From Thiobacillus sp. (GTDB lineage Bacteria; Pseudomonadota; Gammaproteobacteria; Burkholderiales; Thiobacillaceae): 45,353 bases of DNA. Under the pieces are notes generated by a model. The model was not told where the DNA came from. It saw only the letters and a list, made by a program, of their open reading frames with translations, and searched no databases. Shown here in pieces: positions 1-45,353 of the stretch. Position 1 is the stretch's first letter. Each line of letters starts with the position of its first letter. Position numbers and translations under genes: made by a program. Location: positions 1 to 45,353 of the forward strand of contig DYHB01000007.1 in the NCBI GenBank assembly GCA_020724415.1, given 5' to 3'.

Positions 1-2
1 GC

Positions 3-644
3 GAGCTGCTGCGCAACGACTGGATCGACATCCGCAACAACATCAAGATCCAGGACTTGGGTCCGGTGCTTTCCTTCGTGGGGAAGTTGGGCGACCCGGA
101 CCACGGCGGCCTGTCCCTGGCCGAATTCAGCCAGCGCCAGGCCATGTACCGGGAGGCGGAGATCGCGGCCATGAAGGATGTGCCGGAGTTCATCCGCAAG
201 GCCCAGGAAATCTATGGCTATGACCATTTCGTCAACGATGTGGGCGGCAGCCTGTGCGAACTGGAAGACGATTCGGTAATCGATCTTCTGGCCGAGCACA
301 CCCTGATCCTCTACATCCAGGTCACCAGCCGGGAGGAGGAGGACACCCTGATCCGCCGGGCCCAGTCCGACCCCAAACCCCTCTACTACCGGCCGGCCTT
401 TCTGGCCGAGTATCTGCCCGTGTACATGGCCGACAAAGGTCTGGAGTTCGTGGCCCAGGTGGAGCCCAACGACTTCACCCGCTGGGTCTTCCCCCGCCTG
501 TTCCACTCCCGGGTACCCCGCTACGAGGCCATCGCGGGCCCCCATGGCTATACGGTGACTTCCCAGGAGGTGGCCCAGGTCAAGTGCGAGGCGGATTTCC
601 TGGCCTTGGTGGAGAAGGCCATCGCCCGAAAGGGAGAGCACTGA
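3..644 (+). CDS. Conserved protein of unknown function, 3' part only
   Basis: The reading frame is open from the first bases of the window, so the N-terminus is missing; about 213 residues are visible. The visible part is acidic and soluble, with no membrane segment. It has an ordered region around VNDVGGSLCELEDD, then LILYIQVTS followed by an acidic stretch, and a C-terminal domain rich in aromatic residues. The VNDVGG and LILYIQV strands would fit the core of a nucleotide-binding fold, but any Walker A motif would lie upstream of the window, so an ATPase assignment is a guess. The TGA stop lies one base before the metA start, so the two genes are probably co-transcribed. I do not recognise the family securely. 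Confidence 0.7.
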   Translation, partial: ELLRNDWIDIRNNIKIQDLGPVLSFVGKLGDPDHGGLSLAEFSQRQAMYREAEIAAMKDVPEFIRKAQEIYGYDHFVNDVGGSLCELEDDSVIDLLAEHTLILYIQVTSREEEDTLIRRAQSDPKPLYYRPAFLAEYLPVYMADKGLEFVAQVEPNDFTRWVFPRLFHSRVPRYEAIAGPHGYTVTSQEVAQVKCEADFLALVEKAIARKGEH

Positions 645-645
645 A

Positions 646-1725
646 ATGCCCCTGGTCGCCCACAATGACCTGCCGTCCCTGCAACGGCTCCGGGAAGCCG
701 GCACCACGGTCGTGCTGCCGGAGGAGCGTGCGGCCGCCCAGGACATCCGCGAGTTGCATATCGGCCTGCTCAACATGATGCCGGATGCGGCCCTGGAGGC
801 GACCGAGCGGCAATTCTTCCGGTTGATCGGCGAAAGCAACCCCATCGCCCAGTTCTATGCCCATCCCTTTACCCTGGAGGCCATTCCCCGGGGCGAAAAG
901 GCCGCAGCCCACATCGCGCGCTACTACGAGCCCTTCGAGAAGATCCGTGCCGAAGGACTGGATGCGCTGATCATCACCGGGGCCAACGTGACGGGCGAAG
1001 ACCTGTCCCAGGAGCCCTTCTGGGGCCCCCTGGGCGAAGTGATCGAGTGGGCCTGGGACAACGTCACCACCACCCTGCTGTCCTGCCTGGCCACCCACGC
1101 CGTGCTTCATTTCCGGTATGGCCAGCCCCGCGTACGCCAGCCGGTCAAACGCTGGGGGGTCTTCTCCCACCGTGTCGTGGAACCCCGCCACCCCTTGGTG
1201 GCAGACGTGAACACCCGATTCGACGTGCCCCATTCCCGCTGGAACGATGTCTCCCGGGCCCAGTTCGAAGCCGCCGGCCTGCGGGTGCTGGTGGAAAGCC
1301 CCGAGGTGGGGGTGCACCTGGCCACCAGTCACGACGGCCTGCGCATGGTGTTTTTCCAGGGCCATCCCGAGTACGACACCATTTCCCTGCTGAAGGAATA
1401 CAAGCGGGACGTGCTGCTCCATGCCCAAGGCCGACTCCCTGCACCACCCCCATTCCCCGACAACTATGTACCCAGGCACGAACAGGCCATCTTGCTGGAA
1501 TGGCGGGACCGATTGATGGCCGCCGTAAAACGGGGCGAGATAGCGCCGGCATTCCCGGAGCATCTGGTTGCTCCCCAACTGGACAACACGTGGCACGACA
1601 GTGCCGAAGCGGTGGTGGGCAACTGGATGGGGTGCATGTATCAAGTGACCAGTGCCGAGAGACGCAAACCCTTCATGGCCGGGGTAGACCCGGACAATCC
1701 CCTGGGGCTGAACTGGATCGGTTGA
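646..1725 (+). CDS. metA: Homoserine O-succinyltransferase (MetA family)
   Basis: Acylates the hydroxyl of L-homoserine in the first committed step of methionine synthesis, in the cytoplasm. The protein has 359 residues. The MetA glutamine-amidotransferase-like fold is recognisable from GLLNMMPDAALEATERQF near the N-terminus. The catalytic cysteine is C147 in SCLATHA, and the His/Glu pair is H240/E242 in FFQGHPEYD. The start is ATG 646 with AGGGAGAG upstream. E. coli MetA has about 309 residues; the excess here is mostly a C-terminal extension after the GHPEYD block. The residues that set succinyl versus acetyl preference lie near TGANVTGEDLS, which differs from the E. coli loop, so the acyl donor is inferred from family naming rather than read directly. 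Confidence 0.88.
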   Translation: MPLVAHNDLPSLQRLREAGTTVVLPEERAAAQDIRELHIGLLNMMPDAALEATERQFFRLIGESNPIAQFYAHPFTLEAIPRGEKAAAHIARYYEPFEKIRAEGLDALIITGANVTGEDLSQEPFWGPLGEVIEWAWDNVTTTLLSCLATHAVLHFRYGQPRVRQPVKRWGVFSHRVVEPRHPLVADVNTRFDVPHSRWNDVSRAQFEAAGLRVLVESPEVGVHLATSHDGLRMVFFQGHPEYDTISLLKEYKRDVLLHAQGRLPAPPPFPDNYVPRHEQAILLEWRDRLMAAVKRGEIAPAFPEHLVAPQLDNTWHDSAEAVVGNWMGCMYQVTSAERRKPFMAGVDPDNPLGLNWIG

Positions 1726-1746
1726 ATTCCAAGTCCATTCAATCGT

Positions 1747-1773
1747 TTGCCCAGGCCGGGAACGTGGCATAAT
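1747..1773 (+). promoter_or_regulatory. Putative sigma-70 promoter of dksA
   Basis: A -35-like TTGCCC (1747-1752) is followed by a -10-like CATAAT (1768-1773). The spacing is 15 bp, or 16 bp if TTTGCC is taken as the -35; reading TAATCC as the -10 gives 17 bp. This is the only promoter-like element in the 127-bp gap between metA and dksA, and it would give a leader of about 75 nt. Confidence 0.45.
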
Positions 1774-1852
1774 CCCACCCCAACTTGCATGAGCCGATTC
1801 AGTAGCGTCCCGAATCGAAGCGTCTCTCATCGACATACAGAGGAGTGTTGGC

Positions 1853-2455
1853 GTGGCAACAGCCAAGAAACAAACTGCCAAAGTTGAGACCCCGGCCAAA
1901 AAGGCAGCCACCTCGGCGGCACCGCCCAAGAAGCCTGCCGCCGCAAAGGCTGCGCCGGAGAAGAAGCCTGCCGCCGAGGCAAAGGCACCCAAACCCGTCG
2001 CCAAGGCCGCCGCAAAAGCCGCCCCCAAGGCCAAGAAGGCCGCAGGGCAGGTCATTTCCGAAGCAGAACTCTTGAAGATGCCGGAAAAGGATTACATGAA
2101 CGCGGCCCAGCTGGCGTTCTTCAAGGCCCGCCTGGAAAGCATGCGCGAAGACATCCTGGAAAATGCCCGGGAGACCGGTGAGCACCTGAAGGAAAACGAG
2201 GTCTTCGCCGATCCCAACGACCGGGCCACCGTGGAAGAAGAAAACATGCTGGAGCAGCGGGTACGGGACCGTGAGCGCAAGCTGTTGAAAAAGATCAACC
2301 AGGCCCTGGGTCGCATCGAGGAAGGTGAATACGGCTTCTGCCTTGAAACCGGCGAACCCATCGGGGTTGCCCGCCTGCTGGCGCGGCCCACGGCCGAGCT
2401 CTGCATCGAGGCCCAGGAAAAGCACGAGCGGATGGAAAAGCTATTTGCCGACTGA
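1853..2455 (+). CDS. dksA: DksA-family RNA polymerase-binding regulator with Lys/Ala/Pro-rich N-terminal tail
   Basis: DksA binds the RNA polymerase secondary channel and, with ppGpp, mediates the stringent response. The protein has 200 residues. Residues 1 to about 66 are a low-complexity Lys/Ala/Pro tail resembling histone H1. Residues 70-160 form the coiled-coil domain (EAELLKMPEKDYMNAAQLAF), including a DPNDRAT coiled-coil tip. The C-terminus is the zinc-finger region, but only C163 and C184 remain: the partner positions are T166 (CLET) and A187 (CIEA), so a four-Cys zinc site cannot form. This cysteine-poor form is common in beta- and alphaproteobacteria. The start is GTG 1853 with AGAGGAGTG upstream. 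It sits just before a zinc-regulation island, where a zinc-independent DksA would make sense. Confidence 0.93.
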   Translation: MATAKKQTAKVETPAKKAATSAAPPKKPAAAKAAPEKKPAAEAKAPKPVAKAAAKAAPKAKKAAGQVISEAELLKMPEKDYMNAAQLAFFKARLESMREDILENARETGEHLKENEVFADPNDRATVEEENMLEQRVRDRERKLLKKINQALGRIEEGEYGFCLETGEPIGVARLLARPTAELCIEAQEKHERMEKLFAD

Positions 2456-2460
2456 GGCCG

Positions 2461-2478
2461 AGGTCTCCTGGGGGACCT
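2461..2478 (+). other. Short hairpin between dksA and yidD
   Basis: AGGTCTCC and GGGGACCT face each other with seven of eight positions pairing and a very tight centre. No T-run follows, so it is not a standard terminator; it may be a processing or stability stem in a dksA-yidD transcript. Confidence 0.25.
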
Positions 2479-2498
2479 GACAGGGGACCATCCAACCC

Positions 2499-2717
2499 AT
2501 GAACATCTTCCAGCGGGCCCTGATCGGACTGATCAGGGCCTATCAGATTGCCCTGTCCCCCTATTTCGGCAACCAATGCCGCTTTACCCCGACGTGTTCC
2601 GAGTATGCCCGCCAGGCCGTGGCCAAACACGGGGCGCTGAAGGGAACCTGGCTCGCCGTGAGGCGCATAGGCCGCTGCCACCCCTATCACCCCGGGGGTG
2701 AAGACCCAGTGCCCTGA
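2499..2717 (+). CDS. yidD: Membrane protein insertion efficiency factor YidD
   Basis: Small (72 residues) membrane-associated protein thought to assist YidC/Sec insertion of inner-membrane proteins. The family hallmarks are all present: an N-terminal amphipathic helix ([16 protein letters not shown]), the [11 protein letters not shown] block, and the C-terminal [10 protein letters not shown]. The start is ATG 2499 with a GGGGA element upstream. In most bacteria yidD lies in the rpmH-rnpA-yidD-yidC cluster; here it is next to dksA, so the location is unusual although the protein looks normal. Confidence 0.93.
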
Positions 2718-2730
2718 ACAGGGCCCGGTC

Positions 2731-2770
2731 ATGCAACAGGATTGCAAATATCGCAGCCTGGCGGTAGGCT
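2731..2770 (+). promoter_or_regulatory. Putative Zur operator and promoter of zur
   Basis: An inverted repeat ATGCAA (2731-2736), 5-bp spacer, TTGCAA (2742-2747) matches ATGCAA-N5-TTGCAT at 11 of 12 positions. Its right arm doubles as a -35 box: TTGCAA, 17 bp, then TAGGCT (2765-2770) as -10. A dimeric repressor here would block RNA polymerase, so autoregulation of the Fur-family gene at 2777 is likely. Confidence 0.6.
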
Positions 2771-2776
2771 GCTCAC

Positions 2777-3208
2777 ATGTTGCACGGTCATTCCCGCTCA
2801 GATGCGTCGAGTCTGCTCCAAAGTCGGGGGGAGCGGGCCACGCCTGCCCGCAAGGCGGTACTCGATATCCTCCTGGGCGCCTCCAGCGCCCTCAGTCATG
2901 CCGATATTGACGCCCAGACCCGGAGCCGGGGCCAGCCCCTGGACCGGGTGACCCTGTATCGGGTGCTGGACTGGCTGGTGAGCCACGGCCTGGCCCACCG
3001 CATTGCCGCCGAGGACCGGGTCTGGCGCTACAACGTGGCCCACGACCAGGATCACGGCCATGCCCATTTCCGATGCAGCGGCTGCGGGCAGGTCTTCTGC
3101 CTGAACGAACTGAGGCCCGCCTTCGCCGTATCCCTGCCGGAGGGCTTCCACTTTCAGCAGGCTGAATTGACCATCCAGGGGCTTTGCCCCACCTGCAACA
3201 AGCCCTGA
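2777..3208 (+). CDS. zur: Fur-family transcriptional regulator, probable zinc sensor Zur
   Basis: A 143-residue Fur-superfamily repressor. An N-terminal winged helix (about residues 15-80) contains the typical ATPARKAVLDIL and DRVTLYRVLDWLVSHGL segments. The C-terminal dimerisation and metal domain follows, with a His-rich stretch HDQDHGHAHF. The structural zinc site is built from C100/C103 (CSGCG) and C137/C140 (CPTC). Zinc specificity, rather than iron or peroxide sensing, is inferred from context: twelve genes with zinc-uptake signatures follow, and palindromes of one design overlap both promoters. The start is ATG 2777. The leader carries an operator-like palindrome, pointing to autoregulation. 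Confidence 0.88.
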   Translation: MLHGHSRSDASSLLQSRGERATPARKAVLDILLGASSALSHADIDAQTRSRGQPLDRVTLYRVLDWLVSHGLAHRIAAEDRVWRYNVAHDQDHGHAHFRCSGCGQVFCLNELRPAFAVSLPEGFHFQQAELTIQGLCPTCNKP

Positions 3209-3213
3209 CCCTA

Positions 3214-3269
3214 ATGCAACTCTGTTGCTTATGGCCTTCTCGCCAACGTAAAATGCAACTTCATTGCAT
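3214..3269 (+). promoter_or_regulatory. Double Zur-type operator and promoter of the zinc-uptake operon
   Basis: There are two inverted repeats of the same layout as the zur operator. O1 is ATGCAA (3214-3219), N5, TTGCTT (3225-3230); O2 is ATGCAA (3253-3258), N5, TTGCAT (3264-3269), a perfect palindrome. Their centres are 39 bp apart. Between and overlapping them is a sigma-70-like promoter: TTGCTT (3225-3230), 18 bp, TAAAAT (3249-3254). O1 therefore covers the -35 and O2 covers the -10 and start region, which is ideal for tight repression. The leader to the GTG start at 3298 is about 35 nt. Confidence 0.65.
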
Positions 3270-3297
3270 ATGATCCACGACCTTCGGTAGCCCCACG

Positions 3298-4050
3298 GTG
3301 ACCTTACTCCACATCATTCTGGCCACGCTGGTGGGTGGCCTGCTGTCGGTACTGGCGGCCGCCACCCTGACTCTGACCTGGCTACCCCGGGTGGCAGACC
3401 GGATGCTGGCCTATGCCGTGGGCGTATTGCTGGCCTTCGCCTTTACCGGCTTGTTGCCAGAAGCGGTACATCTGGGCCTCGATCCCGTGGAGGCCGGTTA
3501 TTGGGTGCTGGGTGGGGTCGTGGCGTTTTTCGTTCTGGAGAAGGCGGCCCTTTGGCGCCATGCCCATGTCCACGAACAGGGGGGGCATGCCCATCCCCCG
3601 CAAGTGGTGATGATCGTGATCGGTGATGGCCTGCACAATTTCGTGGATGGCGTCCTGATTGCCGCCGCCTTCATGGTGGACCCGACCCTGGGCTGGGCCA
3701 CCACAGCGGCCGTGCTGGCCCATGAGTTGCCCCAGGAAATCGGGGATTTCATGATCTTGCTGAATGCCGGCTTGAGCAAATCGAAGGCGCTCGCCCTGAA
3801 TGCGCTTTCCGGGGCAACCATGGTCCTGGGCGGGGTAGCGGGTTACCTGGCCCTGGATGGAGCCCAGTCGGCCGTGCCCTATGTCCTGGTCCTGGCTGCC
3901 GCGAGCTTCATCTACATTGCGGTGGCCGATCTGGTACCGGAGTTGCACCGCCATCGCCGCGCCCGGGACGGTGCCGCCCAGCTCGCCCTATTGTTATTGG
4001 GGGTGGCCACGGTCCATGGGGTGGGCCTGTTCGCCCATCACAGCCACTGA
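3298..4050 (+). CDS. ZIP-family metal permease (probable zinc importer)
   Basis: An inner-membrane permease of 250 residues with about eight hydrophobic segments. The ZIP signature is clear: HNFVDG in TM4 and HELPQEIGD in TM5 supply the intramembrane metal ligands. A His-rich cytoplasmic loop, HAHVHEQGGHAH, sits between TM3 and TM4, and the C-terminus ends in HHSH. The start is GTG 3298, immediately after the double operator. It is the first gene of the presumed Zur-controlled run, followed after 69 bp by a COG0523 GTPase. ZIP proteins import Zn(II) and sometimes Fe(II) or Mn(II); zinc is favoured here by context. Confidence 0.88.
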   Translation: MTLLHIILATLVGGLLSVLAAATLTLTWLPRVADRMLAYAVGVLLAFAFTGLLPEAVHLGLDPVEAGYWVLGGVVAFFVLEKAALWRHAHVHEQGGHAHPPQVVMIVIGDGLHNFVDGVLIAAAFMVDPTLGWATTAAVLAHELPQEIGDFMILLNAGLSKSKALALNALSGATMVLGGVAGYLALDGAQSAVPYVLVLAAASFIYIAVADLVPELHRHRRARDGAAQLALLLLGVATVHGVGLFAHHSH

Positions 4051-4119
4051 GTTGCAGGCTGAAGGCATGAACCACTGCCCCACTTCCCGGATCGCCGCCT
4101 TCTTCAAAAGACCCTGGCC

Positions 4120-5217
4120 ATGACCCTGCTTGCCCAATCCCTCCCAGTTACCCTCGTCACCGGGTTCCTCGGCAGCGGCAAGACCACGTTGCTCAACCGC
4201 ATGCTGCGCAGTCATCCCATGACAGCCGTCGTGATGAACGAATTTGGCGAAATCGGCCTGGATCACCAGTTGGTGGAAGGCGTCCAGGGGCCCATGGCCC
4301 TGTTGTCCGGGGGCTGCCTGTGCTGCCAGGTGCAGGGCAGCCTGGCGCCCACCCTGAAAAATCTCTACATGGGGCGCAGCGAAGGCCGCTTGCCCCCCTA
4401 TGAGCGGATCATCATCGAAACCACCGGCATAGCCGACCCGGTGCCCATCCTGGAGACTCTCCTACAAGATCGTTGGCTGGCCCAGCGCCACTTTCTGGAC
4501 GGCGTGATCGCCACTGTGGATGCCGTGCTGGGGTTGTCCCAACTGGATGCTCATCATGAAGCCCGGCGCCAGGTGGCGGTGGCAGACCGCCTGCTGGTCA
4601 CCAAAGTGGATTTGGCCGACGCCACGCCCCTGGCGCAGCTGCTGGATCAGCTCGCGCAACTGAATCCCTCGGCGCCGGTGGACCAGGTCCGTTACGGTGA
4701 GGCGGATGTGGATGCCCTGCTGGGCCTGGGGGCCTGGAGCCCGGCTGACAAGCATCCTGACGTATTGGCCTGGCTGAATCCGGCGGCATACAAGCCGGCT
4801 ACCCGCGTCACCATGATGGGAAGGGCCACCCAGGCCACCAGTGCTGCACCTGGCCACCACAGCCGTATCCAGGCCTTCAGCCTGCGTTTCGAGGAACCCC
4901 TGGACTGGCTGGCCCTGGAGGCGGCCCTGGGCATGTTGGTGGATTTCAGGGGCACGCAGCTTCTGCGTCTGAAGGCCATCGTCAACGTGCTGGGGCGATC
5001 GGGCCCGGTCGTCCTGCACGGCGCCCAGCACGTCTTTCACCCCCCGGCGGAATTGTCCCACTGGCCGGACGATGACCATGCCAGCCGTTTCGTGTTCATC
5101 ACCGACGGACTGGATGAGGCAATGGTGTCCCGGCTGCTGGAAGACTTTGCCCTGGCGGCCCGTCAGGGCGTGCTGGATACCATGCAGCCCCACCCCGCCG
5201 TTACCGGACTGTCCTGA
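4120..5217 (+). CDS. COG0523 (CobW/ZNG1-like) GTPase, putative zinc metallochaperone
   Basis: A 365-residue G3E-family P-loop GTPase. Walker A is GFLGSGKTT near residue 15. The metal-binding CxCC motif is C66/C68/C69 in GGCLCCQ, the acidic TTGIADP switch lies near residue 108, and TKVD is the guanine-specificity motif. The CobW C-terminal domain begins near residue 245. Zur-regulated members of this family deliver zinc to client enzymes during starvation. It shares the operon with a second paralogue of clearly different sequence (5231-6406), so two clients or two steps may be served. A cobalamin role is unlikely, since no cob genes are present. Confidence 0.88.
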
Positions 5218-5230
5218 GGAGAGCCGAGCC

Positions 5231-6406
5231 ATGGAAGCCTTGAACACGTTGCACAAGCCTTTGCCGGTGACCGTACTTTCCGGTTTTCTGGGGGCTGGCA
5301 AGACAACCCTGTTGAACCACATCCTGAACAACCGGGAGGGTCGACGGGTTGCCGTCATCGTCAATGACATGAGTGAAGTGAATGTGGATGCGGCCCTGGT
5401 AAGGGACGGTGGCGCGGCCCTGTCCCGGACCGAGGAAAAACTGGTGGAAATGACCAATGGCTGCATCTGCTGCACCCTGCGGGAGGATTTGCTGGTGGAG
5501 GTGTCCCGCCTGGCCCGGGAAGGGCGATTCGACCAGCTGGTCATTGAATCCACGGGCATCGGCGAACCCCTGCCCGTGGCGGAGACCTTCACTTTCGAGG
5601 ATGAAACCGGCCAGTCCCTCTCCAGCCTGGCCCGCCTGGACACCATGGTGACGGTGGTGGACGCGCGCAGCTTTCTGGATGACTACGCCAGTGAAGATCT
5701 CCTGGCCGACCGGGGTGAGTCCCTGGGCGCGGAAGACGAGCGCACCGTGGCCACCCTGCTGGTGGACCAGATCGAATTCTGCGACGTCATCGTCATCAAC
5801 AAGGCGGACCTGGTCAGCCCGCCGGAGTTGGCCCGGCTGGCCTCCATCCTCCATACCCTGAACCCGCGTGCCCGGCTGGAAATCGCCCGCCACGGCCAAG
5901 TGGACCTGGACAGTGTCCTGGATACGGGCCTGTTCAATTTCGAGCAGGCCGCCCAGGCACCGGGCTGGCTCAAGGAGATGCGGGGCGAGCATGTGCCGGA
6001 GACCGAGGAATATGGCATTTCAAGCTTTGTCTATCGTGCCCGGAAGCCGTTCCATCCCGGCCGCCTGTGGGACTGGATGCACACGGAGTGGCCCGGGGTG
6101 ATCCGCGCCAAGGGCTGGTTCTGGCTGGCCAGCCGGCCCGAATGGGCAGGCGTCTGGTCCCTGGCCGGCGCCACCCGGGACCACGGCCCCGGCGGCTTCT
6201 GGCCCGAGGGATTGGACCGCCATGGGCGCCCGGTGCGGGATGCCCGTCAGGAGATCGTGCTCATCGGCATCCGGATGAACCCCGAGGAACTTCGTGCCTG
6301 TTTCGATGCCTGTCTTCTGACCGATGACGAACTTGCCCAGGGAGAAGCTGCCTGGCAAACATGGGAAGATCCCTTCCCCGGCTGGCATGCGGTGGATGCC
6401 CCGTAA
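5231..6406 (+). CDS. Second COG0523 (CobW/ZigA-like) GTPase
   Basis: A 391-residue G3E GTPase. Walker [10 protein letters not shown] lies near residue 18, the metal motif is C78/C80/C81 in NGCICCTL, the switch is ESTGIGEP, and NKAD is the guanine-specificity motif. The long C-terminal CobW domain contains [17 protein letters not shown] and ends with [19 protein letters not shown], the form typical of ZigA-type proteins. The start is ATG 5231, preceded by GAGGAGAG, 13 bp after the first GTPase. It shares only the core motifs with its neighbour, so the pair is not a recent duplication. Expected role: zinc allocation in the cytosol under scarcity. Confidence 0.9.
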
Positions 6407-6429
6407 TCCCGAACACAAGGAGGTTCACC

Positions 6430-6963
6430 ATGAGACATCTTGCCCTTCTGCTACTGGGCCTGGCCCTGCCGGCCCAGGCCCATGATCACAAGCATGAACA
6501 CGCCCACCACCATCATGCCCACGTGCACGGCCAGGCCCAGCTGGAGGTGGCGGTAGCGGACGCCGAGTTGCATCTGCGCCTGGAATCGCCGCTGGAGGCC
6601 GTGCTGGGCTTTGAACGTGCCCCCCGAAACGACAAGGAGCGAGCGGCGGTGGCGGCGTTGCGCCAGACCCTGGCGGCAGGTGAGCGGCTGTTCGTGACCA
6701 CCGCCGCTGCCGGATGCCGCATGTCCGCCGCGAAGGTGGAATCCGACCTGCTCGATGGCAAGGCAGGCGCCGGCCAGGATGGCCATGGCGACCTGGTGGC
6801 GGAATACCGCTTTGTCTGTGCCCAGCCGACCCGGCTCACGGGTCTGGAAGTCCGGTTGTTCGAAGCCTTCCCCAAACTGCGTCGGCTGGAGGCCCAGGTG
6901 GCCGGCAGCCGAGGCCAGACGGCCAAGCGCCTGACCGCCAAGATGCGTTTCCTCAGCTGGTAG
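6430..6963 (+). CDS. DUF2796 periplasmic zinc-binding protein (ZrgA-like)
   Basis: A 177-residue exported protein. The signal peptide MRHLALLLLGLALPAQA is followed directly by an extreme His cluster, HDHKHEHAHHHHAHVHG. The rest is the DUF2796 domain, with conserved QLEVAV near residue 38 and a FEAFPKLRRLEAQV segment near the end. ZrgA-type proteins are periplasmic zinc binders of the zinc-regulated Zrg import system described in Vibrio. The downstream ATPase, FtsX-like permease and DUF3299 protein match that system. The start is ATG 6430 with a strong AAGGAGG ribosome-binding site. Confidence 0.88.
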   Translation: MRHLALLLLGLALPAQAHDHKHEHAHHHHAHVHGQAQLEVAVADAELHLRLESPLEAVLGFERAPRNDKERAAVAALRQTLAAGERLFVTTAAAGCRMSAAKVESDLLDGKAGAGQDGHGDLVAEYRFVCAQPTRLTGLEVRLFEAFPKLRRLEAQVAGSRGQTAKRLTAKMRFLSW

Positions 6964-6973
6964 CCGGGCGGGC

Positions 6974-7660
6974 ATGTCCGAGTCAGTGCTCTCCCTGGAA
7001 AACCTGGTCTTCCGCTGGCCGGGGCAGGGCACCGCCTGCCTGGACATCCCCGCCTTCCAGGTGCAGGCAGGCGAGCAGTTGTTCCTCCAGGGAGAAAGCG
7101 GCAGTGGCAAGAGCACCTTGCTGAACCTGGTGGCCGGGGTGCTGACACCGGCCCAGGGCCGGATTCTGGCCCTGGGCCGGGACCTGGGTCGCCTGGGTGG
7201 ATCGGCGCGGGATCGCTTTCGGGTGGACCACGTGGGGCTCATCTTCCAGCAATTCAACCTGATCCCGTATCTCTCGGTCCTGGACAACGTGTTGCTGCCG
7301 ACCCGGTTTTCCCCTCGGCGTCGACACCGGGCCGGTGATCCCGTCCGGGCCGCTGCCGCCTTGCTGGGCCATCTGGATCTGGACGAGGCCCTCTGGTCCC
7401 GGCCCGCGCTGCAACTTTCCGTGGGCCAGCAGCAACGGGTAGCGGCCGCCCGCGCCCTGATCGGCCAGCCCGAGATCATTCTCGCCGACGAACCCACCTC
7501 GGCTCTGGATGCCGCCCGCCAGACGGCCTTCCTGGACTTGTTGCGGCAAGAGTGTGCCGCCGCCCGGTCGGCCCTGCTGTTCGTCAGCCATGATCTGCGC
7601 CTGTCTGCCGGCTTCTCCCGATCCGTGGCCCTGGCCGACCTCCAGCGGGACACGCCATGA
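6974..7660 (+). CDS. ABC transporter ATPase (LolD/MacB type), Zrg-like zinc system
   Basis: A 228-residue ABC ATPase: Walker A GESGSGKST near residue 40, Q-loop FQQFNLIP, signature LSVGQQQRVAAARAL, Walker B IILADEPTSALD, and the H-loop in FVSHD. It resembles MacB/LolD-type ATPases that pair with FtsX-like permeases. Its stop overlaps the start of such a permease by ATGA (7657-7660), so the two are translationally coupled. Its place between a DUF2796 zinc binder and a DUF3299 protein assigns it to the Zrg-type system rather than lipoprotein or macrolide export. Confidence 0.88.
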   Translation: MSESVLSLENLVFRWPGQGTACLDIPAFQVQAGEQLFLQGESGSGKSTLLNLVAGVLTPAQGRILALGRDLGRLGGSARDRFRVDHVGLIFQQFNLIPYLSVLDNVLLPTRFSPRRRHRAGDPVRAAAALLGHLDLDEALWSRPALQLSVGQQQRVAAARALIGQPEIILADEPTSALDAARQTAFLDLLRQECAAARSALLFVSHDLRLSAGFSRSVALADLQRDTP

Positions 7661-8919
7661 TCCACTTGCTTCCCCTGGCCTTGAAGAGTGCCTGGAACCG
7701 GCGTGCCACCCTGGCCCTGACCCTGGTGGCCGTGGCCTTGGCCGTAGCCCTGCTGTTGGGCGTTGAGCGACTGCGCCAGGATGCCCGGACCGGCTTTGCC
7801 CAGGCCGTATCCGGTACCGACCTGGTGGTGGGTGCCCGGGCCAGTCCCCTGCAACTCATGCTCTATTCCGTGTACCGCCTGGGCGAGCCCACGGCCACCA
7901 TGGATTGGGCCAGCGTGGAATACCTGGCCGGGCACCCTGCCGTAGCCTGGGCCATACCCCTGTCCCTCGGGGATTCCCATCGCGGCTTTCCGGTAGTGGC
8001 CACCAACCAGGCCTATTTCGACCATTTCCGCCATGGTGACGGCAAGTCCCTGAGCTTTAGCCAGGGCCGCCCCTTCGCCTCGGTATTCGAAGCCGTGTTG
8101 GGTGCGGAGGTGGCCGGCCGCCTCGGCTATGCATCTGGCCATGCCATCGTCCTCAATCATGGGGCGGGGGCGAGCCTGGCAGTGGGGCATGACGACAAGC
8201 CTTTCACGGTGGTGGGCATCCTGGCCCGGACCGGCACCCCGGTGGACCGGAGCGTGCACATCAGCCTGGAGGGCATGGAGGCGATTCATCTGGACTGGCA
8301 GGGGGGCGCTCCCATGGCCGGGCTCAGCATCCCGGCCCAGCACGTGACCAAGTTCGACCTGAGCCCGAAATCCGTCACCGCCGTGCTGGTGGGGCTGAAA
8401 TCCCGGGCCGCGGTGTTCTCTGTCCAGCGTCAGGTGGAGGCCTATCGGGGTGAGCCCCTGAGTGCCGTGCTGCCCGGGGTCGCCCTGGCGCGGCTGTGGG
8501 ACCTGATGGCCACCGGGGAACAGGTACTGCGCGTCATGTCCGGTCTGGTCCTGGCCGTCAGCCTGGCCGGCCTGGCGGCGGTGGTGCTTGCCAGCCTGAA
8601 CGAGCGGCGCCGGGAATTGGCCATCCTGCGCTCGGTAGGCGCCCGGCCCCGGGATATCCTGGCCCTGCTGACCCTCGAGGGCCTGGTGCTGGTGGTATTG
8701 GGGCTGGGGTTGGGCATCCTGCTCCTGTTCCTGCTGACCTGGGGTGCGACGCCGTGGCTACAGACCCATTATGGCCTGGCGCCGGAATCGATCCTCCTGC
8801 GCGGACAGGAACTCCCCTGGCTTGGCCTGGTTCTGGCGGTGGGCTTTCTGAGCAGTTTGCTGCCCGCCTGGCGTGCCTATCGACTCTCCCTGGCCGACGG
8901 CCTGACTCCGAGGATATGA
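7657..8919 (+). CDS. FtsX-like ABC permease, Zrg-like zinc system
   Basis: A 420-residue MacB/FtsX-type permease. One N-terminal membrane segment (about residues 17-36) is followed by a large periplasmic domain of about 240 residues. Three C-terminal membrane segments enclose the LNERRRELAILRSVGARP coupling loop typical of the family. The periplasmic domain contains scattered His residues (for example DHFRHGDG). It overlaps the ATPase gene by 4 bp and is followed at once by the DUF3299 gene. How FtsX-like proteins move zinc is not evident from sequence; they may act mechanically on the periplasmic partners. Confidence 0.85.
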   Translation: MIHLLPLALKSAWNRRATLALTLVAVALAVALLLGVERLRQDARTGFAQAVSGTDLVVGARASPLQLMLYSVYRLGEPTATMDWASVEYLAGHPAVAWAIPLSLGDSHRGFPVVATNQAYFDHFRHGDGKSLSFSQGRPFASVFEAVLGAEVAGRLGYASGHAIVLNHGAGASLAVGHDDKPFTVVGILARTGTPVDRSVHISLEGMEAIHLDWQGGAPMAGLSIPAQHVTKFDLSPKSVTAVLVGLKSRAAVFSVQRQVEAYRGEPLSAVLPGVALARLWDLMATGEQVLRVMSGLVLAVSLAGLAAVVLASLNERRRELAILRSVGARPRDILALLTLEGLVLVVLGLGLGILLLFLLTWGATPWLQTHYGLAPESILLRGQELPWLGLVLAVGFLSSLLPAWRAYRLSLADGLTPRI

Positions 8920-8921
8920 CC

Positions 8922-9509
8922 ATGCACAATCCCGCTCTGCCCCTACTGGGTCTGCTCCTGGCCCTGTTCCTGATCGGCCCGGCAACGGCCCAGGACTACA
9001 AGGTGGGGGACCGCCTGGGCAAGACCCCCGATAACGCCAAGGCCGGCAGTTTCCGTACCCTGGAATGGGACGACCTGATGCCCAGCGACTGGAACCCCAT
9101 GAAGTTCATCCAGGATCTGAAACTGGACACTCTCCAAGACTCCGATCCCCGGGCCATGGAGGCCATGGAAAAACTGAAAGCCAAGTGGAACGCCGCCCCC
9201 GCGAATCCGGCCCTGAACGGTGCCCGGATTCGCATCGCCGGCTTCGTGGTACCCCTCGAGTGGAGCGAGAAGGCCATGACCGAGTTCCTCCTGGTGCCCT
9301 ATTTTGGTGCCTGTGTTCACGTCCCCCCTCCGCCGGCCAACCAGATCATCCACGTCACCACCGCCAAGCCCTACAAGAGCCGTGGCTACATGGATGCCGT
9401 CTGGGTGAGTGGCGTCTTGAGCACCGGATTCTCCAAGACCGAGATGGGGGACAGCGTTTACCGACTCAAGGCCAGCCGCGTGGAGCATTACACGGAGCCC
9501 CGGCGTTGA
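8922..9509 (+). CDS. DUF3299 periplasmic protein, Zrg-like zinc system component
   Basis: A 195-residue secreted protein. The signal peptide MHNPALPLLGLLLALFLIG ends near GPATAQ. The DUF3299 core contains RIAGFVVPLEW, a FLLVPYFGACVHVPPPPANQ block (Cys and His close together) and VWVSG. Start choice: ATG 8916 overlaps the permease stop as ATGA, but GAGG at 8910-8913 is only 2 nt away from it; ATG 8922 has a better 8-nt spacing and begins a clean signal peptide. Proteins of this family accompany FtsX-like permeases in Zur-controlled loci. The Cys-His-rich block is a plausible metal site, by inference. Confidence 0.85.
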   Translation: MHNPALPLLGLLLALFLIGPATAQDYKVGDRLGKTPDNAKAGSFRTLEWDDLMPSDWNPMKFIQDLKLDTLQDSDPRAMEAMEKLKAKWNAAPANPALNGARIRIAGFVVPLEWSEKAMTEFLLVPYFGACVHVPPPPANQIIHVTTAKPYKSRGYMDAVWVSGVLSTGFSKTEMGDSVYRLKASRVEHYTEPRR

Positions 9510-9841
9510 TCTTCAAGTCCGTCCTGACCGCGGGCCGCGGGTGGGCCCTCCTCCTGGCCCTGGCCCTTCTGGCAGTCCAGGCAGGTGCCCTGAGCCACGG
9601 CCTGGGCCACCATGGCCACGAGGGGCATGAACACGAAGAACAGGTATGTGAGTTGTGCCTGGCATTCCAGGGCATTCAGGCAGGCATCCCTCCCGAGCTG
9701 GGGCGGCTTGTCAACCCCGCCGGCTGCGGGGCGCTCATTCGGTCGGAACCCCTGGCCGGCCCGCAACCCAGCCATCACTTCAATCCCAGCCGGGCCCCCC
9801 CTGTTGACCTCATCCATCGGCAACTGATTTTCAACACCTAG
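9506..9841 (+). CDS. Small exported His/Cys-rich protein, DUF2946-like
   Basis: About 111 residues, beginning at TTG 9506, which overlaps the previous stop (TTGA). The N-terminal hydrophobic segment WALLLALALLAVQAGALS is a signal peptide or anchor. A His-rich stretch HGLGHHGHEGHEHEEQ runs into VCELCLAFQG, giving a compact His/Cys metal-binding site. The C-terminus has the RAPPVD-type ending seen in DUF2946-like proteins encoded beside metal-responsive outer-membrane proteins. There is no second in-frame start that keeps the signal segment. A role as a periplasmic zinc relay is inferred from residues and neighbours; the family assignment is tentative. Confidence 0.65.
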   Translation: MIFKSVLTAGRGWALLLALALLAVQAGALSHGLGHHGHEGHEHEEQVCELCLAFQGIQAGIPPELGRLVNPAGCGALIRSEPLAGPQPSHHFNPSRAPPVDLIHRQLIFNT

Positions 9842-9843
9842 AA

Positions 9844-9862
9844 CGCCTGCCTGAAGCAGGCG
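9844..9862 (+). other. Intercistronic hairpin inside the zinc operon
   Basis: CGCCTGC (9844-9850) and GCAGGCG (9856-9862) form a perfect 7-bp stem with a 5-nt loop, right after the stop of the small His/Cys gene. There is no T-run. It could stabilise or process the mRNA, changing the ratio of the outer-membrane protein and znu genes relative to upstream genes. Confidence 0.4.
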
Positions 9863-9889
9863 CCAGCCATTGATTCGATGAGAGTGATC

Positions 9890-11320
9890 ATGAACAAGCC
9901 CGCATTGCTTGCCTGTGCCCTGCTGCCCTTGTGGAGCACCGCCCAGGCCAATCCCGAACTGGATCTACTCAAGGCCGAGATCCAGGCCATGAAAACCCAG
10001 TATGAGTCCCGACTGGCCGAGTTGGAGAACCGATTGAAGCAGGCCGAGGCAAAATCTGCCCCTGGCCAGGGGGCCGCCCCGGCATCGGATCGCCTGGGTC
10101 AGGTGGGCGCAGGCACCCGTTTCAACCCCCAGATTTCCGTGATTCTCGACGGGGTCTACTACAACGACAACAAGAAGGGTGAGGCCGTGGAAATGCTGGA
10201 GCATCTGGACGGCATCAACCACGGTCACGACCATGAAGGCCATGCCCACGGCAGCCTGGATCGAGGCTTCAATCTGCGCGAGACCGAGATTGCCTTTTCC
10301 GCCACGGTGGACCCCTATTTCGACGCCAGTCTGTACCTCGCCGTCGACAGCCACGGGGGCGTGGAACTGGAAGAAGCCTATTTCGATACCCGGGCCCTGC
10401 CGGCCGGGCTCAAAGTACGGGGCGGCAAGTTTCTGTCCGGCATCGGGTACCAGAACAGTCAGCATCCCCACAGCTGGGACTTCACCGACATCACCCTGCC
10501 CTACCGCACGTTACTTGGCGAGCATGGCCTCATGGATACGGGTCTGCGCCTGAGCTGGCTTCCCAGAACCGGTTCCTACTACACCCTGCTGGGCATGGAG
10601 TTGTTCCAGGGCAACGAACAAATCTTCGCCAGCGCCGGTCCTGAATTGCCGGAAGATGTGGCCGACACCAGCTTCGGTGGCCTGGCCGACAAGAAGGCCG
10701 GCCCCCGTCTGGCCACCGTCTACGCCAAGGTGGCACCGGATCTGGGTGACGATCATGGCCTGCAGTTCGGTCTCTGGGCTGCCCAGGCACGACAACACCA
10801 GGAGGTCCATGACCATCGCGACGAAAACCCCGCCGCCGCCGTGCACGCCCTGGAGGGAGAATCCCGGCTTTGGGGTGCCGACCTGGTCTACAAGTACGAT
10901 GCCCCCGGAGCCTACGGCCAGGGGGACTTCAGTCTGGCCACCGAGTACCTGCGCGCCAACAAGGATCTGGCCGTGGCCTATCACCAATCCAATGCCGGGC
11001 TCATCGGCGCCGAGCGGGATTTCACCCAGGATGGTTTCTACATCCAGGGCACCTATGGCTTTGCACCCCGCTGGCAGGCGGGCCTGCGCTATGACGTGAC
11101 AGGCCTGACCAACCGGGTGAACCGGGCCGGCAGCATCAGCCGCATGGATGAGTCGGATCGCTGGACCCTGGCCCTGACCCATCGTCTGAGTGAATTCTCC
11201 CTGGTCCGCTTCCAGGCCAGCCGGGCCGACCTGTCGGTGGAAGGGGAGAAGGAGCAGGCCAACCAGTTCTTCATCCAGTATCAGCACAGTCTGGGGGCCC
11301 ATGGCGCCCACGGATTCTGA
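9890..11320 (+). CDS. Putative outer-membrane beta-barrel porin with coiled-coil N-terminus and His-rich segment
   Basis: 476 residues from ATG 9890. The signal peptide is MNKPALLACALLPLWSTAQA, followed by a coiled-coil region (about residues 22-60, LDLLKAEIQAMKTQYESRLA) as in OprP/LbtU-like porins. The rest is rich in alternating amphipathic strands ending in an aromatic (FFIQYQHSLGAHGAHGF), typical of a barrel. No TonB box or plug domain is seen, so it is not a classical TonB receptor. A His-rich segment HGHDHEGHAHG near residue 110 precedes the barrel, and more His occur in HQEVHDHRD. It lies between the Zrg-like genes and znuACB, suggesting zinc passage across the outer membrane. An upstream ATG (9878) lacks a ribosome-binding site. 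Confidence 0.75.
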   Translation: MNKPALLACALLPLWSTAQANPELDLLKAEIQAMKTQYESRLAELENRLKQAEAKSAPGQGAAPASDRLGQVGAGTRFNPQISVILDGVYYNDNKKGEAVEMLEHLDGINHGHDHEGHAHGSLDRGFNLRETEIAFSATVDPYFDASLYLAVDSHGGVELEEAYFDTRALPAGLKVRGGKFLSGIGYQNSQHPHSWDFTDITLPYRTLLGEHGLMDTGLRLSWLPRTGSYYTLLGMELFQGNEQIFASAGPELPEDVADTSFGGLADKKAGPRLATVYAKVAPDLGDDHGLQFGLWAAQARQHQEVHDHRDENPAAAVHALEGESRLWGADLVYKYDAPGAYGQGDFSLATEYLRANKDLAVAYHQSNAGLIGAERDFTQDGFYIQGTYGFAPRWQAGLRYDVTGLTNRVNRAGSISRMDESDRWTLALTHRLSEFSLVRFQASRADLSVEGEKEQANQFFIQYQHSLGAHGAHGF

Positions 11321-11331
11321 AGGAGGTGACC

Positions 11332-12213
11332 ATGCGTTGGATCCTGGCGCTTATTTTGGGCTTGACGGCCCAAGCCGCCCTGGCGACCCTGAACGTGGTG
11401 GTCACCACCGCCAGCATGGGCATGCTGGCCCGGGAAGTGGGCGGGGACGCGGTCAGGGTGACCGTGCTCGCCCCCTCCGATCGCGATCCCCACATGCTTC
11501 AGGCCAAGCCCTCCATGATCCGCCAGTTGCGGGATGCGGATCTGGTGGTGGCCGTGGGTGCCGAGCTGGAACAGGGGTGGCTGCCGGCCGCCATTTCCAG
11601 CAGTGCCAATCCGCGGCTCCTGGTCGGTCGTCCTGGCTACTTCGAGGCAGCCGCCCAGGTGGATCTCCTGGAGTCGAACCAGGCGGCGGATCGGGCCCTG
11701 GGTGATGTGCATCCGGCGGGCAACCCCCACCTCCACATGGACCCGGTCCGCATGGGCCAGGTTGCCATGGCACTGGCGGAACGCCTGGCACGGTTGCAGC
11801 CTGCCCTGGGGCCGGATGCCCGGCTTCGAGCCAGCCGGTTCGTGGCGGCTGTCCAGGACAGGCTGCCCGGCTGGCAGTCCCGCAGCCGTGGGGCGCCCGG
11901 CGTGGTGCTGTTCCACAAGGATGCCATTTACCTGACCAACCGCTTCTCCATTCCGGTCCATGGCTATCTGGAGCCGGTGCCCGGGGTGCCGCCCGGGGCC
12001 CGGCATCTGCAGACCTTGACCAGTCGTCTTCAGGGCAAGCCTGGAGTCGTCGTGCGGCACGCCTACCAGCCTGCCCAAGCGGCGGAGCGTCTGGCCGGGG
12101 CCTTGGGCTGGCCGGTGCGGGTGTTGCCCCTGGAGCCCTCCGGGACGGCCGGGGCCGAGGCCTATTTTCAGTTCCTGGATGCCTGGGTGAACGGTCTTGC
12201 CGGCCGTCAGTGA
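11332..12213 (+). CDS. znuA: Zinc ABC transporter substrate-binding protein ZnuA
   Basis: 293 residues, cluster A-I solute-binding protein. The signal peptide is MRWILALILGLTAQAALA. Probable metal ligands are H54 (DPHMLQ), H133/H135 (GNPHLHMDP) and H195 (LFHKDAIYLTNRF), at positions matching the E. coli ZnuA ligands. The His-rich acidic loop found in many ZnuA proteins before the second ligand is absent. The start is ATG 11332 with AAGGAGG upstream (a GTG at 11326 is too close). The gene overlaps znuC by 17 bp. ZnuA captures Zn(II) in the periplasm for ZnuB. Confidence 0.92.
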   Translation: MRWILALILGLTAQAALATLNVVVTTASMGMLAREVGGDAVRVTVLAPSDRDPHMLQAKPSMIRQLRDADLVVAVGAELEQGWLPAAISSSANPRLLVGRPGYFEAAAQVDLLESNQAADRALGDVHPAGNPHLHMDPVRMGQVAMALAERLARLQPALGPDARLRASRFVAAVQDRLPGWQSRSRGAPGVVLFHKDAIYLTNRFSIPVHGYLEPVPGVPPGARHLQTLTSRLQGKPGVVVRHAYQPAQAAERLAGALGWPVRVLPLEPSGTAGAEAYFQFLDAWVNGLAGRQ

Positions 12214-12778
12214 CGGGGCAACCCTGTTCCAGGCCCAGCAGTGGGTGGCGGGTTATGCCGATCCCGTCGTGGGCCCGGTCTCCCTCACCCTGAGCCGGGG
12301 CGAGATCGTGGGGCTGAGCGGCCCCAACGGGGCGGGTAAATCCACCCTGCTGCGGTCATTGCTGGGCTTGGCCCGGATCCACGCCGGCCATTGGGAGACG
12401 CGGCCCGACCTGGTTTGGCGTTATCTGCCCCAGCGACCGGTACGACCGGCCCAGGCCCCCCTGAATGGGACCGAAATGCTCCGCCTCATGCAGGCAGACC
12501 GGCTACCGCCCCCGGCCCGACTGGCGGCCAAGCTGGACCGGCGGGTGGACCGTCTGTCCGGGGGCGAATACCAGCTGCTTCAATTATGGTGCACCCTGGC
12601 CGGCCCAGGAGACGTGGTGCTGCTGGACGAGCCGACCAACAACCTTGACCCGGAGCACGGCCAGTTTGCGGCCCAGGCCATCCTGGACCGGCGAAGCGCT
12701 CACGGCACCCTGATCGTCAGTCATGATGCCGATTTTCTGGCCCGGGTATGCGACCGGTGCGTGGAGGTGAGCTCATGA
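12197..12778 (+). CDS. znuC: Zinc ABC transporter ATPase ZnuC
   Basis: A 193-residue ABC ATPase that powers ZnuB. Walker A is SGPNGAGKST near residue 40, the Q-loop region is RYLPQRPV, the signature is RLSGGEYQLLQLW, Walker B is VVLLDEPTNNLDPEHG, and the H-loop is IVSHD. It begins at TTG 12197 inside the end of znuA; no better start keeps the N-terminal strand. It is short for the family (usually 230-250 residues): the C-terminal tail after the H-loop is minimal, as in compact betaproteobacterial versions. It overlaps znuB by ATGA (12775-12778). Confidence 0.9.
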   Translation: MPAVSDGATLFQAQQWVAGYADPVVGPVSLTLSRGEIVGLSGPNGAGKSTLLRSLLGLARIHAGHWETRPDLVWRYLPQRPVRPAQAPLNGTEMLRLMQADRLPPPARLAAKLDRRVDRLSGGEYQLLQLWCTLAGPGDVVLLDEPTNNLDPEHGQFAAQAILDRRSAHGTLIVSHDADFLARVCDRCVEVSS

Positions 12779-13581
12779 ATCTCGCCCCGATCTGGGACCC
12801 CGTATTCCTGCTGCCCTGGCTGGCCGGCCTGCCCCTGGTCCTGGCCCTGGCCCTGCTGGGCACCCTGCTGCGCTTGCGGGACGAGTGGCTGGCCGCCCTG
12901 GGCCTGGCCCATCTGGCCACCGCCTCGGGCCTGGCAGGGGCGGCGGTGGGCATGCCACCCCCCCTGGCGGCCCCGGTCGGGGCACTGCTGGGCGCCGGCC
13001 TGAAATATCTCACGGGCAAAGGCCAGAACAGTGCCTATGGGGTCATGATCCTGGCCGGCTGGTCGACCACCCTCCTGCTGGCAGCCAACACGGCCCTGGG
13101 CGATGCCCTGGCCCACGCCGTGGTGGATGGCCAGCTTTATTTTGCCGGCAGACTGGAGGTCGGCCTGGCCTGGCTGGCCGGGGGACTGGTACTGGTCTTG
13201 CTGCCGGTACTGATGCCGCACTTGTTGCGCGCCCGGTTCTTTCCAGACCACGAACTGGCCAATCGGCTACCCATCTGGCGCTGGCATCTGGTGTTCGACC
13301 TGCTGGTGGCCGGAGTGATCGCCGTGGCCACCATGACCCTGGGGCTGATGGCCGCCTTTGCATTCATCTTCCTGCCGGCCATGATGGCCTTTTCCGGCGC
13401 CCGGAGCTGGCGTGGCACATTGATCGCCAGCGGGATCATCGGCGGCCTGGCCTATCTCGCCAGCTTCGTCCTTGCCCTGGCCCTGGACCAGCCCTTCGGC
13501 CCCCTGGCCGTGGCCCTGCTGCTGATCGGGCTGGGTCTGGCCAGGCTCCGTCCAAGGCTCAATGCATCGGGCGCTTGGTGA
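12775..13581 (+). CDS. znuB: Zinc ABC transporter permease ZnuB
   Basis: A 268-residue ABC-3 family integral membrane protein with about eight hydrophobic segments, including AFAFIFLPAMMAFS and GLAYLASFVLALALDQPFGPLAVA, typical of the family C-terminus. The start is ATG 12775 with GGAGGTGA upstream, overlapping the znuC stop; an upstream in-frame ATG at 12748 lies inside znuC and lacks a ribosome-binding site. It is the last gene of the zinc operon, and its 3' end overlaps the convergent ankyrin gene by 23 bp. Confidence 0.9.
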   Translation: MNLAPIWDPVFLLPWLAGLPLVLALALLGTLLRLRDEWLAALGLAHLATASGLAGAAVGMPPPLAAPVGALLGAGLKYLTGKGQNSAYGVMILAGWSTTLLLAANTALGDALAHAVVDGQLYFAGRLEVGLAWLAGGLVLVLLPVLMPHLLRARFFPDHELANRLPIWRWHLVFDLLVAGVIAVATMTLGLMAAFAFIFLPAMMAFSGARSWRGTLIASGIIGGLAYLASFVLALALDQPFGPLAVALLLIGLGLARLRPRLNASGAW

Positions 13582-14146
13582 AGGTGACGATCTTCGCCTC
13601 GCTGGGCGGCCCCTTGCGGGCGCCGCTGGAACAGCCGCCACCTTCGGTTTCCATGACATAGCCCTCGGCTTCGTGCAGCAGGTTGATGACGTCCACGTAG
13701 AATTTTTCCTTGGCCATCTGCAGGGCGGTGCGACCGTGTTCGTTGACGGCCTTGATTTCGGCACCGGCGTTCAACAGCACTTCGCACACGGCCGCTTCGC
13801 CACCGCCGGCGGCCATCATCAGGGGCGTAAGGCCAAAGAAGGCCTTGGCATTGACGTCGGCACCGGCATCCACGAGGGCCTGGACCACGGGAGCATAGCC
13901 ACAATCCTGCTCGTGGTTGTAGGCGGCCTTGAACAGAGCCGTCCAGCCGTTGTCATCCTTGCCGTCCACCTGCGCACCGGCCGCCAGCAAAGCCAGGACG
14001 ACTTCCAATTGACCGTGGTGAGCAGCGTTCATCAGGGGGGTCATGCCGCCTTCGTCAGCCTGTTCCAGATCGGCGCCGGCTTGGATGAGGGATTGGATCT
14101 GGGCCAGATCGCCAGTGCGGGCAGCTTCATGCAAATTCGTGCTCAT
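13559..14146 (-). CDS. Ankyrin-repeat protein
   Basis: 195 residues made almost entirely of about five ankyrin repeats, with typical starts such as GMTPLMNAAHHGQLEVVLAL, GWTALFKAA, GLTPLMMAAGGGE and GRTALQMAKEKF. The third repeat has a short insertion (NHEQDCGYAP). A C-terminal tail of about 30 residues (METEGGGCSSGARKGPP) follows. There is no signal peptide or membrane segment, so it is cytosolic, and ankyrin repeats indicate protein binding; the partner is unknown. It is convergent with and overlaps znuB by 23 bp. The start is ATG at 14146 with GGAG upstream on the reverse strand. Confidence 0.88.
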   Translation of the reverse strand: MSTNLHEAARTGDLAQIQSLIQAGADLEQADEGGMTPLMNAAHHGQLEVVLALLAAGAQVDGKDDNGWTALFKAAYNHEQDCGYAPVVQALVDAGADVNAKAFFGLTPLMMAAGGGEAAVCEVLLNAGAEIKAVNEHGRTALQMAKEKFYVDVINLLHEAEGYVMETEGGGCSSGARKGPPSEAKIVTFTKRPMH

Positions 14147-14175
14147 AGCGGAGTCTCCGTGAATAATTGTTTATT

Positions 14176-14204
14176 ATTTTACTCAAGTATTTTTGCACTG
14201 TAAA
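14176..14204 (-). promoter_or_regulatory. Putative sigma-70 promoter of the ankyrin gene
   Basis: On the reverse strand TTTACA (14204-14199) is followed after exactly 17 bp by TAAAAT (14181-14176), in an AT-rich pocket unlike the GC-rich surroundings. The leader would be about 25-30 nt, and GGAG precedes the ATG. Confidence 0.6.
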
Positions 14205-14229
14205 TCGTCCCCCCAATCGAGCCCGGGCA

Positions 14230-15270
14230 TCAGGGCTGGCTGCCTTCCAACGGGTGTTGTATCCCGTTCAGCCCGCCCCGGATGACATGGACATCGAATC
14301 CACGTTGGGTCAGCAGGAAGGCCGCAGCACAACTGCGACGGCCGGTCTGGCAGAACAGAACGTACTTGCGCTTGGGGTCCAGTGCTCCGGCCTTGAGTCG
14401 CAACAGGTACAGGGGCATGTTGAGGCTGCCGGACAAAGTGCCGGCCTGGTATTCGTTCTCCATCCGGACGTCGATCAGTCCGGCCCCTGCCTTCACCAGG
14501 TTGGCCACCTCCTTCATGGAAACCCATTGGACCAAAGGTTCCTGCAGAATGTGCTCGAAGTCGGCTTTGGCCAGGCGCATGAGCTCACCGTCTTCCATCA
14601 TGGTGACCGTGGCGTTGCGCAATTCACCGGAGAGCAGGGCCTCCTCGCCAAAACCACTGCCCACGTCCAGTTCGGCCAGGGGCACCTCCTGGCCGGACTG
14701 GTTGCGCGCCACCCGGGCCCGGCCCGCCTTGATCAGGTAGTAATACTCCCCTGGCTCCCCCTGGCGAATGACCACCTCACCCCGGGTGACTCGAACGGGC
14801 GTCAGGCGAGCGAACAGGGCCGCCAGGTTGGCGGAAGGCACCCGTTGGAAGGCCGGCTGCGCGACAAGACGGAACATCCATTCCGGGTCGTCGAAGTCCA
14901 GCTCGGTCACCTCGTAGGCAGCGGTCTGGTCAGCGGTGATCAGGTTGTCCAGGTCATCATCGTCCACGGCAATGACCTGGCAGGGACTGGCCGCCACGCC
15001 ATCGTAGCGCCTCGGCTTGAGGCGCGAGAGGGGGTGCCGGGCCGTGTCGGTACCGCTCTTGACGCTCAGGGCGGGCCCCTTGCCGGAAGCGCTGAGCCGG
15101 ATTTCCCCCGACAATAGGAAGTAGGTGTGGGTATCCCGTTCGCCTTCCCGGAACAAGTACTGGCCTGGATTCAGGTGGCGTATCTCCACCTGCTGGGAAA
15201 GCTTGACCAGGCCCGCTTCCGTGAGGGTATCCAGGGGGACGAAGTCCTTGAGCTGCTTCAGGGTCGACAT
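14230..15270 (-). CDS. Tandem cyclic-nucleotide-binding domains fused to a rhodanese domain
   Basis: A 346-residue cytosolic protein of three parts. Residues 1-115 form a degenerate cNMP-binding-like domain (PGQYLFREGERDTHTYFLLS). Residues 120-240 form a second cNMP-like domain (VVIRQGEPGEYYYLIKAGRA and GSGFGEEALLSGELRNATV). Residues 245-346 form a rhodanese with catalytic loop CQTGRRS after KYVLFC. There is no HTH, so it is not a Crp-type regulator. The rhodanese active site looks intact, so sulfur transfer or persulfide chemistry gated by ligand binding is plausible. Cyclic-nucleotide binding itself is uncertain because the phosphate-binding cassette is only partly conserved. Confidence 0.85.
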   Translation of the reverse strand: MSTLKQLKDFVPLDTLTEAGLVKLSQQVEIRHLNPGQYLFREGERDTHTYFLLSGEIRLSASGKGPALSVKSGTDTARHPLSRLKPRRYDGVAASPCQVIAVDDDDLDNLITADQTAAYEVTELDFDDPEWMFRLVAQPAFQRVPSANLAALFARLTPVRVTRGEVVIRQGEPGEYYYLIKAGRARVARNQSGQEVPLAELDVGSGFGEEALLSGELRNATVTMMEDGELMRLAKADFEHILQEPLVQWVSMKEVANLVKAGAGLIDVRMENEYQAGTLSGSLNMPLYLLRLKAGALDPKRKYVLFCQTGRRSCAAAFLLTQRGFDVHVIRGGLNGIQHPLEGSQP

Positions 15271-15297
15271 GATCGAGATTCCGTAGTCATTCGGTAT

Positions 15298-16761
15298 TCA
15301 AAGTCCCAGTTGGTCCCACAGGGCATCCACCCGGGCCTTCACGGCGTCCGTCATGCGGATGGGGGTGCCCCATTCCCGGGTGGTTTCCCCGGGCCACTTG
15401 TTGGTGGCGTCGATGCCCATCTTGCTGCCCAGGCCGGAGACCGGGCTGGCGAAGTCCAGGTAGTCGATGGGGGTGTTTTCCACCAGAAGGGTGTCCCGGG
15501 CCGGGTCCACCCGGGTGGTCAGGGCCCACATGACGTCGTTCCAGTCCCGCACGTTCACGTCTTCGTCGGTGACCAGGATGAACTTGGTGTACATGAACTG
15601 GCGCAGGAAACTCCACACCCCGAACATGACCCGCTTGGCGTGGCCCGGGTACTGCTTCTTCATGCTCACCACCGCCATGCGGTAGGAACAGCCTTCCGGC
15701 GGCAGGTAGAAGTCCGTGATCTCCGGGAACTGCTTTTGCAGCAGGGGCACGAACACCTCGTTGAGGGCCACCCCCAGGATGGCGGGCTCGTCGGGCGGCT
15801 TACCGGTGTAGGTGCTGTGGTAGATGGGGTCCCGGCGCAGGGTCATGCGTTCCACGGTGAAGACTGGGAAGGTTTCCTGCTCGTTGTAGTAGCCGGTGTG
15901 GTCGCCATAGGGGCCTTCCAGGGCCGTTTCACCGGGGTGGATGACGCCTTCCAATACAATTTCTGCGCTGGCCGGCACTTCCAGGTCCGAGCCCAGGCAT
16001 TTGACCACTTCGGTCTTGGCGCCCCGCAACAAACCGGCGAACTGGTATTCCGACAGGCTGTCCGGCACCGGCGTCACAGCCCCCAGGATGGTGGCCGGAT
16101 CGGCCCCCAGGGCCACGGCGATGGGGAAGGGCTGGCCCGGGTTGACGGCCTGGAACTCGCGGAAATCCAGGGCGCCGCCCCGGTGGGCCAGCCAGCGCAT
16201 GATGAGCTTGTTGGGGCCCAGCACCTGCTGCCGGTAGATGCCCAGGTTCTGGCGCGGCTTGTGGGGGCCCTTGGTCACCACCAGGCCCCAGGTGATCAGG
16301 GGCGCCACGTCCCCGGGCCAGCAGTGCTGGATGGGCAGGCGGGCAAGGTCCACGTCGCCGCCTTCCCACACCACCTCCTGGCAGGGAGCGGAGCGCACGG
16401 TCTTCGGCGACATGTTCATGACCTGCTTCAGCACCGGCCATTTTTCCCAGGCGTCCTTCAGGCCCTTGGGGGGTTCCGGCTCCTTGAGATACGCCAGCAA
16501 TTTGCCGATTTCCCGCAATTTTGCCGGGTCGTCCTCGCCCATGCCCAGGGCGACACGCTTCACGGTGCCGAACAGATTGGCCAGGACCGGCATGTCGTGG
16601 CCACGCGGTCGCTCGAAGAGCAGGGCGGGCCCGCCGGACCGCAACACCCGATCCCCGATCTCGGTCATTTCCAGATGGGGATCGATTTCGGTGGCGATAC
16701 GTTTGAGTTCGCCCATCTTTTCCAATTGGGCGATGAAGTCACGCAAATCTTTGTAATTCAT
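15298..16761 (-). CDS. ubiD: 4-hydroxy-3-polyprenylbenzoate decarboxylase UbiD
   Basis: A 487-residue UbiD-family enzyme (E. coli has about 497). It decarboxylates 3-polyprenyl-4-hydroxybenzoate in ubiquinone synthesis using prenylated FMN made by UbiX, with a divalent metal. Family blocks are present in order: the N-terminal [19 protein letters not shown], the central [19 protein letters not shown], the metal/cofactor region [19 protein letters not shown] followed by GDHTGYY, and the C-terminal [16 protein letters not shown]. The full length and close match to aerobic ubiquinone-type UbiD make a degradative decarboxylase less likely. ubiX is not in the window. Confidence 0.95.
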
Positions 16762-16782
16762 GTCTTGGCCTGGTTGTGGCCA

Positions 16783-17247
16783 TCAGGAGACTGAGTGCCA
16801 GGGGTAATGATCCTTGTCCTTGCGCCGGTCCCGTCCCGTTCTGCGGTCCGGCCGTTCCCCGAAACGGGCATCCTCCCGCCGTTCCACGCCCGAACGCCGC
16901 TCCTCGCCCGAACGGCGTTCCGTCACGCTGTTCAGTTCGCAAGTGCATCTGGCCCGGGTGCAGCCGGGCAGGGGAAGCAGGGGCGCGGTTCCGTTCCGAA
17001 AATACATGCCGGCCATCTCCCGCGCCGGAGGGCAGGCCTCCGGGTCGGTGACGATCAGTTGCTTGCCCCAGTACTGCTGGGGGCGTGCCTTGCCCACGGG
17101 GACCGGGGAGACCGCCTTGCCAAACGGCGATCTGGGCCAAGGATACGGTGCATTCAACGGCTCCGCGTCTTGACTGCGCACGGCACGCAGCCACCACACG
17201 CCCCCCAAGGCCAATATCAATAGCAGAAAAAAAAGCAGCCAGACCAT
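16783..17247 (-). CDS. Hypothetical membrane-anchored protein with Arg-rich repeat tail
   Basis: 154 residues from ATG 17247, preceded on the reverse strand by AGAGGGG. Residues 2-21 (VWLLFFLLLILALGGVWWL) form one membrane anchor. The middle part has EACPPAREMAGMYF and a four-Cys cluster with CTRARCTCE, a possible metal or disulfide site. The tail (about residues 110-148) is a charged repeat: ERRSGEERRSGVERRED, then RPDRRTGRDRRKDKD. It lies 21 bp upstream of ubiD on the same strand. I do not recognise a family. The repeat could bind nucleic acid or acidic lipid heads; the function is unknown. Confidence 0.7.
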   Translation of the reverse strand: MVWLLFFLLLILALGGVWWLRAVRSQDAEPLNAPYPWPRSPFGKAVSPVPVGKARPQQYWGKQLIVTDPEACPPAREMAGMYFRNGTAPLLPLPGCTRARCTCELNSVTERRSGEERRSGVERREDARFGERPDRRTGRDRRKDKDHYPWHSVS

Positions 17248-17350
17248 GCACCCCTCTGAACCTCGCAAGTCATGACCGCAAGTTTACTTCCAAGCGCCAC
17301 GCTGGTGGATGCCCAATGGGGACATCAAGCAGCAAATCGGGCGTCCGGAT

Positions 17351-17986
17351 TCAATCCATGTATTCGAATACCTTCACCACCTTCTCGGCGCCCTTTGTCT
17401 TGGCCGCAATTTCGGCCGCGATCTGGCCCTCTTCCTTGCGCACCAGGCCCATGAGGTACACCGTGCCGTCTTCCGTCACGACCTTGATGTGGTGGGCGCT
17501 GATGCGCTTGTCATCCAGCAGGCGGGTCTTGACCTTGGCCGTGGTAAAGCCATCGTTGCTACGGGTTTTCAATGTCGTGGGCTCGCCAATGGCCAATTCG
17601 TTGATCACCTCCAGCACGTCGGGGTGCATGCGGGCGATTTCGGTTGCCTTGACCCGGGTCTCGTTGTCAGGAACCTGACCGGTCACCAGCACTCGCCGGT
17701 TGAAGCTGGTGAAGCTGACGTGGGCATCCTTCCTTTCCAGCTCGGTGAAGCGGTGGATGGAACGGAGCTCGATGCCCTCGTCCGTGAGATAGGTACCGGT
17801 ACTGCGCCGATCCTCCACCATCAGCGCCCCGGTCCCCAGTCCCACGCCCAACACCGGCGCACATCCGGTCAGCTGGCTTGCGGCCATGACCACACCCACC
17901 AGAAGCAGGACCGGCGAGATGGACATGGCAGCGCCTCCAGACCGCTTCGCAGACCCGGGACTCGGCAAGGTTGAGGATCGTTTCAT
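17351..17986 (-). CDS. dolP: Dual-BON-domain outer-membrane lipoprotein DolP (YraP)
   Basis: A lipoprotein with two BON domains that in E. coli localises to the outer membrane and division site and supports envelope integrity and BAM function. The lipobox is LTGC. BON1 covers HVSFTSFNRRVLVTGQVPDN, and BON2 begins near FTTAKVKTRLLDDKRISAHH and ends in VYLMGLVRKEEG. The start at 17986 follows GGGAGCC and gives an n-region with Lys/Arg; an internal ATG at 17926 also has a good GGAGG and gives a shorter signal peptide (MSISPVLLLVGVVMAASQL), so the true start is open. It follows diaA by one base, as in the E. coli yraN-diaA-dolP block. Confidence 0.88.
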   Translation of the reverse strand: MKRSSTLPSPGSAKRSGGAAMSISPVLLLVGVVMAASQLTGCAPVLGVGLGTGALMVEDRRSTGTYLTDEGIELRSIHRFTELERKDAHVSFTSFNRRVLVTGQVPDNETRVKATEIARMHPDVLEVINELAIGEPTTLKTRSNDGFTTAKVKTRLLDDKRISAHHIKVVTEDGTVYLMGLVRKEEGQIAAEIAAKTKGAEKVVKVFEYMD

Positions 17987-17987
17987 T

Positions 17988-18575
17988 TCAGGCTCCCAAT
18001 AAAAGGTAATCAATGCTGTCACAGAGACAATGAATGGCCAAATGATGCACCTCCTGAATGCGCGCCGTGGATTCGGCCGGGACTGGAATGAGTATGTCTT
18101 GGTCACCCAGAAGCTCGCCGAGTTCCCCGCCATCGGCGCCTGTCAGGGCGACCACGCTCATTTCCTTTTCATGGGCGGCCTGAACGGCTTCCAGGATGTT
18201 GCGCGAGTTGCCGCTGGTGGAGATGGCGAACAGGACATCGCCCGGGGCCCCCAGGGCCCGTATCTGGCGGGCGAAAATATGCGTGTAGTCCCGATCATTG
18301 GCAATGGCCGTCAGGATGGCGGCATCCGCCGACAGGGCCAGGGCGGCCAGTCCGGGGCGGTCCCGTTCGAAGCGGTGCACCAGTCTGGCGGAAAAGTGCT
18401 GGGCATCTGCCATGGCCCCTCCGTTGCCGCAGCTCATGATCTTCCCTTCGATCATGAGGCAGTTCACCATGTGCTCCGCCGCCATGGCGATGGGATCGGC
18501 CATGACTTCCGCCGCGGCCAGCTTGATCCGGGCGCTCTCCTCAAAGAGCCGGTGAATGCGTTCGGCGGTGCTCAT
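17988..18575 (-). CDS. diaA: DiaA/GmhA-like SIS-domain protein (DnaA-associating factor)
   Basis: 195 residues, one SIS (phosphosugar isomerase) domain. SIS signatures are SCGNGGAMADAQHFSARL near residue 48 and AISTSGNSRNILEAV near residue 118, followed by ALTGADGG and HHLAIHCLCDSIDYLL. The sequence resembles both phosphoheptose isomerase GmhA and DiaA, the DnaA-binding initiation stimulator. DiaA is preferred because of synteny: yraN upstream, dolP downstream and rsmI divergent, as in E. coli and Pseudomonas. The start is ATG 18575; the ribosome-binding site is weak. Confidence 0.85.
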   Translation of the reverse strand: MSTAERIHRLFEESARIKLAAAEVMADPIAMAAEHMVNCLMIEGKIMSCGNGGAMADAQHFSARLVHRFERDRPGLAALALSADAAILTAIANDRDYTHIFARQIRALGAPGDVLFAISTSGNSRNILEAVQAAHEKEMSVVALTGADGGELGELLGDQDILIPVPAESTARIQEVHHLAIHCLCDSIDYLLLGA

Positions 18576-18651
18576 GGTCTGGTGTTGGCGCAGTGTCCGG
18601 TGGTGCTCAACTGACAAGCATGCCTGATGATGACGATCATGGCTGGGGCGG

Positions 18652-18667
18652 CCGTCCAGAAGGACGG
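18652..18667 (-). other. Leader hairpin upstream of diaA
   Basis: CCGTCC and GGACGG form a perfect 6-bp stem with a 4-nt loop in the presumed 5' leader of diaA-dolP. There is no T-run on either side, so it is not a terminator. Confidence 0.3.
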
Positions 18668-18700
18668 ATCGGGTGGATGAAGTGATACATGAGGGCACCC

Positions 18701-18706
18701 ATTATA
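18701..18706 (-). promoter_or_regulatory. -10 element for diaA-dolP
   Basis: A perfect TATAAT on the reverse strand, between yraN and diaA. No convincing -35 lies 16-18 bp upstream, so an activator may be needed. The leader to the diaA ATG would be about 120 nt. Confidence 0.4.
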
Positions 18707-18714
18707 GTCGGCCC

Positions 18715-19053
18715 TCATTCCGGAGCTTGAAAGGCATCCCGCAACCAGGTCAGTTGCCCTTGCTGATCCAGTATGGCGTCGAAGCGGCAGTTGGGCGTGC
18801 TGGACAACCCGGCAAGATATAGCCTGGCCGCGTGTATGACGCGACCTTGCTTGGTCCGGGTGATGCTGGCGGCAGCGCCGCCGTACTGATGGCCAGACCT
18901 CGAGCGCACTTCTATGAATACCAGGGTATCCCCGTCACGCATGATCAGGTCGATTTCGCCCCCCCGGGTCCGCCAGTTGCGTGCCACGGGCTTCAAGCCC
19001 TGACCAACAAGATAACGCTCCGCTCTCAGTTCACTTTCCGCGCCCGATGGCAT
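18715..19053 (-). CDS. yraN: YraN/UPF0102 family nuclease-like protein
   Basis: 112 residues with the endonuclease-like fold of UPF0102. Conserved elements are GAESELRAERYL, the catalytic-type RGGEIDLIMRDG with VFIEVRSRS (the E-D-ExK pattern), and CRFDAIL. E. coli YraN has about 131 residues. The start ATG 19053 is supported by GGGAGA on the reverse strand; longer in-frame starts lack one. It is divergent from rsmI, with 64 bp between the starts. lpoA, which sits between yraN and rsmI in gammaproteobacteria, is absent. The molecular function remains unproven, though a Holliday-junction-type nuclease has been suggested. Confidence 0.9.
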   Translation of the reverse strand: MPSGAESELRAERYLVGQGLKPVARNWRTRGGEIDLIMRDGDTLVFIEVRSRSGHQYGGAAASITRTKQGRVIHAARLYLAGLSSTPNCRFDAILDQQGQLTWLRDAFQAPE

Positions 19054-19117
19054 GGCTTCTCCCTGGTTCTTGCGGGCCAGGCTGATACACTGGCCCTGTT
19101 CCATACATAACGGCATC

Positions 19118-20020
19118 ATGGAAGACATTTCCGACACTGTCCACGGTGGACGCGGCGCCCGGCCCGGAACCTTGTATCTGGTGGCGACCCCCATCGGCAA
19201 CCTGCGTGACATCACCTTGCGCGCCCTGGATATCCTGGCCAGTGCGGACCTGGTGGCAGCCGAGGACACCCGCACCACTTCAGGCCTGCTGTCTGCCCAT
19301 CACGTCCGGGCCCGGCTGGTTCCCTATCACGAACACAATGAACGCCGGGCCGCCCAGTCCCTGCTGGAGTCCTTGAAAGCTGGCAAGAGCGTGGCGCTGG
19401 TGAGCGACGCGGGCACCCCGGGCATCAGTGACCCTGGCGCCGCCCTGGTGGACCTGGCCAGGAGCCACGACATTCCGGTAGTGCCGATTCCCGGCCCCAG
19501 TGCAGTCACGACGCTCCTGTCCGTATCCGGGGTGATGGGGCGGCAGTGGCTGTTCCATGGCTTTCTGCCCCCCCGGCCAGCGGCCCGCCGAAAGGTGCTG
19601 GAATCCCTGGCCAACATGACCTATCCCATCCTCTTCTATGAGTCACCCCATCGCATTCTCGAATGTGTGGCGGACATGAATGCCCTACTGGGAGGGGACA
19701 GACAGCTGCTGATCGGGCGGGAAATGACCAAGCTGTTCGAGACCGTGCATGTCTTGCCCCTGGCCGAGGCCTCTGCCTGGCTCGAGGCCGACAGCCATCG
19801 CCAGCGAGGGGAGTTCGCCCTGCTGCTGGAAGGCAAGCCCGACACGCCCGACGACCCCTTGTCGGCAGCCCGAACCCTGCTCGGCGCATTGTTGGAAGAA
19901 TTGCCTGCCAGCCAGGCGGCCCGGGTGGCCGCGCGGATCACCGGCCAGCGCAAGAATGCGCTGTATGATCTCGCCCTGGCCATGGCAGCGACTGCCGGTA
20001 CTATGGATGAGACGAAGTGA
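19118..20020 (+). CDS. rsmI: 16S rRNA (cytidine1402-2'-O)-methyltransferase RsmI
   Basis: A 300-residue tetrapyrrole-methylase-fold enzyme that 2'-O-methylates C1402 of 16S rRNA with SAM; rsmH in this window modifies N4 of the same base. Motifs: GTLYLVATPIGNLRDITLRA, AAEDTRTTSGLL, ALVSDAGTPGISDPG, IPGPSAVTTLLSVSG and FHGFLPPR. The start ATG 19118 (MEDISDTVHGG) is chosen because upstream in-frame starts would run into the divergent yraN. No clear ribosome-binding site precedes it, which is odd and may mean a near-leaderless mRNA. Confidence 0.95.
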   Translation: MEDISDTVHGGRGARPGTLYLVATPIGNLRDITLRALDILASADLVAAEDTRTTSGLLSAHHVRARLVPYHEHNERRAAQSLLESLKAGKSVALVSDAGTPGISDPGAALVDLARSHDIPVVPIPGPSAVTTLLSVSGVMGRQWLFHGFLPPRPAARRKVLESLANMTYPILFYESPHRILECVADMNALLGGDRQLLIGREMTKLFETVHVLPLAEASAWLEADSHRQRGEFALLLEGKPDTPDDPLSAARTLLGALLEELPASQAARVAARITGQRKNALYDLALAMAATAGTMDETK

Positions 20021-20070
20021 TAATTGTGACAAAGTGACAAGATGATGGCTCGCAAGGCAAGGAGAACGCA

Positions 20071-21105
20071 GTGACGAATAGCTTGACCATGACCCGGCCG
20101 GATGACTGGCACCTGCATCTGCGGGACGGCCCGGCCATGGCGGCGGTCCTGCCGGATACGGCAAGGCGCTTTGCCCGGGCCATCGTGATGCCCAACCTGA
20201 AGCCCCCCGTGCGCTCGGTGGCCGAGGCCGAGGCCTACCGGGCCCGCATCCTGGCCGCATTGCCCGCCGGCATGCGCTTCGAGCCCTTGATGACGCTCTA
20301 CCTGACCGACAATACCCGCCCGGACGAAATACGCTTGGCCAAGGCCAGCGGGTTCGTGCATGCCGTCAAGTATTACCCGGCGGGAGCCACGACCAATTCC
20401 GATTTCGGCGTCAGTTCCGTGGAGCGCGCATATCCAGCCATAGAAGCCATGGCCGAGGCAGGCCTGCCCCTGCTGGTCCATGGTGAAAGCACCCACCCGG
20501 ACGTGGACGTGTTCGACCGGGAGCGGGTCTTCATAAACGAAGTCCTGGCCCCTTTGCTGGCGCGCTTTCCCAGCCTGCGACTGGTCCTGGAACACATCAC
20601 CACCCGGGAGGGAATCGATTTCGTCCTGGGCCAGGGTCCCCAGGTGGGGGGCACCCTCACCGCCCATCATCTGCTCTACAACCGCAATGCCTTGTTCAAG
20701 GGGGGAATCCGGCCCCACTACTACTGCCTGCCAGTGCTCAAGCGGGAGGTCCACCGCCAGGCCCTGTTGGCTGCGGCGGTCTCCGGCAGCCCCAAGTTTT
20801 TCCTGGGCACCGACAGCGCCCCCCATACCCAGGACAGCAAGGAATGCGCCTGCGGCTGCGCTGGCATCTACTCGGCCCACGCCGGGATCGAACTGTATGC
20901 CGAGGCCTTCGAGGCAGCGGGCGCCCTGGATCGGCTGGAGGCCTTCGCCAGCTTCCATGGCCCGGATTTTTATGGCTTGCCACGGAATACCGATCGCATC
21001 ACACTAGTCAGACGGGACTGGGAGGTCCCGGCCAGCCTGGACTATGGTGCCGACAAGCTGATCCCCCTGAGGGCCGGCGAGAATGTCCGCTGGCAGATCG
21101 CTTAA
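20071..21105 (+). CDS. pyrC: Dihydroorotase, class II (PyrC)
   Basis: A 344-residue zinc enzyme closing carbamoyl-aspartate to dihydroorotate in pyrimidine synthesis. Metal ligands: H14 and H16 ([10 protein letters not shown]), carboxylated K100 ([15 protein letters not shown]), H137 (LLVHGES), H175 (LEHITT) and D248 (LGTDSAPHT). The length matches E. coli PyrC (about 348). The start is GTG 20071 with AAGGAGA upstream. It stands 50 bp after rsmI and is followed by pilU with no functional link. Confidence 0.95.
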
Positions 21106-21122
21106 GGAGAGCGGAGCCCGCC

Positions 21123-22253
21123 ATGCAAAACGACAGCCCCTATTTCAAATATGTCATGGACCTGCTGGCCATGCTGGTGGAGAAGGACGGTTCGGATTTG
21201 TTCATCACCGTGGGGGCGCCACCCACCTTGAAGATCCATGGCGAGATCACCCCGGCAGGCAGCAAGCCCTTGACCCGGGAACAGGTCGAAGAAATCGTCC
21301 TGGCCGTGATGAACGAGAAGCAGCGGGGCGAGTTCCGCGAGACCAAGGAATGCAACTTCGGCCTGGGCATGCCCCAGATCGGCCGGTTCCGGATGAATGC
21401 CTACGTCCAGCGGGGTTCTCCCGGCTTGGTGGCCCGCACGATTTCCACGGTCATCCCGTCCCTGGAGAGCCTGAACCTGCCCATGGGGCTCAAGAAAATC
21501 GTCATGGAAAAGCGCGGCCTGGTGCTCATGGTCGGCGCCACCGGTTCCGGCAAGTCCACCAGCCTGGCGGCCATGATCGGTTACCGCAACGAGAACAGCC
21601 GGGGTCACATCATCACCATCGAGGACCCGATCGAATACGTCCATCCCCATCGCAGCAGTCTGGTCATGCAGCGGGAAGTGGGCGTGGATACGGACAACTG
21701 GTTCGCCGCCCTCAAGAACACCCTGCGCCAGGCCCCAGATGTCATCTTCATTGGCGAGATCCGGGAGCGGGAAACCATGGATTACGCCATCGCCTTTTCC
21801 GAAACCGGCCATCTCTGCCTGGCGACCCTGCATGCCAACAATGCCAACCAGGCCCTGGACCGGATCATCAACTTCTTCCCCAGTGACCGGCGCGACCAAT
21901 TGCTGATGGACCTGTCCCTGAACATCAAGGCCATCGTGTCCCAACGCCTGGTGCCCCAGATCGACGGGGGCCGGATACCGGCCGTGGAAATCATGATCGG
22001 CACCCCCTTCGTGCAGGATCTCATCCACCGGGGGGCCGTGCACGAAATCAAGCCGGTCATGGCCAAATCCCGGGACCTGGGCATGCAGACCTTCGACCAG
22101 GCCCTGTTCGATCTCGTGGCCATGGGCAAGGTGGAACCCCAGGTGGCCCTGCGCTACGCCGACTCTTCCAACGACCTGCGACTGATGATCAAGAGCCTCG
22201 ACATCCCCGGCGTGGAGAACCTGGACAGCAGCGGCAAGCTATCCATCCTCTAG
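21123..22253 (+). CDS. pilU: Type IV pilus retraction ATPase PilU
   Basis: A 376-residue secretion-superfamily ATPase that assists pilus retraction at the inner membrane. Walker A is GATGSGKST (138-146), the Asp box is ITIEDPIEYVH, Walker B is VIFIGEIRE, and the His box is LATLHANNANQ. PilU rather than PilT is indicated by EKDGSDLF near the N-terminus, HEIKPVMAKSRDLGMQTFDQ, the length, and the absence of the PilT C-terminal AIRNLIRE signature. pilT, normally adjacent, is not in this window. ATG 21123 is preceded by AAGGAGAG. Confidence 0.9.
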   Translation: MQNDSPYFKYVMDLLAMLVEKDGSDLFITVGAPPTLKIHGEITPAGSKPLTREQVEEIVLAVMNEKQRGEFRETKECNFGLGMPQIGRFRMNAYVQRGSPGLVARTISTVIPSLESLNLPMGLKKIVMEKRGLVLMVGATGSGKSTSLAAMIGYRNENSRGHIITIEDPIEYVHPHRSSLVMQREVGVDTDNWFAALKNTLRQAPDVIFIGEIRERETMDYAIAFSETGHLCLATLHANNANQALDRIINFFPSDRRDQLLMDLSLNIKAIVSQRLVPQIDGGRIPAVEIMIGTPFVQDLIHRGAVHEIKPVMAKSRDLGMQTFDQALFDLVAMGKVEPQVALRYADSSNDLRLMIKSLDIPGVENLDSSGKLSIL

Positions 22254-22313
22254 CCGCCTGGCGCGGCCCAAGGCCCTTCCACTGGATATTCCGGCGCAAC
22301 GGCCATTCAAGGA

Positions 22314-22319
22314 TATACT
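22314..22319 (+). promoter_or_regulatory. -10 box of rnpB
   Basis: TATACT lies 6 bases before the inferred 5' end of RNase P RNA (22326), the expected distance. No good -35 is present (TTCCGG with 19-bp spacing is the best), so strength may come from other elements. Confidence 0.5.
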
Positions 22320-22325
22320 GGGGGC

Positions 22326-22742
22326 GGAGTTGGCCAGGCAATCGCTGCTGCGAGGCAGAGGAAAGTCCGGGCTCCACAGGGCAGGGTGCCAGGTAACGCC
22401 TGGGCGTCGCGAGACGACGGACAGTCCCGCCCGTGAGGGTGGGCGCCAGCGAAGACTAATGCGCAGCCGGCTTGCCGGTCTGAACCGACGCTGGATGGCA
22501 ACAGAAACATACCGCCGATGGTCTCTGCGCAGATACAGGCAAGGTTGAAATCGTGCGGTAAGAGCGCACGGCTGCTCCGGCAACGGCGGCAGCGGGCAAA
22601 CCCCACCCGGAGCAAGGCCAAATAGGCAGGCGTCGAAGCGGTCCGCTGAGCCTGCGGGTAGGCTGCATGAGGCGACAGGCGACTTTCGTCCCAGATGAAT
22701 GATTGCCCACGACAGAACCCGGCTTATCGGCCAACTCCCCCT
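22326..22742 (+). ncRNA. rnpB: RNase P RNA (bacterial class A)
   Basis: The catalytic RNA of RNase P, which matures tRNA 5' ends; about 417 nt. The universally conserved blocks are present: GAGGAAAGTCCGGGCTCC (22358-22375), forming one strand of P4, and ACAGAACCCGGCTTAT (22712-22727), forming the other. The ends close as P1: GGAGTTGGCC (22327-22336) pairs with GGCCAACTCC near 22729-22738. Further landmarks are AGTCCCGCCCGTGAGGGTGG and GGTAAGAGCGCAC. End positions are accurate to a few bases. No strong intrinsic terminator follows; a short T-run occurs near 22752. No protein is expected here. It lies upstream of mraZ, as in Pseudomonas. Confidence 0.97.
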
Positions 22743-22899
22743 TCTTTCGCATTTTTCCCCAAGCCGTCATGGCCGCCTCCGTCGACACTTAACAAGTTAC
22801 TTTAAGTTTCGATGATATTGGCTTCATTGGATTGCATAAGCCCTCGGTTTTCTGTGTTCGTAAGTCCTTGTTGTCATTGAAAAAACACGGTCAGCCACC
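22743..22899 (+). other. AT-rich intergenic spacer between rnpB and the mra promoter
   Basis: No gene is seen. It is more AT-rich than the surroundings. The only structure noted is ACTTAA (22787-22792) facing TTAAGT (22802-22807) across 9 bp, too weak to assign. Confidence 0.4.
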
Positions 22900-22929
22900 T
22901 TGACTTTCGGTTTCCGCAGTCACTATAGT
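22900..22929 (+). promoter_or_regulatory. Main promoter of the dcw (mra) cluster
   Basis: TTGACT (22900-22905), an 18-bp spacer, then TATAGT (22924-22929): the best sigma-70 match in the window. The predicted start is near 22936, giving a leader of about 62 nt to mraZ that holds the repeat array. Confidence 0.75.
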
Positions 22930-22973
22930 GGGCAAATGTGGAGGAAAGTGGAGGAAAGTGCAGTCGAGTGGTG
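22929..22973 (+). repeat. MraZ operator: five pentamers at exact 10-bp spacing
   Basis: TGGGC (22929), TGGAG (22939), TGGAG (22949), TGCAG (22959) and TGGTG (22969) are each separated by 5 bp. MraZ is known to bind tandem TGGGN boxes with 5-bp gaps in its own promoter. Here only the first box matches the classical TGGGN; the rest are diverged to TGGAG, TGCAG and TGGTG. The first box overlaps the last base of the -10 and the array covers the transcription start. Confidence 0.7.
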
Positions 22974-22997
22974 TTGGTCGACTCATGACGGATGACG

Positions 22998-23471
22998 ATG
23001 TTTCGAGGACTCTCCCCGGTCGCGCTGGATGGCAAAGGTCGCCTGGCCATCCCGACAAAGTACCGCGAGCTGCTCACCCAGCTCTGCGGGGGGCATCTTA
23101 TCGTCACCTTGGACCCCATGTCCGGCTGCCTGCTGCTGTACCCCTTTCCAGAATGGGAAACCATTGAGCAATCCTTGAACCGGCTATCGAGCTTCGACCC
23201 CATGAACCGCCAACTCCAGCGCATCCTGGTGGGTTCGGCCTCGGACCTGGAGATGGATGGCGCGGGCCGTGTGTTGATCCCGGCTCCCCTGAGGGAACGG
23301 GCACGTCTCGACAAGGATGTGAGCCTGGTCGGTCAGGGCAAGAAATTCGAGATTTGGAATGGTGCCGAATGGCAGGCCCAACTGGATGCCGCCAGCGGAT
23401 TGCCGGCCCGATTGGACGAAGCCATGCGCAAAGGGGAACTACCGGAAGACCTCAAGGGCTTCTCCTTGTGA
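22998..23471 (+). CDS. mraZ: Transcriptional regulator MraZ
   Basis: 157 residues; a ring-forming DNA-binding protein with two AbrB/SpoVT-like (MraZ) domains that represses the dcw cluster. It begins with the canonical MFRG followed by [15 protein letters not shown]; the second domain has [20 protein letters not shown]. The start ATG 22998 is preferred over ATG 22992 because the family begins with MFRG. Neither has a clear Shine-Dalgarno sequence. The stop overlaps the rsmH GTG start. Confidence 0.95.
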
Positions 23472-24397
23472 GCGATGGCCATGTCCCGGTCTTGTTGGAG
23501 GAGGCCGTGGCAGCCCTGGCCATCCGGCCCGAGGGCGTCTATCTGGACGGCACCTTCGGTCGGGGTGGTCATAGCCGGGCAGTGCTGGAACGCCTGGGCC
23601 CCCAGGGCAGGCTGGTAGCCCTGGATCGGGACCCGGCCGCCCTGGCCACAGGCAAGGGTTGGACGGACGAGCGATTCCGGATAGTGCAGCGTCCGTTCAG
23701 TGCGCTGGATGAAGTGGTGGCGGAGCTGGGCATCGAAGGTTTGGACGGCGTGTTGCTGGATATCGGGGTCTCCAGCCCCCAGATCGACACGCCGGAGCGG
23801 GGGTTCAGTTTCAGGCAGGACGCCCCCTTGGACATGCGCATGGACCCCAGTCAGGGCATGAGTGCTGCGGAGTGGTTGAACAGTGCGGATGAAAACGCGA
23901 TAGCGAGGGTGATTCGGGATTATGGCGAGGAGCGGTTTGCTAAGTCGATTGCAAGAGCGATTGTTGCGGCACGCAGCAGCGAACCGCTTGCCCGCACGCG
24001 CCAGCTTGCCGAAATCGTCGCCGGGGCCGTACGCACGCGCGAGCGCGGCCAGGATCCGGCCACGCGCACATTTCAGGCTGTCCGGATTTTCATTAACCGG
24101 GAGCTTGAGGAACTTGAGGCGGCCTTGCCGAGAGCAGTGGCTTGCCTCAAGCCAGGGGGGAGGCTGGCAGTGATCAGCTTTCATTCCCTTGAGGATCGGA
24201 TCGTGAAGCAATTCATGCGAAGGGAGTCCCGCGGGGTCGACCTCCCGCCGGAAATCCCGGTGCTTGCCGACCATGATGCCGGGGCACGCCTGCATACGAT
24301 CGGCAAGGCCATCCGGCCAAGTGCCGCCGAAACCCTGCGCAATCCTCGTGCCCGGAGCGCTGTACTGAGGGTGGCCGAGCGGAGGGGCGGGCCATGA
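23468..24397 (+). CDS. rsmH: 16S rRNA (cytosine1402-N4)-methyltransferase RsmH (MraW)
   Basis: A 309-residue SAM enzyme that N4-methylates C1402 of 16S rRNA. Blocks: [10 protein letters not shown] at the N-terminus, the SAM loop [59 protein letters not shown], and [14 protein letters not shown] near the C-terminus. The start is GTG 23468, in a GTGA overlap with mraZ. Between about 23880 and 24200 codon use shifts (many CTT, ATT, GCG, AGA/AGG) compared with the GCC/CTG-dominated neighbours, although the protein stays intact. Confidence 0.95.
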
Positions 24398-24669
24398 CCA
24401 GGATCAACCTGTTCCTGGCGCTGGTGCTGGTGGCATGCGCCCTGTCCGTCGTCACCGCGCGCCATGAGGCGCGCAAATTGTTTGTGGAGCTTCAGGCCGA
24501 GGAAAAACGCACCCGTGACCTGGATATCGAATGGGGACGCCTGCAGCTGGAGCAAAGCACCTGGTCCATGCATGGCCGGATCGAGCAGGTGGCCCGGGGC
24601 CAGTTGCGCATGAACCTGCCGGCCCTGGAGGATATTCGAGTCGTCAGCCCGGCGGGAGCACGGCCATGA
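24394..24669 (+). CDS. ftsL: Cell division protein FtsL
   Basis: A 91-residue bitopic divisome protein with a short cytoplasmic N-terminus, a membrane helix ([19 protein letters not shown]) and a periplasmic leucine-zipper-like coiled coil (about residues 25-65) that pairs with FtsB and recruits FtsW/FtsI. It is identified by position between rsmH and ftsI, size and topology, plus the [18 protein letters not shown] ending typical of the family. It overlaps both neighbours by 4 bp (ATGA). Confidence 0.9.
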
Positions 24670-26396
24670 AACGCCGGTCGGCGGATCATCCGCTCCTCAA
24701 GCTGGATTTGCAGCGCTGGCGCATGCGACTGGTCTTGATCCTGTTGTTCGGAGGCTTCACTGCATTGACGGCCAGGGCCACCTATCTGCAGATCTGGCAG
24801 ACGGATTTCCTGAACCAGGAGGGTGGCAAGCGGATCCAGCGCGTGGTGGAAATTCCTGCCCACCGCGGCATGATCACGGACCGGCGCGGCGAGCCTCTGG
24901 CCATCAGCACGCCCGTGGAGTCCCTATGGGTCAATCCCAGGGACGCCCAAGCGGATGCCACCCAAATCCAGGCCCTGGCCAGCCACCTGGGCCTGGAACC
25001 CGACCACATCCGCCGGATCTTTGCCGACAAGAGCAAGACCTTTGTCTATCTGCGCCGCCAGATTTCGCCGGATGTGGCCGCACGCGCCCTGGCCCTGGGC
25101 ATCCCGGGCCTGCATCGGGAACATGAATACCGGCGCTACTACCCGTCCGGAGAAGTCATGGCCCAGGTTCTGGGCGTGACGGGGGTGGACGACAAGGGCC
25201 TGGAGGGGTTGGAGTTCGCGTTCCAAAACTGGCTGGAAGGCGAACCCGGCGCCAAGCGCGTGTTGCGGGATCGGCACGGTACCGTGGTGGAGGAGCTGGA
25301 GCTGCTCCAATCCCCCAAGCACGGCAAGGACTTGACCCTGAGCATCAACCTGCAGCTCCAGTACCTGGCCTATCGTGAACTGGCGGACACTCTGGCACGG
25401 CATCAGGCCAAAGCCGGGTCGATTGCGGTCCTGGACGCCCGGACCGGCGAAGTCCTTGCCCTGGTCAACCTCCCCGGCTACAACCCCAACAACCGGGCCA
25501 GCATGAAACCTGCCCTGAGTCGCAACCGGGCCGTGGCCGACGTCTACGAACCCGGCTCGACCATGAAACCCTTCCTCGTGGCCGCGGCCCTTGAAAACGG
25601 AGTGGTCACGCCCGGCACCCGGATCGACACCGCCCCGGGCTGGATGATGGTCGGCAACAAGCGGATCACCGATGTGCATCCGAAGGGAAACCTGACCGTG
25701 GGCGAAGCGCTCCAGGTATCCAGCAACGTGGCAGTGGCCAAGATCGCCCTGGACATGAAGTCCGAGGATTATTGGCAGCTGCTGAACAGGGCCGGCTTTG
25801 GTTCGCCACCGGGCGCCGGTTTTCCCGGCGAGGCCGCGGGCCGGCTGCGTCCCTACGAATCCTGGCGTCCCATTGAAAAGGCCACCATGTCCTACGGCCA
25901 CGGCATGTCGGTCAGCCTGCTGCAACTGGCGCGGGCCTACGGGGCCTTTGCCACGGATGGGGTATTGATGCCGATCACGATTCTCAAGCGGCGGGAGGCC
26001 GTCATCGGCCAGCGGATCATGTCCGAGGACGTGGCACGCCAGGTCCGGGGCATGCTGGAAACCGCCACCCAGCCCGGTGGCACGGCGCCCCAGGCCCGCA
26101 TCATGGGGTACCGGGTCGCCGGCAAGACGGGTACGGCACACAAGCTGGTGAACGGACGCTATGCGCCGGACAAATACATCGCCTCCTTCGTCGGACTGGC
26201 ACCGGCGTCTGCGCCCAGGCTCGTGGTGGCGGTGATGATCGACGAACCGGGCGGCAAGGAATACTACGGTGGCCTGGTGGCGGCCCCCCCGTTCTCGAAG
26301 GTGATGGCGGGCGCCCTGCGCTTGTTCGCCGTTGCCCCGGACGCCCCCTTCGAAACGGCCGTGCCGGCCCAGATCCAGATTGGGGAGGCCACATGA
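24666..26396 (+). CDS. ftsI: Septal peptidoglycan transpeptidase FtsI (PBP3)
   Basis: A 576-residue class B penicillin-binding protein that cross-links septal peptidoglycan, anchored in the inner membrane. The N-terminal cytoplasmic part is followed by a membrane helix (RLVLILLFGGFTALTARATY). The pedestal domain starts with EIPAHRGMITDRRGEPLAIS. The transpeptidase active site is S298-T-M-K301 (YEPGSTMKP), S352-S-N354, and K487-T-G489 (AGKTGTAHK). The start is ATG 24666, overlapping the ftsL stop; the family start MKRRS with a basic N-terminus supports it. It overlaps murE by 4 bp. Confidence 0.97.
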   Translation: MKRRSADHPLLKLDLQRWRMRLVLILLFGGFTALTARATYLQIWQTDFLNQEGGKRIQRVVEIPAHRGMITDRRGEPLAISTPVESLWVNPRDAQADATQIQALASHLGLEPDHIRRIFADKSKTFVYLRRQISPDVAARALALGIPGLHREHEYRRYYPSGEVMAQVLGVTGVDDKGLEGLEFAFQNWLEGEPGAKRVLRDRHGTVVEELELLQSPKHGKDLTLSINLQLQYLAYRELADTLARHQAKAGSIAVLDARTGEVLALVNLPGYNPNNRASMKPALSRNRAVADVYEPGSTMKPFLVAAALENGVVTPGTRIDTAPGWMMVGNKRITDVHPKGNLTVGEALQVSSNVAVAKIALDMKSEDYWQLLNRAGFGSPPGAGFPGEAAGRLRPYESWRPIEKATMSYGHGMSVSLLQLARAYGAFATDGVLMPITILKRREAVIGQRIMSEDVARQVRGMLETATQPGGTAPQARIMGYRVAGKTGTAHKLVNGRYAPDKYIASFVGLAPASAPRLVVAVMIDEPGGKEYYGGLVAAPPFSKVMAGALRLFAVAPDAPFETAVPAQIQIGEAT

Positions 26397-27871
26397 GCCC
26401 TATTCACGATCTGGTTCAACAGCTACACACCCTGGCCCCGGAGGGGGCGGGACTTACGGCGGACAGCCGGCAGGTCCGTCCGGGCGATGTCTTTCTGGCC
26501 ATCCCGGGCACAGTTCACGACGGACGCGAGCATATTCCCACTGCGGTGGCGGCTGGCGCATCCGCAGTGGTGTGGGAGCCGGGCGGCAGGGATTGGCGCG
26601 GATGGGAGGCCTTGGGCATTCGGATACCCAACATGCCCTGGTCGGGGCTCGGCAACGACGCGGCAGGTCTGGCGGCCGAGTGGTGGGACCACCCTTCGGA
26701 TGCCCTCTGGATGCTGGGCATCACGGGCACCAATGGAAAAACCTCCTGCAGCCACTGGCTGGCCCAGTGTTTGACCGGCCTTGGCCGCAAGACGGCCTTG
26801 GTAGGCACCCTGGGCAACGGTTTCCCCGATCACCTGAGCGGTACCAGCCATACCACGCCGGATGCCGTCACCCTGCAAGGCCTTCTGGCTGGCTATCGAA
26901 CCGCCGGAGCCAGCGGCGTGGCCATGGAGGTCTCTTCCCACGCCCTCGACCAAGGCCGGGTGGCCGGGGTCAAGTTCGACGTGGCCGTGCTGACCAACCT
27001 GTCCCGGGATCACCTGGACTATCACGGCACCATGGCCGCCTACGCCGACGCCAAGGCCCGCCTGTTCGGCTGGCCTGGCCTGTCATGGGTTGTACTGAAC
27101 CAGGAAGATGGACTGGGCCAACGTTTGCTCACCGAACTGGCCGGCAGCCGGGTCCACACCCTCAGCTATGGCATTCGTGGCGGCGACATTCACGCCGAGC
27201 AACTTCAGCTGACCGCCCGGGGGCTGGTCATGGATGTGGTCACGCCCTGGGGGCGGGGGCAGTTGGCGTCGACCCTTCTGGGCCGGTTCAACGGAGCCAA
27301 CCTGCTGGCCTGCCTGGGTGCCTTGTTGGCCAGTGGCGTGACGCTGGAGAACGCCCTGGCCGCGCTGTCCGGCGTCCACCCCGTGGCAGGCAGGATGCAG
27401 CGGCTGGGGGGCGATGGCCGGCCCCATGTGGTAGTGGACTACGCCCATACCCCGGATGCCCTGGAAAAAACCCTGGCCACCCTGCGGGATGTCTGCCCCG
27501 GACGCCTGATCTGCGTGTTCGGCTGCGGCGGCGGCCGGGACAAGGGCAAGCGACCGTTGATGGGCGGGGTGGCGGCAGCCGGTGCCGATCGAGCCATCGT
27601 GACCTCCGACAACCCCCGCCACGAGGACCCTGCCACCATCGTTGCGGACATCCTGGCCGGCATGCCGCCGGGCCAGGAGAGCTGGCTGGACCGGGACGAG
27701 GCGATCCGCAGGGCCATCAACGAATCTGCGCCGGAAGACATGATCCTCATTGCCGGCAAGGGACACGAGGATTACCAGGACATCCAGGGTGTCCGGCTTC
27801 CATTTTCGGACTTGGATGTGGCCACGGATGCCCTGGCCCACTGGAAAGGACATGCCCATGGGGCTGCATGA
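26393..27871 (+). CDS. murE: UDP-MurNAc-tripeptide ligase MurE (meso-DAP-adding)
   Basis: A 492-residue ATP-dependent ligase adding the third stem-peptide residue to UDP-MurNAc-L-Ala-D-Glu. The ATP site is GTNGKT (112-117); the central domain has MEVSSHALDQGRV and LTNLSRDHLDYHGTM; the C-terminal domain has VVDYAHTPDALE and FGCGGGRDKGKRPLM. D406-N-P-R409 is the signature for meso-diaminopimelate rather than lysine. ATGA overlap with ftsI; overlaps the start of murF by 14 bp. Confidence 0.97.
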   Translation: MSPIHDLVQQLHTLAPEGAGLTADSRQVRPGDVFLAIPGTVHDGREHIPTAVAAGASAVVWEPGGRDWRGWEALGIRIPNMPWSGLGNDAAGLAAEWWDHPSDALWMLGITGTNGKTSCSHWLAQCLTGLGRKTALVGTLGNGFPDHLSGTSHTTPDAVTLQGLLAGYRTAGASGVAMEVSSHALDQGRVAGVKFDVAVLTNLSRDHLDYHGTMAAYADAKARLFGWPGLSWVVLNQEDGLGQRLLTELAGSRVHTLSYGIRGGDIHAEQLQLTARGLVMDVVTPWGRGQLASTLLGRFNGANLLACLGALLASGVTLENALAALSGVHPVAGRMQRLGGDGRPHVVVDYAHTPDALEKTLATLRDVCPGRLICVFGCGGGRDKGKRPLMGGVAAAGADRAIVTSDNPRHEDPATIVADILAGMPPGQESWLDRDEAIRRAINESAPEDMILIAGKGHEDYQDIQGVRLPFSDLDVATDALAHWKGHAHGAA

Positions 27872-29210
27872 AATCGCTCAGGCCATCCAGGCGCGTGCCG
27901 TGGGTCCGGATGTGGACTGGACAAGCGTCTCCACCGATAGCCGCAACCTGCCCCAGGGCTGCCTGTTCGTGGCTTTGCGGGGAGAGCGGTTCGACGGCCA
28001 TGCCTATGCCGCAGAAGCGCTGGCCCGGGGGGCGGCGGCCGTGATGATCCAGGCCGACGCCAAGCTGGATCTGGCCCCGGCATTGGTGGTGGATGACACC
28101 CGCCTGGCCCTGGGCCGGCTGGCCGCATGGCATCGGTCCTGCCATTCCGCCCGATTGGTGGCCGTCACGGGCAGCAATGGCAAGACGACGGTGAAGGAAA
28201 TGGTCGCCGCCATTTTGTCGGCAGAGGCAGGAAGCACGGCCGTGCTGGCCACCCAGGGCAATCTCAACAACGACATCGGCGTCCCCCTGACCCTGCTGCG
28301 CCTCACCCCCGAACACCGGTTTGCCGTGATCGAGATGGGCATGAACCATGCGGGGGAGCTGGACTACCTGAGTCACCTGGCAGCACCGGATGCGGCCCTG
28401 GTGAACAACGCCCTGCGTGCCCACCTGGAAGGCTTGGGCAGCGTGGACGCGGTGGCCCGGGCGAAAGGCGAGATCTACGGCGGTCTGCGCCCCGACGGGA
28501 TCGCCCTGATCAATGCCGACGATCCCCATGCCGATCTATGGCGGGGCCTGGCAAGGGCTCGAAGGGTCGTGGAGTTCGGCCTCGAGCAGGGGGATATTCG
28601 CGCCGAATACCGTCTTGATGCCCTGGGCGCAGACCTGACCCTCCACTTGCCCGGCGGTCCTCTGGCCGTGCGCCTGGCCGTACCCGGCCTGCACAGCGTA
28701 CGCAATGCCGTGGCCGCTTCGGCCGCCGCCCATGTGCTGGGCGCCTCGAACGCATCCATCGCCCGGGGGCTGGCGGGCTTTACCGGGGTCAAGGGTCGAT
28801 TGCAACGCCATGCCTGCATCCTGGGCGCCAGCCTGATCGATGACACCTACAACGCCAACCCGGATTCCGTCACCGCGGCCATCCAGGTCCTGGCCAGCCA
28901 GCCTGGCGTTCGCCTCCTGGTACTGGGGGACATGGGCGAGCTGGGCGCCGATGCCGAGGCCATGCATGCCGAAATCGGACAGGCGGCCAAGGCGTCGGGC
29001 GTGGACCGCCTCCTCGCGCTGGGGGAACTGAGCCAGGCGGCCGTCGGGGCCTTTGGCCCGGGGGCCATGCATTTCGAACGCATCGAGGAACTCCTGGCCG
29101 AGCTGGAACAGGCGTTGGGCCCCGATGTCACCGTCCTGGTCAAAGGGTCCCGCTTCATGAAGATGGAGCGGGTGGTACAGAGTTTCGTGGAGTCCCAGAC
29201 ATGCTCATGA
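27858..29210 (+). CDS. murF: UDP-MurNAc-tripeptide:D-Ala-D-Ala ligase MurF
   Basis: A 450-residue Mur ligase adding D-Ala-D-Ala to the UDP-MurNAc-tripeptide. ATP loop TGSNGKTT (104-111); further blocks [50 protein letters not shown] and [11 protein letters not shown]. The start ATG 27858 is chosen over ATG 27852 because AAGGA (27846-27850) is 7 nt from the former but only 1 nt from the latter. Overlaps murE and, by 10 bp, mraY. Confidence 0.96.
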
Positions 29211-30286
29211 TGCTGGCCCAATGGCTCGGGCAGGATATCCGGGCCTTCAACGTGTTCGGCTACATCACCCTGCGTGCAGTACTGGCGGCCCTGACCGCGC
29301 TGCTGATTTCCTTCGTGATCGGCCCGCGCCTGATCCGAAAGCTGGGGGAATTGAAGATCGGCCAGCCCATCCGGGACGATGGGCCACAAACCCATCTGGT
29401 CAAGGCCGGCACGCCCACCATGGGGGGCGCCCTGATCATCCTGTCGGTGGCCGTGACCACCCTGCTCTGGGCCGACCTCCGCAACCAGTACGTCTGGGTG
29501 GTGCTGGTCACCCTGCTCGGCTTCGGGGCCATTGGCTGGGTGGACGACTGGCGCAAGGTGGTGGAAAAGAATCCCAAGGGCCTGCCCAGCCGCTGGAAGT
29601 ATTTCTGGCAATCGGTGATTGCCATCCTGGTGGCGGGCTGGCTGGCCTGGTCCGCCCACCTGCCCGCCCAAACCGAGCTGATCGTGCCGTTCTTCAAGCA
29701 GGTGGTCATGCCCCTGGGAGCCTTTGGCTTCGTCCTGCTGGCCTATTTCGTCATTGTCGGGACCAGCAATGCGGTGAACCTGACCGACGGGGCCGATGGC
29801 CTGGCCATCCTGCCCACGGTCATGGTGGCCGGGGCCCTGGGCATTTTCGCCTATGTGGCCGGCCATGCGGTGTTCGCCAAGTACCTGGCCGTGCCCTACA
29901 TCCCCGGGGCCGGGGAGCTGACCGTGTTCTGCGGGGCCCTGGCCGGGGCGGGACTGGCCTTTCTGTGGTTCAACGCCTATCCGGCCGAAGTCTTTATGGG
30001 TGATGTGGGTGCCCTGGCCCTGGGTGCGGTTCTGGGCTTGGTGGCCGTGATCGTCCGGCAGGAGATCGTGCTCTTCATCATGGGGGGCGTGTTCGTCATG
30101 GAGACCGTTTCCGTGATGCTCCAAGTGGGGTCCTACAAGTTGCGAAAGAAGCGCATCTTCCTCATGGCGCCCATTCACCATCACTTCGAGAAAAAAGGCT
30201 GGAAAGAGACCCAGGTGGTCGTCCGGTTCTGGATCATCAGCATGATGCTGGTGCTTATCGGCCTGTCCACCCTGAAACTGCGATGA
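29201..30286 (+). CDS. mraY: Phospho-MurNAc-pentapeptide transferase MraY
   Basis: 361 residues with about ten membrane helices; it makes lipid I from UDP-MurNAc-pentapeptide and undecaprenyl phosphate. Family motifs: [40 protein letters not shown], the acidic [31 protein letters not shown] and [16 protein letters not shown] 29201 gives the canonical length; ATG 29207 and 29210 are possible alternatives. Overlaps murF by 10 bp and murD by ATGA. Confidence 0.97.
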
Positions 30287-31710
30287 ACGAAGGCATCGTC
30301 AAACTCTCCGAAGCACGCTGCCTGGTGGTGGGCCTGGGCGATTCCGGGCTGTCAGCCGTGCGCTGGCTGCGTCGGCATGGGGTCTCGGTACGGGCCACGG
30401 ACAGCCGGCCCGAACCCCACCACGGCGCTAGCATCCGATCCGAGTTTCCCGAGGTTTCCCTGAGCCTGGGCGGCTTTCGCCAAGAGGATTTCGACTGGGC
30501 CGAAGTACTGGTCGTCAGCCCCGGGGTCCCCGTCAGCACGCCGGAAATTGCCCAATCCGAAGCACTGGTGGTCGGCGATGTGGAGTTGTTCGGCCTTGCC
30601 CTACGCCAGGGATTGAGTGGGCCGGACAGGGGCGATCCCCGCTATCCGGCGGTACTGGCCATCACCGGTTCCAACGGCAAGTCCACCGTGACCAGCATGG
30701 CCGGCGCCATTTGCGCCCGGGCCGGTCTGGAAACCTGCATGGCAGGCAACATCGGATTGCCGGTACTGGATGCCCTGCTGGAAATCGAAACGGGTGTCCG
30801 TCCGGTGCCCGATGTGTTCGTGCTGGAGCTGTCTTCCTTTCAATTGGAAACCACCTACAGCCTGGCCCTCACGGCCGCCGCCCTGCTGAATTTGTCCGAG
30901 GACCACATGGACCGTTATCCGGACATGGCCAAGTATGCCGTGGCCAAGGGGCGAATCTTCCGTCATGCCGCCCTGCAGGTGCTGAATCGGGACGATCCCT
31001 TCACCCTGGCCTTTACCCTGCCCCAGGGCACCACCTGGACCTTTGGCCTGGATGCCCCGACGCGCGATGACCAGTGGGGTCTCATGCAGCACCAGGGACA
31101 AACATGGCTGACCCGGGGGGCACATCCCCTGATGCCCACCGCTTCGCTACAGGTGGCGGGCCTGCACAATGCGGCCAACGCCCTGGCGGCTTTGGCCCTG
31201 TGTCAATCCCTGGGCCTGCCGGACGAGCCCATGCTGGCCGCCCTGAGGGAGTACAAGGGGCTGCCCCATCGGGCCGAGCGGGTAGCCGAGATCGATGGCG
31301 TGACCTACTACGATGACTCGAAGGGTACCAATGTGGGCGCCACCGAGGCCGCCCTGAAGGGCTTTGAGCAGCCCGTGGTGCTCATCGCCGGCGGGGATGG
31401 CAAGGGTCAGGACTTCAGCCCCCTCCGGCCGGCCGTCGCCCGGGCCCGGGCGGTGATCCTGATCGGCCGGGATGGGCCCGCGCTGGCGGCCATCCTGGAC
31501 GGTGCGGCCCCCATCCTGCACGCGCCCAGCCTGGAAGCCGCGGTGGAACTGGCCCGGCAATCGGCACGGCCGGGGGATGCCGTACTCCTGTCCCCGGCCT
31601 GCGCCAGCTTCGACATGTTCAGGAATTATGTCCATCGTGCCGAGGTCTTCGTGCAGGCCGTCCAGGCACTGGCCGCCCGAATGCCCGGAGAAAGTGATCA
31701 TGTTCTATAG
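30283..31710 (+). CDS. murD: UDP-MurNAc-L-alanine:D-glutamate ligase MurD
   Basis: A 475-residue cytosolic ligase adding D-Glu. The N-terminal Rossmann motif is [17 protein letters not shown], the ATP loop [11 protein letters not shown], with [48 protein letters not shown] and the C-terminal [22 protein letters not shown] overlap with mraY. Its 3' end overlaps ftsW by 11 bp. Confidence 0.97.
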
Positions 31711-32860
31711 CCCGGCCGGCCGCCGCTCCGCCCTGGCTCCCTACGACTGGGGCCTGCTCTGGGCTGCCCTGGCCCTGTTGGGCTTGGGCCTGGTCATGGT
31801 CTATTCCTCCTCCATCGCCGTGGCCGAGGCCAAGAGCGCCAACAACCAGGCGGCCCATTACCTGATTCGTCACGGGGTATACCTGATGCTGGGAAGCGCG
31901 GCGGCATTTGCGGTATTTCAGGTGCCATCGAACCTGTGGCAGAAAGCCGCACCCGCCCTGTTCGTGCTGGGGGTGATCCTCCTGGTGGCAGTGCTGATCC
32001 CGGGTGTGGGCAAGGAGGTGTACGGCGCCCGCCGCTGGATACCCCTGGGCCCGATCGGCAACTTCCAGCCCTCCGAGCTGGTAAAGCTGTTCACCGTGCT
32101 CTACGCCGCCGACTACACCGTGCGCAAGGCGTCCATGATGCACGACCTGCGCCAGGGCTTCCTGCCCATGTTCGGGGTCATGGTCCTGGTGGGGGCCCTG
32201 CTGCTGCTGGAGCCGGACTTCGGGGCCTTCGTCATCATCGTCACCATCGCCTTGGGCATCATTTTCCTGGGTGGCTTCAATGCCAAGCTGTTTCTGGGCC
32301 TGAGCGTCATGCTGGCCATCAGCTTCGTGCTGCTCATCATCAGCTCGGATTATCGCCGGGCCCGCATCCTGGGCTACCTGGACCCATGGAAGGACCCGCT
32401 GGGGGCCGGCTACCAGCTCTCCCATTCCCTGATGGCCTTTGGCCGGGGCGAATGGTTCGGCGTTGGCCTGGGAGACAGCGTGGAAAAGCTGTTCTACCTG
32501 CCGGAAGCCTATACCGACTTCCTGCTGGCCGTGATCGGAGAAGAACTTGGATTCGTGGGCGTGATGGCGGTGATCCTGCTGTTTGCCCTGTTTACCTGGC
32601 GCGCCTTCTCCATCGGCTGGCAGGCCGCCTTGATGGGGCGCAACTTTCAGGCCCTGGTCGCCCAGGGGGTGGGCATCTGGATTGCCTCCCAGGCCGTGGT
32701 GAACATGGGTGTGAATGTCGGCCTGCTGCCGACCAAGGGGCTCACCCTGCCCTTCATGAGCTATGGCGGCTCCGGCATCGTCGCAAACTGTCTCGCCCTG
32801 GCCCTACTCCTGCGCATCGATTTTGAAAACAGGTGCCTGATGAAAGGCAAACGCCAATGA
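31700..32860 (+). CDS. ftsW: Septal peptidoglycan glycosyltransferase FtsW
   Basis: A 386-residue SEDS-family membrane protein with about ten helices; with FtsI it polymerises septal glycan. Motifs: DWGLLWAALALLGLGLVMVY, GARRWIPLGPIGNFQPSELV, LLLLEPDFGAFVI, DPWKDPLGAGYQL, EAYTDFLLAVIGEELGFVG and LPFMSYGGSG. The start is ATG 31700, within the end of murD. The last ten residues ([10 protein letters not shown]) are encoded in a 35-bp segment that recurs 140 bp downstream before murG, indicating an insertion at the former ftsW-murG junction. Confidence 0.96.
   Translation: MFYSPAGRRSALAPYDWGLLWAALALLGLGLVMVYSSSIAVAEAKSANNQAAHYLIRHGVYLMLGSAAAFAVFQVPSNLWQKAAPALFVLGVILLVAVLIPGVGKEVYGARRWIPLGPIGNFQPSELVKLFTVLYAADYTVRKASMMHDLRQGFLPMFGVMVLVGALLLLEPDFGAFVIIVTIALGIIFLGGFNAKLFLGLSVMLAISFVLLIISSDYRRARILGYLDPWKDPLGAGYQLSHSLMAFGRGEWFGVGLGDSVEKLFYLPEAYTDFLLAVIGEELGFVGVMAVILLFALFTWRAFSIGWQAALMGRNFQALVAQGVGIWIASQAVVNMGVNVGLLPTKGLTLPFMSYGGSGIVANCLALALLLRIDFENRCLMKGKRQ
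32826..32860 (+). repeat. 35-bp direct repeat, copy 1 (end of ftsW)
   Basis: Identical to 32966-33000 at 34 of 35 positions; the single difference (C at 32836, T at 32976) is a synonymous Cys codon change. It holds the last codons of ftsW and an AAAGG ribosome-binding-site-like element, and ends in ATGA. Confidence 0.97.
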
Positions 32861-33000
32861 TGACCGCAGCCCCCCGCCAAACCACGGTAGGCAGCATGGG
32901 CACGCCTGTTTCGGTGCAGGCTAACTTGCGTCAGCAAGTTCAGCCGCGTAGCGGCGGCCGGAGCCAAAACAGGTGTCTGATGAAAGGCAAACGCCAATGA
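32857..33000 (+). CDS. Putative 47-residue reading frame created by the ftsW-murG insertion
   Basis: It begins with ATG 32857 overlapping the ftsW stop (ATGA) and ends with TGA 32998-33000 overlapping the murG ATG. It has the same upstream AAAGG as murG, because both lie in copies of the repeat. The product starts MMTAAPRQTTVGSMGTP and ends [10 protein letters not shown], re-using the FtsW tail in the FtsW reading frame. It has no recognisable domain. It may exist only to carry ribosomes across the insertion, keeping ftsW-murG coupling. Whether it is translated is unknown. Confidence 0.4.
   Translation: MMTAAPRQTTVGSMGTPVSVQANLRQQVQPRSGGRSQNRCLMKGKRQ
32861..32965 (+). mobile_element. 105-bp palindromic insert between ftsW and murG
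   Basis: Sequence unrelated to the adjacent coding ends, bounded by 35-bp direct repeats. It carries nested inverted repeats: CGCCTGTTTCGG (32903-32914) faces CCAAAACAGGTG (32964-32975, partly in the repeat) with 10 of 12 pairs. Inside are AACTTGC/GCAAGTT (32923-32929/32934-32940, 4-nt loop) and GCCGC/GCGGC (32943-32947/32951-32955, 3-nt loop). No transposase is present. It resembles a small non-autonomous palindromic repeat element; calling it mobile is an inference. Confidence 0.5.
32966..33000 (+). repeat. 35-bp direct repeat, copy 2 (murG ribosome-binding region)
   Basis: The second copy of 32826-32860, ending in the ATGA that contains the murG start. In the presumed ancestral arrangement this ATGA was both the ftsW stop and the murG start. 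Confidence 0.97.
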
Positions 33001-34127
33001 GCATCGCCGGCGACGCCGTGGCCCCGACGCCCATCCGGGTGGCTCTGATCATGGCCGGGGGCACGGGGGGGCATGTCTATCCCGCCCTGGCGGTGGCCGA
33101 GGCCCTGCGCGACCAGGGCTGGCGGGTTTTCTGGCTGGGCACCCGGGAAGGGATGGAGGCGCGCATCGCCCGGGAACGGGGCTTCGAGATGGCCTGGATC
33201 AAGTTTGCAGGTGTGCGGGGCAAGGGTGTCCTGCGCTGGGTGACCCTGCCTTTCCAGATCCTGGCGGCCTTCTGGCAGGCCCTGGGAGCCCTGCGCCGGG
33301 TGCGCCCCCAGGTGGCCATCGGCCTGGGTGGCTACGTGGCTTTTCCGGGCGGAATGATGGCCAGCCTGCTGGGAAAACCTTTGGTGATCCATGAACAGAA
33401 TTCCGTGGCTGGCTTGACCAATCGGGTCCTGGCCTGCCTGGCGGACCGGGTGTTGCTTGGCATGCCGGGCGCCTTCCGCCAGGGAGTGGACAAGCCCCTG
33501 CCCTGCGGCCGGGTGGAGTCGGAGTGGGTCGGCAACCCGGTACGCCCCTCCATTGCCGCCCTGCCGGAACCCGGCCAACGCCATGCCGGCAGGGAGGGGC
33601 CCCTGCGCTTGCTGGTGATCGGGGGCAGCCTGGGCGCCAAGGCCCTCAACGAGTTGGTGCCCCAGGCCCTGGCCCGGATGCTCCCTGGGGCCAGACCCCA
33701 GGTTCGGCACCAGGCGGGGGCCAGGAACATCGCAGCCCTGAAGGCCAATTACGCGGCGGCGGGGGTGGAGGCCGAATGCCTGGATTACATCGAGGACATG
33801 GCCGAGGCCTATGCCTGGTGTGACGTGGCCCTGTGCCGGGCCGGCGCCTCCACGGTTTCGGAATTGGCCGCTGCGGGTGTGCCCGCCGGACTGGTGCCCT
33901 ATCCCTTTGCCGTGGACGACCACCAGACGGCCAATGCCCGCTTCCTGGTGGATGCAGGCGCTGCCTGGCTGCTTCCCCAGGCTGAACTGGATGCGGAAGA
34001 GCTCGCGCTATGGCTGGGCAGCCTGGCGCGACCGGAGCTACTGGGCCGGGCCGAAAAGGCGCGTGCGCTCGGCAAGCCCGGCGCCACGGCGCGCATGGTC
34101 GAGATCATCAAGGAATACGTGGAATGA
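32997..34127 (+). CDS. murG: UDP-GlcNAc:lipid I N-acetylglucosaminyltransferase MurG
   Basis: A 376-residue GT-B enzyme on the inner face of the membrane that makes lipid II. Motifs: [63 protein letters not shown] and [17 protein letters not shown] with [11 protein letters not shown]. The start is ATG 32997, inside the second copy of the 35-bp repeat; a GTG at 32973 would add eight residues encoded by repeat sequence and is rejected. ATGA overlap with murC. Confidence 0.96.
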
Positions 34128-35521
34128 AGCACAAGGTCAGGCATGTCCATTTCGTAGGCATTGGCGGGGCCGGGATGAGCGGCATCGCTGAAGTGATGCA
34201 CAACCTGGGCTTCCAGGTCACCGGAAGCGACCTGTCCGACAATGGCGTCACCCGGCGTCTGGCCGGACTGGGCATACGGGTATTCCAGGGCCATGCGGCA
34301 GAACATGTCGTCGGTGCGGACGTGCTGGTCACTTCCACGGCCGTACTGTCCGACAACCCCGAGGTACAGGCGGCCCGGACTGTCCATGTCCCGGTGGTGG
34401 CCAGGGCCATGATGCTGGCCGAGCTGATGCGCTTCAAGCAGGGCATCGCCGTGGCCGGGACCCATGGCAAGACCACCACCACCAGCCTGATTGCCAGCGT
34501 TCTGAACGAGGGAGGCCTGGATCCCACCTTCGTGATCGGCGGCAAACTCCTGGCCGCCGACGCCAACGCCCGCCTGGGCAGCGGTGAATGGCTGGTGGCC
34601 GAGGCCGATGAATCCGATGCCTCTTTCCTCTATCTGTCGCCCGTGGTGTCCATCGTTACCAATATCGACCAGGACCACATGGAAACCTACGGCCATGACT
34701 TCGAGCGTCTCAAGTCGGCCTTTGTGGAATTCCTGCATCGCCTGCCCTTCTATGGCATGGCCCTGCTCTGTGCCGACGACCCCGTGGTCCGGGAGCTGTT
34801 GCCCCGGATCGTGAAGCCCGTGATGACCTACGGCACGACGGAGGATTGCACCATCCAGGCCGTGGACATCCGGGCTGAGGATGGCCGGATGCGCTTCACC
34901 GCGCTGCGCAACGGCACCCGCTCACCGATTGAGGTCCAGCTCAACCTGCCGGGCATGCACAATGTGCTCAATGCCCTGGCGGCGGTGGCCGTGGCCTGGG
35001 AACTCCAGATCGATGATGCCTCGGTGCAGCGTGCCCTGGCCGGGTTCCGGGGAGTGGGGCGCCGGTTCCAGCGCCATGGGGATGTACATCTCCCGGACGG
35101 GCGCACCTTCACCCTGGTGGACGATTACGGCCACCACCCGGTGGAAATGGCTGCCACCCTGGCGGCGGCGCGCGGTGCCTTTCCCGGGCGGCGCCTGGTC
35201 TTGGCTTTCCAACCCCATCGATATACACGGACCCGGGACTTGTTCGAGGATTTCGTGCGGGTCTTGTGCCAGGCCGATGTTCTGCTGCTGTCCGAAGTCT
35301 ATTCCGCCGGCGAGGCACCCATCGTGGCCGCCGACGGACGCAGCCTGGCCCGGGCCGTGCGGGTGGCCGGCAAGGTGGAACCGGTCTTCGTGCCGGAACT
35401 GACGGACCTGCCGGAGGCGCTCTCCAGCGTCGTACAGGATGGGGATGTGGTGTTGACGATGGGGGCCGGCTCCGTGGGTCAGCTGCCCGCTCGCCTGCTG
35501 GAGCTGGGGGAGAACACATGA
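34124..35521 (+). CDS. murC: UDP-MurNAc:L-alanine ligase MurC
   Basis: A 465-residue Mur ligase adding the first L-Ala. The N-terminal [17 protein letters not shown] is diagnostic; the ATP loop is [17 protein letters not shown], followed by [32 protein letters not shown] and [23 protein letters not shown] overlaps with murG and murB. Confidence 0.97.
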
Positions 35522-36480
35522 TGAATGTGGCTTTGCCTGCCGGCCTGGGAGTACCTGACCGCCCCCTGCGCGGCCGGCTGGAGTCCGACGTGGACATGGC
35601 ACGCCATGTGAGCTGGCGGGCAGGCGGGCGGGCGGAACGATTCTACGTGCCCGCCGACCTGGAAGACCTGGGCGAGTTCCTGCGCTGCTGTCCACCCGGG
35701 ATGCCCCTGCATTTCGTCGGTCTGGGCAGCAATCTGCTGGTGCGGGATGGTGGCGTGACCGGCACGGTGGTCCATCTGCATGCGGCGCTGCGACATCTGC
35801 GCATGGACTCCCGGGCCGAGTCCGAGAACTTCGGCCTGATCTATGCCGAAGCCGGGGTATCCAGTCCCAAGGTGGCCCGGTTTGCCGCCAACCACAACCT
35901 GGTGGGCGCCGAATTCCTGGCAGGCATTCCCGGGACCGTGGGGGGCGCCCTGGCCATGAACGCCGGGTGCTATGGCCACGACACCTGGAGCTGTGTCTCC
36001 CGGGTCATGACCATCGACCGCAGGGGGCAGCTCCACAAGCGCGGGCCGAAGGATTTCGGCATCGGCTATCGCCATGTGACCCCCAGTCGCCCCCTGGAGG
36101 AGTGGTTCGTGGCGGCCTGGTTCTTCCTGCCCCGGGGCGATGGCAGTGCCTCCCGGGAAAAGATCAAGGAACTCCTGTCCAAACGGGTGGCCAGCCAGCC
36201 CTTGAATCTGCCCAATGCGGGCTCGGTCTTCCGCAACCCGCCCGGGGACTATGCCGCCCGTCTGATCGAGTCCTGCGGACTCAAAGGGTTGGGCATCGGC
36301 GGCGCACGGGTATCGGAGAAACATGCCAACTTCATCGTCAACGAAGGGGGCGCCAGCGCAGAGGATATCGAGTCCCTGATCGAACGGATCCAGGCCGACG
36401 TTCTCGACAAGACCGGCGTCCACCTGAAACCGGAGGTACGCATCATCGGTCAGCGGCTGAGGAAAGGGGAAACCCCATGA
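35518..36480 (+). CDS. murB: UDP-N-acetylenolpyruvoylglucosamine reductase MurB
   Basis: A 320-residue FAD/NADPH enzyme reducing UDP-GlcNAc-enolpyruvate to UDP-MurNAc. FAD-site blocks are [15 protein letters not shown] and [20 protein letters not shown]. The catalytic region is [19 protein letters not shown], followed by [16 protein letters not shown]. This ending and the length resemble type II MurB (Bacillus/Staphylococcus-like) rather than the E. coli type I enzyme, a known alternative in many proteobacteria. Start ATG 35518 (a second ATG follows directly). Confidence 0.95.
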
Positions 36481-37394
36481 CCACACATGATTTCGGCAAA
36501 GTGGCCGTCTTGATGGGCGGCACTTCCGCCGAGCGGGAGATTTCCCTCAAGAGCGGCGCCGCCGTATTGGCCGCCTTGCTCCGACAGGGCGTCGACGCCC
36601 ATGCCTTCGACCCGTCCGGTCAGTCGCTTTCCGCCCTGGAACAGGGGGGATTCGAGCGTGCCTTCCTGATCCTCCACGGCCGGGGCGGGGAAGACGGTGC
36701 CTTGCAGGGGGCGCTCCAGCTCATGGGCATCCCATACACCGGCAGCGGCGTCATGGCATCGGCCCTGGGCATGGACAAGTGGCGCAGCAAGCTGGTCTGG
36801 CAGGCCGCCGGCCTTCCGGTGCCTGACTTTGTGCTGCTGGACGAGGGCACGGATTTCGAAGCCGTGGAACGGCGACTCGGCCTGCCGCTGTTCGTAAAGC
36901 CGGCCAACGAAGGCTCCAGCGTCGGGGTCAGCAAGGTCAAGGCCAGCGGCGAACTGGCCGGGGCCTATGGCGAGGCACGCCGCCATGACCCCCTGGTCCT
37001 GGCGGAACACTACCTGGGTGGGGGGGAATACACGGTACCGGTGCTGGGAGACACCCCCCTGCCGGCGATTCGTATCGAACCGGCCACCGAGTTCTACGAT
37101 TACGAGGCCAAGTATTTTCGCGACGATACCCGCTATCACTGTCCCAGCGGCCTGTCCCCCGCTGCCGAACAAGCCATGCAGGACCTGGCCATGCGCGCCT
37201 TCCAGGTACTGGGCTGCCGGGGCTGGGGCCGGGTGGATGTGCTGCTGGATGAAGGTGGCCTTCCGTACCTGCTGGAAATCAATACGGCCCCCGGCATGAC
37301 CGACCACAGCCTGGTGCCCATGGCCGCCCGTCAGGCCGGCATGAGCTTCGACCAGTTGTGCCTGCGGGTATTGGAGATGGCCCGTGTGGAATGA
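36477..37394 (+). CDS. ddl: D-alanine:D-alanine ligase Ddl
   Basis: A 305-residue ATP-grasp enzyme producing the D-Ala-D-Ala substrate of MurF. Motifs: [17 protein letters not shown] at the N-terminus, [49 protein letters not shown], and the metal-binding [19 protein letters not shown] with [13 protein letters not shown]. It corresponds to DdlB by its dcw location. ATGA overlap with murB; its last bases overlap ftsQ by 11 bp. Confidence 0.96.
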
Positions 37395-38082
37395 TCCCTG
37401 GTCCATGACCCTGGCCGGTCGACTGATCTGGTTCGGCACCCTGCTGTTCACCGTGTACATGGCAGGTCGTCACTTGGCCGAGACCCACCTGCCCATACGC
37501 CAGGTGGTGGTGACAGGGGCGGAACGCCCGGAGACCCGGGCAGCGCTGGCCGGCGTGGTGCAGCGTCTTTCGGGCAGCCTGTTCACTATGGATCTGGAGG
37601 CGGCCCAAGCCAAGTTTTCCGGACTGCCATGGGTACGCCGGGCCTCGGTCAGCCGGGTCTGGCCCAACCGGCTTCAGGTCACCCTGACGGAGCACCAGCC
37701 CCTGGCCTCCTGGAACCGCACGGCCATGCTCAACCTGGAGGGCGAAGTGTTCCCCGTGGCACCCCTGGATGGGCTGGTGGACATTCGTGCCCCCGAGGGC
37801 ATGGAGCTGGATGTGGCGCGCAGGAAGAACGAATTCGCGGACATCCTGGGTCGGCATGGGCTGGATATCGCGGCCATCCATGTGGATGCCAGGCACGCCT
37901 GGCGCCTGCGCCTGGCGGATCAGGTCTGGGTGGACCTGGGCCGGGAACGGATGACAGAGCGTCTGACCCGCTTCGTGGCCTTCTACCCCCTCACCCAGCA
38001 ACTGGTGACCAACATCCAGCGGGTGGACATGCGCTACCCCAATGGCTACGCCGTCCAGGCGAAACAGGAACGCAAGACATGA
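37384..38082 (+). CDS. ftsQ: Cell division protein FtsQ
   Basis: A 232-residue bitopic divisome protein. The short cytoplasmic N-terminus is followed by one membrane helix (about residues 10-28), a POTRA domain starting at [15 protein letters not shown], and a beta domain with [20 protein letters not shown] and HQPLASW. It links FtsL/FtsB to the early divisome. The start is GTG 37384, inside the end of ddl. ATGA overlap with ftsA. Confidence 0.93.
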
Positions 38083-39332
38083 GTTTGAATGCCATGAACA
38101 AAATGCGGGAAAACAAGGATCTCATCGTGGGGCTGGACATCGGCACCTCGAAGATCGTCGCCATGGTGGCCGAGGTGCCGCCGGAAGGGGGCATCAACAT
38201 CCTGGGCATGGGCAGCGCACCCTCCAATGGCCTGAAAAAAGGCGTGGTGGTGAACATTGAAGCCACCGTGGGCGCCATCCAGCGGGCCCTGGAAGATGCC
38301 GAACTGATGGCCAACTGCAAGATCAGCCATGTGTATACCGGCATCGCCGGCAGCCACATCCGCTCCCTGAACTCCCACGGCATGGTCCCCATCCGGGACC
38401 GGGAGGTCTCCCAGTCGGACATGGACCGGGTGATCGAAACGGCCCGGGCGGTGAACATCTCCACCGATCAGCAGGTGCTCCACGTCCTGCCCCAGGAATT
38501 TGTCATCGATGGCCAGGAAGGGGTGCGGGAGCCCCTGGGCATGTCCGGCGTGCGCCTGGAAGTGAAGGTCCATATTGTCACCGGCGCCGTGTCTGCGGCC
38601 CAGAACATCATCAAGTGCGTACGCCGCTGCGGCCTGGAGGTGCATGACCTGATCCTGCAGCCCCTGGCCTCTTCCCTGGCCGTCCTCAACGACGACGAAA
38701 AGGACCTGGGCGTCTGCCTGGTGGACATCGGCGGCGGTACCACGGACATCGCCGTATTCACCCGGGGCGCCATCCAGCACACCGCCGTGATCCCCATCGC
38801 CGGGGACCAGATCACCAATGACATTGCCATGACCCTGCGCACCCCCACCCGGGAGGCCGAGGATCTGAAGATCCAGCACGGCATTGCCCTGCGCCAACTG
38901 GCCGATCCCAGGGAAATGATCGAGGTCCCCGGCATCGGCGACCGGGGACCGCGCATGCTGTCCAAGCAGATGCTGTCCGAGGTGATCGAGCCCCGGGTGG
39001 AGGAACTCTACAGCCTGGTCCAGGCGGAACTGCGCCGGAGTGGCTTCGAGGAGCAGATCTCCTCCGGCATCGTCCTCACGGGCGGTTCCAGCCAGATGAA
39101 GGGCATGGTGGAACTGGCCGAGGAGGTCTTCCACGCCCCGGTCCGGGTGGGCTTGCCCGAGTATGGCGGCGGTCTCTCGGAGCGGGTGCACAGCGCCCGG
39201 TATGCCACCGGGGTGGGCCTGTTGCTGGCGGGCCTGGAGAAGTATGAGCAGGACCAGGCCCATCGCCTGGAAGGTACGAGTTTCAAACAGGTCCTGGAAC
39301 GCATGAAGGCTTGGTTCCAGAACACGTTTTAG
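38079..39332 (+). CDS. ftsA: Cell division protein FtsA
   Basis: A 417-residue actin-like ATPase that tethers FtsZ to the membrane. Actin-fold motifs: IVGLDIGTSKIVAMVAE (phosphate 1), CLVDIGGGTTDIAVF (phosphate 2) and IVLTGGSSQMKGM (adenosine). The 1C subdomain lies near residues 85-165. The C-terminal amphipathic helix FKQVLERMKAWFQNTF is the membrane-targeting sequence. The gap to ftsZ (158 bp) is the largest within the cluster and holds an extensive inverted-repeat structure. Confidence 0.97.
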   Translation: MSLNAMNKMRENKDLIVGLDIGTSKIVAMVAEVPPEGGINILGMGSAPSNGLKKGVVVNIEATVGAIQRALEDAELMANCKISHVYTGIAGSHIRSLNSHGMVPIRDREVSQSDMDRVIETARAVNISTDQQVLHVLPQEFVIDGQEGVREPLGMSGVRLEVKVHIVTGAVSAAQNIIKCVRRCGLEVHDLILQPLASSLAVLNDDEKDLGVCLVDIGGGTTDIAVFTRGAIQHTAVIPIAGDQITNDIAMTLRTPTREAEDLKIQHGIALRQLADPREMIEVPGIGDRGPRMLSKQMLSEVIEPRVEELYSLVQAELRRSGFEEQISSGIVLTGGSSQMKGMVELAEEVFHAPVRVGLPEYGGGLSERVHSARYATGVGLLLAGLEKYEQDQAHRLEGTSFKQVLERMKAWFQNTF

Positions 39333-39337
39333 GTGAG

Positions 39338-39445
39338 AAGGCGTGACAAAAATGCGTGACATGAACGGCGTGACGAGTGACAGAAAAGGCGCATTCCTGC
39401 GCAGTCCCGTCACGCCCTTGCGTCACGCATGGATGGTCACGTCTT
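39338..39445 (+). repeat. Nested inverted-repeat element between ftsA and ftsZ
   Basis: Four helices nest around one centre. S1: 39338-39347 with 39436-39445 (10 pairs, one G-U). S2: 39352-39360 with 39422-39430 (ATGCGTGAC/GTCACGCAT, perfect). S3: 39367-39375 with 39408-39416 (GGCGTGACG/CGTCACGCC, perfect). S4: 39389-39393 with 39398-39402 (GCGCA/TGCGC). Internal loops are small, apart from 13 nt on the 5' side between S3 and S4. CGTGAC occurs three times on the left arm at 13- and 14-bp steps and GTCACG three times on the right arm at 13- and 14-bp steps. It fills most of the ftsA-ftsZ gap, so it may be an RNA element, a protein-binding array or a small repeat unit. Confidence 0.85.
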
Positions 39446-39490
39446 TCTTGTATGGATTTTTCAGTTTTTTCGCGCGTGAAGGAGGGCACC

Positions 39491-40666
39491 ATGTTGTTTG
39501 AATTGGAAGATATGCAGAGTCAGGAAGCGGTCATCAAGGTGATCGGCGTGGGTGGTTGCGGCGGCAATGCCGTGGACCACATGATCAACCGGGGCATGAC
39601 CGGGGTGGAGTTCCTGGCGCTCAACACCGACGCCCAGGCGCTCAAGCGAAACCAGGCGCCCATGCAACTCCAGATCGGCACCAATGTGACCAAGGGATTG
39701 GGCGCCGGGGCCAAGCCCGAGGTGGGCCGCGAGGCGGCGCTGGAGGACCGGGAACGCATCGCCGAGATGATCGATGGTGCCGACATGCTGTTCATCACCG
39801 CCGGCATGGGCGGCGGCACGGGGACCGGCGCCGCTCCCGTGGTGGCCGAGGTGGCCAAGGAACTGGGCATTCTCACCGTGGCGGTGGTCACCAAACCCTT
39901 CATGTTCGAGGGCAAGCGCATGCGGGTAGCGGACCATGGCTTGAAGGCCCTGTCCGAATATGTGGACTCCCTGATCATCATTCCCAACGACAAGCTGCGC
40001 AGCGTGCTGGGCGGCGGCATGAAACTCAATGAAGCCTTCATGGCCGCGAACGACGTGTTGCACAGTGCCGTGGGCGGAATTGCGGAAATCATTGCCAGTC
40101 CGGGCATGATCAACGTGGACTTTGCGGATGTACGCACTGTCATGAGCGAGATGGGCATGGCCATGATGGGGTCGGCCAGCGCCAGCGGCGAGGCCCGTGC
40201 CACTCAGGCCGCCGAAGCCGCGGTGAAGAGCCCCCTGCTGGAGAACGTGGACCTCAAGGGCGCCCGGGGCGTGCTGGTGAACATCACCGCCAACGACAGC
40301 CTGACCCTGGACGAGTACTACGATGTCATGAACACCATCCAGAGCTTTACCGCCGACGAAGCCACCGTCATCGTGGGCACCGCCTTCGATGCCGAAATGG
40401 GCGAGAACCTGCGCGTCACCATGGTGGCCACCGGCCTGGGCAATCCCGTCGCCCAGCGCCAGAACAAGCCCCAGGTGGTGGTGGACAACCAGCAGGTCAA
40501 GGCCACCGGCACCTATGATGCCGTGGGCAGTGCGCCCATGGAATCGGACATGGACCGGCCCACGATCTGGCGCAACCGGCGCAGCCAGGAGGCCATGACC
40601 ATGGCGGAAGAATCGGGGATCGATTCCATCGACATTCCCGCTTTTCTGAGAAAACAGGCCGATTGA
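39491..40666 (+). CDS. ftsZ: Cell division GTPase FtsZ
   Basis: A 391-residue tubulin homologue forming the Z ring. Nucleotide-binding elements: IGVGGCGGNAVDHM, the tubulin signature GGGTGTGA (107-114), NTDAQAL, and the synergy loop NVDFADVRTVM with catalytic Asp. A linker of about 60 residues ends in the conserved C-terminal peptide DIPAFLRKQAD, which binds FtsA/ZipA-type partners. The start is ATG 39491 with a strong GAAGGAGG upstream; longer in-frame starts would run into the inverted-repeat element and are rejected. Confidence 0.98.
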   Translation: MLFELEDMQSQEAVIKVIGVGGCGGNAVDHMINRGMTGVEFLALNTDAQALKRNQAPMQLQIGTNVTKGLGAGAKPEVGREAALEDRERIAEMIDGADMLFITAGMGGGTGTGAAPVVAEVAKELGILTVAVVTKPFMFEGKRMRVADHGLKALSEYVDSLIIIPNDKLRSVLGGGMKLNEAFMAANDVLHSAVGGIAEIIASPGMINVDFADVRTVMSEMGMAMMGSASASGEARATQAAEAAVKSPLLENVDLKGARGVLVNITANDSLTLDEYYDVMNTIQSFTADEATVIVGTAFDAEMGENLRVTMVATGLGNPVAQRQNKPQVVVDNQQVKATGTYDAVGSAPMESDMDRPTIWRNRRSQEAMTMAEESGIDSIDIPAFLRKQAD

Positions 40667-40680
40667 CCGGAGTCATGCAC

Positions 40681-40730
40681 CAAAGCCGCCCATGAGGCTA
40701 CAATATGTCCTTGAATTAAAAGTGGCTTTG
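40681..40730 (+). promoter_or_regulatory. Putative lpxC promoter region with flanking inverted repeat
   Basis: A -10-like TACAAT (40699-40704) lies in the ftsZ-lpxC gap without a good -35. A perfect 7-bp inverted repeat, CAAAGCC (40681-40687) and GGCTTTG (40724-40730), brackets it and ends 7 bp before the lpxC ATG. This could be a protein-binding operator or, in a read-through transcript from ftsZ, a stem just before the lpxC start. Confidence 0.4.
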
Positions 40731-40737
40731 GCAACGC

Positions 40738-41664
40738 ATGATCAAGCAGAGAACGTTAAGGACCCTTGTACGCGCTGCCGGTGTCGGGTTGCACTCTGGC
40801 CAGAAGGTGAATATCACCCTGCGCCCTGCCCCCCCCGACACCGGCCTCTTTTTTCGCCGTACGGACTTACCAGAACCGATTTCCTTCAAGGTTGACCCCC
40901 ACCGGGTCACCGATACCCGGCTATGTTCCGCCCTGGAATGCGATGGCGCCCGGGTAGCCACCGTGGAACACCTGATGTCCGCCCTGGCCGGGCTGGGCAT
41001 CGACAATCTGTACATAGACCTGGATGCTGCCGAAGTCCCCATCATGGATGGGTCGGCCGCGCCCTTCGTCTACCTGCTCCAATCGGCCGGCATCGAGGAG
41101 CAAAATGCGGCCAAACGCTACATCCGGGTATTGCGCCCGGTGCGGGTGGAAGAGGGCGACAAATGGGCCGAGATCGTCCCCCACAACGGCTTCCGACTCA
41201 CGTTCAAGATCGAATTCGACCACCCGGTGTTCCGCCAGTCGGCCAAGGAGCTCAGCTTCGACTTTGCCGAACAGTCCTATTGCAAGGAAATCAGCCGGGC
41301 CCGCACCTTCGGTTTCATGCGGGACGTGGAATACCTGCGCAGCCACGGCCTGGCCCTGGGCGGCACCCTGGACAATGCCATCGTCATGGATGAATTCCGG
41401 GTGCTCAACAGTGATGGCTTGCGTTACGCAGACGAGTTCGTGAAACACAAGATGCTGGATGCCGTGGGCGACCTGTATCTGGCCGGACACCCGTTGCTGG
41501 GCGCCTTCACGGCCTACAAGTCCGGGCATGGTCTCAACAACACCTTGCTGCGCGCCCTGCTGGATGACGCGGCATGTTGGGAATGGGCCACCTACGACAC
41601 CCCTGAAGCCTGTGCCCAGGGGGTGCCGTCCATGCAGTGGTGTCCTTCCCCAGCCACCCCATGA
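40738..41664 (+). CDS. lpxC: UDP-3-O-acyl-GlcNAc deacetylase LpxC
   Basis: A 308-residue zinc enzyme catalysing the committed step of lipid A synthesis. Zinc ligands are H78 ([16 protein letters not shown]), H237 and D241 ([14 protein letters not shown]). The general acid/base region is H264 (SGHGLNN). The catalytic Glu lies in VEHLM and the substrate loop in ARTFGFMRD. The length matches E. coli (305). It is the last gene of the dcw order. As a zinc enzyme it could be a client of zinc allocation, but no evidence links it to the island. Confidence 0.97.
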
Positions 41665-41677
41665 AAGCGAGCAAGCC

Positions 41678-42436
41678 ATGAATGCAAGCACAGAATCCCT
41701 GGATGGCATGACGGGGGCGGACGAGCCGTCCCCATATCAGGATCTGGCCGACATGCTGGCGGATACCAGCATTCTGTTCGGCCACATGGACAGCCAGGCT
41801 GCCCTCGAATTGTTATCGCTGGCGGCGCCCAGGTCCGTAAAAGCACGTCAGACGGTATGCCGCAAAGGTGAGCAGGGCGACGAACTGTACATCGTCACCC
41901 ATGGCAAACTGAAGGTCAGTTCATCGTCTGACGACGGGCGCGAGGCCATCCTGGCCATCCTGGAGGATGGCGACGTATTCGGCGAAATGTCCATCATCGA
42001 CGGTCATGTCCGTAGCGCCGATGTTGCTGCCGTCCAGGACACCGAGATGCTGGTCATCCACCGGCGCCAGTTCATGCCTTTCCTGGAGTGCCACCCCGGA
42101 GTCTGCATCGGCCTGCTCACGGCCTTGATCGAGCGCCTGCGGGGAACCGACGCCCTGCTGGAGGACATGCACTTCCTGGATATCCGCACCCGGCTCGCCA
42201 AGACCCTGAACAAACTTGCCCTGGATCATGGCCGTACCACGGCCGGGGGTGGCATTCGCATCGATCTGAAGTTGAGCCAGGAAGACCTGGGCAACCTGGT
42301 GGGCGCCACCCGCGAGAGCGTCAACAAACAACTGCGCGCCTGGGTGGATGAGGGAATCGTGGAACTGAGCCAGTCCACCATCGTGGTGCGGCAGTTGGAG
42401 GCCCTGCAGGGTTTCGTGAAAAGCCGGGAGCGCTGA
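41678..42436 (+). CDS. Crp/Fnr-family transcriptional regulator
   Basis: 252 residues. An N-terminal extension of about 35 residues precedes a cNMP-binding-like beta barrel (VCRKGEQGDELYIVTHGKLK and EDGDVFGEMSIIDGHVRSAD), a dimer helix and a C-terminal winged helix with LSQEDLGNLVGATRESVNKQ, the Crp-type DNA-recognition region. The N-terminus lacks the Cys cluster of FNR, so it is not an oxygen-sensing Fe-S protein. Whether it binds cAMP, c-di-GMP or another ligand cannot be read. It starts at ATG 41678, 13 bp after lpxC, and may be co-transcribed with it. Confidence 0.9.
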   Translation: MNASTESLDGMTGADEPSPYQDLADMLADTSILFGHMDSQAALELLSLAAPRSVKARQTVCRKGEQGDELYIVTHGKLKVSSSSDDGREAILAILEDGDVFGEMSIIDGHVRSADVAAVQDTEMLVIHRRQFMPFLECHPGVCIGLLTALIERLRGTDALLEDMHFLDIRTRLAKTLNKLALDHGRTTAGGGIRIDLKLSQEDLGNLVGATRESVNKQLRAWVDEGIVELSQSTIVVRQLEALQGFVKSRER

Positions 42437-42478
42437 AGCCGGCACAGGCCTCGGCCCGGCCCCGTCAACCGGCGGCGG

Positions 42479-42970
42479 TCAAGGACGATCCAATGCGTGG
42501 CGCAAGGTCAATGCGCCGCCCTGCTGTTCCATCCGGAATTGCGCCAATACACTCATGCCCAGCAGGGCAGGTCCCTCGAGCCTGGGCAGGACATGGACAT
42601 CCTGCCGGGTCAGCCGGTAAGGCCCGAAGGCAATGGACTCGACCCGACTGATGCAGCCAAATACCGTGCCATTGGCTGTGCGGCTCTTCACCGGGCGGCA
42701 ATCCCGCAAACCCAGTTCATCGGCAAGTTGATCTGAAATGGCCGTGCGGCTGGCGCCCGTGTCCACCAGGAAGGTGACCGGTCGGTCGTTGATGTGGCCT
42801 TTCACGTAGAAATGGCCGTCGGGGTGCTGCTTGAGTCGCAAGGCGCCATCATCCTGCACGGTCTGCTTGACCAGCAGGGGGCCCTCGTCGGTCAGTGTTC
42901 GAATGGTCGCGTAGACCAGGATACCCAACACGATCCAGATGCCAGCCACGCCCCAGGTTTTATGCCACAT
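42479..42970 (-). CDS. Membrane-anchored retropepsin-like aspartic protease (clan AA)
   Basis: 163 residues with an N-terminal membrane anchor (GVAGIWIVLGILVYATI) and a periplasmic single-domain retropepsin fold. The catalytic motif is D70-T-G (VTFLVDTGASRTAISDQLA), followed by AELGL-like and LLGMSVLAQF segments typical of the bacterial retroviral-type aspartic protease family. As a single-lobe enzyme it should dimerise. The substrate is unknown. It follows the HU gene on the reverse strand, 45 bp downstream, and converges on the Crp-family gene with 42 bp between the stops. Confidence 0.88.
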   Translation of the reverse strand: MWHKTWGVAGIWIVLGILVYATIRTLTDEGPLLVKQTVQDDGALRLKQHPDGHFYVKGHINDRPVTFLVDTGASRTAISDQLADELGLRDCRPVKSRTANGTVFGCISRVESIAFGPYRLTRQDVHVLPRLEGPALLGMSVLAQFRMEQQGGALTLRHALDRP

Positions 42971-43015
42971 GGGCCAAGGCGTGGCTGGCAGGATTTCTGG
43001 TCCGGGTGGTTTTTC

Positions 43016-43312
43016 TTACTTCTTTTTTCCCTTCTTGGCACCTGCGACCTTGTCCTTGAAGGCCTTGCCGGCGCGGAAGGCGGGCACGGTGGCAGCAGCG
43101 ATCTTGATGGCGGCGCCGGTGCGGGGGTTTTTGCCGGTACGGGCGGCGCGCTTGCGGGATTCGAAGGTGCCAAAACCAATCACCGATACGGAGTCGCCCT
43201 TGGCAACGGATTCAACGATGGTTTCCAGCACAGCTTCGACGGCGCGGGCGGCAGCGGCCTTGGTGCTGGCGGTTTTTTCGGCTACGGCGTCCACGAGTTC
43301 GGTTTTGTTCAT
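43016..43312 (-). CDS. hup: HU-family nucleoid DNA-binding protein
   Basis: 98 residues. It begins MNKTELVDAVAEKTASTKAA and contains the DNA-binding-arm signature GFGTFESRKRAARTGKNPRT, followed by VPAFRAGKAFKD. The extra C-terminal tail GAKKGKKK is Lys-rich, about 8 residues beyond a typical HU. It functions as a dimer that bends DNA. The start ATG 43312 has AAGGAGAG upstream. Its promoter region contains a TGACGC-N9-GCGTCA palindrome. Confidence 0.94.
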   Translation of the reverse strand: MNKTELVDAVAEKTASTKAAAARAVEAVLETIVESVAKGDSVSVIGFGTFESRKRAARTGKNPRTGAAIKIAAATVPAFRAGKAFKDKVAGAKKGKKK

Positions 43313-43353
43313 GCGTCTCTCCTTAAAGTGGGTTTATCACCGGTACCCCGGCG

Positions 43354-43374
43354 TGACGCTACTTTAATGCGTCA
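43354..43374 (-). promoter_or_regulatory. Palindrome upstream of the HU gene
   Basis: TGACGC (43354-43359) and GCGTCA (43369-43374) form a perfect 6-bp inverted repeat around an AT-rich 9-bp centre, about 45 bp upstream of the HU start. On the reverse strand TTGACG overlaps its upstream arm and could be a -35, but no matching -10 is clear. A regulator-binding site is plausible. Confidence 0.35.
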
Positions 43375-43486
43375 AGGCGCTACCTTCTAGGGTTTTGTAA
43401 GGCTTTTCAAGGGTTTTTTTAACTAATGGCCCGAGAAGGATCGCCCAATGGATGAAAAACCACGCCCCTGGACAGGTCATCCTGCT

Positions 43487-45353
43487 TCACAGAGCCCCCA
43501 ACCGAGCGTATTCCAGGATGAACCATTTCTCGCCCGCTTTCGGGAACGCCACCCGTATTTCCGTCTCGCTGCCCCGCCCCTGGTAACCGGAAACCACGCC
43601 TTCGCCGTAGCGGGGGTGCACCACCCGGGCACCAATGGCATGGGGCATGCCAAGGTCCGACGCGGCGTGGGAAACCCGGACGTCCCCGGGCGGGGCGGGC
43701 GCACGATAGGCCGTCGCCGCCGGACGCAGGGATTGCACCAGATCGGCGGGAATCTCCTCCAGGAACCGGGAGGGCAGGCCATAGCGGGGCTGGCCATGCA
43801 GGAGTCGATATTGGGCATGGGTCAGATAGAGCCTGCGCCTGGCCCGGGTAATGGCGACATACATGAGCCGGCGTTCCTCCTCCAGGCCGTCTGCAGCGGA
43901 CGCGGCGCTGTCCGAGTCGGCCCCCAGGCGCATCTGCAAAGCATTCTCGTGGGGGAACAGGCCTTCTTCCATGCCGGTCAGGAACACGGTGTGGAACTCC
44001 AGGCCCTTGGCGGCATGGACAGTCATCATCTGGACGGCATCCTGCCCGGCCTGGGCCTCGTGTTCACCGGCTTCCAGGGCGGCATGGGCCAGGAACTCCT
44101 CCAGGGAGTGGGTATCCGCCTCGCTGGCAAAGGCCGACCCGGCATTGGTCAGCTCGCGCAGGTTTTCCACCCGATCCTCTCCATCCTTCTCGCCCTGGTA
44201 ATGCTCGATCAGGCCGGACCGGGCGACCACATGCTCGATCAGGTCGGACAGGGGCAGCTCCCGGGTGTCCTGGCGCAGGCCTTCGATCATCCCGACGAAA
44301 TTCACCAGGCCCTTGTTCCGCGCACCGCCGGAACACGCGGCCGCCCACAGGCTGGTACCGGCTTGGCGCGCTGAGTCCACCAAAGCCTCCACGGTGCGGG
44401 CACCGATACCCCGCGTCGGAAAATTCACCACCCGCAGGAAGGCGTTGTCGTCATCGGGGTTGGCTGCCAGGCGCAGGTAGGCCAGGGCATGCTTGATCTC
44501 GGCACGTTCGAAGAAACGCAACCCGCCATAGACCTTGTAGGGCAGCGCCGCATTGAACAGCGCGTGCTCCAGTGCCCGGGACTGGGCGTTGGCGCGATAC
44601 AGTATCGCCATCTGGCCATAGTCCAGGCCTTCCCGGCGCAGGGACTGGATCTCGTCCACCGCGAAACGGGCCTCCTCGGCATCGTCGCTGGCCTGGAAAT
44701 GCCGGATCACCTCGCCCTTGCCGGCATCGGTCCAGAGGTCCTTGCCCAGCCGGTTGCGGTTGTGGGCAATCACCGCATTGGCCGCATCCAGGATGGTGGC
44801 ATGGGAGCGGTAGTTCCGGGTCAGCTTGATGGGCTGTTCGATGCCCATGTCGTCCATCAGTTGCCCCATGTTGCCCACGTTGGCGCCCCGGAAGGCGTAG
44901 ATGGATTGATCGTCGTCCCCCACGGCAAAGAGCTGGCTGCCGGGCCCGCACAGCAGCTTCAGCCAGGCGTATTGCAGGCGGCTGGTATCCTGGAACTCGT
45001 CCACCAGGATGTGCCGGAAGCGTTCCTGGTAGTGTTCGCGCAGCAGCGCATTGCGGGACAGGACCTCCCAGGCACGCAGCAGGAGTTCGGCAAAATCGGT
45101 CACCCCCTCGCGCTGGCACTGGGCATCATATTCGGCAAAGTACTCTGCCAGTCGCCGACTGTACGGATCGTAGGCCTCCACCTTGTCGGCCCGTAACCCG
45201 GCTTCCTTGTTGACGTTGATGAAGGCCTGCAGCTTGCGGGGCTCGAATTTATCGGTGTCGGCGTTCAGGGCCTTCAACAGGCGCTTGATGGCGGCCAACT
45301 GGTCCTGGCTGTCCAGGATCTGGAACATCTGGGGCAGCCCGGCTTCCCGGTGG
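43487..45353 (-). CDS. uvrD: DNA helicase II UvrD, N-terminus beyond window
   Basis: About 622 residues are visible; the frame stays open to the window end, so roughly the first 100 residues, including Walker A, are missing. SF1A helicase motifs: HILVDEFQDTSRLQY (motif II), VGDDDQSIYAFRGA (III), LTRNYRSHATILDAAN (IV), TVHAAKGLEFHTVFLTGMEE (V) and ERRLMYVAITRARRRLYLTH (VI). The C-terminal Tudor-like domain (ARVVHPRYGEGVV) supports UvrD/PcrA rather than Rep. Acts 3'-5' in nucleotide excision and mismatch repair. The stop is at 43487; the spacer to HU is 174 bp. Confidence 0.95.
   Translation of the reverse strand, partial: HREAGLPQMFQILDSQDQLAAIKRLLKALNADTDKFEPRKLQAFINVNKEAGLRADKVEAYDPYSRRLAEYFAEYDAQCQREGVTDFAELLLRAWEVLSRNALLREHYQERFRHILVDEFQDTSRLQYAWLKLLCGPGSQLFAVGDDDQSIYAFRGANVGNMGQLMDDMGIEQPIKLTRNYRSHATILDAANAVIAHNRNRLGKDLWTDAGKGEVIRHFQASDDAEEARFAVDEIQSLRREGLDYGQMAILYRANAQSRALEHALFNAALPYKVYGGLRFFERAEIKHALAYLRLAANPDDDNAFLRVVNFPTRGIGARTVEALVDSARQAGTSLWAAACSGGARNKGLVNFVGMIEGLRQDTRELPLSDLIEHVVARSGLIEHYQGEKDGEDRVENLRELTNAGSAFASEADTHSLEEFLAHAALEAGEHEAQAGQDAVQMMTVHAAKGLEFHTVFLTGMEEGLFPHENALQMRLGADSDSAASAADGLEEERRLMYVAITRARRRLYLTHAQYRLLHGQPRYGLPSRFLEEIPADLVQSLRPAATAYRAPAPPGDVRVSHAASDLGMPHAIGARVVHPRYGEGVVSGYQGRGSETEIRVAFPKAGEKWFILEYARLGAL

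Follow-up and report, generated by a model that had tools for sequence, protein, structure and literature searches.

Known arrays of short intergenic repeats

Over-represented repeats of 7 nt are a long-known oddity of bacterial genomes. The STRR sequences of cyanobacteria are dispersed tandem heptamers, and the arrays described here resemble them in this respect but are built from other units and occur in another phylum. The REP and BIME elements of enterobacteria and pseudomonads are intergenic hairpins that are located in operons and avoid promoters. They consist of a unit of fixed length that is tied to a transposase, whereas the GTGAC arrays considered below are variable and the unit differs between genomes.

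The closest known systems are the inverted arrays of the heptamer GGGAATC in Xanthomonas. In Xanthomonas and Nostoc, the heptamers GGGAATC and GGGGA(C/T)T are intergenic, lie close to stop codons and have a convergent arrangement (Rehm et al. 2015, PMC4692102), which are features that the GTGAC arrays have in common with them. A single G-rich heptamer, investigated for quadruplex formation and common to two Xanthomonas species, is involved there, and heptanucleotides of Calothrix are also mentioned in the same paper (PMC4692102). The unit of the Thiobacillus genome studied here is instead based on GTGAC, lacks a G-tract and also exists in a 13–14-nt form, and relatives use other units at the same gaps. 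In Beggiatoaceae, TAACTGA direct repeats form intergenic heptamer arrays at many genes (MacGregor 2015, PMC4679880). Those repeats are found just upstream of start codons, with one inverted case only, whereas the GTGAC arrays are inverted and are located right after stops.

The array between ftsA and ftsZ

The window, which is the whole stretch of 45,353 nucleotides that was analysed, contains a 108-nt array that an earlier note on this DNA had placed between ftsA and ftsZ, in agreement with the Pfam matches to FtsA upstream and to FtsZ downstream (Table 1). The distance between the ftsA stop codon and the ftsZ ATG at 39491 is 158 nt, and the stop codon precedes the first GTGAC of the array by 10 nt. 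The nearest named record for FtsZ is from a Hydrogenophilaceae MAG (84% identity), the source genome being that of a betaproteobacterium.

Table 1 Positions of genes and array elements in the ftsA-ftsZ region of the window
Feature	Position	Strand	Description
ftsA	38079..39332	+	Pfam FtsA, E = 6.6e-51 (match 38079-39329); stop codon TAG at 39330-39332
Inverted array (nested hairpin)	39338..39445	.	From fold and hexamer positions; copy of the dispersed GTGAC family
Left arm, purine-rich	39342..39381	+	CGTGAC at 39342, 39355 and 39369, plus degenerate GTGAC at 39377
Apical hairpin GCGCA-TTCC-TGCGC	39389..39402	.	From fold; listed by the terminator scan as a - strand stem-loop
Right arm, pyrimidine-rich	39409..39441	+	GTCACG at 39409, 39422 and 39436
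ftsZ leader	39453..39490	+	T-rich tract (TTTTTCAGTTTTTTCGCGCG) and ribosome-binding site AGGAGGG; outside the array
ftsZ	39491..40666	+	ATG start; Pfam Tubulin/FtsZ, E = 4e-50 (match 39491-40663)
lpxC	40738-41661		Pfam LpxC

The description of the array as a nested inverted repeat with three copies of CGTGAC and three of GTCACG at matching distances proved accurate, the steps of 13 and 14 nt being exactly identical in the two triplets. Folding of the 108-nt array alone gave -56.0 kcal/mol, and with flanks (39320-39480) the value was -63.7 kcal/mol (z = -3.96), a stability that was reached by none of 200 dinucleotide shuffles. The nested hairpin that had been proposed is thus found in the computed fold, with 40 base pairs instead of the approximately 33 that had been estimated. 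The six copies of CGTGAC/GTCACG compare with at most two in any other 108-nt stretch of the 45-kb window, and GCGTGAC occurs 16 times in the window vs 6.9 times expected. Elsewhere in the window, a one-armed cluster with three GTGAC and no GTCAC is present at 20026-20075.

The reading frame of ftsZ is open upstream to a GTG at 39377, inside the array (39377-39491), and gene callers may therefore annotate a false 38-residue extension of FtsZ. At many copies of the array, start calls were misled by GTG and TGA triplets within the arrays.

A dispersed family of GTGAC arrays in the source genome

A BLAST search with the element detected further copies in the source genome (2.94 Mb, 259 contigs). 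The pattern CGTGAC-N5-9-CGTGAC was found 31 times, vs once for the reversed control, and GTGACNNGTGAC at least 135 times, vs four times for its reversed control pattern. About 30 arrays were read among the matches listed and the stretches that were fetched. A resident repeat element, which was one of the possibilities raised in the earlier note, is therefore supported, since the GTGAC unit recurs in inverted arrays at about 30 further sites of this genome.

In most of these arrays the unit consists of GTGAC followed by two or three purines (spacers GA, GG, AA, AAA, AGA), so that copies are 7 or 8 nt apart. A second form, with a 13–14-nt unit (GCGTGACGCAARG), is represented by the copy in the window and about six others; this subtype is less common than the one with 7/8-nt spacing and may have a separate history. 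The layout is one of GTGAC units, a loop and GTCAC units, with the purine-rich arm first, and in 21 of 22 two-armed arrays all GTGAC copies precede all GTCAC copies. The number of units per array ranges from 4 to 24, and the spacing between the innermost GTGAC and GTCAC from 3 to 31 nt. One-armed copies also exist, such as L276 with nine GTGAC and no GTCAC, L260 and L273, which indicates that pairing is not obligatory. Four contigs (C83, C155, C186, C190) terminate inside arrays, as is expected of repeats that break assemblies.

The arrays are mainly found in operon gaps. Among 62 arrays of the source genome and of relatives G001, G009, G018 and G005, the flanking genes, called with a simple hexamer coding score, were co-directional in 55 cases, convergent in 7 and divergent in none; the corresponding numbers for ordinary gene pairs were 49, 6 and 4 in the source genome and 57, 4 and 11 beside the arrays of relatives. 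In the source genome, the distance from a stop codon to the start of the array is mostly no more than about 25 nt, the TGA being supplied by the array in some cases, and the array extends nearly to the following start codon. The gaps concerned include (NCBIfam names) rpe-gph, fabD-fabG, ftsH-folP, glyA-nrdR, glmU-glmS, nusG-rplK, ilvC-psd and gnd-zwf, and further neighbours are metK, apbC/mrp (upstream of an apparent dcd gene) and the V-type ATPase subunits B and D. These are unrelated core genes, and the set bears no resemblance to a division regulon. Tandem units of about 7 nt, co-directional gaps and convergent arms are thus all shared with the Xanthomonas type. Runs of at least three G are missing from the unit GTGACRR and arise only across some of the GG spacers, and the arrays therefore appear to work like the Xanthomonas type without being members of the quadruplex-forming type.

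The V-type ATPase subunits B and D, whose genes flank an array in the source genome (L261; the loci of G018 and G024 are L391 and L401), belong to an ATPase type that is unusual for betaproteobacteria.

Other heptamers at orthologous gaps

The ftsA-ftsZ gaps of two relatives, G009 and G018, contain inverted arrays of other heptamers, CAGGGGT and ATGGGGG, respectively, and both units form dispersed families in these genomes (57 vs 0 and 20 vs 0 for the controls). CAGGGGT also occurs 37 times in G005 (control 0) and CTAGGGG, found by means of a TAGGGG pattern, 65 times in G024 (control 0); the TAGGGG pattern is absent from the gap in G010, and so does not explain that gap. Comparison of flanks revealed gaps with arrays in two genomes, namely the V-ATPase B-D gap in the source genome and G018, mrp-dcd in the source genome and G005, and one gap in G001 and G009. 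Since G009 and G018 were first spotted through their ftsA-ftsZ gaps, this gap is not independent evidence for sharing of sites, and a lag-7 signal in 2 of 26 ftsA-ftsZ gaps of the bacterial family indicates that it is seldom an array site.

A comparison of orthologous gaps was started from the upstream genes of 19 other array gaps of the source genome, with no use of the relatives' arrays for the choice. A single concatenated query was used to look for orthologues in seven genomes, and 80 regions were fetched from five of them. Lag-7 self-similarity with z > 2 was present in 26 of 47 syntenic gaps (40–200 nt, five relatives), vs 6 and 4 gaps for lags of 6 and 8 nt, and the mean z values for lags 6, 7 and 8 were 0.95, 2.39 and 0.15, respectively. 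In three of these relatives, the signal was seen in 4 of 23 co-directional gaps located near arrays, a difference (Fisher p = 0.002) that is indicative only, because the thresholds of z > 2 at lag 7 and 40–200 nt were chosen a single time, when arrays had already been noticed by eye; these controls are small and partly drawn from array neighbourhoods, and several genomes are drafts. The lag-7 signal was found in 0 of 17 control gaps of the source genome and in 1 of 22 ftsZ-lpxC gaps.

The glyA-nrdR gap is the clearest case, with an inverted heptamer array in six of six genomes and a different unit in each (L259, L402, L404, L405, L417, L458). The units are GTGACRR in the source genome, CTAGGGG-like in G024, ATGGGKG in G018, GTGAGGC and TAGGGG-like in G005, GGGAAAT in G009 and ATCAGGG in G002, and every array is an inverted pair that folds across the gap. 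G002, whose genome is a single contig, additionally carries arrays at ilvC-psd and ftsH-folP. The 5' half was the more purine-rich one in all 20 lag-7 gaps of at most 130 nt (mean 0.61 vs 0.33), and in 10 of 16 other gaps. Since the arrays cannot be aligned between genomes, the data do not discriminate between an inherited array with a replaced unit and arrays that grew independently in the same gaps. What goes beyond the Xanthomonas report is that orthologous gaps often hold inverted arrays with a different heptamer in each genome; no description of such unit replacement between genomes was found in the literature searched.

Possible origin and role of the arrays

A cis-acting RNA or attenuator that is specific for ftsZ and sets the FtsA:FtsZ ratio is suggested by the highly stable hairpin immediately upstream of ftsZ, by the other hairpins that occupy this gap in some relatives, and by the antisense RNA StfZ, which is encoded in the ftsA-ftsZ region of E. 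coli (PMC9628754). Both an RNA regulator of the FtsZ level and an attenuator had been put forward in the earlier note, and we now consider such readings very unlikely. No GTGAC array was present in the approximately 70 related ftsA-ftsZ gaps that were read, and similar arrays occupy the many other operon gaps of the source genome, adjoining unrelated genes. When 107 relatives' ftsA-ftsZ gaps were compared with ftsZ-lpxC gaps, the folding energy of the former (mean z -1.24) was no lower than that of the latter control (-1.57), which indicates no extra structure. Conservation of the pairing, which would support a regulatory RNA, was not seen in the ftsA-ftsZ gaps of relatives, which lack a homologous array, and an Rfam scan of the window matched only RNase P elsewhere, with no family for the array. 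As to attenuation, a terminator and promoter scan of 39000-40800 gave no hit on the + strand, and hence no terminator-like site there, and the main T-runs are about 10 nt or more past the stem instead of following a GC-rich stem immediately. Furthermore, the ftsA-ftsZ gaps of close relatives end with a leader of the type TTTTTTCGCGCGCGTAA-GGAGG, also when the gap is no longer than 36 or 46 nt, and in array-free relatives, e.g. G020 (36-nt gap) and G013 (46-nt gap), the leader resembles TTTTTTCGCGCG...GGAG. Since these short gaps keep the leader without having an array, the T-tract is part of the ftsZ leader rather than a terminator tail, and support for an attenuator or a conserved ftsZ RNA is lost.

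A set of binding sites for a DNA-binding protein, e.g. the Crp-like regulator that is encoded nearby (41675-42433), would fit the resemblance of GTGAC/GTCAC to half of the Crp site (TGTGA-N6-TCACA). However, the variable centre of the arrays contrasts with the fixed 6 nt of this operator and argues against a fixed array for a dimeric regulator, as had been envisaged earlier; the arrays are located in operon interiors, with none between divergent genes, and the heptamers of relatives at the same gaps are unrelated, which makes this explanation highly improbable. A transposable palindrome similar to REP/BIME or MITE elements, which a transposase would mobilize, would explain that the arrays are dispersed, intergenic, hairpin-forming and missing from divergent gaps, as well as the contigs that end in them. 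It is nevertheless an unlikely explanation, in view of the variable number of units and ends in place of a fixed-length palindrome, some arrays having one arm only, the different unit sequence at the same gap in different genomes, and the lack of a match for the element in plasmid and phage searches. The arrays may also be selfish or neutral products of slippage that have no function and are tolerated where gaps allow, which we regard as possible rather than probable. Units that are genome-specific, the variation in copy number, one-armed copies and the many orthologous gaps without arrays all agree with this, but a filter, at the minimum, is required to account for the strict purine-first order and for the presence of different heptamers in the same gaps. 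Translational coupling through the overlapping GTGA start/stop in GTGAC was dropped as a general rule, since the units of other genomes (CAGGGGT, ATGGGGG) have no stop codon.

We therefore favour the explanation, and consider it probable, that the array upstream of ftsZ belongs to a genome-specific family of inverted simple sequences dispersed over operon gaps, and that it most likely has no role specific to ftsZ and is either inert or generically useful. Such arrays would grow and shrink through replication slippage, and the hairpin form may arise via strand switching or via selection for pairing. They would be co-transcribed with the operon, and each array RNA would then be a hairpin that separates two cistrons. 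A generic benefit might be that decay from the 3' end is blocked, or that an untranslated gap offers no suitable RNA to Rho, for which the loading site is unpaired C-rich RNA; the purine-first order would, on this hypothesis, be what a Rho filter demands.

A more far-reaching idea, which we put forward tentatively and with considerable doubt, is that in this betaproteobacterial family certain operon gaps retain an inverted array, the hairpin and the purine-first order while the sequence of the unit is replaced. This would be a sequence-free intercistronic device, e.g. a shield against Rho or 3' decay, of which the ftsA-ftsZ array would be one instance. What was suspected to be a regulator of FtsZ has in any case given way to a genome-wide pattern. 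If gaps indeed keep arrays while units change, such conservation would be missed entirely by sequence alignment, and the role of over-represented 7-nt repeats in bacteria would become testable.

GTGAC-based repeats are also present in other genomes. In G001, which belongs to another genus of the same family, the 13-nt GTGAC type occurs (L278-L285), and no gap in common with the source genome was found. The more distant G059, from the same order, has its own GTGACTG family and contains an array with a single arm, made of 16 GTCACCA units (L287, G059:C28:60655-60764).
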